Shown here: positions 1 through 40,693 of the stretch, in pieces
How positions within the stretch are numbered: the first letter of the stretch is position 1
Layout of the letters: each line of letters begins with the position of its first letter
DNA from: Clostridiales bacterium
Lineage (GTDB): Bacteria > Bacillota > Clostridia > Lachnospirales > JAISYE01
NCBI GenBank assembly: GCA_031297485.1
Contig: JAISYE010000067.1
Coordinates: 1 to 40,693, forward strand
Reading direction: 5' to 3'
Length of the DNA: 40,693 bases
Notes under the pieces: model-generated
Seen by the model: only the letters and a program-made list of their open reading frames with translations
Database searches by the model: none
Told to the model about the DNA's origin: nothing
Translations under genes and position numbers: made by a program

Positions 1-1
1 T

Positions 2-853
2 ATAACCATACCATCCGGACGCGGAGGCGCAGAGATTGCCGGAAGTTCCATAATCAGAATTGTGAATTCCGGAAAACCTCTGGAGGTAAAGACCGGTTTC
101 TTTACATTCACCGCTACTACGCCAGTTATATCAGGCTGGAACGCAAAGGAAAGCTCCGTGGTTTATATTCAACTGTCGCCGGTCAGCAAAAACCCGGATA
201 ATATTTTGGTAAGCAGCCTTAGCAAAGTAAACAGCGTAAACCGTGATCTGGCCAAAAAGATTTTCACTCTGGATGTAAAAGTAGACGGCAGAACTGTCCC
301 AAGGAGCGTCCAACCCGTAAAGATGACCATCAGCACAAAGGGCTTTACGCCTGAACAGCTAGCGAACCTTACAGGAGTGTATTACAACAGCGCCCTGTCG
401 TCCTACAGGCAGCTTGGCGGCAAATTGTCCGCCGATGGGACTACCTTCAGCTTCTATACCTATGATAGCGGAAATTACGGCGTCATAGTAAGCAGCAATT
501 TATCAAAAATCAACTTTGCAATTGGAGACAAAAACTTCACAAAGAACGGCAGTTCGGTAGCCAATGACGTAGCGCCGTATATTTCTCCTGAGGGCAAGAC
601 AATGGTGCCTCTGCGCGCGATGGCGGAGTCGCTTGGCGCCATCATAGCCTGGAACGACGCGACAAAGACTATAGCAATAAGCAAGGGCAGCATTGTAACG
701 CGCCTTACCTTGGGCCAGCAGCTTCCCAATGGCATGGGAGGCCTGGAGCTTCAAAGCGGACGCACGTTTGTCCCAATAAGATATGTGGCCGAACAATTTG
801 AGGCAAACGTCGTCTGGGACGACGCAACAAATAGTGTGGATATCTATCAATAA
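2..853 (+). CDS. C-terminal part of a secreted protein with a copper amine oxidase N-like domain (5' end outside window)
   Basis: The frame is open from base 2, so the gene begins before the window; the GTG at 62 is only an internal in-frame codon. The first ~215 visible residues look like beta-rich extracellular sequence with no recognised motif. The last ~109 residues form a copper-amine-oxidase N-terminal-like domain (PF07833 type): two half-repeats with KTMVPLRAMAESLGA...W and RTFVPIRYVAEQFEANVVW, each followed by an acidic Asp-Asp-Ala/Asn-Asp-Ala turn. In Clostridia this domain is usually the C-terminal module of secreted or wall-bound proteins and need not bind copper. A strong terminator follows about 100 bp downstream. 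The family call is good; the function is unknown. Confidence 0.8.
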   Translation: MTIPSGRGGAEIAGSSIIRIVNSGKPLEVKTGFFTFTATTPVISGWNAKESSVVYIQLSPVSKNPDNILVSSLSKVNSVNRDLAKKIFTLDVKVDGRTVPRSVQPVKMTISTKGFTPEQLANLTGVYYNSALSSYRQLGGKLSADGTTFSFYTYDSGNYGVIVSSNLSKINFAIGDKNFTKNGSSVANDVAPYISPEGKTMVPLRAMAESLGAIIAWNDATKTIAISKGSIVTRLTLGQQLPNGMGGLELQSGRTFVPIRYVAEQFEANVVWDDATNSVDIYQ

Positions 854-950
854 ATTAAAATCAATTTCCCATTGTCCATCCGCGCCGCCTGGCACCTGGC
901 GCCCTGGCACACGCGCCGGAAATTCCGGCCCCAAATGGACAAAACGGCAG

Positions 951-982
951 CACCCGCCTGATTTCCCGGCGGGTGTTTTTTT
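951..982 (+). terminator. Rho-independent terminator after the surface-protein gene
   Basis: CACCCGCC (951-958) pairs with GGCGGGTG (968-975) across a 9-nt loop and is followed by seven T (976-982). It sits about 100 bp after the stop codon at 853, on the same strand. Confidence 0.85.
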
Positions 983-1133
983 GCCCTTATTGATTAATAT
1001 TATTAGAAACGTAGGGCTGCGGACGAAACGAATATGTATTACAGCGGGCGGTAACAATACGACAATTTGAAAGACCCAAAATTTAGTCCGTGACGCGCAA
1101 AAGAACTGAAAATTCAGAACAGGGAGTCTGGGA

Positions 1134-1440
1134 GCGTAAGCGCGAACTTAAGAAAAAAACAAACAATCCCTTTTACGCCGAGCAAGCTCGTATCCTTAAA
1201 AAGGTTCTACCTGCATCAAAAGCGCTGCATTCCCCGCCCTTAAGAAGGGGTCTGCGCCGGGCAAGCTCGGCCGGGGCCGGAACATCCGGTATCGGGGATG
1301 GAATCCCCAGCGGGGTTAGGGGCCAACGAACAAACCATCGTTAGGCCCCTAACGGTGAGGTGTCCGTTGGTCTTAAGATTTTGACCTTCCCTAAGCCTTA
1401 AGCTCGCGCCAATGGGGTCTGGGCGGCGCCCCTAACGGTG
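1134..1440. repeat. Composite dispersed repeat (R2 mosaic) filling the 854-1453 gap
   Basis: This stretch is the reverse-orientation relative of 7590-7928, 15513-15715 and 23515-23720. Shared blocks are GCGCGAACTTAAG with an A-rich tract and AATCCC, CTGCATCAAAAGCGCTGCA, CCCTTAAGAAGGGGTCTG, CCCCAGCGGGG, and two 23-nt inverted-repeat units at 1323-1345 (subtype with AACGA/TCGTT stem) and 1348-1370 (AACGG/CCGTT stem). A degenerate unit lies at 1431-1453. An 84-codon frame across it (1090-1344) merely reads the repeat. Apart from the terminator and this repeat I see nothing else in the gap. Confidence 0.8.
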
Positions 1441-1453
1441 CAGTGTCGTTTCT

Positions 1454-2734
1454 CTATTCCATTAATTTTTCAAGCGAGGCAATCTCGACCGCTGCGCAGA
1501 ATATTTCCATGGCCAGCTTCAGTTCGTCCAGAGTAGGGTAGGTGGGCGCTATGCGTATGTTGCTGTCAAATGGGTCGCGGCCATATGGGAATGTGGCGCC
1601 GGCCGGCGTCATTGTTACGCCCGCTTCCTTGCAAAGTTGGACAATACGCTTCGCGCAGCCGTTAAGGGAATTAAAGCTGATAAAGTATCCGCCGTTAGGC
1701 TTGCTCCACCAGGCGATTTCCTTGCCTTGCAGATACCGCGTTAAAATTTCATCTACCGCGTCAAATTTCGGCTTGATGTTTTCCGCCATTTTGCGCATGT
1801 GGCCCCGTACGCCTTGCACGTCGCCGAAGAAGCGCACGTGGCGCAGCTGGTTAAGTTTGTCCGGGCCCACGGTTTGTATGTTCATTCTTTTTAAAATGTA
1901 CTGGCAGTTGGACGCGGACGAGGCTATGGCCGACACAGCCGCACCGGAAAAGCTTACTTTTGAAAAGGATGTGAATATAAGGGGCATGTGGGGGTTATTC
2001 ACTTTTTCACATTCGCGCAGAATGTTCGGTATCTTGGGGACTTCGCCGTTAAACGCGTGGACGCAGTACGCGTTGTCCCAATACAGGCGGAAATCAAAGG
2101 CTTTGGGCTGCAAGCCGGCTATGCGCATAACAGTTGCGTCGGAATAGACGCAGCCGTCGGGGTTGGAGAATATAGGCACGCAGAACATGCCTTTTATAAG
2201 CGGATCGCCTGATACCAGGGTTTCCACCATGTCCATGTCCGGCCCGTCCGCTTTCATGGGAATGGGTATCATTTCAATATGGAAATAATCGCACATGGCA
2301 AAATGTCTGTCATAGCCCGGCACCGGACATATAAACCTGATGCTGCCCTGCCTCTGCCAAGGTATGCCGTCCCGCACGCCGTGGGTCATATTGGAGGCGA
2401 TATTGTCAAACATCATGCTTAGGCTTGAATTGCCTCCTACCAGTACCTCTGTTACGTCTATATCAAGAATATCCGCAAAAATACGCTTCATTTCCATAAT
2501 GCCGTCCAGGCCGCCGTAATTGCGGCAGTCAACGCCTGTGCAGCTTGTGTAGTCGTCATGAGAAAGACAATCCAATAGCCCGCTGGATAAATCCAGCTGC
2601 TGCTTGCTGGGCTTGCCCCGCGACATGTCTAACCGCAGGCCCATCTTCTGAAACGCGTCATATTTCTTATGCAAATCGTGATATAGCTCTGTTATTTTTG
2701 CAACAGATAGCTTGTTATACGCAACTACGGACAT
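1454..2734 (-). CDS. PLP-dependent class I aminotransferase (MocR/Asp-aminotransferase-like, PF12897 type)
   Basis: A 426-residue fold-type I aminotransferase, the usual length for the family. Visible features are the N-terminal MSRGKPS segment (37-43) typical of this subgroup, NP at 191-192, the PLP-contacting Asp in LYWDNAY (D220), and the Schiff-base lysine in FTSFSKVSFSG (K259). These predict cytoplasmic amino-acid transamination; the subgroup has been linked to aspartate or aromatic substrates, but specificity cannot be read from sequence. The ATG at 2734 is preceded by AGGGGAG, and a consensus promoter lies 120-150 bp upstream, so it is probably transcribed alone. No terminator is obvious; the downstream gap is repeat sequence. 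Confidence 0.92.
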   Translation of the reverse strand: MSVVAYNKLSVAKITELYHDLHKKYDAFQKMGLRLDMSRGKPSKQQLDLSSGLLDCLSHDDYTSCTGVDCRNYGGLDGIMEMKRIFADILDIDVTEVLVGGNSSLSMMFDNIASNMTHGVRDGIPWQRQGSIRFICPVPGYDRHFAMCDYFHIEMIPIPMKADGPDMDMVETLVSGDPLIKGMFCVPIFSNPDGCVYSDATVMRIAGLQPKAFDFRLYWDNAYCVHAFNGEVPKIPNILRECEKVNNPHMPLIFTSFSKVSFSGAAVSAIASSASNCQYILKRMNIQTVGPDKLNQLRHVRFFGDVQGVRGHMRKMAENIKPKFDAVDEILTRYLQGKEIAWWSKPNGGYFISFNSLNGCAKRIVQLCKEAGVTMTPAGATFPYGRDPFDSNIRIAPTYPTLDELKLAMEIFCAAVEIASLEKLME

Positions 2735-2807
2735 AATTCTCCCCTGCCTATTTAATAGTCATCCGGGACCGCCCGCGTTATTCATACGGGTCCCTGCCAA
2801 GATGTGG

Positions 2808-2841
2808 TCGGAACGCGCCGCCCTTGTTTGTCGGGTTCTTT
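2808..2841 (-). repeat. Shortened copy of the R1 hairpin element in the aminotransferase leader
   Basis: Read on the minus strand this is AAGAACCCGACAAACAAGG followed by GCGGCGCG and TTCCGA: the two ends of the R1 element (compare 11572-11688) with the two central GCGAAGC hairpins missing. It lies between the promoter -10 (2857) and the start codon (2734), so it is transcribed in the 5' leader. A further inverted repeat (GGGACC...GGTCCC type) lies at about 2765-2794. Confidence 0.6.
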
Positions 2842-2856
2842 ATTGAAACTGTTACA

Positions 2857-2884
2857 ATAATAGCAGGATGGCGCAAAATGTCAA
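2857..2884 (-). promoter_or_regulatory. Sigma-A-type promoter of the aminotransferase gene
   Basis: On the minus strand TTGACA (2884-2879) and TATTAT (2862-2857) are separated by 16 bp. This is a near-consensus housekeeping promoter, with about 115 nt from the -10 box to the start codon at 2734. Confidence 0.75.
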
Positions 2885-2991
2885 GAGCCGATAATTTTGA
2901 ACAGCTCCGAAAGGTAAAAATTGAGGGGATGCATATCCAAGAGGCGGGCATATATATGTTTTATATATTTACCTGTTAGTTTGACAAACTC

Positions 2992-3055
2992 AAAAAGTTA
3001 TCCACAGTTGGGACCGCACCTGTTGATTAGCCTAATACCTGCGGATAACTTTTTT
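2992..3055. terminator. Long inverted repeat with poly-A/poly-T ends, probable bidirectional terminator
   Basis: AAAAAGTTATCC (2992-3003) is the exact complement of GGATAACTTTTT (3043-3054), with a ~39-nt loop that itself contains the palindrome ATTAG-CC-TAAT. The arms end in A and T runs, so either strand would give a stem with a U tract. It lies ~75 bp after the stop of the ydjI-like gene, the expected place for that operon's terminator. Confidence 0.6.
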
Positions 3056-3131
3056 ATAAGCGGCGGGCTATAAATTTTCCTTCTTCGCTCGCCAAACCCA
3101 GCCGAGAAGGTATGGCTTCTATATAACCGCG

Positions 3132-4157
3132 CTATACTTTGGTTCCGCACTCGGCACAGAATTTTGCCTCCGGTGCCATCTTCGCGCCGCAATTCTGGCA
3201 GAACCTCGCGGTGTTAGGCTCGTTTTTAGCTCCGCACTGGCTGCAAAACTTGGCCGTTGGGCTTATAGCCGCGCCGCAGGACGCGCAGGGAATTGTCCTC
3301 GCGGGCGTTTCAGGCTGAGGCCCACCGAACATGCCGTCAACCATCCGCATCCCCGCCGCCAAGCCCATAGCGCCCTGCATGGCCGCGCCCGCCGCGCTGT
3401 TCCCGCCCTGTGCAAAAGAATCCGCCATAGCTGCGCGGGTGTACTGGTCAATATTACCAATCATGCCCGCACCCGCCGCGTTGTTGATCCGGACTTGAAC
3501 TTCATCGGGATAATTGAAGCTGCTTACGTTGAAGGCTGTAATCGTCAGGCCTGCTTTACGCATTTCGCCGTCCATATCCTGCCGCAGGCCCGCGCTGATC
3601 TCAAAAGAGTTGGCTTGCAGGTTGAACATGTCTTTGCCCTCTTTGGAAATCCACTTCATTAAGCATTGATTTAAAAGGGCCAGCACGCGCTCCTTTACGT
3701 CTTCGACGGCGAAGGTGTCCTTCACGCCCGCGATTTTTTCAATAAGCGCGAGGTAATCGGCCACCTTAAAGCTGAAAGTGCCGAAAGCCCGCACCGGCAG
3801 GCCGCCCGGAAACTGCTGGGACGGCAGTAAAATGGGTTTGGACGTGCCCCAGTTTTCCGTGAATTCCTTCGTATTCACAAACAGCACCTCGGCGCGAAGC
3901 CCGGAATTAAAGCCGAACTTGAAGCCTTTCAGCGTACTGAGAAAGGGGATAATCTGCGTTTCGATTTCGTAGCTGCCATCCTTCTCAAATATACCTTCAA
4001 TCACGCCGTTGTTCAGGAAGACAGCGTCCTGGCCCGGACGGATTATGAGCCGGGAATTTTTCTTAATCTCCCGGTTGTTCCACTTCCAGAAGATTACGTC
4101 CTGCCGGGTCTCGCTCCACTCAATAACATTGAGTAACTGACTTTGCAAAATAGGCAT
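3132..4157 (-). CDS. ydjI: SPFH-domain protein with C-terminal zinc ribbons (YdjI-like)
   Basis: The 341-residue product starts with an SPFH/virion-core-like domain (about 1-240; begins MPILQSQLLNVIEW, with FGTFSFKVADY and QVRINNAAGAGM), then an Ala/Gly/Met-rich linker (245-285). Two zinc ribbons at the C-terminus use four CxxC knuckles (CASC...CSQC and CQNC...CAEC). B. subtilis YdjI has the same SPFH plan; there it belongs to the sigma-W-controlled pspA-ydjGHI envelope-stress operon. The ATG at 4157 has AGGAG nine bases before it, and the gene is the last of three, 42 bp after the TPM gene. The likely role is peripheral membrane scaffolding together with the two upstream products. No pspA is present here. 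Confidence 0.85.
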   Translation of the reverse strand: MPILQSQLLNVIEWSETRQDVIFWKWNNREIKKNSRLIIRPGQDAVFLNNGVIEGIFEKDGSYEIETQIIPFLSTLKGFKFGFNSGLRAEVLFVNTKEFTENWGTSKPILLPSQQFPGGLPVRAFGTFSFKVADYLALIEKIAGVKDTFAVEDVKERVLALLNQCLMKWISKEGKDMFNLQANSFEISAGLRQDMDGEMRKAGLTITAFNVSSFNYPDEVQVRINNAAGAGMIGNIDQYTRAAMADSFAQGGNSAAGAAMQGAMGLAAGMRMVDGMFGGPQPETPARTIPCASCGAAISPTAKFCSQCGAKNEPNTARFCQNCGAKMAPEAKFCAECGTKV

Positions 4158-4199
4158 ATGCTCAACTCCTTTATTGTCGCTTTGGCTTATCTAATATCA

Positions 4200-6299
4200 T
4201 TAAAAGCTTCTTTCAGAACGGCTGCTGTGACCGCTTCCACTGCTGCCGGAATGCCCGCCGCCGGATTCGGATTCGTTTTCGATCTTTCTCTTGGCCGTGT
4301 GGGTGGATATAAACCTGTCGCTGCTGTAATGCAGCGCCAAACTCTCTTCCGCCAGGTAATTGCGGGCCGGCACTTTGCGTTTCATACCATGACCATGCAG
4401 AAGACACAAAATGATGATTGTTATAAGCCCGGCGCACAGCGAGACAAGCAAGCTTAACCAAATAATAACAGGGAATCTTTCAGCCATAACCGCTTTAGGA
4501 ACCCATGAGCCAAGAGCTTTCGACGCGAGATTTACGTATTGCGTGCACACCGTTTCATAATCTCCGACGCTAACAGCGAGATTCGCCGCCGAGATTATCT
4601 CAGAATAAGCGTCATAGCCTATTTTGTCATAAGCCAGGCTGCCGTTGCGCGAAAGAAGCGCCGCCGGTTCGTCCCCCTCCACATCCGGCGGTATCCCAAC
4701 AGTCAGCAGAATAAAGCTGTCAGAAAGCCACTCGTTGTTTTCGCTTATAAACGCGTTGTCAAAGGCCCGCACGGCCTCGTAAGCCGGGTAAGGGGCTATG
4801 ACAAAGCAGAAACGTGTATGGTGCTTTTCGGACATCTCACGCATCTGCGCCGACAGTTTTCCTTTTTGCGCATCGGTCAGCTTATTGCCGTAGTCCCAAA
4901 TATAGCCTGCGGAATCCAACGCGGGCAGTTCAATATGCTCCGCCTGCCAAGAGTCCAGCTGATTACTGAGGAAACGCGCGCAGGCGGTGTACACGGAATA
5001 ATAAAAAAGCTTGTCGTTTACGTCGTAGTCATCGCCGGACAGTACGCTGTTTTCCGGGTCATAGGCGCCAAAGGGCGCTGTGACGGCGTCTCCATAGGTT
5101 TTAGAGCCGGAAATGACCAGCATATAAGCGCCGTCATATTCCGCTTTATCCTTAAAATTTTGGTTGTAAAACGCGCCCGCGAAACGCCGCAAATAATCCT
5201 TGTCAACGGATTCGTCCAGCAGGACGATAATGTAATCCACGCCGGACTTGTCAGACACGTCCCTGATTCGCTCGGACAATACGCCGTATTCCGTTTCAGT
5301 CAGTGTCCCCGCGAAATCATACAGCCGCAGCGACGGGTTCACTTCCGGCGCGTCGATGTTGTATTCCGAGCGTTTCTTTTTCACCAGCGCGGACATCTCA
5401 TCCACAAAAGTGTCCGCCGCCTTGACGTAACCGTCAGTCACAAGGTCGGGCGCAAACGCGTCAATCGCGCTAGAAATTTCGTCGTCGGATACCATCGTCC
5501 GCAATTCGCCGAAACAATCCACCGACACGCGCCGCGTCGTCATATTTATGGAGAGAACCACGCCGTCAAATACGCCGCCCTCGCCCTGGAAACTATCGTT
5601 GAAAAATTGATACGCGAAATCCTCCAGTAACACATCTTTATCCGTCGTTAAAATGAGAAAGTGTGCGCCCGTATCCACTGACACAGCGCCCAAAACGCCG
5701 TTTAGACGCTCCCTTTCCGCTTGGCTGAAAAGGCCGGCATCGTCGTACAGATTCCGTTCCCGCGTAAGAAAAGCCTGATCGGAACGCCGCCGCTCATCGG
5801 CGCTGTTTTCGGAAGGGATCAGCTTAACGTACCGGAGGTTGATTAAGTACTCTCCTTGCCCTGGTTCCATCGGCGTAAGGGACAAGGCAATATCGCCTTC
5901 CGGAATAGTAAGGCTTCCGGCGGATATTTCCTCATAAACAGACCAATTGTCGCCGGTTGGCGGCAGTGAAAGTTCGATTGCGCTTTCGCCGCCGGTTACG
6001 TATAATTTCAGTTCGGCGGAGCCGTTTCTATCATCCTGCTTGGCATATGCCAAAACAACATCGCAGGGGCCCGCCCGCCGCGATGTGAATTCAAAATAAA
6101 CCTCGCTGACGTCTTTCCAGCCGCCTATGTTGTAGGGCGGAGTATCCGGCTCTATGACCATGCCAGCCGCGCCGTCAATAATCGCGTCTTGCGCGTAGAG
6201 GGTAATTTCATCCGCTGAAGCGGGAGATTGCGACGCGAAAGCCGTAAGCGACATCAGTCCGCAGGCAATCATAACAAGGCAAACCCAACGTCTCACCAT
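4200..6299 (-). CDS. ydjH: Secreted/membrane-anchored protein with a CBM-like domain and three TPM domains (YdjH-like)
   Basis: From the ATG at 6299 the product has 699 residues. A signal peptide (MVRRWVCLVMIACGLMSLTAFA) leads to a beta-sandwich resembling carbohydrate-binding modules (about 30-170). Three successive TPM_phosphatase domains follow, each opening with a similar motif: LYDDAGLFSQAERERL, LYDFAGTLTETEYGVL and IWDYGNKLTDAQKGKL. Near the C-terminus are one membrane helix (VIIWLSLLVSLCAGLITI) and a Gly/Ser/His tail GGGHSGSSGSGHSSRSERSF, as in YgcG/YdjH proteins. Bacillus YdjH has one TPM domain, so the triplication and N-terminal module are unusual. The start overlaps the upstream stop as TAATG, implying translational coupling; an alternative ATG at 6329 adds ten residues before the signal peptide. 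Confidence 0.82.
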   Translation of the reverse strand: MVRRWVCLVMIACGLMSLTAFASQSPASADEITLYAQDAIIDGAAGMVIEPDTPPYNIGGWKDVSEVYFEFTSRRAGPCDVVLAYAKQDDRNGSAELKLYVTGGESAIELSLPPTGDNWSVYEEISAGSLTIPEGDIALSLTPMEPGQGEYLINLRYVKLIPSENSADERRRSDQAFLTRERNLYDDAGLFSQAERERLNGVLGAVSVDTGAHFLILTTDKDVLLEDFAYQFFNDSFQGEGGVFDGVVLSINMTTRRVSVDCFGELRTMVSDDEISSAIDAFAPDLVTDGYVKAADTFVDEMSALVKKKRSEYNIDAPEVNPSLRLYDFAGTLTETEYGVLSERIRDVSDKSGVDYIIVLLDESVDKDYLRRFAGAFYNQNFKDKAEYDGAYMLVISGSKTYGDAVTAPFGAYDPENSVLSGDDYDVNDKLFYYSVYTACARFLSNQLDSWQAEHIELPALDSAGYIWDYGNKLTDAQKGKLSAQMREMSEKHHTRFCFVIAPYPAYEAVRAFDNAFISENNEWLSDSFILLTVGIPPDVEGDEPAALLSRNGSLAYDKIGYDAYSEIISAANLAVSVGDYETVCTQYVNLASKALGSWVPKAVMAERFPVIIWLSLLVSLCAGLITIIILCLLHGHGMKRKVPARNYLAEESLALHYSSDRFISTHTAKRKIENESESGGGHSGSSGSGHSSRSERSF

Positions 6300-7417
6300 T
6301 AACCGGCTATCCACAGCCAGACCTCCCATCCAAGAACCGCAGCCGCGAAAACAACCGCGGACAGCAACACGAACAGTACGCCTGCGCGCCGCCAGTCTAT
6401 GGGAAGCTTGCCGTCAAACTTGCCCGTCTGCCCGTTGATTGCGAACAGGAAATCCCTATGCTTGTACTGGGCCGTCAGCATCCAAACGGGAAACATCACA
6501 TATTCAGAGGACATTCTGTCAATAGAAGTGTCTCCCGAACGGAGCGTGACGGAATCATAACCTTGCATCGTGCGCAAAAGCTCATTCTGCGCGGCCAGCC
6601 TGACGCGCGCGGAAACAGCGGCGATTAAGCTATCTTGCTTCGAGGTCGGCGCTTCCGCGAAGTGGCCCAAAAGATAATTTTGAGAAAAGGGCGTCAGTTC
6701 CGACGTTTCGAATGGTTCGACAGCTTGCATGTCCTCGTCAGTGATTTTTTCGGAGGCGTCCGCGGGAACGCCGTTAAAATCCATCACACCGGCTCTGCGG
6801 GATTCATAGGTATCTGTTTTCGTATATTCGTAATTGCCGTCGCTCCATCGCCGTGTGTTGGTACATTCGGCTGTAACGCAAGCGGAGCATTGGGTGTCAA
6901 AGAGTTTGAACGGTACATAAACGCTCTTAAACCCGCTCGTTTTCACCGCCGCCTTGAAAGCGGCAGGCAGCAGGGGCTTGTTCTTCAGCTTTGACAGAAA
7001 TATTTCAGCGGCTTCAGCCGAGGTTTTCTTAAACGGTATAATACGGCTTGGCAAATCATCCCCGGAGACGAGCCTTTCAGCTATGACGACGGGATTCCGG
7101 CAGAACGTGCAGAACGCCGCCGCCAGGGTTTCGCTGCCCGCCATAACCTCCGCCCCGCAAGCCGGGCAATTGTAGGTACGTAGATGGATCGCTTGTTCCT
7201 GGGTTTCAGATTTCCTCCCAACCGAAGGGTCAGCGGTTTGCCGCGCGATTACGCTTACGGATTCCCATACGCCGTCGTTTTGTTCCTCCGGGTAAACGTT
7301 CCGCATTTGTTCCAGCGTAAACTTAGAGCCGCAATGGTCGCAGGCAAAAGCCTTTTCCGCTATATCGTAGCGTATGGCTCCGCCGCAGTTTAAGCATGAG
7401 CATAGGGTAACAGCCAT
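6299..7417 (-). CDS. ydjG: Zinc-ribbon membrane protein (YdjG-like)
   Basis: A 372-residue protein with two zinc ribbons. The first is at residues 8-33 (CLNCGG...CDHCGS); the second uses CPACG and CTFC near 85-115. A mixed alpha/beta central region follows (IIPFKKTSAEAAEIF, FKSVYVPFKLFD), and a single C-terminal helix (AGVLFVLLSAVVFAAAVLGW) anchors it in the membrane. This matches the YdjG/TFIIB-zinc-ribbon proteins that precede YdjH and YdjI in Bacillus. The ATG at 7417 has a strong AGGAGG nine bases upstream, and the gene is first in a three-gene minus-strand operon. I found no convincing sigma-W-type promoter; the upstream gap is repeat-rich. Confidence 0.85.
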   Translation of the reverse strand: MAVTLCSCLNCGGAIRYDIAEKAFACDHCGSKFTLEQMRNVYPEEQNDGVWESVSVIARQTADPSVGRKSETQEQAIHLRTYNCPACGAEVMAGSETLAAAFCTFCRNPVVIAERLVSGDDLPSRIIPFKKTSAEAAEIFLSKLKNKPLLPAAFKAAVKTSGFKSVYVPFKLFDTQCSACVTAECTNTRRWSDGNYEYTKTDTYESRRAGVMDFNGVPADASEKITDEDMQAVEPFETSELTPFSQNYLLGHFAEAPTSKQDSLIAAVSARVRLAAQNELLRTMQGYDSVTLRSGDTSIDRMSSEYVMFPVWMLTAQYKHRDFLFAINGQTGKFDGKLPIDWRRAGVLFVLLSAVVFAAAVLGWEVWLWIAG

Positions 7418-7464
7418 ATGTGCCGCCTCCTGTTTTCTCTATAGTAATGACGAAAGTAAGTTAC

Positions 7465-7539
7465 CAAACTTTTTCGGAGATAGTCGAGCTTGCTCGACGA
7501 AAAGCGTTGAAGCGTTCGCATTTCCTGTGAAAAAGTTTG
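7465..7539. repeat. Small inverted-repeat-bounded element upstream of the ydjG-like gene
   Basis: CAAACTTTTTC (7465-7475) and its exact complement GAAAAAGTTTG (7529-7539) bound a 75-bp unit. It contains the 21-nt palindrome-rich module starting GATAGTCGAGC (7479-7499) that also occurs at 10308-10328 and twice in the MITE at 15749. This looks like a second small non-autonomous hairpin element. Confidence 0.6.
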
Positions 7540-7589
7540 TCGTTTAATTATACTCACCGAACGAATACATTTGCCAAACATGAAGGCCT

Positions 7590-7928
7590 TAAAACCTTGG
7601 GGCTCTGCCCCAAGCCCCGCTGGGGACCTAACGATGGTTTGTTCGTTGGCCCCCAGACCCCTTCTTAAGGGCGGCGAGTGCAGCGCTTTTTGATGCAGGT
7701 ACAGCCTTTTTTAAGAAAAGGGATTATTTGTTTTTTTCTTAAGTTCGCGCTTATAGGGCTCTGCCCCATGTGTACGAGCTAAGGCTTGTGGAAGGTCAAA
7801 AGATTAAGACCAACGGACAGTTCACCGTTAGGGGCCTAACGATGGTTTGTTCGTTGGCCCCCAGACCCCTTCTTAAGGGCGGCGAGTGCAGCGCTTTTTG
7901 ATGCAGGTACAGCCTTTTTTAAGAAAAC
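7590..7928. repeat. Composite dispersed repeat (R2 mosaic) with a perfect internal duplication
   Basis: Positions 7627-7719 and 7835-7927 are identical over 93 bp. Each copy holds a 23-nt inverted-repeat unit (AACGA/TCGTT stem), a CCCCAGACCCCTTCTTAAGG block, and an A/T-rich end. Between them lie GGGGCTCTGCCCC mini-hairpins and a third 23-nt unit (7810-7832, AACGG/CCGTT stem). The same blocks recur at 1134-1440, 15513-15715 and 23515-23720. With 7465-7539 this accounts for almost all of the 7418-7936 gap. Confidence 0.85.
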
Positions 7929-7936
7929 GTTAACGC

Positions 7937-8146
7937 TCACTGAGTCGCTGCGGTATAGGTTGTTATCTCCACTTCGGAACCGTAGAGCGCTTCGCTTGAA
8001 CTGTCACGTTCAAAAGTAAACGCGAGGACGTGATTCTCGTCCAAGTAATTATACAAGGTTCCGCTCCAATCTTGCTCGCCGCCGGAACACGCAGTAATTG
8101 TAACGAGCATAAGAACCGCTGTCAATGCCAATATAATCTTTTTCAT
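7937..8146 (-). CDS. Small putative lipoprotein
   Basis: A 69-residue product starting MKKIILALTAVLMLVTITAC, a lipoprotein signal peptide with ITAC lipobox (Cys20), then a short soluble segment (SGGEQDWSGTLYNYLDENH...) ending in ITTYTAATQ. I recognise no domain; the GTLYNYLDENHVLAFTFE stretch is beta-like. The upstream in-frame GTG at 8158 is possible, but the ATG at 8146 gives the normal signal peptide. No strong ribosome site is visible and an R2 repeat abuts the stop codon, so the gene may be a truncated remnant of a longer lipoprotein whose 3' part was replaced by the repeat. Confidence 0.55.
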   Translation of the reverse strand: MKKIILALTAVLMLVTITACSGGEQDWSGTLYNYLDENHVLAFTFERDSSSEALYGSEVEITTYTAATQ

Positions 8147-8169
8147 TTCAAACACCACGTAATATATTT

Positions 8170-8516
8170 TTATTTACTGCCGCATAGTTCCGGCAAATTA
8201 TCCTGCCGCTTGATACGGCAGCGGCGGATTCCGCCCCCATAGCCGTATTCCATAAAAAATATGACAGGGAAAGCGATTAAGAAAACCGCGGTGATTACAA
8301 TCCAATAGCACAAATGGTAGCGGCCCAGCTTGCGGCCAGCGCGGAAGCCGCGAGGTTAATGAGTGCGCTGCCGATTCCGGTATGCGTGACGGGGCTTGTA
8401 AGAGCGCCAGCAACGCCCGACGCAATGCCCGCCGGCGCCAGCAGATGAAATGTCTGCACGTCAAGGGGTACGCCCTTCGCCGAAGTATGTGTTTCGCGTT
8501 TTTTGCGGCCACGCTT
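8170..8516 (-). pseudogene. Decayed membrane-protein gene (two overlapping frames)
   Basis: On the minus strand one frame (8516 to the stop at 8295) reads as credible protein: ...THTSAKGVPLDVQTFHLL, then the small-residue helices APAGIASGVAGALTSPV and LINLAASALAASWAAT. It ends just where another frame (about 8360 to the stop at 8170) continues with a membrane helix (VITAVFLIAFPVIFF) and a basic tail. Neither half has a good start codon or ribosome site; joining them needs a frameshift near 8300-8345. I infer a broken small membrane protein of unknown family. A 120-codon open frame over the same bases (8198-8560) is Arg/Pro/Ser-rich and looks like a shadow. Little else is seen in the 8147-8654 gap. 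Confidence 0.35.
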
Positions 8517-8609
8517 TCAGGACATCGCCTCCAGATTCCGGATTTTCCCGCCGTCCTCAAGCCGTATGCGCTTCTGCCGCGCGGCGAAGGAGAAACCGCG
8601 CATAAGGAA

Positions 8610-8647
8610 GCGCCCCGAGGCCGCGATTTAAGCCTTTGCCGGGGCGC
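8610..8647 (-). terminator. GC-rich hairpin after the HD-GYP gene
   Basis: GCGCCCCG (8610-8617) pairs perfectly with CGGGGCGC (8640-8647). It lies just beyond the stop codon at 8655 on the minus strand and is followed there by TTCCTTAT rather than a clean T run, so termination is plausible but not certain. Confidence 0.45.
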
Positions 8648-8654
8648 GTTTAAA

Positions 8655-9734
8655 TCAGTATGGGCTGTTGTTGGTGTAGTCTTGGTGTTCGTAGTTTTTA
8701 AATTGGTCCTTTACCTCCATCATTGTTTCAAAAAGCAGCGGGTCGAGATGGGAGCCGGAGGACTTGCCCATAATATCCAGGGTTTCCTCGTGGGTAAATG
8801 CTTTCTTGTAGCAGCGCTCGGTAACAAGGGCGTCGTATACGTCCACAACCGCGACTATTCTGGCGGACAGCGGTATGTCCAGGTTCGCGGTGCCGTCGGG
8901 GTAGCCGCTGCCGTCCCAGCGCTCGTGATGCGAGCGGCAAATGTCGTAACAGTGCCTAACGTAGTCGTCCTCTTCATTGTTGGACATCAGGGACTTTATA
9001 ATGGTGCCCCCAATGGTTGTATGTGTTTTTATTACGTCGAATTCATCCGGTGTAAGTTTGCCGGGTTTAAGTAATATATTGTCCGGTATTCCTATCTTGC
9101 CTACATCGTGCAAGGGGACAGCCTTAACCAGCGCGTTATAGTTTCGCGACACTAAGTCCTGGGTGTAACGCCCTTGCTTTAACAACTGTGTTACCATTAT
9201 ACGCGCCAGTTCCCGGGTACGCTTGACATGCTGGCCGGATTCCAAACTCCGGTACTCTATCATGTTGGCTATGGATTCTAAAAAATTCTCCTTCGTTTGG
9301 ATAAGTTCCTGAGCCTTTTCCTCCACCATCATTTCCAGTTTGTCCCGATACAGGCTTAGTTCCAAATGGTTGGCTACGCGCAGCCGCACTATTTCAGGCA
9401 GAAACGGCTTGGATATATAGTCTACCGCCCCTGCCTGCAGCCCCTGCGTTTCACTGTCAGCCGCCGTGATGAAAATCACGGGGATTTTTTTAAGGACAGG
9501 GTCGTTTTTCATAAGCATGAGAACCTCAAAGCCGTCCATGCCAGGCATCATAATGTCCAGCAGCAGCAGGTTCGGCTTTACTATGGAATTGAGCATCTTG
9601 GACATGGCTTCTATGCCGTCGGAGGCTTCCTCAATTTCATAGTAGTCATGCAGAATTTCTTCCAGGATAATGCGGTTTGTTTCAATGTCGTCAACGACAA
9701 GGACCTTCGGCCGCCTTCCCGTCTCCAGGCTCAT
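8655..9734 (-). CDS. Response regulator with HD-GYP cyclic-di-GMP phosphodiesterase domain
   Basis: A 359-residue protein. Residues 9-125 are a CheY-like receiver with the acidic pair DD (15-16), phospho-acceptor D60 in LLLLDIMMPG and the conserved lysine K109 (YISKPF). A short coiled linker (125-155) leads to an HD-GYP domain with metal ligands HD (209-210, LHDVGKIGIPD) and the full signature HHERWDGSGYP (269-279), so it should hydrolyse cyclic di-GMP when phosphorylated. The ATG at 9734 has AGGAGGG upstream and lies one base after the stop of the Hpt gene (TAATATG), so the pair is translationally coupled. A longer in-frame start at 9809 has no support. No kinase or diguanylate cyclase is adjacent. 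Confidence 0.93.
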   Translation of the reverse strand: MSLETGRRPKVLVVDDIETNRIILEEILHDYYEIEEASDGIEAMSKMLNSIVKPNLLLLDIMMPGMDGFEVLMLMKNDPVLKKIPVIFITAADSETQGLQAGAVDYISKPFLPEIVRLRVANHLELSLYRDKLEMMVEEKAQELIQTKENFLESIANMIEYRSLESGQHVKRTRELARIMVTQLLKQGRYTQDLVSRNYNALVKAVPLHDVGKIGIPDNILLKPGKLTPDEFDVIKTHTTIGGTIIKSLMSNNEEDDYVRHCYDICRSHHERWDGSGYPDGTANLDIPLSARIVAVVDVYDALVTERCYKKAFTHEETLDIMGKSSGSHLDPLLFETMMEVKDQFKNYEHQDYTNNSPY

Positions 9735-9735
9735 A

Positions 9736-10098
9736 TTATCCCTCCTGTTCAAGGAATCGCCGGATTTCCGCGTTGGTCGCCTCAAGTACGGAATAAAGGT
9801 CAGGCACAAGAGCGTCCGCCGGGCTTTCCCCTTTTGCCTTCGCCTCTATAGCCGCCGAAATTGCAGCAAGCCGCTTAAAACCAAGGTTAACCGCCGTGCC
9901 TTTAAGTGTGTGCGCGGCCTGCGTTATCTTTGCGTATTCCCCTGATTTTACTGCCGCGTCTACATCGTCCGACATGGCCTTGCCGTTAAACTTGTTAAGC
10001 AGCCGGATGTACAGCTTCTTGTTGTTCATTACCCTGCCTATACCGTCCTTAATGTCCATCAACGGCGTTTCGGCGCCGTCCCATGATATATTCGCCAC
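9736..10098 (-). CDS. Histidine phosphotransfer (Hpt) domain protein
   Basis: A stand-alone 120-residue Hpt four-helix protein. The phospho-accepting histidine is H63 in AAHTLKGTAVNLG, the typical Hpt motif. It starts with GTG at 10098, preceded by a strong AGGAGGT, and is the first gene of a two-gene unit with the HD-GYP response regulator. The obvious inference is that this Hpt relays phosphate from a hybrid kinase encoded elsewhere to the receiver of its neighbour, thereby setting cyclic di-GMP breakdown. Confidence 0.92.
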   Translation of the reverse strand: MANISWDGAETPLMDIKDGIGRVMNNKKLYIRLLNKFNGKAMSDDVDAAVKSGEYAKITQAAHTLKGTAVNLGFKRLAAISAAIEAKAKGESPADALVPDLYSVLEATNAEIRRFLEQEG

Positions 10099-10307
10099 AA
10101 TTTTTACCTCCTTTTTGTTATAAGTTGATTCTTTATTATACGCCTATTCTACACCATATTTTTTAAAACCGCTATAGATATTCATGGAGAGTTTAAACTT
10201 TTGGGTCTTTCAAAATTTGGATGGTATCCAGAGTAATTGTTTCGCAATTTTATCGCCATAATGCTATTATAATTACATGAATCCTAAAGACTGCGCATTA
10301 GGCGGTT

Positions 10308-10328
10308 CGTCGAGCAAGCTCGGCTATC
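10308..10328. repeat. Solo copy of the 21-nt inverted-repeat module in the 10099-10425 gap
   Basis: CGTCGAGCAAGCTCG followed by GCTATC is the complement of the module at 7479-7499 and of the arm at 15773-15793, with one mismatch. The rest of this ~330-bp gap is A/T-rich; TATTATAAT near 10264 could be a -10 box but has no convincing -35 partner for either flanking gene. No other feature is visible. Confidence 0.5.
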
Positions 10329-10425
10329 ATAGTCATCTGGGGCCCACCCGGATGTGGATTGAAACAAACTTTTCCAATATAGGTTACTGGACCGGCCGCT
10401 CCGATCAAGCCTGAAACGCCGCGGT

Positions 10426-11457
10426 TCAGAATATGCTGTTCACCAGCCGGAGGGTTTCCTCCTCGTCCAGTACCACGTAGGATTTCCCGCCTATATCCTG
10501 GGGCGAGCAGGGCAGAGTGGCGGTTACAATATTTTCGGGCCGCAGATTTTTGACGTACTTTAAATATTTAGGCGCTTCGGCCAGCGAAAAATTGGTTTCT
10601 ACATAGTTGAAGTAGGTCGCTAGAAGGGCGGGCAGGCTGTTAATTATATTCTCGCTTGAAAGAGCCTGGGAGGCCATCGCCTTTATAAAGGCGTGCTGGG
10701 TGGCCGCGCGGCCCAGGTCCTGCAGGGGATAGCCGGGGGTTTCGTCCGCCGCGCCGAAATTCCCATGCCTGTACCGCAGCAGCTGCTCCGCCTGGTCCCC
10801 GTTAAGCACCTGCGGCCCCGGCTCCAAATTTATGTGCAGGCCCTGCAGCGGGTCGTCATAGCGCATGGCCTGCGGCACGTCAAATTCCACGCCGTTAATG
10901 CTGTCCACTATAAAACGCAGCGCCTCGAAATCCACGGTTACATAATATTCGAAGTCTTGTGCCAAAAGCGACTCTATCTGCTGGCACAGGACCTCCATAC
11001 CCAGCTCGTTTCCGGCGTAATGGTAAACTTCGCACGCCTTCATTTCACCGGAGGCGGGAACATACTTGCCCTTGTCTTTTAACAGCGCCTGGTTTTCTTC
11101 TGTCATTACCACATATGTATCCCGTGGAACGGAAATAAGGTTAAGCGTCAGGCTGACCGCGTTAAAACACCCGGCTATTATGGTGTCGGTGCGCGGTACG
11201 CCGGCTTCCTGGCTGTCCACGCCCACAATTAAAAAATTTGTGCGCTCCTTTAGCGGCGTTACAGAATCCACTATTTCCTGTAAAATAGTTTTTTTGTCAG
11301 AAGACTTGGCGCCGGGCGAAAAACCGCCGGTATTCGGCGCCACGTCCGCCGTAAAGTACGCAACCGCCAGCAGCAGCCCTACCGCAATGGAAAAACCCGC
11401 TATTATTCCGAAAACTATTCTGAAAAATGTTGCCGCTGAACTTTTTTTGCGTCTCAT
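10426..11457 (-). CDS. LytR-CpsA-Psr (LCP) family wall-polymer ligase
   Basis: A 343-residue protein with a short basic N-terminus, one membrane helix (FFRIVFGIIAGFSIAVGLLL, 11-30) and an extracellular LCP domain. Diagnostic residues are visible: D81 in FLIVGVDSQ, R89 and D91 in PRTDTI, R112-D113 in SVPRDTYV, and the late motif QLLRYRHG plus LGRAATQHAFI. LCP enzymes transfer undecaprenyl-linked anionic glycopolymers onto peptidoglycan, which supports a monoderm cell wall. The ATG at 11457 has AGAGAGGA upstream; a longer open frame to 11559 lacks a ribosome site and would bury the helix. No wall-glycopolymer synthesis genes are adjacent. Confidence 0.9.
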   Translation of the reverse strand: MRRKKSSAATFFRIVFGIIAGFSIAVGLLLAVAYFTADVAPNTGGFSPGAKSSDKKTILQEIVDSVTPLKERTNFLIVGVDSQEAGVPRTDTIIAGCFNAVSLTLNLISVPRDTYVVMTEENQALLKDKGKYVPASGEMKACEVYHYAGNELGMEVLCQQIESLLAQDFEYYVTVDFEALRFIVDSINGVEFDVPQAMRYDDPLQGLHINLEPGPQVLNGDQAEQLLRYRHGNFGAADETPGYPLQDLGRAATQHAFIKAMASQALSSENIINSLPALLATYFNYVETNFSLAEAPKYLKYVKNLRPENIVTATLPCSPQDIGGKSYVVLDEEETLRLVNSIF

Positions 11458-11571
11458 GTAAAGTTCCTCTCTGTCAAAAACATACCGGTGACGGCTGAAT
11501 TTTGATAAAACCACGAATGAACACAAATAAACACGAATATAAAAAACAATCGTGTCCATTCATGTCCATTA

Positions 11572-11688
11572 AAGAACCCGGCGAACAAGGGCGGCGCGAA
11601 GCGCCGTTTTCGCGAAGCGAAAATTCCGAAAAGAACCCGGCGAACAAGGGCGGCGCGAAGCGCCGTTTTCGCGAAGCGAAAATTCCGA
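11572..11688. repeat. Tandem duplication of the 59-bp R1 hairpin element
   Basis: Two identical 59-bp copies (11572-11630 and 11631-11688, the last base differing). Each reads AAGAACCCGGCGAACAAGG, then GGCGC-GAA-GCGCC, then TTTTCGC-GAA-GCGAAAA, then TTCCGA. Both inner hairpins are perfect and share the GCGAAGC heptamer, known as an exceptionally stable DNA mini-hairpin. The copies separate the LCP gene from the ABC exporter genes. Other copies or fragments occur at 2808, 20817, 22093, 23810 and inside a CDS at 34925. Confidence 0.9.
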
Positions 11689-11736
11689 CGTGGTTTAAAT
11701 AAACGCCCTTTGTCTTTGCCGGCGGCAGCGGGCAGT

Positions 11737-13620
11737 TTACACCGCCTCGAACTGGCTGTTATACAGCTGGTAATAAAAGCCGCGCTGCTCCAGCAGCTGT
11801 TCGTGGGTGCCCTGTTCCACAATGTCGCCCTCGTTCATTACTAGGATTATATCAGCGTTCCTGATAGTTGACAAGCGGTGGGCGATTATAAAGCTCGTCC
11901 TGCCCTTCATTAAATTTTGCATGGCTTCCTGAATGCGCACCTCTGTGCGGGTGTCCACAGAGCTTGTGGCCTCGTCGAGTATCAGAATTTTCGGGTCGCA
12001 CAGGAACGCCCGCGCTATTGTGAGCAGCTGTTTTTCTCCTTGGGAAACATTGGACGTGTCTTCGTTAAGCTCCATGTCATAGCCGTTGGGCAGCGTGCTG
12101 ATAAAACGGTGCACATGGGCCGCCCGCGCCGCCTGCTTTACCTCGCTGTCTCCGGCGCCGGGCTTGCCGTAGCGGATGTTGTCCATGATACTGCCGTAAA
12201 AAAGCCAGGTGTCTTGCAGTACCATGCCGAATAAATTCCGCAGCCCGCCCCTGTTGAATTCCCTGATGTCCGTGCCGTCTACCAGGATTCTCCCGCCGTT
12301 AAGCTCGTAAAAACGCATCAGCAGTTTTACTATTGTCGTTTTGCCCGCGCCCGTTGGCCCAACAATGGCGATTTTTCTGCCCGGCTCGATTTTCGCGGAA
12401 AAGTCGTTTATCACGATCTTGTCTTCGTTATAGCCGAAGCGCACATGGTCGAATTCTATGCCTCCGGATATGTCCGTCGTTTGGGCCGGATTCTCCGGGT
12501 CGGCTTCCTCTTCCTGTTCGCCTAAAAACTCAAAAACCCTTTCCGCCGCCGCCGCTGTGGACTGTAATACATTCGCGATCTGCGCGGTCTGGGTTATTGG
12601 CTGCGTAAACGAACGGATATAGGAAATAAACGCTAAAATGTCCCCTACCTCTATAACGCGCCGCGCCGCCAGCACCCCGCCGGCAATACTGACCCCCACG
12701 TACCCCAGGTTGCCCACAAAGCCCATAAGCGGCATCATAACCCCGGAAAAAAACTGCGCCTTCCACGCGCTGGTGTACAGTACCTCGTTGTCCGCGCCAA
12801 AAGTCTCTATGGCGCGCCCTTCGCCGTTAAACGCCTTTACGACTATATGCCCGCTGTAAATCTCCTCCACCTGGCCGTTTACATGTCCCAGGTATTCCTG
12901 CTGCAACTTAAAATGCGGCTGCGACAGCTTTACCATAGCACTGGCCAAAAACAGCGACATGGGTATCATTAACAGCGCTATAAGCGTCATAAGGGGGCTT
13001 ATGGTCAGCATCATGATGATTATCCCGATTATGGTGGTTACGGACGTTATTATCTGCGAGAGGCTTTGACTTAGGGTCTGGCTTACTGTGTCCACGTCGT
13101 TTGTTATACGGGACAAAACTTCCCCTCGCGTCTGCCTGTCGAAATATTTAAGGGGCAGTTTGTTTATCTTTTTGAAAATTTCCTCCCGCAGGTTATAGGA
13201 GATTTTTTGCGTCACGCCCGCCATAATATAGCTTTGCGCGCCACCGAACAACGTACTGACCAAGTACATGGCCAGCAGCAGCAGACATATCTGCCCCAGC
13301 CTCGCGAAATCTATTCCGCCCGCGCCCTGGGCTGCCAACATGACGCCGTTGTATATTTCGGTTGTGGCGGAACCGGTTATTTTCGGCCCCACTATGGAAA
13401 AAATGCAGCTGGCCGCCGCAAGCACTATTACAGCCGTAATGCCGGCCCAATAGGGTTTTATGTGTTGCAGCAGGCTGAGCATTGTGCCTTTAAAATTCTT
13501 CGCCTTGGCACCGGGGAACATTCCGGCCATTGGTCCGCCCGGGCCTCCAGGCCTGCCTGGGCCGCCGGGGCGGAATGGCCTGCCGGGGCCGCCCGGGGCG
13601 TCATGCCGTTTTTCGCTCAT
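11737..13620 (-). CDS. ABC exporter half-transporter, YheH-like subunit of a heterodimer
   Basis: A 627-residue type IV ABC exporter: a Gly/Pro/Arg-rich cytoplasmic N-terminus (1-40), six-helix membrane domain (55-355) and an ATPase domain. Walker A is GPTGAGKTT (421-429), the signature is the divergent VSQGEKQ (524-530), and Walker B is ILILDE with the catalytic glutamate E550. The SQGE/Q-type signature paired with an intact glutamate is characteristic of one half of asymmetric exporters such as TM288 or YheH. The ATG at 13620 overlaps the upstream partner's stop by four bases (ATGA), so the two are made together. Such pairs export hydrophobic compounds or drugs; the substrate is unknown. 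Confidence 0.93.
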   Translation of the reverse strand: MSEKRHDAPGGPGRPFRPGGPGRPGGPGGPMAGMFPGAKAKNFKGTMLSLLQHIKPYWAGITAVIVLAAASCIFSIVGPKITGSATTEIYNGVMLAAQGAGGIDFARLGQICLLLLAMYLVSTLFGGAQSYIMAGVTQKISYNLREEIFKKINKLPLKYFDRQTRGEVLSRITNDVDTVSQTLSQSLSQIITSVTTIIGIIIMMLTISPLMTLIALLMIPMSLFLASAMVKLSQPHFKLQQEYLGHVNGQVEEIYSGHIVVKAFNGEGRAIETFGADNEVLYTSAWKAQFFSGVMMPLMGFVGNLGYVGVSIAGGVLAARRVIEVGDILAFISYIRSFTQPITQTAQIANVLQSTAAAAERVFEFLGEQEEEADPENPAQTTDISGGIEFDHVRFGYNEDKIVINDFSAKIEPGRKIAIVGPTGAGKTTIVKLLMRFYELNGGRILVDGTDIREFNRGGLRNLFGMVLQDTWLFYGSIMDNIRYGKPGAGDSEVKQAARAAHVHRFISTLPNGYDMELNEDTSNVSQGEKQLLTIARAFLCDPKILILDEATSSVDTRTEVRIQEAMQNLMKGRTSFIIAHRLSTIRNADIILVMNEGDIVEQGTHEQLLEQRGFYYQLYNSQFEAV

Positions 13621-15389
13621 GTTAACGCCTCCTTAATATTATCCGCGCCTAGGTCTCTGGATAATTCTTCTGGTGATAACTGGGACTCCGCTATCTCCCG
13701 ATACACCGGACATCGGCGCAACAGTTCCGAATGTGTGCCCTGGCCAGCCACGCGGCCTTCGTCCAGGACTATTATCTTGTCGGCGCGCATTACCGTGCTT
13801 ATCCGCTGGGCGACTATAAGGACAATGGCTTGCGAGACTTCCTCATGAAGGGCCTTGCGCAGCAGCGCGTCTGTCTTGTAGTCAAGGGCGGAAAAACTGT
13901 CGTCAAAAATATAAATTTCCGGCTTCTTCGCCAGGGCCCGCGCGATAGACAGCCGCTGCTTCTGGCCGCCGGACACGTTTGTGCCGCCTTGGGATATTTG
14001 CGTCTCGTACTGGTCCGGCGCGTCCTCTATAAATTCCGAAGCCTGGGCTATCCGCGCCGCTGTACGGGCGTCTTCCGGCGTTATGTGCCCGCCGCCGTAG
14101 CGCAGGTTGGATTCGATGGTGCCGGTAAAAAGCAGGGCCTTCTGCGGCACGTAGCCGATTTTGGCCCGTAGCCCTGCGAGGGGGATGTTGGTTATATCCA
14201 CGCCGCTTACCTCTATGCTGCCTTCCGTAACGTCGTAAAAGCGCGGTATAAGGTTTATCAGCGTGGACTTGCCGCTGCCCGTGCTTCCCACAAACGCCAC
14301 GGTCTCGGCGCCTCCGGCTCGGAAACTTATGTTTTGAAGTACGTATTCCTCCGCGTTAGGGTATTTAAAGGAAACGTTTTTAAATTCCACGCACGGCTTA
14401 TTATTGGGGAGTTCCGGCGCGGCTGACGCAACCGTGTCCTTAATGGTCACTTCCTCTTCAAGCACGGCCACAACGCGGTCGGCTGACACTGCCGCCCGGG
14501 GGATGAACATGGACATCATGGAAAGCATTAGGAACGACCAGAAAATTTGCATCGAGTACTGTATAAAGGCCATCATGTAGCCCACGTTAATGGCGCCCCG
14601 CTGGATTCCGCGGCCGCCGAACCACAGCACGGCAATCACCGAAAGGTTCATTATAAGCGTCATAAGCGGCATCATGAACCCCATAAAGCGCGTTACAAAC
14701 AAGTGGGTGCCGGTTAAGTCGCTGTTGGCTTTTTGGAATTTATTTTCCTCAAATTGCTGGTTGGAGAACGCGCGGATAACCATGATACCGCTTAGGGATT
14801 CCCGCACTACCATGTTTAAGCGGTCCACCAGTTCCTGAATTTTTTTAAAGCGCGGCGTAACTATGGAAAAGGTCCCTATCACCAGCGCCAATATGCCCAG
14901 CACCGCCACAACTATTATCCACTCCATGCCGGACCGCGCGCCCACAACCTTTATTATGCCGCCTATGCCCATAATCGGCGCGTAGCACAGCATTCGCATG
15001 GACATAAACACGAACATCTGGAGCTGCTGGATGTCGTTGGTACTGCGCGTAATAAGCGACGCGGTTGAGAACTTATCCAGTTCCGCGTTGGAAAAGCTCA
15101 CTACCTTGACAAACACTTCCCGCCGCAGGTCCCGGGCGCTGGCCGACGCCACCACCGAGGCCAAAAACGAGGAGCCTATTACCGCGGACATGGCCAGCAG
15201 AGCTATAGCAAGCATACGAACCCCTACCGCCACAATGTAGGACGTGTCGCCCGCGCCTATGCCGTTATTTACTATGTCCGACATCAGGTCCGGCAGCGCC
15301 AGTTCGCACCACGCCTGCACAAACAGCAGGGCTATCCCCGCTGTTATTTTCCACAGGTATGGCCGCAGGTACTTTGCGAGTTTCTTCAT
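13617..15389 (-). CDS. ABC exporter half-transporter, YheI-like subunit with degenerate Walker B
   Basis: A 590-residue exporter half: six membrane helices (about 12-300) and an ATPase domain with Walker A GSTGSGKST (368-376), canonical signature VSGGQKQ (472-478) and Walker B IYIFDD, where D497 replaces the catalytic glutamate. The weak Walker B here combines with the divergent signature of the partner to form the one degenerate ATP site expected in heterodimers such as TM287/288, while the other site is fully canonical. The ATG at 15389 has AGGGAGG upstream. It is the first gene of a two-gene operon; the region before it is repeat-rich and no confident promoter was found. Confidence 0.93.
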   Translation of the reverse strand: MKKLAKYLRPYLWKITAGIALLFVQAWCELALPDLMSDIVNNGIGAGDTSYIVAVGVRMLAIALLAMSAVIGSSFLASVVASASARDLRREVFVKVVSFSNAELDKFSTASLITRSTNDIQQLQMFVFMSMRMLCYAPIMGIGGIIKVVGARSGMEWIIVVAVLGILALVIGTFSIVTPRFKKIQELVDRLNMVVRESLSGIMVIRAFSNQQFEENKFQKANSDLTGTHLFVTRFMGFMMPLMTLIMNLSVIAVLWFGGRGIQRGAINVGYMMAFIQYSMQIFWSFLMLSMMSMFIPRAAVSADRVVAVLEEEVTIKDTVASAAPELPNNKPCVEFKNVSFKYPNAEEYVLQNISFRAGGAETVAFVGSTGSGKSTLINLIPRFYDVTEGSIEVSGVDITNIPLAGLRAKIGYVPQKALLFTGTIESNLRYGGGHITPEDARTAARIAQASEFIEDAPDQYETQISQGGTNVSGGQKQRLSIARALAKKPEIYIFDDSFSALDYKTDALLRKALHEEVSQAIVLIVAQRISTVMRADKIIVLDEGRVAGQGTHSELLRRCPVYREIAESQLSPEELSRDLGADNIKEALT

Positions 15390-15512
15390 TCACTAATCCT
15401 CCCTTATTTTTTCTTAGTGTTTATATATACAGGAAAATATTATACAGGTTTGCGGGAATTTTTAAAGTGTCCTAAGATTAAAAATCAAAAGTTTTAAAAT
15501 CTCTGGGTGTCT

Positions 15513-15715
15513 GTTAAGAGGTCAAAAGATTAAGACCAACGGACAGTTCACCGTTAGGGGCTCCGCCCCATTGGCGCGAACTTAAGGCTTGAGGAAGGTC
15601 AAAAGATTAAGACCAACGGACAGTTCACCGTTAGGCTCCGCCCCAAACCCCGCTGGGGACCTAACGATGGTTTGTTCGTTGGCCCCCAGACCCCTTCTTG
15701 CGCTTCGCGCGCACT
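15513..15715. repeat. Composite dispersed repeat (R2 mosaic)
   Basis: Contains three 23-nt inverted-repeat units (15536-15558, 15613-15635 and 15660-15682), two copies of GGTCAAAAGATTAAGA just before the first two, GGGGCTCCGCCCC mini-hairpins, and the CCCCAGACCCCTTCTT block. It ends in GCGCTTCGCGC, which carries the complement of the GCGAAGC heptamer. With the MITE at 15749 and the terminator at 15921 it accounts for most of the 15390-16005 gap. Confidence 0.85.
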
Positions 15716-15748
15716 CATTAAAGAACCCAACGAGCCTCCCGCGCCTTA

Positions 15749-15877
15749 GGACGTGTTTGAAAACTTGATTCCGATAGTCGAGCTTGCTCGACGCAGCGCG
15801 AAGCGTCGAGCAAGCTCGACTATCATTGCGGCGGTTTCATTCGAAATTTCGCGCTTTAAGGAATTTTCAAACACGCC
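15749..15877. mobile_element. MITE-like element with GTGTTTGAAAA inverted ends and TTA duplication
   Basis: 129 bp. The left end GGACGTGTTTGAAAACTT and the right end AATTTTCAAACACGCC are imperfect inverted repeats, flanked on both sides by TTA (15746-15748, 15878-15880), a likely target duplication. The centre is a long hairpin: a 21-nt arm starting GATAGTCGAGC (15773-15793) and its perfect complement (15804-15824) around a GCGAAGC-containing loop. A shorter relative lacking most of this centre is at 36995-37058. There is no transposase in the window; the ends resemble those of some IS5-type elements, which is a guess. Confidence 0.75.
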
Positions 15878-15920
15878 TTAGTATAGCTTAGCGAAAATTC
15901 AGAAACTTAATTATACAACC

Positions 15921-15969
15921 AAAAATTAAAAACCACCATCAACTGAATTTTATCAGTTGACAGTGGTTT
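15921..15969 (-). terminator. Terminator of the oxidoreductase/amino-acid transport operon
   Basis: Read on the minus strand, AACCACTGTCAACTGA and TCAGTTGATGGTGGTT form a nearly perfect 16-bp stem with a six-base loop, followed by TTTAATTTTT. It lies about 40 bp after the stop codon at 16006. Confidence 0.85.
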
Positions 15970-16005
15970 CTATATCGAAGGCCCTTTTTTATCAGCAGCC
16001 TGCCA

Positions 16006-18897
16006 TTACGCTTTCGCGACTTCGCAGAGTCCCTCGCGGAAGGGCACGAAGCCGCTTATGGGGTCGAAGTCCCGCGTTATCAGCTCGTTTGCGTCCGCTT
16101 GCGGCCACCCGTGCAGCAGGTCTATGATACCTGGCTTTATGGTCTCGCTCGTCTTGAGCGTTACGACAATTCCCGTGCCGTTTACCGGAGCCGTGACCCG
16201 CACTTTGTCGCCGTCGCGCAGCCCGCGGGCCAATGCGTCCGACGTGTGCAGCCGCGCTACGGGTTCCGGCATAAAACGGCGCAGCCACGGCAATTCCCGG
16301 TGTTTGGCGTTTGAGTAAAACGGCACGCGGCTGCCCACGACCATAACAAGCGGAAACTTTTCCGCGGTTTCCGGCGTGCTGATAGGGCTGTATACCGGCT
16401 CGCGGTACTTCGGCAGCGGCTCCAGCCCGTTCTCGCGCAGTACCTCGCTCGCGAACTCCACCTTGCCGCTCGGCGTGTCAAACCCCGGTTTGCCGTCACG
16501 CCGCAAAACCCCCAGCTCCCATTTACGGTACTTTGTCCCGCCGCCGCGGATGGGAATTGTAAGCCCGTTGGGGTGAACGCGGCGCAAGTCCTCAAGGGTA
16601 TACTGCTTTGAACCGCCCAGTGTGCGCAAAACCTCACGTATGCACATCTCGTCGCTTGTCTCTCCGCCCCCGAAGAATTCGTCCCTGTAGCCAAGGGCGA
16701 CACCTATGTCGCAGCAAATACGGTAGTCGCTCCGCGCCTCGCCTCGAGGCGGAACAACGGGTTCGCGCAGGAAAATCCTGCGCCCCGCGAAGGTCAGCGG
16801 CGCGCTTCGCTCCAGACTCATCGCCGCCGGCAGCAGCATATCGGCATAGTCGTGAGTCCACGGGTTTTCACGGAAATCCACCGCAACGGTAAAGTCCATA
16901 TTCTTAAACGCTTCCTGATATTCGTGCGTCTGCCCCCACATCATAAGGTTCGCGCCCAGCGCCAGACACGCGCGAATCGCGCCGGTTCTGACGTACTCGG
17001 GAATTGAGTTTATCTGGATGTTCCCGTCAATATCAACGACATCCCACATTTTATGGTACGGCGTGTCAACGCGTAAATGCCGTATCGCGGGATACAGGTC
17101 GAGCCTCGCGAACTTAAACGACGCGCCGGACAAATCAACGTCGAGCGGGTCGTCGGCAATGCGGTGCCCGCCCTCCACGTCAAGGCTGCCTGTAAGCGGC
17201 ACAAGCAGCATCATCGCGCGGTAATTGTCGGTGCCGTTTGTATGATGCGGAAACGCCGACGAGCTTTTTATTGTTATCGGCTTCGTTCTCTCTGCGAGCA
17301 GCGCCCCTGCGGCGGACAGCACCTCGGACGCAACGCCGCATATGGCCGCGGTCTTTTCCAGCGTGTACTCGCTCGCCAGAGCGGCATATTCCTCAAAACC
17401 ATGCGCCCACTTCGCGATAAACTCCTTGTCGTAGTTGCCGCTTTTGATTATCTCATTGGCGAAGAACAGCGCTAAAGCGCCGTCCGTGCCAGGGCGCAGC
17501 TGAATATGCACGTCGGCGAAATTTTCCACCGTGTATGTCACGCGCGGGTCAACGACAATGTACTTTACCGCGCCAAACTCGCGCGCCGTCATCATTCGGT
17601 CCACCTGCCACGCGGCCGAATTAGCGGGGTTGTTGCCCCAGATAATGCACACCGACGTATCCACAATATCGGGGTTGCCCATGCTCGCCGCCATAGTCGC
17701 GCGGCAGTTTATGCCATAGATGAGTTTCGTCGCGATTGCCGTAGCTGTCGCGCAGGTACTCGACTCCGTGCCAAAATTAGGGCTGCCGAACGTGTAGGCG
17801 AGCCGCTGCATAATAGCGCGCGGCTCCTTCGGGTCTCCGGTCATAAACAGCACCTTTTCCGCGCCGTACTTCTCCTTGATGCCGTTAAACCTTTCCGCGA
17901 TTTCGGCGTAGGCTTCCTCCCAGGTTATGCGTTTCCACCTGCTTTTTTCGCCTTTTGGGTTAACGCGCCGCAAGGGGTACAGCAGACGGTCGGGCGCCTC
18001 AATGTCCTGGACCTGCGCAAGCCCCATTGGACATAGCGTTTCGTTACCGTACTCCTCACGGCGTTCCAGCCGCAATATTTTCCCGTCTTTTACAAGGGCT
18101 TTTACTCCGCAGCGAGGTACGTGGTTGCACATTACGCAGTGGCTGTACTTGTACTCCGCGCCTGGAATATCCTCCGGCGGCGCGCTGTTGTTGCGGCGTA
18201 TCCAATCGCGCGAGCGGAACAGGCCGTCCTTTAAATCCTGATAATCCGTGTCGGCGGCGCCGCGCTTTTTTTCTTTGCCCTCAAGCGTGGTGGGGACTAG
18301 CCGGACCGGACCGGAACCTCCGTCGCCTTCGTAACTCTTTGGCAGCAGGCCGGGGTCAAACCCCTCCGGCACAACGTAGTACATGCTTGTCCCTTTGATT
18401 TTTACCGCGCCGTACAGCTTTATATAGCAGTTTATCTCGCTGTCCTTGTCGTCAAGGTCGCCGAATATCCGCGCGTGCGCCGGGCAAAGGGCGACGCAGA
18501 CCGGTTCCTCGTTTCGCGCCAGCTTTTCCTGACACAGCGTGCATTTTTCGGCTTTAAACTTGCCCGCGCTTACCTTGGTCAAGAACCGCTGGCCGTATGG
18601 GCACGCCTTAACGCACGCGCCGCAGCCGATACATTTTTCGTCGTTTGTGAGCACGGGCCCTTCCTGAGAAATGGATGTGGCGCCTGTCGGGCAGACTTTG
18701 TGGCACGGCGAGTCCTCGCAGTGATTGCACATCGTTGAAACATACCGCGTGTGCGAGTCCGCTCCCTCGCCGTACTCTACTATTTTACCCTGGTTGTAGT
18801 CAACGCCGTCGCGCGTGCGGAAATACTGCTTACACGCGACGACGCAGCCGTAACAGCCAGTACATCGCACAAGGTCGATTAGCATTCCGTATTTCAT
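16006..18897 (-). CDS. Fusion of a four-cluster ferredoxin subunit and a molybdopterin oxidoreductase catalytic subunit
   Basis: A 963-residue protein starting MKYGMLIDLVRCTGC (ATG at 18897 with AGGAG before it). Residues 1-160 are a DmsB/PsrB-like electron-transfer module with four 4Fe-4S motifs (C12/15/18/22; C57/60/65/69; C89/92/95/99; C119/122/134/138). After a linker, residues 250-963 are a DmsA/PsrA-like catalytic subunit: N-terminal cluster C254, C257, C263, C289, and a probable Mo-ligand cysteine in ESSTCATA (C382). A C-terminal dinucleotide-binding domain ends the protein. The two parts are normally separate subunits. There is no Tat signal, so it is cytoplasmic, and no membrane anchor gene follows. 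Polysulfide, thiosulfate or S-/N-oxide reduction are possible; substrate unknown. It follows the ABC ATPase by 10 bp, last in its operon. Confidence 0.9.
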   Translation of the reverse strand: MKYGMLIDLVRCTGCYGCVVACKQYFRTRDGVDYNQGKIVEYGEGADSHTRYVSTMCNHCEDSPCHKVCPTGATSISQEGPVLTNDEKCIGCGACVKACPYGQRFLTKVSAGKFKAEKCTLCQEKLARNEEPVCVALCPAHARIFGDLDDKDSEINCYIKLYGAVKIKGTSMYYVVPEGFDPGLLPKSYEGDGGSGPVRLVPTTLEGKEKKRGAADTDYQDLKDGLFRSRDWIRRNNSAPPEDIPGAEYKYSHCVMCNHVPRCGVKALVKDGKILRLERREEYGNETLCPMGLAQVQDIEAPDRLLYPLRRVNPKGEKSRWKRITWEEAYAEIAERFNGIKEKYGAEKVLFMTGDPKEPRAIMQRLAYTFGSPNFGTESSTCATATAIATKLIYGINCRATMAASMGNPDIVDTSVCIIWGNNPANSAAWQVDRMMTAREFGAVKYIVVDPRVTYTVENFADVHIQLRPGTDGALALFFANEIIKSGNYDKEFIAKWAHGFEEYAALASEYTLEKTAAICGVASEVLSAAGALLAERTKPITIKSSSAFPHHTNGTDNYRAMMLLVPLTGSLDVEGGHRIADDPLDVDLSGASFKFARLDLYPAIRHLRVDTPYHKMWDVVDIDGNIQINSIPEYVRTGAIRACLALGANLMMWGQTHEYQEAFKNMDFTVAVDFRENPWTHDYADMLLPAAMSLERSAPLTFAGRRIFLREPVVPPRGEARSDYRICCDIGVALGYRDEFFGGGETSDEMCIREVLRTLGGSKQYTLEDLRRVHPNGLTIPIRGGGTKYRKWELGVLRRDGKPGFDTPSGKVEFASEVLRENGLEPLPKYREPVYSPISTPETAEKFPLVMVVGSRVPFYSNAKHRELPWLRRFMPEPVARLHTSDALARGLRDGDKVRVTAPVNGTGIVVTLKTSETIKPGIIDLLHGWPQADANELITRDFDPISGFVPFREGLCEVAKA

Positions 18898-18907
18898 GTG
18901 ACTTCTC

Positions 18908-19663
18908 CTAAATAACGTAATTATTGCCAATATTAACTCGCGAGATAAACTGCTTCGCCCGTTCTGTTTTCGGCGAGCCAAAGACAGCTTTCGGCGTGCC
19001 TTCCTCTATAACGCTGCCGTCGTCAAGAAACAGTACCTTGTCTGCGATTTCATACACAAAATTCATCTCATGGGAAACGATAATCATTGCGTGCTTGCGC
19101 TCCGCGGCAATTTTTTTGATAACCGACAAAACTTCCGCTATCATCTCAGGGTCTAGGGCACTGGTCGGTTCGTCCAGCAGCAGAGCCTTCGGGTTGAGCG
19201 CAATGCTGCGCGCAATGGCGACACGCTGCTGCTGACCGCCGGAAAGTTTGTCCGGATAATACTCGACGCGGTCGCTAAGCCCGACTTTGTCAAGCAGCTC
19301 GCGGGCGGCGTTTTCAGCCTGGGCTTTCGGAGTTTTGCGCACTGTTATAAGCCCTTCGGTAACATTTTCAAGCGCGGTTTTATACTTAAATAAGTTAAAG
19401 TTTTGAAATACCATCGCGGTATTGCGCCGCATATACATAATGTCCTGCTTAGTGGCCTTGGAAGCGTCAAAGGAGTACTCGTCAAGGCGCATGGCGCCCT
19501 CGTCCGGCATCTCAAGAAAATCGACGCACCTAAGCAGCGTGCTTTTACCACTGCCTGACGCCCCGATTACCGCGACGACCTCGCCGTTTTCGGCCGTCAG
19601 GTCAATGCCTTTAAGAACATGGTGCTTATTAAACCATTTTTGCAGACCCGATAGCTGAAGCAC
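18908..19663 (-). CDS. Polar amino-acid ABC transporter ATP-binding protein (GlnQ-like)
   Basis: A 251-residue ATPase from a GTG start at 19663, chosen because AGGGAGG ends about eight bases upstream; the longer open frame to 19741 has no ribosome site. Walker A GASGSGKST, Q-loop VFQNFNLF, signature LSGGQQQR, Walker B LLLDEPTSALD and switch His in IIVSHEM are all intact. The sequence matches the polar-amino-acid (HisP/GlnQ/TcyC) family. It overlaps the permease gene by 35 bp and precedes the molybdoenzyme by 10 bp, so all are probably one transcript. Given the neighbouring C-S lyase, cystine or another sulfur amino acid is a plausible substrate (inference). Confidence 0.93.
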   Translation of the reverse strand: MLQLSGLQKWFNKHHVLKGIDLTAENGEVVAVIGASGSGKSTLLRCVDFLEMPDEGAMRLDEYSFDASKATKQDIMYMRRNTAMVFQNFNLFKYKTALENVTEGLITVRKTPKAQAENAARELLDKVGLSDRVEYYPDKLSGGQQQRVAIARSIALNPKALLLDEPTSALDPEMIAEVLSVIKKIAAERKHAMIIVSHEMNFVYEIADKVLFLDDGSVIEEGTPKAVFGSPKTERAKQFISRVNIGNNYVI

Positions 19664-21011
19664 TGGCTTCACCTCCCTTTGGCGCCCGCTCGTTGCACTT
19701 AAGGTGCCTTTCCCACATGTTAAGCAGTTTGCTGACCACAAACGTAATCATCCAATAGATAATCGCGAGCGTGACGTACATCTCGAAGTAGCGGTAATCC
19801 ATCTGACTCAGCAGCTGGCCCTTACGTGTCATTTCCACGACGGACACGGTAAAAGCAAGGCTTGTGCCCTTAATCATACTGATATACGCGTTGCCGAGGC
19901 TGGGCAGCGCGATAACCAGCGACTCCGGTATAATTATGCGCCGCAAGGTCTGCCACGTACTCATGCCGATACTGTGCGCGGCTTCAATCTGCCCTTTGTC
20001 AACCGCTTGAATTGCCGCGCGGATGGCTTCCGACGAGTACGCCGCGTCGTTTAAGGCAAGGGCCACAAGCGCGAAGGTAATACGAGGGATTTCGTTAATA
20101 AACGCCGTGTCGGCGCCGAGAGCCTTAAGCGCCATCGGTATGCCGTACAGCGTGGCGTAAAGCTGAATAACAATCGGCGTGCCGCGCGTAAACGAAACAT
20201 ATGCCGACGCGATATGGCGCGCCACCGGCACGCGCTTCACCTTAACAATCGCCACAATAAACGCCACGAGAAGGCTGGCGAACATCGAAACCGTAGCGAT
20301 ATACAGCGTAATCGGCAGATATGCGAGTATAGGGGGAATGCGTTCGAAAATCAGCAGCGCATCAAACATCGGCGAACTTTTGTAGCGCAGGCCGGCGCTT
20401 TCGTTTAACAAAATCGTGCCGAGCCGCTGCGCCGAAAAGGTCCAACGCGCGTCCCCAAGCGCTTCAAAATCGGCTTTTGCCTGAAGCGCGGTTTTATACT
20501 TTTCATCGTCCGGACTGCCGTCCTTTTGGGTGAATCCGGCGGGGTCCGGCTCCGTAAACGTGAATTGCACTATACTGTCCGTTTTGACGTATGTACCCGG
20601 AACGTTGACGAAGCCGTATTTGTCGTCGGTGTGAATATAGAACCCTGTGCCGGTGAACTTAACGTACTCGCTTTTCCCTTCAAACTCACGGGTCGAGCTG
20701 TTGTACACCTGCAAATAGTAGTCGCCCGACAGCCGGTCTGCTAACCCGCAGGCCGACAGGGACAGCGCGGCGGCAATCATTACGAGCGCCGCCCGAATCC
20801 AACCGCGGGGGCGGCCGGAATTTTCGCCGCCTAAGGGTGATTTGTCCGTTGCCGCGCCCAAGAGACAACCCGCCGTTAGCTTGTTCGCCGGGTTCTTTAT
20901 TGTGCCCGCCCGAAAATTTTGAAACCTGCCGGGTCCCGGGCAGGTTTCAACGCTGGTTCCGCGCGGCGGGACTTCTGACGCGAAACCTTTTGCTGCTTTA
21001 ATTGCGCTCAT
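19629..21011 (-). CDS. Amino-acid ABC permease with an N-terminal lipobox-bearing extra domain
   Basis: The 460-residue product is about twice the usual length for this permease family. The C-terminal ~230 residues are a standard polar-amino-acid permease with the EAA loop EAAHSIGMSTWQTLRRIIIPE-type motif. Before it is a hydrophobic segment ending in a lipobox (ALSLSAC) and a ~130-residue beta-rich domain (GTGFYIHTDD..., VPGTYVKTDSIVQFTFTE) resembling small lipoprotein folds. The first ~75 residues are odd: residues 38-65 are encoded by a dispersed repeat and residues ~21-31 by a perfect hairpin. The ATG at 21011 follows the binding-protein stop by 21 bp with a weak GGAG; no better start was found, although a signal peptide this far from the N-terminus is abnormal. 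Confidence 0.82.
   Translation of the reverse strand: MSAIKAAKGFASEVPPRGTSVETCPGPGRFQNFRAGTIKNPANKLTAGCLLGAATDKSPLGGENSGRPRGWIRAALVMIAAALSLSACGLADRLSGDYYLQVYNSSTREFEGKSEYVKFTGTGFYIHTDDKYGFVNVPGTYVKTDSIVQFTFTEPDPAGFTQKDGSPDDEKYKTALQAKADFEALGDARWTFSAQRLGTILLNESAGLRYKSSPMFDALLIFERIPPILAYLPITLYIATVSMFASLLVAFIVAIVKVKRVPVARHIASAYVSFTRGTPIVIQLYATLYGIPMALKALGADTAFINEIPRITFALVALALNDAAYSSEAIRAAIQAVDKGQIEAAHSIGMSTWQTLRRIIIPESLVIALPSLGNAYISMIKGTSLAFTVSVVEMTRKGQLLSQMDYRYFEMYVTLAIIYWMITFVVSKLLNMWERHLKCNERAPKGGEASASAIGSAKMV
20817..20896 (-). repeat. R1-type composite repeat inside the permease reading frame
   Basis: Read on the minus strand: GAACCCGGCGAACAAG (R1 left end), a degenerate 23-nt unit (CTAACGGCGGG...), CGCGG, a second degenerate unit (CAACGGACAAATCACCC...) and GGCGAAAATTCC (R1 right end). 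The same arrangement is intergenic at 22093-22186 and 23810-23925. Here it is read through as residues about 38-65 of the permease. Confidence 0.75.
20919..20950 (-). promoter_or_regulatory. Perfect 12-bp hairpin early in the permease frame
   Basis: TTGAAACCTGCC (20919-20930) and GGCAGGTTTCAA (20939-20950) are exact complements with an 8-nt loop, followed on the minus strand by AATTTT. A stem-loop between binding-protein and permease genes commonly stabilises or terminates the upstream mRNA so that more binding protein is made; this may be one, lying just inside the annotated permease start. Confidence 0.55.
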
Positions 21012-21032
21012 TATCCAATCCCTGCTCCGCCT

Positions 21033-21953
21033 TTAATTGTTAAACCACTCAGGCAGGCCGTCCTCGCCGAACCACTTTATAGCAAGCTCGCGGATTGTAC
21101 CGCTTTCACGCAGAGTAATAATCGCTTCATCAACCGCGTCGGCAAGGGCCTGACCGTCTTCTGTTTTAGGATAGATATACCATCCGAGCGGGTCCTCAAT
21201 CTGCTGCGCTTCCTCGTCCGGGAGGCTGACAATACGCAGCGACTCGAATTGTTCCGGGTAGCTTTGGCGGCGGATTTTCAACCCCCAGTACTCCGAAAAT
21301 GCGAAGTCCACAACGCCGTTAATTAAATCCTCAAACCCCACCGCTCCGTCGATACCGCTTGTCACCGCGATAATCGGATTATCCGGGTGCTCCTTGTTAT
21401 ATGTGTCAACAAAAATATCCGAATACAGCCCGGACCCGGAGACATAAACCTTTTTGCCGCCCAGGTCGTTAACGGAGTTTATTGCTGTGTCGTCAATGCG
21501 CGTAACAATAACCTGGCCGTTAAAGGTATAGGGTTCCTTGCCGAACAGCCACTGGGCTTCGCGTTCCGGCTTCTTGGTGATATTGTTTACGCCCATTTGG
21601 TACAGTCCCGCGTTAATCCCTGTGAAAATCGCGGGGAAATCGGTTACTTGAAACTCGAATTCGTACTGCGGCAGCAGTTTGTCTACCTCGGCGATAACGT
21701 CCCGGTCATAGCCTATATAGTTCTCGCTGCCGTCTTCTTGATAGGAGTACGGTTTTGGGCCGCCGGAGTTGCCGATCAGGATTTTGGTGACATTAACGGG
21801 TTCTTCCGCCGGAGCGGAACTCTCGGCGGGGGGCGCGCTGGCCGTGGCCGACGGCGCGGCGCCGCTGCAGGACGCAAGCGCGAAGATTGCGGCAAGCGCG
21901 AGCAGAATTGCTAAACTGTGGGGGCGAACTGTGTTCGCCAGTAACTTTTTCAT
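21033..21953 (-). CDS. Amino-acid ABC transporter substrate-binding lipoprotein
   Basis: A 306-residue family 3 binding protein. A lipoprotein signal peptide ends in the lipobox ALASC, then a low-complexity Ala/Ser/Pro linker (about 32-50), then the bilobal SBP_bac_3 domain with the family pattern YIGYDRDVIAEV, a central VNNITKKPEREAQW stretch and C-terminal LRESGTIRELAIKWFG. It should capture a polar amino acid outside the membrane for the adjacent permease and ATPase. The ATG at 21953 has an excellent GAGGAGG. It is separated from the C-S lyase gene by a 236-bp gap with a dispersed repeat and a long inverted repeat (CCGCGGAC at 21977 with GTCCGCGG at 22060), so it may have its own promoter. 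Confidence 0.93.
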   Translation of the reverse strand: MKKLLANTVRPHSLAILLALAAIFALASCSGAAPSATASAPPAESSAPAEEPVNVTKILIGNSGGPKPYSYQEDGSENYIGYDRDVIAEVDKLLPQYEFEFQVTDFPAIFTGINAGLYQMGVNNITKKPEREAQWLFGKEPYTFNGQVIVTRIDDTAINSVNDLGGKKVYVSGSGLYSDIFVDTYNKEHPDNPIIAVTSGIDGAVGFEDLINGVVDFAFSEYWGLKIRRQSYPEQFESLRIVSLPDEEAQQIEDPLGWYIYPKTEDGQALADAVDEAIITLRESGTIRELAIKWFGEDGLPEWFNN

Positions 21954-22092
21954 GGTTATCCTCCTCTTATTTTATACCGCGGACGGTCAAAGTCACAGCC
22001 CTGTTACACTCAGTGTCCGCCCAGGCAGGCCTCGCGTTTACACAGAGGCGACATCGCCTGTCCGCGGGGCGCGGGCGAAAAAAAACCAACCG

Positions 22093-22186
22093 CAAAGAAC
22101 CCTGCGGACAAGCTAACGTTGGGTTGTCCTTTAGGCGCGAAGCGCCGTAATAGCTTCGCGAAAACTCCAAATTCCGGTATGGTAAA
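22093..22186. repeat. R1-type hairpin repeat between the C-S lyase and binding-protein genes
   Basis: Starts AAAGAACCCTGCGGACAAG, then a degenerate 23-nt unit (CTAACGTTGGGTTGTCC...), GGCGC-GAA-GCGCC (a perfect hairpin carrying GCGAAGC), GCTTCGCGAA and AATTCCGG. Same order of modules as at 11572, with an inserted 23-nt unit. Confidence 0.7.
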
Positions 22187-22189
22187 TTT

Positions 22190-23320
22190 TCAGACATTCG
22201 TATCCACCGCCTTTACTATTCTGTCTATAGCCTCACTAAGCCTCGCGCGGCTTGTCGCAAAGTTTACGCGGACGAACCCTTCGCCGCCGCCGAAATCCGC
22301 GCCGCCTGCCAGCGCGACCTTCGCGTTGTCCCTCAGGAATTTTACTGTGTCGCCAAGCCTATATTCCGTAAGGTCAACCCATTGCAGAAACGTCGCCTCG
22401 TTGTTGGTAAGCCGGCATTTCGGCAGGCGCGCGCGAAACTCGCGCCGCAAAAAATCCCGGTTCCCGCGCAGATGATTGAGCTGCTCCTTTTTCCACTCGT
22501 CGCAGCGTTCGCTGAACGCGCCCGCAATCGCGGCGGCGTTAAGCCCGCTGACACCGCCGCGTCCAAAGGCGCGTTTAACTGTGCCGCGCAGCGTCTCGTC
22601 CGGCACAACGGCTATCGCGCCGCGAATCCCGGGCATGTTGCAGACCTTGCCCGCCGCAATCAGCGTCACCGAATTCGGCTCAATGTCGAACCAGGGCGTG
22701 TGCTTGCCGTCAAAGACAAGCTCACAGTGTATTTCGTCCGATATTGTGACTAACCCGCGGCGGCGCGCAAAGTCCGCCAGAGCGGAGAGTTCGTCCCGGG
22801 TATAAACATACCCGATGGGGTTGTGGGGGTTGCACAGAAAAAACGTGCCCGCGCCCGCGGATTTAGCGGTCAATGCGTCAAAATCACAGCGATACGCCAG
22901 CGTACCGTTCTCCCTTGTCTCGCTCAGCCTGGCGCGGTGGGCGCGTCTGCCGGCCCGTTCCGGCGCCGTAAGCATCAGCGAGTAACCGGGTTCCGCGACC
23001 AGCACGCCGCCCTCCGCAATACACGCCAGAGTCTCGAAGGCAGGGACAATCCCCGGAATAGGTACAAGCCACTCCCGCGGCACTGTCAGCCCGAACTTGC
23101 GGCTGTACCAGTCCGACACGATGCCGAGCAGGCCGAAGTCGTTCCAACCATAGCCCAATGTCGGCATGGAGCCGGTAAGCTCATTAATCGCGTCCAGCAC
23201 AGGCGGCGCCGTAGGCCAATCCGCGTCGGCAATCCCCATGCCGATTGTCCCCTCCGGTATGGTGTCCCACTTTATTGACGCTGTCCCCCGCCGTTCGGCG
23301 AGCTTTTCAAAAAACGACAT
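22190..23320 (-). CDS. patB: PatB/MalY-type PLP-dependent C-S beta-lyase (aminotransferase fold)
   Basis: A 376-residue fold-type I enzyme from the ATG at 23320 (AAGGAG seven bases upstream). Family marks: N-terminal SIKWDTIPEGTIGMGIADADW (the MalY/PatB signature region), GYGWND, CNPHNPIG (163-170), the PLP-contacting aspartate in SDEIHCEL (194-201), the Schiff-base lysine K225 in AAGKVCNMPGIRG and the C-terminal arginine in FVRVNFA. Such enzymes cleave cystathionine or cystine to pyruvate, ammonia and a thiol. The lysine motif AAGKVCN is unusual (SKTFN is common), so transaminase activity is not excluded. It is the first gene of the minus-strand cluster leading to the amino-acid importer. 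Confidence 0.88.
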   Translation of the reverse strand: MSFFEKLAERRGTASIKWDTIPEGTIGMGIADADWPTAPPVLDAINELTGSMPTLGYGWNDFGLLGIVSDWYSRKFGLTVPREWLVPIPGIVPAFETLACIAEGGVLVAEPGYSLMLTAPERAGRRAHRARLSETRENGTLAYRCDFDALTAKSAGAGTFFLCNPHNPIGYVYTRDELSALADFARRRGLVTISDEIHCELVFDGKHTPWFDIEPNSVTLIAAGKVCNMPGIRGAIAVVPDETLRGTVKRAFGRGGVSGLNAAAIAGAFSERCDEWKKEQLNHLRGNRDFLRREFRARLPKCRLTNNEATFLQWVDLTEYRLGDTVKFLRDNAKVALAGGADFGGGEGFVRVNFATSRARLSEAIDRIVKAVDTNV

Positions 23321-23352
23321 CCAAATCGCTCCTTCAGGGATGTGTGAATAAC

Positions 23353-23409
23353 ATATATGACATATATTTATTATATGCGCAGTGTAATACAAAGAGGAAA
23401 GTTTGTCAA
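23353..23409 (-). promoter_or_regulatory. Promoter and palindromic operator-like site before the C-S lyase gene
   Basis: On the minus strand TTGACA (23409-23404) and TACACT (23386-23381) are 17 bp apart; a second -10-like TATAAT is at 23375-23370. Downstream, the perfect palindrome ATATATG-A-CATATAT (23353-23367) sits between the promoter and the ribosome site, where a repressor would block transcription. The operator is an inference from symmetry only. Confidence 0.5.
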
Positions 23410-23514
23410 GAGAAAAAAATCGGCAGATGTCAGGGAAAGAAGTTTAAGTCTATATCAGAAGCGCAAAATACAGCGCAAAAAATTTAAGGTCTGTGTCTAT
23501 TCAGAGGCGTAAGA

Positions 23515-23925
23515 TAGTTGTCCGTCGGTTCTTTAATGAGCGCGCGCGAAGCGCAAGAAGGGGTCTGGGGATGAAATCCCCAGCGGGGTTTGGGGCCAAC
23601 GAACAAACCATCGTTAGACCCCTAACGGTGAACTGTCCGTTGGTTTTAAGGTTTTGACCTTTCCCAAGCCTTAAATTCGCGCCAATGGGGTCAACCCGCC
23701 CGTTTGCCACTAACGGTGATTACGAATATGCTCGCGCAGGTTTCGCCTATAGGCATAGCAGGGGAGGGTGAGGCTTGAAAAATGAGTTTGGAATTTTCGC
23801 CTCAAAGAGCGCGGCGAAAACGGCCTAACGGTAATTTGCCCGTTGCCGCGCCCAACGGACAACCCTAACGGTGAACTGTCCGTCGGGTTTTTCGCCAGGT
23901 TCTTTAGTGTGATAGTCACTGAGAT
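23515..23925. repeat. Composite dispersed repeat (R2 plus R1 mosaics) before the response-regulator 3' end
   Basis: The first half (23515-23720) is the reverse-orientation R2 mosaic: GCGCGCGAAGCGC, AAGAAGGGGTCTGGGG, CCCCAGCGGGG and 23-nt units at 23596-23618 and 23621-23643. The second half (about 23810-23925) is an R1-type composite with units at 23824-23846 and 23864-23886, between GGAATTTTCGCC and GGTTCTTTA ends. The part at 23735-23800 resembles 35330-35375 (CGCCTATAGGCATAGCAGG versus CGCCTATAGGTATAGTAGG), i.e. the end of the rhamnosidase gene, suggesting a copied or captured flank. Together with the promoter at 23353 this explains the 23321-23945 gap. Confidence 0.8.
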
Positions 23926-23945
23926 TCTTTGCCGCGAACATAGGT

Positions 23946-24734
23946 TTACTTGTTTTTGTTAAGCATACTTGTCGGCGTACACCCGTAATATTTAGAAAAG
24001 GCCGCTTCAAAGTATGAGTATGTCGAATACCCCGTTTGCTCGGCCACAGCCGTCACACTGACGGCTGTGCCGTTTAAAAGCCGTTTGGCAAGTTCCATTC
24101 TTTCCATAATGATAAAACGTTTAATGGAGACGCCTTTTTCCCGCTTAAAAACTCGGCTGATATAATCTTCGTTTAGAAAATACCTGTTGGCAATCTGTGT
24201 TACGCTTAAATCTTCGTCTGAAAGGTGTGACAGTATATAGGCGGTTACCTCGCCGGTAAGGTCTTTCGGCGTTAAAGGTTTTTGCTTGTCTTGCGTCTTT
24301 TCCCGTTTTTCATTCAGCCATTGCGCGCCGTATTTTGCGATTTGTCTGTTTTCACGAGCCGCGAGTATTTTTTGCGCGGACTTTTGTACGGTTTCGGCTA
24401 TATTTTCATACGGAGCAGGGGTTAGTATATAGTCCTCGCAACCTAATCGGATAGCTTCTTGCGCATACTCAAATTTGGCGTGGCAAGTTAAAAAGACGAT
24501 AGCAGCGTCCGCGCCGCTCGCCCGTACTTTTCTTATAAATTCAATACCGTTTTCGCCGGGCATTTCTATGTCGCACAAAATAACATCCACAGTTTGCGAC
24601 GACATAATATTCAGAGCCTCGGCAGTGTTGTGCGCTTCGTATACATCGCCCGCAATGCCGTAATTTTGCCAGTTTACGGCGGCGAGTAAGGCTTTTATTG
24701 CTATTATTTCATCGTCAACTATTAACAGGTTCAT
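23946..24734 (-). CDS. AraC-family response regulator (YesN-like)
   Basis: A 262-residue regulator: receiver domain (1-120) with acidic D7/D8 and phospho-acceptor D55 (VILCDIEMPG), a linker, and a C-terminal AraC-type double helix-turn-helix (about 165-258; SVTQIANRYFLNEDYISRVFKREKG and the closing VAEQTGYSTYSYFEAAFSKYYGCTP pattern). One key receiver residue is changed: the invariant lysine before proline is T105 (DYILTPAPYE instead of ...LKP). The start overlaps the histidine kinase 3' end by 20 bp. The likely target is the divergent glycan operon, whose upstream region has AAGTCGGA direct repeats two helical turns apart. Confidence 0.9.
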   Translation of the reverse strand: MNLLIVDDEIIAIKALLAAVNWQNYGIAGDVYEAHNTAEALNIMSSQTVDVILCDIEMPGENGIEFIRKVRASGADAAIVFLTCHAKFEYAQEAIRLGCEDYILTPAPYENIAETVQKSAQKILAARENRQIAKYGAQWLNEKREKTQDKQKPLTPKDLTGEVTAYILSHLSDEDLSVTQIANRYFLNEDYISRVFKREKGVSIKRFIIMERMELAKRLLNGTAVSVTAVAEQTGYSTYSYFEAAFSKYYGCTPTSMLNKNK

Positions 24735-26394
24735 AATCTTCTTCCTTTTTCGGGATAATGATACTTACTATACTGCCTTTCCGTAACTCGGACTCGGCTT
24801 CCACTTTGCCGTCTCCGCCGTAAAAATACCGAATCCGCTTGTAGGAATTATATATGCCTATGCGGAAAGATTTACCTTCACCCGTATCAAAAGTACCGTT
24901 GTTTATTTGCGTTACGGTTTCCGGAGGCATACCCGCGCCATCGTCTTGTACCCGTATATGCGCTTTGCCGTTAAATATACTTGTTTTAATATTGATATTG
25001 ATAAAGTCCTTACCCGCCATAGCGTGTTCAAAAATATTTTCCACAAAATTATGAACCAGCAAAGGCGGCACAAGATAAGCAAGCGTTTTTTCCTCAATAT
25101 CAAGCACGGCCTTAAACTTACAGGGATAACGTATCGAGGATATTTCTAAATATTGGCGTATAAGCTCAATTTCCTTTTCAAGAGGTTCAAGGTCGGCGTC
25201 ATTACGGAAAATATAGCGGAAATAGTCCGAAAGGTACAACGCCAGCTTTTGAACGTCCGCTGTTTCGCCTATTTGCGCAAGCCCATACACCAGCTTAAAC
25301 ATATTAAGCAAAAAATGCGGACGTATCTGTAACTGTAAATTGCGCAGCATAATTTTTTGGTGCGCCATTTCTTTTTCATAGTTTTCAATTTTTAGTTGGT
25401 CTATGCTGTCCACCATTTCGTTAAACGCCCTGTTTATTATAATAAATTCTTTCGCGTATTTGTGGTGTGAACCTATGCGGTATTCTCTGTCGCCGGATTT
25501 TAGCCTTAAAATAGCTTTGTGTATTTTATTGAGAGGACGAAGCAAAGCTCGGTTTAACACAAACAACAGAACAGGTATAAGTGCCAAGTATAAAAACGCC
25601 AGCACTATTCCGAACCATTGGATAAGCGGTAAAGTCTTGATAATTTCTATTTCGGTAGTTTCAATTGAAAGGCTTAAATCAATGCGGCCGGAACTGCTTG
25701 TAACGCGGATAACGCCCTTTTCGGCGGCGGCAACCGGCGAAGAGCTTACAGTTACGCTTATGCCGTTATATGCGGCGGCTTCTTTTAACGCGTTTACCGA
25801 CTGGTCTATTGAAATAACCGCCCCATAGTAAAAACCTTTGAACTCGTTTATGTAAATAAGCCATTTTTGTTCGTTAATATCGACCAAACTCCAGCGTTTA
25901 GCCAAGTAAACGCCTTCGTTTTTAATATAACCGGCTACGGCGCTGCGATATTCTTGGCTGGGCGAGTGCCAAGTCCCCGAAGATGTTGAGCGTTGTAATA
26001 AAACAAGTAAAAAATCGCCCGACTGCTTGCCATAAGTAAAATAACCGTCCGCATTGCCGATTGTTTCTATGTTAGTTCGCAACCGCGCCGCCATTTGTGT
26101 TTTCGCGAGTGTATATGCGTCGTCGCCACCTTGATGTATTAGCCTTATAAACGCCGCGTCCCGTTCGGACAAGTCATATAAATAATAGTTTACGCCGGAT
26201 AATTGATTATCCAAATCCTGTATATAAAAATTGGCCATATTTTCAAGCGAAACACGCCCTTGTTCTATAACCACAGCAATGGATTGAACCATGGAAACAA
26301 TTACAAGCGCGTTCAGCGGTAAAATGGTTAACAAAATTATAATTACAATTTTATTTGTTATGCCGCCGACCAAGCTTTGAATCATATTTTTCAA
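24715..26394 (-). CDS. Sensor histidine kinase, YesM-like (His_kinase/HATPase)
   Basis: About 559 residues. An N-terminal membrane helix (KIVIIILLTILPLNALVIV) is followed by a ~240-residue extracellular sensor, a second helix (WFGIVLAFLYLALIPVLLFVL) and a HAMP linker. The His_kinase domain has the phospho-accepting histidine in IRPHFLLN, and the HATPase has N-box NFVENIFEHA and G-box DDGAGMP. This is the YesM/LytS type that pairs with YesN regulators and senses saccharides. The start is uncertain: TTG at 26394 has AAGAGGTGG six bases upstream, while a GTG at 26403 or ATG at 26385 are alternatives. It is divergent from the binding-protein operon; TTGACA at 26527-26522 could be its -35 box. Confidence 0.9.
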   Translation of the reverse strand: MKNMIQSLVGGITNKIVIIILLTILPLNALVIVSMVQSIAVVIEQGRVSLENMANFYIQDLDNQLSGVNYYLYDLSERDAAFIRLIHQGGDDAYTLAKTQMAARLRTNIETIGNADGYFTYGKQSGDFLLVLLQRSTSSGTWHSPSQEYRSAVAGYIKNEGVYLAKRWSLVDINEQKWLIYINEFKGFYYGAVISIDQSVNALKEAAAYNGISVTVSSSPVAAAEKGVIRVTSSSGRIDLSLSIETTEIEIIKTLPLIQWFGIVLAFLYLALIPVLLFVLNRALLRPLNKIHKAILRLKSGDREYRIGSHHKYAKEFIIINRAFNEMVDSIDQLKIENYEKEMAHQKIMLRNLQLQIRPHFLLNMFKLVYGLAQIGETADVQKLALYLSDYFRYIFRNDADLEPLEKEIELIRQYLEISSIRYPCKFKAVLDIEEKTLAYLVPPLLVHNFVENIFEHAMAGKDFININIKTSIFNGKAHIRVQDDGAGMPPETVTQINNGTFDTGEGKSFRIGIYNSYKRIRYFYGGDGKVEAESELRKGSIVSIIIPKKEEDYEPVNS

Positions 26395-26541
26395 CAGAAC
26401 CACCTCTTAATTTATACTAAGGAATTTCATTCGCTCCGCACCTGTATACCGCGCGCCCGCGCAATTGAATCACCGGCAAGTGTCATCAGGATACGGTATA
26501 TTCTATATTGTTTATCTTCATTGTCAAGGCTGTTTAACCAA

Positions 26542-26640
26542 AAAGTCCACGCCAAACGCACAGTAATTAAGAAAAGTCGGAAAGTCTAAAATTCAAGTCG
26601 GATTTTTGCATATACCCGAGAATAAATTGTAGTTATATTG
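26542..26640 (+). promoter_or_regulatory. Putative activator sites (AAGTCGGA direct repeats) and promoter of the glycan operon
   Basis: AAGTCGGA occurs at 26574-26581 and 26595-26602, exactly 21 bp apart (two DNA turns); further AAGTC cores are at 26543 and 26582. Direct repeats on one DNA face just upstream of a promoter are typical AraC-family targets. TTGCAT at 26606 could be a weak -35 with an A/T-rich -10 near 26625-26635; the exact -10 is unclear. The YesN-like regulator encoded next door is the natural binder (inference). Confidence 0.45.
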
Positions 26641-26685
26641 TTTTTGGAGATGTTGAAATTAAAAAATTTTTTAGGAGGGGTATGT

Positions 26686-28257
26686 GTGAAAAGATTTTTA
26701 GCGATCCTGCTTGTAGCGGCAACGCTTGCTTCTTTTGCGGCTTGCAGTCAGCAAAACGGTAAGGAGGCGGAATCGCCTGCGAAGTCCGCGTCTGCCGACA
26801 TGGAAACATCACAGGCTGAAACGCCGCAAGAAGAGCTGTATGAAGTGGTAATGGAATACCCGACGCTTGGTCAAACGCCGCGTGATCTTAAACTTGTGGA
26901 AGACAAGGTGAACGAGCGGACTGAGAAAGAAATAGGCGTGCACGTTACATTGTTCCCTGTTTCAGCTATGGAACTCAACAGCCAAACCAACCTTATGATT
27001 TCGACGGGTGAAAAGCTTGACCTTGCCTGTATTTTGTTTGAGGGCGGTATAGGCGGTTATGTTAATAAGGGCGCGTTTTTGGAACTTGACGGACTTGTGG
27101 CCGATTACGGGCAAGACATAGTCCGTGTTGAGGGCATCGCGATGGCAGGCGGTTATTTTAACAATAAGCTGTACGCCATTGTAAACGAATGTTATATGGG
27201 ACAGCAGAATGGCTTTATGGCAAGAAAAACTATAATTGACAAATACGGCATTGAGTACGACCCTAACCACGTATATAATCACGAGGAATTAGGGGCAATT
27301 TTCGCTGAAATAAAAGCGGGCGAGGCCAGTCAGTTTTACTGCATAGCCGGAAACAGCGGAGATGTTTTTACGTCAATGAATGGTATTGATACGTTGGGCG
27401 GTTCAATCGGTTCCGGCGTGCTTATGAATTACGGCAGAGGCTCGACAGCTGTTGTAAACGCGTTTGAAACACCCGAATTTGCCAATGCCTGCGATTATGC
27501 CCGCAAATGGTACAATGCGGGATATTATTCCCCTGACTGCAACACGACGACAGACTCTGTAATAGACCTTTTGCAAACAGGCAATTATTTAGGAGCTTTT
27601 AACAACTGCGTCCCCGGAGTCGTAAGAGACTGGCAAGGTCTGGCCAGAGTAATAGACGGCGACGACGGCGGTTTCCTTCCGTTCTATACTCAGGCTCCGC
27701 ATACGACTATGCAAGTGTTCCAAAATTCTATGTGGGCTGTGCCCATTACTTGCGACAATCCCGAAAAAACTATGCAATGGCTCAACCTGCTTTACGCGGA
27801 CGAGGAAATGACGAATTTGCTGTATTTAGGCATTCAAGGCGTACATTGGAACTTTGCCGAGGGAAGCAAAAGAGTCGTGGAAAGGCCCGCGGATTATGAC
27901 CCGGCGGACCCGCCGTATATGGCGGTATTGGATGTTTGGGGCGACAAGAGCGTGCAGTATGTGCAAGCTCCCGCAGACGAAAGTTATTATACGGACTTGA
28001 AAAACTTTAACGATTCTATAACGGATGAGCATAAATCGGGCGTATTGGGTTACTGCTTTAATACCGAGGTATGCAAAGCGCAATACGTTGCCGTTGCCGA
28101 CGTTGCGGCGCAGTATCAGCCAAGCCTGCTGTACGGTGTTGTTGACCCCGCCAGCGTTTTGCCGGAATTTTTAAGCGCGCTAAAAGCGGCGGGCATAGAC
28201 GAATTAATTAAGGCTAACCAAGAACAGTTAAACGAATGGCTGGCGGAGCAGAAATGA
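26686..28257 (+). CDS. Extracellular sugar-binding lipoprotein (LplA/YtcQ-like, DUF3502-type)
   Basis: A 523-residue binding protein from the GTG at 26686, five bases after AGGAGGGG; the longer frame to 26638 has no ribosome site. The signal peptide MKRFLAILLVAATLASFAAC has a clear lipobox, followed by a charged linker and a large bilobal family 1 binding domain; the C-terminal ~140 residues fit the DUF3502 region found in LplA/YtcQ-type oligosaccharide binders. It is the first gene of the operon served by the permeases at 29114 and 30059, and divergent from the YesM/YesN pair. Proteins of this group bind oligosaccharides such as unsaturated rhamnogalacturonan; the exact ligand here is not known. 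Confidence 0.9.
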   Translation: MKRFLAILLVAATLASFAACSQQNGKEAESPAKSASADMETSQAETPQEELYEVVMEYPTLGQTPRDLKLVEDKVNERTEKEIGVHVTLFPVSAMELNSQTNLMISTGEKLDLACILFEGGIGGYVNKGAFLELDGLVADYGQDIVRVEGIAMAGGYFNNKLYAIVNECYMGQQNGFMARKTIIDKYGIEYDPNHVYNHEELGAIFAEIKAGEASQFYCIAGNSGDVFTSMNGIDTLGGSIGSGVLMNYGRGSTAVVNAFETPEFANACDYARKWYNAGYYSPDCNTTTDSVIDLLQTGNYLGAFNNCVPGVVRDWQGLARVIDGDDGGFLPFYTQAPHTTMQVFQNSMWAVPITCDNPEKTMQWLNLLYADEEMTNLLYLGIQGVHWNFAEGSKRVVERPADYDPADPPYMAVLDVWGDKSVQYVQAPADESYYTDLKNFNDSITDEHKSGVLGYCFNTEVCKAQYVAVADVAAQYQPSLLYGVVDPASVLPEFLSALKAAGIDELIKANQEQLNEWLAEQK

Positions 28258-28258
28258 T

Positions 28259-29101
28259 ATGAACACACAATTTGCGGCAAAAAAAGAATATGCGGACGCG
28301 CTTCTTGAAATAGCGCGTAATACCGAACCGTTATTGCCCGCAAAGCCGTTAAACTTTATTAAGGTGATGGAAGAGAATAGGGGTAGCATTGATATTTTGC
28401 AATACCCCTATTCTTTCCCCAAAGACGGCTTAGATAGGAAAAACCCGTTAGCGGTGGTTTTAGGCGACAGCGTAACAGCGGGGCATTTTGAGTTTGCCGG
28501 CGACCCCGGAAAGATTTTCGCGCGCTTACAGGCAGGGCAGCTCGGCAAAAACGATGTGATTTCCATTATGGACGCAAGGCAAGGGTATGTTGACCAGTTT
28601 AGGGCCATGCTTATCGGCAAATACGGGCAAACCTGCGTAAGCGTAATAAACTCGGGGCTTGCCGGAGACGTTATTTTAAGTATGGAAAAACGTTTGGACA
28701 GAGACGTAATACGTTATCAACCCGATTTGGTTATTGTAAACGCGTCGTTAAACTGGCCGAAGCAATGCCGCGGCACTGAGACATATAAAGAATCGCTGCT
28801 GCGAACCGTGCAAAGGCTGAAAACGGAAACTGACGCGGACATTATATTGATGACACCCAATATGGTTATGCCTTCCCCGCCGGATATGGATAACCCTTTG
28901 TCCGCACTTGCGGACAGAGTAAATGTAATTAGGGAAGCGGCGGAAAAAGAGAATCTGTGTTTGGCGGATACATACCGTGTGTGGGAGCGGTACGCGCAAA
29001 AAGGGTTCCCTGTTTCCGAACTGCTTGCGAACGGTGTAAACCATCCTTGTGCCGAAGGACATACCGCCTGCGCAATTACATTAATGAAATTGTTTTTATG
29101 A
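28259..29101 (+). CDS. SGNH/GDSL-family hydrolase (probable carbohydrate esterase)
   Basis: A 280-residue cytoplasmic protein (no signal peptide). The SGNH blocks are visible: block I GDSVTAG with nucleophile S71, block II Gly in NSGLAGDV, block III Asn in VNASLNW, and block V NHPCAEGH with the catalytic histidine. The position before this histidine, usually Asp-Gly-Val-Asn-His-Pro in relatives known to me, reads Asn-Gly-Val-Asn-His-Pro, so the dyad acid may be altered. The ATG at 28259 is one base after the binding-protein stop, so it is translationally coupled. Its place in a glycan operon suggests removal of acetyl groups from imported oligosaccharides. Confidence 0.8.
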   Translation: MNTQFAAKKEYADALLEIARNTEPLLPAKPLNFIKVMEENRGSIDILQYPYSFPKDGLDRKNPLAVVLGDSVTAGHFEFAGDPGKIFARLQAGQLGKNDVISIMDARQGYVDQFRAMLIGKYGQTCVSVINSGLAGDVILSMEKRLDRDVIRYQPDLVIVNASLNWPKQCRGTETYKESLLRTVQRLKTETDADIILMTPNMVMPSPPDMDNPLSALADRVNVIREAAEKENLCLADTYRVWERYAQKGFPVSELLANGVNHPCAEGHTACAITLMKLFL

Positions 29102-29113
29102 GGAGGCCGCGAT

Positions 29114-30046
29114 ATGGAAATAACAGGGGCACGTAAAAAAGCGGTTAAGTGGAAACGGTTTATGCCGTTTTATATAATGGCTCTCCCCGGGGTTGTTTAC
29201 TTATTTTGTAACAACTATTTGCCGATGGCGGGCATTGTTATAGCGTTTAAGCACTTGGATTTCCGTAAAGGAATATTCGGAAGCGAATGGGCGGGGCTTG
29301 ATAACTTCAAGTTTCTTTTCGCGTCTAAAAACGCGTTTGAAATAACAAGAAACACTTTGTTGTATAACGGGCTGTTTCTTGTGCTTGGCACTGTCTTGGC
29401 CATAACGCTCGCGGTATTGATGAATGAAGTCCAAGGCAAAGCCGCGTCAAGGTTATACCAGTGTCTAATATTATTGCCGTTTTTAATAAGTTGGGTTATA
29501 GCAAGTTATTTGGTTAACGCCTTTATCGCGGCGGATACAGGACTTATAAACAACGGCATCCTTAAACCGCTCGGGCAAAAGCCTGTTTCTTGGTACAACT
29601 CGAAACAATACTGGCCTGCAATACTTACCATATGTAATACTTGGAAATCAATCGGCTATGGTATGATTATATACCTAAGCAGTATTATAAGTATAAGCCA
29701 GGATTACTACGAGGCCGCCATAATAGACGGCGCGTCAAAATTCAAGCAAATACGTCTTATTACGCTGCCGCTTATTAAGCCTACCGTCATTACCATGACC
29801 ATCCTTACAGTAGGCAGAATTTTCTATTCTGACTTCGGCTTGTTTTATCAGGTGCCAAAAAACAGCGGCACATTGTACAGTGTTACGCGTACAATTGATG
29901 TGTATGTTTATAACGCTTTGATGAATAACAGTGACTATGGTATGTCGAGCGCGGCAAGTATTTATCAGTCGCTGGTCGGGTTTGTTCTTATTATATCAAC
30001 CAACGCGTTATTGCGTAAACTGAGCAAGGATAACGCTCTGTTTTAG
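29114..30046 (+). CDS. lplB: Sugar ABC transporter permease (LplB-like)
   Basis: A 310-residue binding-protein-dependent permease with six predicted helices, starting with FYIMALPGVVYLFCNNYLPMAG, typical of LplB/YteP proteins. The EAA loop is YEAAIIDGASKFKQIRLITLP. It is preceded by GAGGAGG and lies 12 bp after the SGNH gene; the second permease follows by 12 bp. The operon encodes no ATPase, as is usual for these systems, which share an MsmX-type ATPase encoded elsewhere. Confidence 0.93.
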   Translation: MEITGARKKAVKWKRFMPFYIMALPGVVYLFCNNYLPMAGIVIAFKHLDFRKGIFGSEWAGLDNFKFLFASKNAFEITRNTLLYNGLFLVLGTVLAITLAVLMNEVQGKAASRLYQCLILLPFLISWVIASYLVNAFIAADTGLINNGILKPLGQKPVSWYNSKQYWPAILTICNTWKSIGYGMIIYLSSIISISQDYYEAAIIDGASKFKQIRLITLPLIKPTVITMTILTVGRIFYSDFGLFYQVPKNSGTLYSVTRTIDVYVYNALMNNSDYGMSSAASIYQSLVGFVLIISTNALLRKLSKDNALF

Positions 30047-30058
30047 GGGAGGGGCTAT

Positions 30059-30961
30059 ATGCCGGTTAAAAGTTTTGAAAATGTGACTTGGAAAGCAGCT
30101 GCCCACATAATTTTGTGCGCGTTCGCTCTGGCAGCCGTTATGCCGTTTGTGTTACTGATAGCCGCTTCTTTTACCGATAACAATACGGCGCTTGCGCAAG
30201 GGTTCTCGTTTTTACCGAAGAAATTGAGTTTAGATGCCTATGTCTATATAGTCCGCGAATGGAGGACTATCGGCCGCGCGTACTTTATGACGATACTCGT
30301 CACCGTATCCGGTACGGCCATAAGCCTTATCGTTACTTGTATGTTCGCTTACGCGCTTTCGCAGGGCAATCTGCCGGGAAGAAACCTCTTAACATTTTTG
30401 TGCGTTTTCCCGATGTTATTTAATGGTGGTCTGGTTGCGTCATACTATGTCTGGTCGTCGGTGTTTCAGATAAAAAACACCTTGTGGGCACTAATAATAC
30501 CAAACCTGTTAATGAATACTTTTAACGTAATTTTAATAAAAAACTATTTTCAAAACAGTATCAGCCCAAGTATTTTAGAAGCGGCGCGTATTGACGGCAT
30601 AAGCGAGTTTGGGTTGTTTGTACGTATAGTTATGCCGCTTTCGGTTCCGTTAGTGGCTACTATAGGGCTTATGGGCGCGCTGGCGTATTGGAACGACTGG
30701 ACAAATGGCTTATATTACCTTACGGAACGAGACGGTGGTCAATTTTACACCATACAACTTGTGTTAAACAGCATAAACGAGAATATTAACTTTTTGGCCA
30801 ACAATTCTGAGCTTATGTCGCGGGCTAACATACAAAACCTGCCGTCGACAACAATGCGTATGGCTATCGCCGTGATAGGCATATTGCCAATTTTGGCCGC
30901 TTATCCGTTCTTTCAGCAATATTTTGTAAAAGGCATTACTTTGGGCGGAGTAAAAGAATAA
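30059..30961 (+). CDS. Sugar ABC transporter permease (LplC/YtcP-like)
   Basis: A 300-residue second permease subunit of the carbohydrate (CUT1-like) family, with N-terminal helix HIILCAFALAAVMPFVLLIA and EAA loop LEAARIDGISEFGLFVRIVMP. The ATG at 30059 follows GGGGAGGGG closely. It forms the membrane channel with the LplB-like product and the binding lipoprotein. Confidence 0.93.
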   Translation: MPVKSFENVTWKAAAHIILCAFALAAVMPFVLLIAASFTDNNTALAQGFSFLPKKLSLDAYVYIVREWRTIGRAYFMTILVTVSGTAISLIVTCMFAYALSQGNLPGRNLLTFLCVFPMLFNGGLVASYYVWSSVFQIKNTLWALIIPNLLMNTFNVILIKNYFQNSISPSILEAARIDGISEFGLFVRIVMPLSVPLVATIGLMGALAYWNDWTNGLYYLTERDGGQFYTIQLVLNSINENINFLANNSELMSRANIQNLPSTTMRMAIAVIGILPILAAYPFFQQYFVKGITLGGVKE

Positions 30962-30979
30962 ATAAATGGGAGGCTGTGT

Positions 30980-32551
30980 ATGAGGACTTTTGTTGAAAAG
31001 CTGACAAATGCCACACTTACAGGGTATATTCACGGCAAAAGCGGTGAAATGCCCAATGTTGACATTCGCCCTGCCGTTCTTGTTTTCCCGGGCGGCGGCT
31101 ATATGTTTTGTTCCGACCGGGAAGGGGAACCTGTCGCGCTCGCGTATCTTGCGGAGGGATACAACACGTTTGTTCTGCGTTATTCGGTCGGCAAAAACGA
31201 ACCTTGCCAAAAGGCATTTGAGGACGCTAACGAGGCTATCGCCTATTTGCACAATAACGAGGCTGAATTGAATATTGATAAAGATAAAATAGCCGTAATT
31301 GGTTTCTCGGCGGGAGGGCACCTTGCCGCTTGGCTGAGCGTTTCAGGCGCTGTAAGGCCAAACGCCGCTGTACTTGGATATCCGTGCGTTTTGAAAGAAT
31401 GCGGCGATACGCTCGGCAAAGAATTCCCCGAAATTATCGGGAATGTGGACAAAAACACGCCGCCCGCGTTTATCTTCTCGACGCGCAACGATGACGTAGT
31501 GCCTATCGAAAACTCTTTGAAGTATATTAACGCTCTCGCTCAGGCGGGTGTTGGCTTTGAAACGCATATTTACGCGAAGGGAACACACGGGTTGTCGCTT
31601 GCCAAACCTCTTACATCATCTGGCGGAGCCGTTATGGTTAATGAAGATGCGGCGGGTTGGTTTACCCTTAGCGTCAAGTGGTTAAAAGGCATTTGGGGCG
31701 ATTTTCCGGCAGACGGCACACAACCGCCCAATATGAATTGGTTCGTTTCAACCCCATTAAACAAGTATGTTGTGCATATTTGCGACAAAACAGGCGTGGC
31801 GGCTTTCCTTGTAAAGGGCAAAGAACGCGCTTTACTTATAGATACCTGTATGGGTTTAGGGGATATAAAAGCCGAAGTTGAAAACTTAACAAAGCTGCCA
31901 TATGAGGTTGCCTTGACGCACGGACACCTTGACCACGTAGGCGGCGCGGGTTGTTTCAGCAAAGTCTGCGTTAACGGAAACGACGTATTGCTCGCAAAAG
32001 AACACTCCTCATTTGAGATGCGTTACGAGTCGCTTAAGCGCGGAATGCCGCAAGGCGTTGAGCTTCCGGAAAATGTTGTAACGCCGGCATTTAACGGCGA
32101 GTTTTTGCCGCTTAACGACGGTCAAGTGTTCGATTTAGGCGGGGTTATGGTTGAGGCTATCGCTTTACGGGGGCATACGAAAGGGAGTATGTGCTTTTTA
32201 ATACGCGAACAGCGCGCTGTCCTTTACGGTGACGCCTGCAATGTAAACACGCTTATAATGGACGGCAACGCGGAAAATATTTCTGCATACCGCGATAATT
32301 TAATTAAGTTTAAGGAGCGCGACGGGGATTACGACACGGTTTACTATTCGCACGGGCCGGCAATAGGGCCGCGCGGATGCCTCGACGACAACATAGAACT
32401 TTGCGTTAAAATACTTGAAGGCACTGATGACGCCGTACAGACGGAAATTTTCGGGCAAATAATGTTCCGAGCGGCAGCCGCGGATGATAATTACAGGCGT
32501 TTGGACGGCAAGCATGGAAACATTGTTTATAATAAAGCTAATGCTTTTTGA
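30980..32551 (+). CDS. Fusion of an alpha/beta-hydrolase esterase and a metallo-beta-lactamase-fold hydrolase
   Basis: A 523-residue protein with two enzymes. Residues 1-235 are an alpha/beta hydrolase of the acetyl-xylan-esterase/BD-FAE type: oxyanion FPGGGY (36-41), nucleophile elbow GFSAGGH with S110, the acid in STRNDDVVP, and the histidine in GTHGLS. Residues about 255-520 are a metallo-beta-lactamase domain with ALLIDTCMG, the zinc motif THGHLDH, a later His in ALRGHTKGSM and the Asp/His ligands in LYGDACN and YYSHGP. Neither part has a signal peptide, so it acts in the cytoplasm on imported material. GGAGG precedes the ATG; it lies 18 bp after the permease. The zinc domain's substrate (perhaps a lactone or ester) is unknown. 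Confidence 0.88.
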   Translation: MRTFVEKLTNATLTGYIHGKSGEMPNVDIRPAVLVFPGGGYMFCSDREGEPVALAYLAEGYNTFVLRYSVGKNEPCQKAFEDANEAIAYLHNNEAELNIDKDKIAVIGFSAGGHLAAWLSVSGAVRPNAAVLGYPCVLKECGDTLGKEFPEIIGNVDKNTPPAFIFSTRNDDVVPIENSLKYINALAQAGVGFETHIYAKGTHGLSLAKPLTSSGGAVMVNEDAAGWFTLSVKWLKGIWGDFPADGTQPPNMNWFVSTPLNKYVVHICDKTGVAAFLVKGKERALLIDTCMGLGDIKAEVENLTKLPYEVALTHGHLDHVGGAGCFSKVCVNGNDVLLAKEHSSFEMRYESLKRGMPQGVELPENVVTPAFNGEFLPLNDGQVFDLGGVMVEAIALRGHTKGSMCFLIREQRAVLYGDACNVNTLIMDGNAENISAYRDNLIKFKERDGDYDTVYYSHGPAIGPRGCLDDNIELCVKILEGTDDAVQTEIFGQIMFRAAAADDNYRRLDGKHGNIVYNKANAF

Positions 32552-32563
32552 CGAAGGTGTGAT

Positions 32564-35383
32564 ATGTACAACAGATTGCTCGACGTATTAGAAAATAAAA
32601 GTAAAAACTATATTCTGCCGTTTTTTTGGCAACACGGCGAAGACGAAAAGATTTTGCGCGAATATATGCAAGTTATTCACAACGCCAATATAGGCGCGGT
32701 GTGCGTCGAGAGCCGCCCTCATCCGGATTTTTGCGGTGAAAAATGGTGGACGGATATGGACGCCATTTTGGACGAGGCCGCACGGCTGAATATGAAAGTG
32801 TGGATACTTGACGATTCGCACTTTCCGACAGGCTATGCGAACGGGTCAATGGAAAACGTCCCGAAAGAGCTGCGTCACCAATATTTGGACTATAATACGC
32901 TTAACGTATGCGGTCCCAAGCCCGCCGTGGAAATTGACGTAAACGCATTAATCCACCCAAGACCAGCGCCGCCTTGGCTTCCGCCCCCGCCGCCTAAGCG
33001 CGTGTTTAACGACGACAAACTCTTTAAGGTTTTGGCGGCTGAATATGTTGGGGATAAACTTGGCGAAAGCATTGATTTAACAGAGTTTGCGGCGGACGGA
33101 CGGCTTGTGTGGAATGTCCCCAAAGGTTATTGGCGCATATTTATCGTTTATCTTACGCGCGACGCGAACGGGCGTAATGATTACATTAACTTTTTGGACG
33201 AAAGATCTTGCCGTGTACTTATAGACGCGGTGTACGAAACGCATTACGAGCGTTATAAAAACCTTTTCGGCAGCGTTATAGCCGGATTTTTCAGCGACGA
33301 ACCACCTATAGGCAACAGCCCGGGATATACGCGCAACAACCGTATAGGAGACTTAATGCCTTTGCCCTGGTCTGCCGCCATGCCTGACAAATTTTCGGAA
33401 GAATATGGCGCGGGCTGGAAGAAGCAGGTTATTTACTTGTGGGAACAAGGTGTTGACGAAGAGGAAACAGCGCGTATAAGAAGCGCGTATATGCACAGCG
33501 TAAGTAAACTTGTTGAAAATTGCTTTTCCGGGCAAATAGGGCGCTGGTGTGAGGAACACGGCGTTCTGTATATCGGGCATATGCTTGAAGACTGCGATGC
33601 GAACGCCGACTTGGGGCCGTCTATGGGGCATTTTTTCCGCGGGCTTAAAGGCCAGCATATGGCGGGAATAGACAACATAGGCGGGCAGGTGGTTATTGGC
33701 GGTCAAAACTCGCCGCGTTTTCCCGCGCAGGGCGGTTTTGATGTTGCGGGATTTTACCATTATCTGTTGGGGCGTTTAGGCGCGTCAATGGCGGCTATTG
33801 ACGCTAATAAGCAAGGGCGCTGTTTGTGTGAAAACTTTGGCGCGTATGGATGGCAAACCGGTGTTTCAACCATGAAGTACCTAACCGACCATTTTCTTGT
33901 ACGCGGCGTAAATAGGTATGTTCCTCATGCCTTTTCGCCGAAAAAGTTCCCCGACCCAGACTGCCCCCCGCATTTTTACGCGCGCGGCGAAAACCCTCAA
34001 TATAAAGCGTTCGCCGCCCTTATGGCTTACACGAACCGGGTTTGCCACTTAATCGACGGCGGTAAGCCTATAACGCCTGCCGCTGTGCTTTACCACGGCG
34101 AAAGCCGTTGGGCGGGCGCTTATCAAAGCAATATAGAAGTGTGCAAAATTTTGACGAGAAATCAAATAGGCTTCACGGTCATACCTGCCGATGTATTTGG
34201 CCGGACTTCCAGTGAATATGGCACCGCTTTATCAGCCGATGGCAAGACTTTAACTATAAACGGCGTGGCTTTTTCGGCGTTGATTATTTCGGAATGTGAT
34301 TACATGCCATACCAAGCGGCTTTGTTTGCCGAACGCGCTTTATCTTGCGGGTTCCCTCTTTTCTTCACAGGGAAATTACCCAAAGGTGTCTGCGACGCGG
34401 AAAAAGCCGAAAGCAAGCGTTTAATGGCTTTACTCGGGGCCCGCGCCGTCCCCGTCCCTGCGGTTGATATACCCAACGCGCTTGCGCCATATGTTAAGCG
34501 CGACGTAATTATAAATGGCGGCAGTTTTCAGAACTTAACGGCATACCGCTATAAAAATACTGAAAATGGCGCGCCGGAGGTTCCGGACTCGCTAGTATAT
34601 TTGTTATTGAACGAAGACCCGTGCGAAACATTCGGGGGCGGGACTTCCGGTGCGGCGCAAATCGCGCTTGAGGGCGCGGCGGAAATGGAAGTTTACAAAT
34701 ACGACGCGTGGAATAATCAGCTTTTTGAAGTGCCAAGCAAAACCGTAAGTTCCGGCTGCGGCAGATGGATTGACATTACGCTTGAGCCGCTTGAAATGGC
34801 CATTTTCGTTTGTCAGGCTGAAAAGATTCCCTCAAGGCGGCAAAGTAAAGTCCGCGAAAGCCTTGAACTTGACGGTTTTACGGTTTCTTGCGCGGCGGCC
34901 GGCAAGTATCCGTCATTCGACAGAGAACCCGGCGAACAAGGGCGGCGTGAAGCGCCGTTTTCGCGAAGCGCCGTTTTCGCGAAGCGAAAATTCCGAAGAG
35001 TTGGCGTGCCCGACTTTATAAATGGCATGGGACTGATACTTAAAGATTTTACCGGTTTTATACGTTACGAAACAACGTTTGAAGCGCAACCCGGTTTTAT
35101 TGTGGATGATAGATATAAAAACGATGTATTTTTATGCCTTGAACAAGTATACGACACCGCCGAAATCTATGTGAACGGTAAAAGTGTTGGGAGCATTGTA
35201 TGTAAGCCGTACAAAATTAACATAGGCGGCTACTTGAATAATGGAACCAATTCTATTATAATAGAGGTAGCCACGACGCTTGAACGTAAAGTGATTGCCA
35301 TGGGCCTTGACGTTGCGTGTATGAATATACCCGCGCCGGTTTCGCCTATAGGTATAGTAGGGAGGGTGAGACTTGAAAAATGA
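32564..35383 (+). CDS. GH106-like alpha-L-rhamnosidase family glycoside hydrolase
   Basis: A 939-residue protein with no signal peptide. The N-terminal half resembles the TIM-barrel of GH106-type rhamnosidases: FFWQHGEDEKILREY, GAVCVESRPHPDF, MKVWILDDSHFPTGYANG, the acidic GFFSDEPPIG, and later IGHMLED and a Gly/Gln-rich GGQNSPRFPAQGGFD region. The C-terminus is a jelly-roll, galactose-binding-like module (YETTFEA...DTAEIYVNGKSVG...NIGGYLNNGTNSI). Residues ~786-813 (REPGEQGRREAPFSRSAVF...) are not family sequence: they are the R1 dispersed repeat read in frame, between the catalytic part and the last beta-domain. Last of six co-oriented genes; with the lpl-type importer it points to rhamnose-containing pectic oligosaccharides. 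Confidence 0.82.
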   Translation: MYNRLLDVLENKSKNYILPFFWQHGEDEKILREYMQVIHNANIGAVCVESRPHPDFCGEKWWTDMDAILDEAARLNMKVWILDDSHFPTGYANGSMENVPKELRHQYLDYNTLNVCGPKPAVEIDVNALIHPRPAPPWLPPPPPKRVFNDDKLFKVLAAEYVGDKLGESIDLTEFAADGRLVWNVPKGYWRIFIVYLTRDANGRNDYINFLDERSCRVLIDAVYETHYERYKNLFGSVIAGFFSDEPPIGNSPGYTRNNRIGDLMPLPWSAAMPDKFSEEYGAGWKKQVIYLWEQGVDEEETARIRSAYMHSVSKLVENCFSGQIGRWCEEHGVLYIGHMLEDCDANADLGPSMGHFFRGLKGQHMAGIDNIGGQVVIGGQNSPRFPAQGGFDVAGFYHYLLGRLGASMAAIDANKQGRCLCENFGAYGWQTGVSTMKYLTDHFLVRGVNRYVPHAFSPKKFPDPDCPPHFYARGENPQYKAFAALMAYTNRVCHLIDGGKPITPAAVLYHGESRWAGAYQSNIEVCKILTRNQIGFTVIPADVFGRTSSEYGTALSADGKTLTINGVAFSALIISECDYMPYQAALFAERALSCGFPLFFTGKLPKGVCDAEKAESKRLMALLGARAVPVPAVDIPNALAPYVKRDVIINGGSFQNLTAYRYKNTENGAPEVPDSLVYLLLNEDPCETFGGGTSGAAQIALEGAAEMEVYKYDAWNNQLFEVPSKTVSSGCGRWIDITLEPLEMAIFVCQAEKIPSRRQSKVRESLELDGFTVSCAAAGKYPSFDREPGEQGRREAPFSRSAVFAKRKFRRVGVPDFINGMGLILKDFTGFIRYETTFEAQPGFIVDDRYKNDVFLCLEQVYDTAEIYVNGKSVGSIVCKPYKINIGGYLNNGTNSIIIEVATTLERKVIAMGLDVACMNIPAPVSPIGIVGRVRLEK
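34925..34996 (+). repeat. R1 hairpin element inserted in frame within the rhamnosidase gene
   Basis: GAACCCGGCGAACAAGGGCG, then GGCGT-GAA-GCGCC, then TTTTCGCGAAGC and a repeat of GCCGTTTTCGCGAAGC, then GAAAATTCCGA. Compared with the 56-bp core at 11572, this copy has an extra 16-bp internal duplication, giving 72 bp = 24 codons, so the frame is kept. No stop codon occurs in the used frame. Confidence 0.88.
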
Positions 35384-35387
35384 GCCC

Positions 35388-35532
35388 GGAATTTTCGCTT
35401 TGCGAAAACGCGGCCCGCAGAGGTTGGTCCGTCTTCGCCGCAACGGAGAACCTAACGGTGAATTGTCCGTTGCGGTGAATTGTCCGTTGCGGTGAATTGT
35501 CCGTTGGTTTTGTCCGTCGGGTTCTTGGGCGT
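35388..35532. repeat. R1-type composite with a 17-bp triplication between rhamnosidase and MATE genes
   Basis: Begins GGAATTTTCGC-TTT-GCGAAAA (perfect hairpin) and ends GTCGGGTTCTTGGG. It holds a 23-nt unit at 35451-35473, part of which is repeated as GGTGAATTGTCCGTTGC at 35457, 35474 and 35491 (17-bp period, last copy one base different). Confidence 0.8.
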
Positions 35533-35572
35533 TCGGGGTAAAGAAATAATACAACAGATGGGAAAATGATAT

Positions 35573-36979
35573 ATGCGCGTTGGTAAATTGTTCGGAACAA
35601 AAGATATGACCGTCGGTACGCCTTGGCAAAAACTGCTTCTGTTTGCCGCGCCGCTGTTGATTGGGAATGTTATTCAGCAAATATACAGCACGGTGGACGC
35701 CGTCGTCGTCGGGCGTTTTGTCGGCGACGAGGCGTTGGCGGCAGTTGGCGGCAGTTTCCCTATTATTAACCTTGTTTTTATTCTGTTTATCAGCATAGCG
35801 ACAGGCGCGGGAATTATGGTGGCGCAATATTTCGGGGCAAAAGACAGGGAAACGCTTTCGCAAACAATAGGTACGACACTTACCCTTATGGCTGTGGCAA
35901 GCGTTATTATTATGGCCGCCGGCTCAATAATTACGCGCCCGCTCTTGACGCTTATTAAAACACCCGTCAACGTAATTGACGGCTGTACGGAATATTTGAC
36001 AATAATATTCATCGGTATTTCCGGCATTGCCTACTACAACGGAGTTTCAGGCATTTTGCGCGGAATGGGCGACAGCGTTATGCCGCTCGTATTTTTATCT
36101 ATAACTTGTTTCCTTAATATTGTGTTGGACATTTGGTTTGTTGGCGGTTTGGGTTGGGGCATAGCGGGCGCGGCTTGGGCTACGGTTATTTCCCAGTGGG
36201 TTTCCTCCGTGCTTTGCATTATAAGGCTTGCGCGGATGAAAGGCACGATAGACCTGAACCTTAAACGGTTGTTCCCTAAAAAGAATTTGTGCGCGCAACT
36301 GCTGAAACTCGGCGCGCCATCCGCGGTAACGCAAGTTATATTCGCTTTCGCCAATATTTTGGTGCAGTCGCTGACGAACAGTTTCGGATCATATATAATG
36401 ACCTGCGGCACAATCGTAATGCGCGTGGACGGGTTCGCCATGATGCCTAACTTTACGTTCGGTATGGCTATGTCGACCTTTGTCGGGCAAAATATAGGGG
36501 CAAATAAAATTGACCGCGTTAAAGCGGGCGTCCGCTCGGGGCTTTTAATGGCGGTCACTTTTTCAACCGTAATGGTGATCTTGATAATAATTTTTGGTAA
36601 ATATCTTATGGGGATTTTTACGACTACGCAAGACGTAATCGATTTAAGCTATAAAATGCTGTGCATACTTGCGGTAGGTTATATAGCGATGTCGGTGACG
36701 CAGACGCTGGGCGGTTCGATGAGCGGCGCGGGCGACACCACGTCGCCTATGTTTGTTTCCATATTCAGCACGATAATAATCCGAATGCCGCTTGCTTACC
36801 TGCTGGCGTACCTTACACGCTCGCGGGAAAATCCGAAGGGCATACCAGAAATAGCGCTGTATGTTTCACTTTTAACCGCTTGGATTCTCGGCGCTTGTTT
36901 GGCGGCTGTATTATTCAAAAGAGGACGCTGGCGCACAAAAAGCGTTGTCAAATCGGCTGACGGACAGCAGGTTTTGTAA
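35573..36979 (+). CDS. MATE family efflux transporter
   Basis: A 468-residue protein with about 12 hydrophobic helices in two related halves. The N-terminus TVGTPWQKLLLFAAPLLIGNVIQQIYSTVDAVVVGRFVG and the motif ALAAVGGSFPIINL are diagnostic of the MATE superfamily (DinF/NorM-related clostridial branch). The second half opens with LLKLGAPSAVTQVIF and contains AMSTFVGQNIGANK. It should export organic cations or drugs using an ion gradient. No strong ribosome site is visible before the ATG at 35573; an in-frame ATG at 35606 is an alternative. It is separated from the glycan operon by a 190-bp repeat and probably unrelated to it. A MITE and a terminator follow. Confidence 0.92.
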   Translation: MRVGKLFGTKDMTVGTPWQKLLLFAAPLLIGNVIQQIYSTVDAVVVGRFVGDEALAAVGGSFPIINLVFILFISIATGAGIMVAQYFGAKDRETLSQTIGTTLTLMAVASVIIMAAGSIITRPLLTLIKTPVNVIDGCTEYLTIIFIGISGIAYYNGVSGILRGMGDSVMPLVFLSITCFLNIVLDIWFVGGLGWGIAGAAWATVISQWVSSVLCIIRLARMKGTIDLNLKRLFPKKNLCAQLLKLGAPSAVTQVIFAFANILVQSLTNSFGSYIMTCGTIVMRVDGFAMMPNFTFGMAMSTFVGQNIGANKIDRVKAGVRSGLLMAVTFSTVMVILIIIFGKYLMGIFTTTQDVIDLSYKMLCILAVGYIAMSVTQTLGGSMSGAGDTTSPMFVSIFSTIIIRMPLAYLLAYLTRSRENPKGIPEIALYVSLLTAWILGACLAAVLFKRGRWRTKSVVKSADGQQVL

Positions 36980-36994
36980 ATTGCCCCGATTTAA

Positions 36995-37058
36995 GGCGTG
37001 TTTGAAAATTCCTTAAAGCGCGAAATTTAGAATAGGAATTAAGTTTTCAAACACGTCC
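36995..37058. mobile_element. Short MITE relative of the element at 15749
   Basis: 64 bp: GGCGTGTTTGAAAATTCC at one end and AAGTTTTCAAACACGTCC at the other, with TTAAAGCGCGAAATTT between. Inverted, it matches both ends of the 129-bp element at 15749-15877 but lacks most of its ~65-bp hairpin centre. It lies 16 bp after the MATE stop codon. No clear target duplication remains. Confidence 0.72.
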
Positions 37059-37083
37059 CAGGCCCCAAAGCCGTGGTATTCAT

Positions 37084-37126
37084 AAAAGGCCCGCAGCTGC
37101 CGCAAAACGGCAGCTGCGGGCCTTTT
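37084..37126. terminator. Bidirectional terminator hairpin
   Basis: AAAAGGCCCGCAGCTGCC (37084-37101) and GGCAGCTGCGGGCCTTTT (37109-37126) form a perfect 18-bp stem with a 7-nt loop, with A and T runs at the ends. It would stop transcription from the MATE gene and from the decayed minus-strand gene at 37135. Confidence 0.85.
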
Positions 37127-37134
37127 ACCGTGTA

Positions 37135-37222
37135 CTAATTAATCCATGGCGCCCCACGGGCGTAAAGCAGGTTAATCCGCGCCTGCGCGGCCTGTGCCCG
37201 GGTCATTTCGCTCCTCGGGCCT
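37135..37222 (-). pseudogene. Remnant of an SLH-domain C-terminus
   Basis: On the minus strand a 27-codon stretch reads SEMTRAQAAQARINLLY followed by ARGAPWIN and a TAG stop. MTRAQAA is the hallmark of the last part of an S-layer-homology repeat (usually ITRAEAA...). It is preceded by an in-frame TGA; LRPEE, also SLH-like, lies just upstream in another frame, suggesting a frameshift. It directly abuts the terminator at 37084-37126. The rest of 37223-37400 shows only the small inverted repeat GGGAT...ATCCC and the leader of the next gene. Confidence 0.4.
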
Positions 37223-37400
37223 CAGTATCCGAGTGGGACAGACCGCCGTCTTTGTTCTTATCAAGCCTTAATTTTGATTCCACGGGATAATAATCCCATA
37301 TCTGGATAACATAAATGCGGGCGTAAAACATGCGCCACACCACAGGAATGGTCAAAGGTTAAAAATGACAGTTGCCTGATAAAAAAGGAGTGCAGGATAA

Positions 37401-40400
37401 ATGAAGGTCGCAAAATATTGTTGGGCCTTGCTGCTTGTTGTGTTAACGGTGGCTGATTTGTCCACGGGCGTATTTGCCAAGGCGATGAATAAGAAGTATA
37501 CCCGCGAGGTGCGGGTCCAAAGCGCGATACAGCTGCTGGACGCGGCCGCGCGCTACGAGGATGGCGAGGCGATAGTCCTGGCGGGGGACATCAGCCTGAC
37601 GCAGCCGCTGGTATTTATGGGCAGGGGCACAATCACGCTGGATTTAAACGGCTTTAAGCTGGATGTGGTTACAGCGGACAGGGACGCGGTTTCCCTTGAA
37701 AATGCCGTGGCCGGCCTTGTAATAACGGACCGGCAGGACGGTATGGGCAAACTTACGGCCCAATGCGCCTACGCGGGGGAGACACCCAACCCCACGGGCA
37801 GCGCGGGCATTCGCGTGCTGGACCGCGGCCAGTCCCTTGTAATTGAGAATTGCGGCGTCGAAGCCACAGGCGGTAATTTCGGCGCGGGCATTGGCGGCAG
37901 CCAATACGCCGCCGGCGCGGTTACGATAAGAAGCGGCGTCGTAACAGCCAAGGGCGGAATGTACGGCGCCGGACTCGGCGGAGGATATCAGCAGCCTGGC
38001 GGCGACATTTTAATAGAGGACGGGACCATTACGGCTGTTGGCGGCGATTACGGCGCGGGCATAGGAACCGGCGGCTTTGACGGCTTAATCCGGCCTCAAA
38101 GCACGGCGGTGACTATAACCGGCGGCCGCGTAATGGCTAATGGCGGCGCACAGGCCGCGGGTATCGGCGGCGGGAAACTTCAAAACCGCTGCGCTGTAAA
38201 TATCTCCGGCGGAAACGTAAGCGCTCTGGGCGGCGCAGGCGGCGCGGGCATCGGAAGCGGCGGCGTCAGTGCCCTTGGTCTCCAATATAACGGCAAACTG
38301 CAAGGCGCGGTAACCATATCCGGCGGCAACGTCAGGGCGGAAGGCGGCAGTTTTGGCGCTGGTATAGGGACCGGCGAGGGCCGCGGTGATTTATCAGCCG
38401 AAGCGCTGCTGGAAGGCCGCGCCATTAAGCTGGAAGGCGGCAATGTCCTGGCCCGGGGAGGAAGCGGCGGCGCGGGTGTTGGCGGCGGCGCGTACCTTTC
38501 CGGCGGCGATATAGAGATTTGTGATACGGTGATGCTGGAAGCTTTCGGCGGCGAGCTGGCGGCAGGTATCGGCGGCGGCAAGGGCGCGGAATCCGGCAAG
38601 TGCGTTATGCTGGCTGGCGGGAAAATTTACGCCGCCGGCGGCGATTTTGCGGCTGGTATAGGTTCCGGCGCTTTTTCCATGGAACACTTGGAGCCCACGG
38701 ACTCCTATTTTCAAGGGCGGAAAAATATTCAAATAGCAGGCGGCAGCGTTGAGGCTGTGGCGGGTTCGGACGCGGCGGCAATAGGCGGCGGTTCGGGCGG
38801 TTCGGGAGCGCGGCTATTTGTGTCCGGCGGCGCGGTTATAAACGCCGTAAGCGAATGGGAAACCACAATAGGCGCGGGCAGGTATTCCTATGACAACGGT
38901 TCTATGACAATCACCGGCGGCAACATCCGCGCAAACAACCGGGTAGGCGCCGCGCCGGTGGATTTGCGCGGCAAGCCGGTTTTCCGCGGCCAAATAGGCG
39001 TTTACTCCTCGGAGGACAATTCCCCTGTGGCGGACGCGCCGGTGGATATCCTGCTGGACGACGAAAACCTGCTGTCTGTGCGCACAAGCGCGGACGGCAA
39101 GGCTGTCATATACCTGCCCTTGGACGCCGCCCCTATAGATGTGCGGGCCGGCGCGGACAGGGCGCGCTTTGACGGGGGTGATTTCAAATTTACCGAGGAC
39201 GGCGAGACCGCGCTTGTATTCCATGTGCAGAACAGTTCGCCGCTTAAAATACTGTCCGCGGAAGCCACGCACTACATTGGCGGGCGTTACGACACCATAC
39301 CGCTGGACTACAGCGGCGGCGGCGGAAACGTGACATTTTCGGTTCTTGACAACCAGCAGGATATAAGAATAGACGCCGCGTCCGGAGTGCTCACCATACC
39401 GGTAAATGTCAAACCAGGTGAATACACCTTAATGGTAAACGCCTTTGACGACGGCCAGCTGGCGGACAGCGCGCCCTTTGCGCTTACGGTAAAGGAGAAG
39501 CTGCTGGAGATTGTGCCGGACAAACCGTCATATACTATAGCGCCGGGGGCGAGCCAAGTTCTGCGGGTTTCGACTTTGCCTCATAACGCGGACGTGGCGC
39601 GGCTGGACTGGAAAGTAACCGCGGGCGACGCGGACTTCGCCCTAACCGACTATTACAGTATTACCGGCGAGAAGGCCGCCGTGTTTTCCGCGCAAACGCC
39701 GGGCGAGTACGCCGTAACAGTGGCGGCCAAGGACGCGGACGCCAACACGGCGCAGGAGACCATACTTGTAACAGTCGCGGACGAGACGGAGCGACTCCCG
39801 CGGGAACAAGCGGCGCCGGTATTCGCCGGCGGCAAGGGGGCCGGGGAAATATCCGCGTGGAATGTAAACAGGCTGGACGCGGCGACAGCCAGCATCGGGT
39901 TTTATTCTGATATAGACGGTTCCTATGTTTACGAGCTTGTAAACGAAGGTCAGAACGCGAGCGGGAATTTTACAGAAGGCGGAATTGTGACAGCGGGCCA
40001 TAACAGCGTAACGCTGGGCGGTCTGCCGGAATCGGGCGCGTACAGTTACAAAGTGAGGATTATAAACGCGGATGGCGCGGAGAGCGTGACAAGGGAAATT
40101 TACGTGCCTGCCTATCAGGCGGGGGACATAAGCCCGCCGCTCTTGTCCGAACTTACGGCGGCCCGCTTATCGCCCACGGCGGCGGCGCTGAGCTTTAAGG
40201 CTGACGAGGAAGGCGAGCTGGTATACCTGACCGGCGGGGAAGGCGCGGCGGCTAAGACGCGCATAGTGCCCGGGCCAAACCGCGTGACTATAGGGTCTCT
40301 TGACACGGAAGCGCCCTTGCGGATATACGCCGCCGCGCTGGACACCCTGGGCAATTATACTGAAACAATAGAGGTGGAAATACCCGGCTACAGCCATAAG

Positions 40401-40693
40401 AATCTGACAGTGCTGGCGCCCTCCGGCCTATGGACCCGCAGGGAGGGTTTAAACACCGCTGTGGTTGGTTTTTCCTCTGAAATAGAAGGCGAGCTTCTAT
40501 ATAGGATAGCGCCGAGCCGCAGTCTGGGGCTGGCGCCGGTTCTTTCGGAAGCGGAGGAATGGGTGGAGCCGGGCATTACGGCGGCGGCCTCGGCCAACGA
40601 ATTTACCATAGAAAACCTGCCGGACGGCGGCGAATACACTGTGAGCATAGCGGTACGCGACCCGGTTTCACGGAACGTGACTCCCCCGTCCGC
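37401..40693 (+). CDS. Very large secreted protein with GAGIGGG beta-helix repeats and cadherin/Ig-like domains (3' end outside window)
   Basis: ATG at 37401, preceded by AAAAAAGGAG; the frame stays open to the window end (at least 1,097 residues, no stop). A signal peptide (MKVAKYCWALLLVVLTVADL...VFA) is followed by a parallel-beta-helix-like region. From about residue 155 to 500 there are ten or eleven copies of a 25-40-residue unit ending in GAGIGGG variants (GAGLGGG, GAGIGTG, AAGIGGG, GAGIGSG, GAGVGGG), preceded by ITISGGNVxAxGG-type strands. Then come several ~90-residue beta domains, one cadherin/PKD-like (VTFSVLDNQQDIRIDAASG). It is GC- and Gly/Ala-rich compared with its neighbours. 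Probably a surface adhesin or matrix protein. Confidence 0.85.
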   Translation, partial: MKVAKYCWALLLVVLTVADLSTGVFAKAMNKKYTREVRVQSAIQLLDAAARYEDGEAIVLAGDISLTQPLVFMGRGTITLDLNGFKLDVVTADRDAVSLENAVAGLVITDRQDGMGKLTAQCAYAGETPNPTGSAGIRVLDRGQSLVIENCGVEATGGNFGAGIGGSQYAAGAVTIRSGVVTAKGGMYGAGLGGGYQQPGGDILIEDGTITAVGGDYGAGIGTGGFDGLIRPQSTAVTITGGRVMANGGAQAAGIGGGKLQNRCAVNISGGNVSALGGAGGAGIGSGGVSALGLQYNGKLQGAVTISGGNVRAEGGSFGAGIGTGEGRGDLSAEALLEGRAIKLEGGNVLARGGSGGAGVGGGAYLSGGDIEICDTVMLEAFGGELAAGIGGGKGAESGKCVMLAGGKIYAAGGDFAAGIGSGAFSMEHLEPTDSYFQGRKNIQIAGGSVEAVAGSDAAAIGGGSGGSGARLFVSGGAVINAVSEWETTIGAGRYSYDNGSMTITGGNIRANNRVGAAPVDLRGKPVFRGQIGVYSSEDNSPVADAPVDILLDDENLLSVRTSADGKAVIYLPLDAAPIDVRAGADRARFDGGDFKFTEDGETALVFHVQNSSPLKILSAEATHYIGGRYDTIPLDYSGGGGNVTFSVLDNQQDIRIDAASGVLTIPVNVKPGEYTLMVNAFDDGQLADSAPFALTVKEKLLEIVPDKPSYTIAPGASQVLRVSTLPHNADVARLDWKVTAGDADFALTDYYSITGEKAAVFSAQTPGEYAVTVAAKDADANTAQETILVTVADETERLPREQAAPVFAGGKGAGEISAWNVNRLDAATASIGFYSDIDGSYVYELVNEGQNASGNFTEGGIVTAGHNSVTLGGLPESGAYSYKVRIINADGAESVTREIYVPAYQAGDISPPLLSELTAARLSPTAAALSFKADEEGELVYLTGGEGAAAKTRIVPGPNRVTIGSLDTEAPLRIYAAALDTLGNYTETIEVEIPGYSHKNLTVLAPSGLWTRREGLNTAVVGFSSEIEGELLYRIAPSRSLGLAPVLSEAEEWVEPGITAAASANEFTIENLPDGGEYTVSIAVRDPVSRNVTPPS

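Follow-up and report, generated by a model that had tools for sequence, protein, structure and literature searches.

How does a dispersed palindromic repeat come to lie within a glycoside hydrolase gene that remains open from end to end? The gene that raises this question occupies positions 32564 to 35383 (plus strand) of a 40,693-nt contig from a Clostridiales bacterium, the whole of which is referred to here as the window, and it encodes a GH106-like alpha-L-rhamnosidase of 939 amino acids. Its identification as a rhamnosidase of family GH106 held in part, as the product resembled Pfam GH106 (E = 6e-6) with a score of 25.4 bits, under the cut-off of 29 for full membership, and residues 827 to 911 matched the NCBIfam rhamnoside jelly-roll domain (40.9 bits). 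Fifteen homologues from Clostridia were 43 to 53% identical to it in their best segment. We consider it very likely that the repeat, R1, is a small non-autonomous mobile element whose surviving copies within genes are in frame, and that the frame of the GH106-like gene was kept by a duplication within the element.

The original prediction placed a 72-bp copy of R1 in frame in the rhamnosidase coding sequence and explained its length by a 56-bp standard core carrying an internal 16-bp duplication. The sequence is as described, with GAACCC...TTCCGA at 34925-34996 (72 nt) in frame and reading (R)EPGEQGRREAPFSRSAVFAKRKFR. The same motif pair delimits 56 nt in the standard core, for example in two identical intergenic units repeated in tandem with a period of 59 nt (11571-11688, plus strand), which have an exact 23-mer in common with the GH106 copy. 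The duplication is direct, 34947-34962 and 34963-34978 being identical at 15 of 16 positions, and lies between GCGAAGCG repeats on the plus strand; its arithmetic is also right. Only the count of 24 codons had to be revised: the net insertion relative to the closest homologues amounts to 25 codons (75 nt), because the mobile unit has three more bases at its 5' end (AAA/AGA). The unit in the GH106-like gene thus extends from 34922 to 34996 on the plus strand (AGAGAACCC...TTCCGA; in full AGAGAACCCGGCGAACAAGGGCGGCGTGAAGCGCCGTTTTCGCGAAGCGCCGTTTTCGCGAAGCGAAAATTCCGA) and equals one 59-nt repeat unit plus the 16-nt duplication. Compared with the tandem unit of 11571-11688, its first 47 nt were 98% identical and its last 36 nt 100% identical. 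It opens with an unpaired constant handle, A(A/G)AGAACCCGRCGAACAAGGGCG (34922-34944), nearly invariant in 23 copies from several genera, followed by hairpin 1 (CGGCGT-GAA-GCGCCG, 34943-34957) and by hairpin 2 (TTTTCGC ... GCGAAAA, 34958-34990), the loop of which is widened by the duplication. A unit of 59 nt would shift the frame of the GH106-like gene, while 75 nt keeps it. Since the simple R1 element already contains GCGAAGCG twice, spaced 16 nt, one slippage step yields exactly a 16-nt duplication, and a single step between these repeats fits what is seen in the GH106 copy and presumably produced it, either before or after insertion into the gene. The duplicated form was present in none of the other R1 loci examined.

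A gap at residues ~786-813 had been proposed as a check in GH106 homologues, and the closest homologues do lack the segment. Seven alignment rows, comprising the closest Clostridia homologues and a paralogue from the same genome (L062), counted 16 residues at the place of 41 in the window protein, which is thus longer by a net 25 residues or exactly 75 nt. More distant GH106-like homologues carried unrelated linkers of 10 to 36 residues at the same place, indicating that the place tolerates insertions and making the GH106 site, taken alone, weaker evidence than the RtcB or kinase genes described below. The segment had also been placed at a domain boundary, where a further loop would be tolerated. 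In agreement, an AlphaFold2 model built from a 16-sequence alignment (mean pLDDT 74.7) fell below a pLDDT of 50 precisely at residues 788-812, between strands 773-778 and 831-840 and just ahead of the C-terminal beta-sandwich, the low confidence being partly expected for a segment that no homologue covers. The 25-residue insert is predicted to form a loop, probably disordered, before this beta-sandwich, and the enzyme appears to tolerate it. With the host as the only genome of its family in the collection, neither a transposition event nor an empty site was observed at the nucleotide level.

The host genome (3.53 Mb, 299 contigs, 90.7% complete) contains about 110 copies of R1. The 23-mer GAACCCGGCGAACAAGGGCGGCG had 32 matches in the genome with up to three mismatches, compared with none for the reversed pattern, and a 16-mer had 122 when two mismatches were allowed, compared with seven. 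With a profile of R1, 111 matches were found in 1.33 Mb of the genome and none in the reversed sequence. Within the window, a 140-nt copy that encloses three nested repeats of the CTAACGGTGAATTGTCCGTTG type lies just 3' of the GH106-like gene (35387-35526, minus strand). Further intergenic copies were found at 20816-20897 (minus strand, with a nested repeat), 22095-22168 (plus strand, diverged) and 23790-23904 (minus strand, with nested repeats), and the 5' half of R1 only at 2810-2840 (minus strand).

In copies from the host and from other genera alike, two hairpins are flanked by the handle GAACCCGACGAACAAGGGCG on one side and by the tail TTCCG on the other; the handle can also be written AAAGAACCCGACGAACAAGGGCG, and the simplest element measures ~59 nt and ends in TTCCGA. 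The stems of both hairpins vary with compensation, hairpin 1 occurring as CGGCGC-GAA-GCGCCG, CGCGC-GCA-GCGCG or CGAC-TTA-GTCG and hairpin 2 as TTTTCGC-GAA-GCGAAAA, TTATTCC-GTA-GGAATAA or TTTTCAC-GTA-GTGAAAA. By pair counts, stem positions were paired in 94% of cases, and 28 cells had changed on both sides, compared with 11 in shuffles, none of 500 of which reached 28; slid registers gave far lower values. Tandem copies repeat a constant unit of 59, 69, 78, 84 or 57 nt, and since the tandem unit equals the net insertion length in the GH106-like and RtcB genes, we took the unit to be AAAGAACCC...TTCCGA. No general target-site duplication was observed among 85 pairs of R1 flanks; the AGAG at both 34922-34925 and 34997-35000 was considered as one for the GH106 copy and set aside, as it does not extend across copies. 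By inspection, the two ends are not complementary, and there is no terminal inverted repeat. A signature of the target site was a C four bases upstream of the unit (position -4), present in 71 of 83 copies where about 25% would be expected, and in 20 of 23 copies from other genera. The element's own end, TTCCGA, has a C at the corresponding place, which could explain insertion in tandem.

Strong covarying hairpins, a GC stem followed by TTTT, and 31 intergenic copies whose two neighbouring genes both run in the direction of the element would also suit a functional RNA or DNA element, such as a terminator, an mRNA stabiliser or an RNase site, that is selected in place, genes included. We regard this explanation as unlikely, though it fares best among the alternatives, because the neighbouring genes run against the element in 20 copies, copies within coding sequences are in both orientations and R1 has no match in Rfam. 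Covariation can also reflect a mobility enzyme that recognises folded single-stranded DNA. A mobile element is the reading that we prefer, and both the copy number and the distribution of insertion sites point to mobility.

A search for other R1 copies within coding sequences had been suggested, and 15 such elements were found. Using a gene call based on codon usage, with internal copies defined as those at least 75 nt from both gene ends, 17 R1 matches (the 15 elements) were internal to codon-supported CDSs, 14 were near gene ends and 79 were intergenic. Only 31 of the 111 matches were thus within CDSs although coding density is ~80%, so the coding copies look like tolerated survivors. Genes are strongly avoided by R1, in keeping with purifying selection acting on a mobile element. 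Internal copies were in both orientations and, counting those at gene ends, used all six frames, adding 19 to 63 residues to the proteins. The affected products include DapF (L122), RtcB (L210), SbcD (L202), a uridine-kinase-like protein (L183), a MiaB-type radical SAM protein (L200), a PMT-like membrane protein with two copies (L154), a nuclease of the PD-(D/E)XK transposase family (L115), an AHSA1-domain protein (L114), a glycoside phosphorylase (L108) and an M16 peptidase with R1 near its N-terminus (L118). One of the 15 (L127) opens a tandem pair of units at a C-terminus. Two more cases, an rlmN-like gene (L181) and a transposase-like ORF (L180), were missed by the gene call and recognised by reading.

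Several of these insertions stand out against homologues. Where 29 of 29 homologues from other genomes of the order have 12 residues, the uridine-kinase-like protein has 31 (+19 aa), and RtcB has 43 where 20 of 21 homologues have 20 (+23 aa, exactly 69 nt). DapF has ~30 (29-30) residues more than the solved structures 2otn and 9mro between the same anchors, and SbcD ~32 more than 7dog. In the rlmN-like product, the Pfam RlmN N-terminal domain was matched only from position 22, immediately past the insert. Inspection of same-strand neighbours revealed no gene split out of frame by R1; as the CDS set was built from open reading frames, this absence of frame-shifted copies counts only in part as independent evidence. 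The same ORF calling biases a trend that goes in the expected direction, with lengths that are multiples of three in 12 of 17 internal matches compared with 39 of 79 intergenic ones, the window copy having been mis-measured as 59 in this count.

The persistence of insertions in conserved genes (dapF, rtcB, the rlmN-like gene, sbcD) might suggest that in-gene copies are domesticated coding modules whose peptide is useful to the host protein. We judge this very unlikely: the copies have no peptide in common and use all six frames, and CDSs are depleted of them relative to coding density. An element optimised for coding can likewise be discarded, as its stop-free frames are no commoner than in dinucleotide shuffles (4.47 vs 4.26 open frames). 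An assembly artefact, with repeats wrongly joined in 299 contigs of which many are short, is scarcely credible, given that ordinary short reads should cover units of 57 to 105 nt from end to end, that many genes retain frame and homology on either side of the insert and that similar in-frame copies are present in other genomes. Least credible of all, the GH106 segment could be an ordinary lineage-specific linker, in a naturally variable place, whose likeness to R1 is due to chance or to a composition in common, a notion already refuted by its nucleotide identity to dispersed copies, by the absence of profile matches in the reversed genome sequence and by the presence of R1 in many unrelated proteins in different frames.

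For R1 as a mobile element, we propose that it inserts cleanly and duplicates no target, in most cases 3' of a site that carries a C four bases upstream, and that it would move as DNA, probably in the form of a folded single strand, by means of an enzyme supplied in trans. Most copies landing in genes would be lost. Those that survive would be located in loops or near termini, with lengths divisible by three and free of stops, and would simply be translated. In the GH106-like gene, a 16-nt slippage would have brought the element to 75 nt, leaving the gene open with a loop of 25 residues. Transposition of the IS200/IS605 type proceeds through single strands, with subterminal hairpins, no target duplication and a preferred short sequence in the 5' flank. 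R1 resembles elements mobilised in this way in its lack of a target-site duplication and its fixed short 5' flank (C at -4), but differs in that no Y1 transposase (PF01797) was found in the 90.7%-complete host genome or in five of six other carriers, which are incomplete assemblies. On this search of incomplete assemblies, the Y1 transposase was set aside as the mobiliser of R1.

Among 295 genomes of the same order, clear R1 elements were found in the host and in six others, which belong to two further families. Two of these six, from two other genera, also have in-frame copies. One copy lies in frame in an apparent tyrosine (site-specific) recombinase (L236, 435-523), and in the other genus a tandem pair of 57-nt units is located in a long ORF (L248, 4930-5041). 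A class-wide search with a covariance model gave matches in six genomes; those inspected outside the host had no handle and were taken as chance, and no further carrier was convincing.

In-frame insertion of palindromic repeats had been noted as known for Rickettsia, and this background is broader than stated. Rickettsia palindromic elements (RPEs) are inserted in frame in Rickettsia ORFs (Ogata et al. 2000, as described in PMC2229807, PMC10969869 and PMC3767692), and the product of an RPE-bearing guanylate kinase gene was found to be both translated and active (PMC2229807, PMC10969869). Repeats of the REP, ERIC and Correia types have also been found in ORFs (PMC3733652, PMC2229807). As far as RPEs are described there, R1 is like them in being a many-copy palindromic repeat that lies in frame in unrelated conserved genes and leaves the gene intact. 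By the same descriptions, RPEs are roughly 84 to 192 nt long and belong to intracellular alphaproteobacteria, whereas R1 has an unpaired constant handle, two hairpins, a 59-nt unit and nested variants, and is found in Clostridia. Its host is not of the Rickettsia or Wolbachia kind, as the records with GH106-like homologues in the genome collection are from Clostridia, Lachnospiraceae and Bacillota.

REPs with GTAG or CGTC tags are found in ORFs in several species, many of them in DNA-repair genes, and the phyla listed for them do not include Firmicutes (PMC3733652). R1 is like REPs as a short hairpin repeat that is mainly intergenic, tandem or grouped, occasionally within ORFs and compensated in its stems (PMC3733652). 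REPs, however, carry a terminal GTAG or CGTC tag beside one short hairpin, whereas R1 ends in AAAGAACCC and TTCCGA, neither of which is such a tag; a GACG (CGTC on the other strand) does occur inside the R1 handle, several nucleotides from hairpin 1 and not at the end. Furthermore, GTAG REPs accompany RAYT (Y1) transposases, none of which was found in the R1 host. ERIC and Correia (107 bp) elements can also have ORFs fused in frame (Delihas 2008, PMC2229807) and are, like R1, small and non-autonomous, but they are MITEs with terminal inverted repeats and, for several, target duplications, and R1 has neither. Lacking REP tags, MITE terminal repeats and target-site duplications, R1 is filed as a separate family of a known kind, which works like RPEs, compared here by description, and like intragenic REPs.

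The original prediction knew of no such element in Clostridia, and we found none in the literature searched, most subscription papers being beyond reach. With R1, selfish hairpins that colonise genes in frame, as described in Rickettsia and in REP-rich bacteria of other phyla, are extended to Clostridia. R1 also provides about fifteen natural before-and-after pairs of enzymes for testing how proteins tolerate loop insertions. Annotation pipelines may misread the inserts as divergent proteins. The C at -4 and the covarying hairpins offer a concrete handle on the mobiliser, a question that R1 shares with CGTC REPs and, to our knowledge, with RPEs. Possible rather than probable, in our opinion, is a wider reading in which R1 would be the first family to be described in a new class, namely mobile double-hairpin elements of Clostridia that insert 3' of a C-A-N-Y-like site and leave no target duplication, the route probably being a folded single strand and an enzyme other than a known Y1 transposase, that spread between families of one order and that rewrite conserved proteins in frame, with internal slippage mending the frame.

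Many R1 copies have other small repeats nested in their hairpins. Inside the 140-nt copy, at 35450-35511, another repeat (CTAACGGTGAATTGTCCGTTGG type) stands three times in tandem. The CCTAACGGTGAACTGTCCGTTGG repeat, also present in the window at 1347-1457 and 23620-23890, had 161 matches with up to four mismatches in 1.33 Mb and none in the reversed sequence; 35 were nested in R1 copies, and only three free copies were inside CDSs, one of them in a GH1-like gene (L217, 10341-10363). Conversely, six 46-nt copies of R1 are frozen in a dispersed repeat of ~115 nt (..CGCGCACTCATTA[R1]AGGAAAATGTATTC..; L137, L139, L143, L144, L147 and L148). Their shared flanks were considered as a parent transposon, and were found to be this other repeat with R1 inside it instead. 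A subfamily of 85 nt (GAACCCGAAAGAAGTCGGGCGGCGCG...; L127 8394-8567, L146 3133-3217 and 5258-5342, L151 8963-9047), of which two compared copies were 97% identical along 94 nt, extends a transketolase-type protein and an FAD-oxidase-like protein at their C-termini. Finally, a long open frame runs from 37401 to 40691, at the contig end of the window, and contains glycine-rich imperfect repeats of ~87 to 114 nt.
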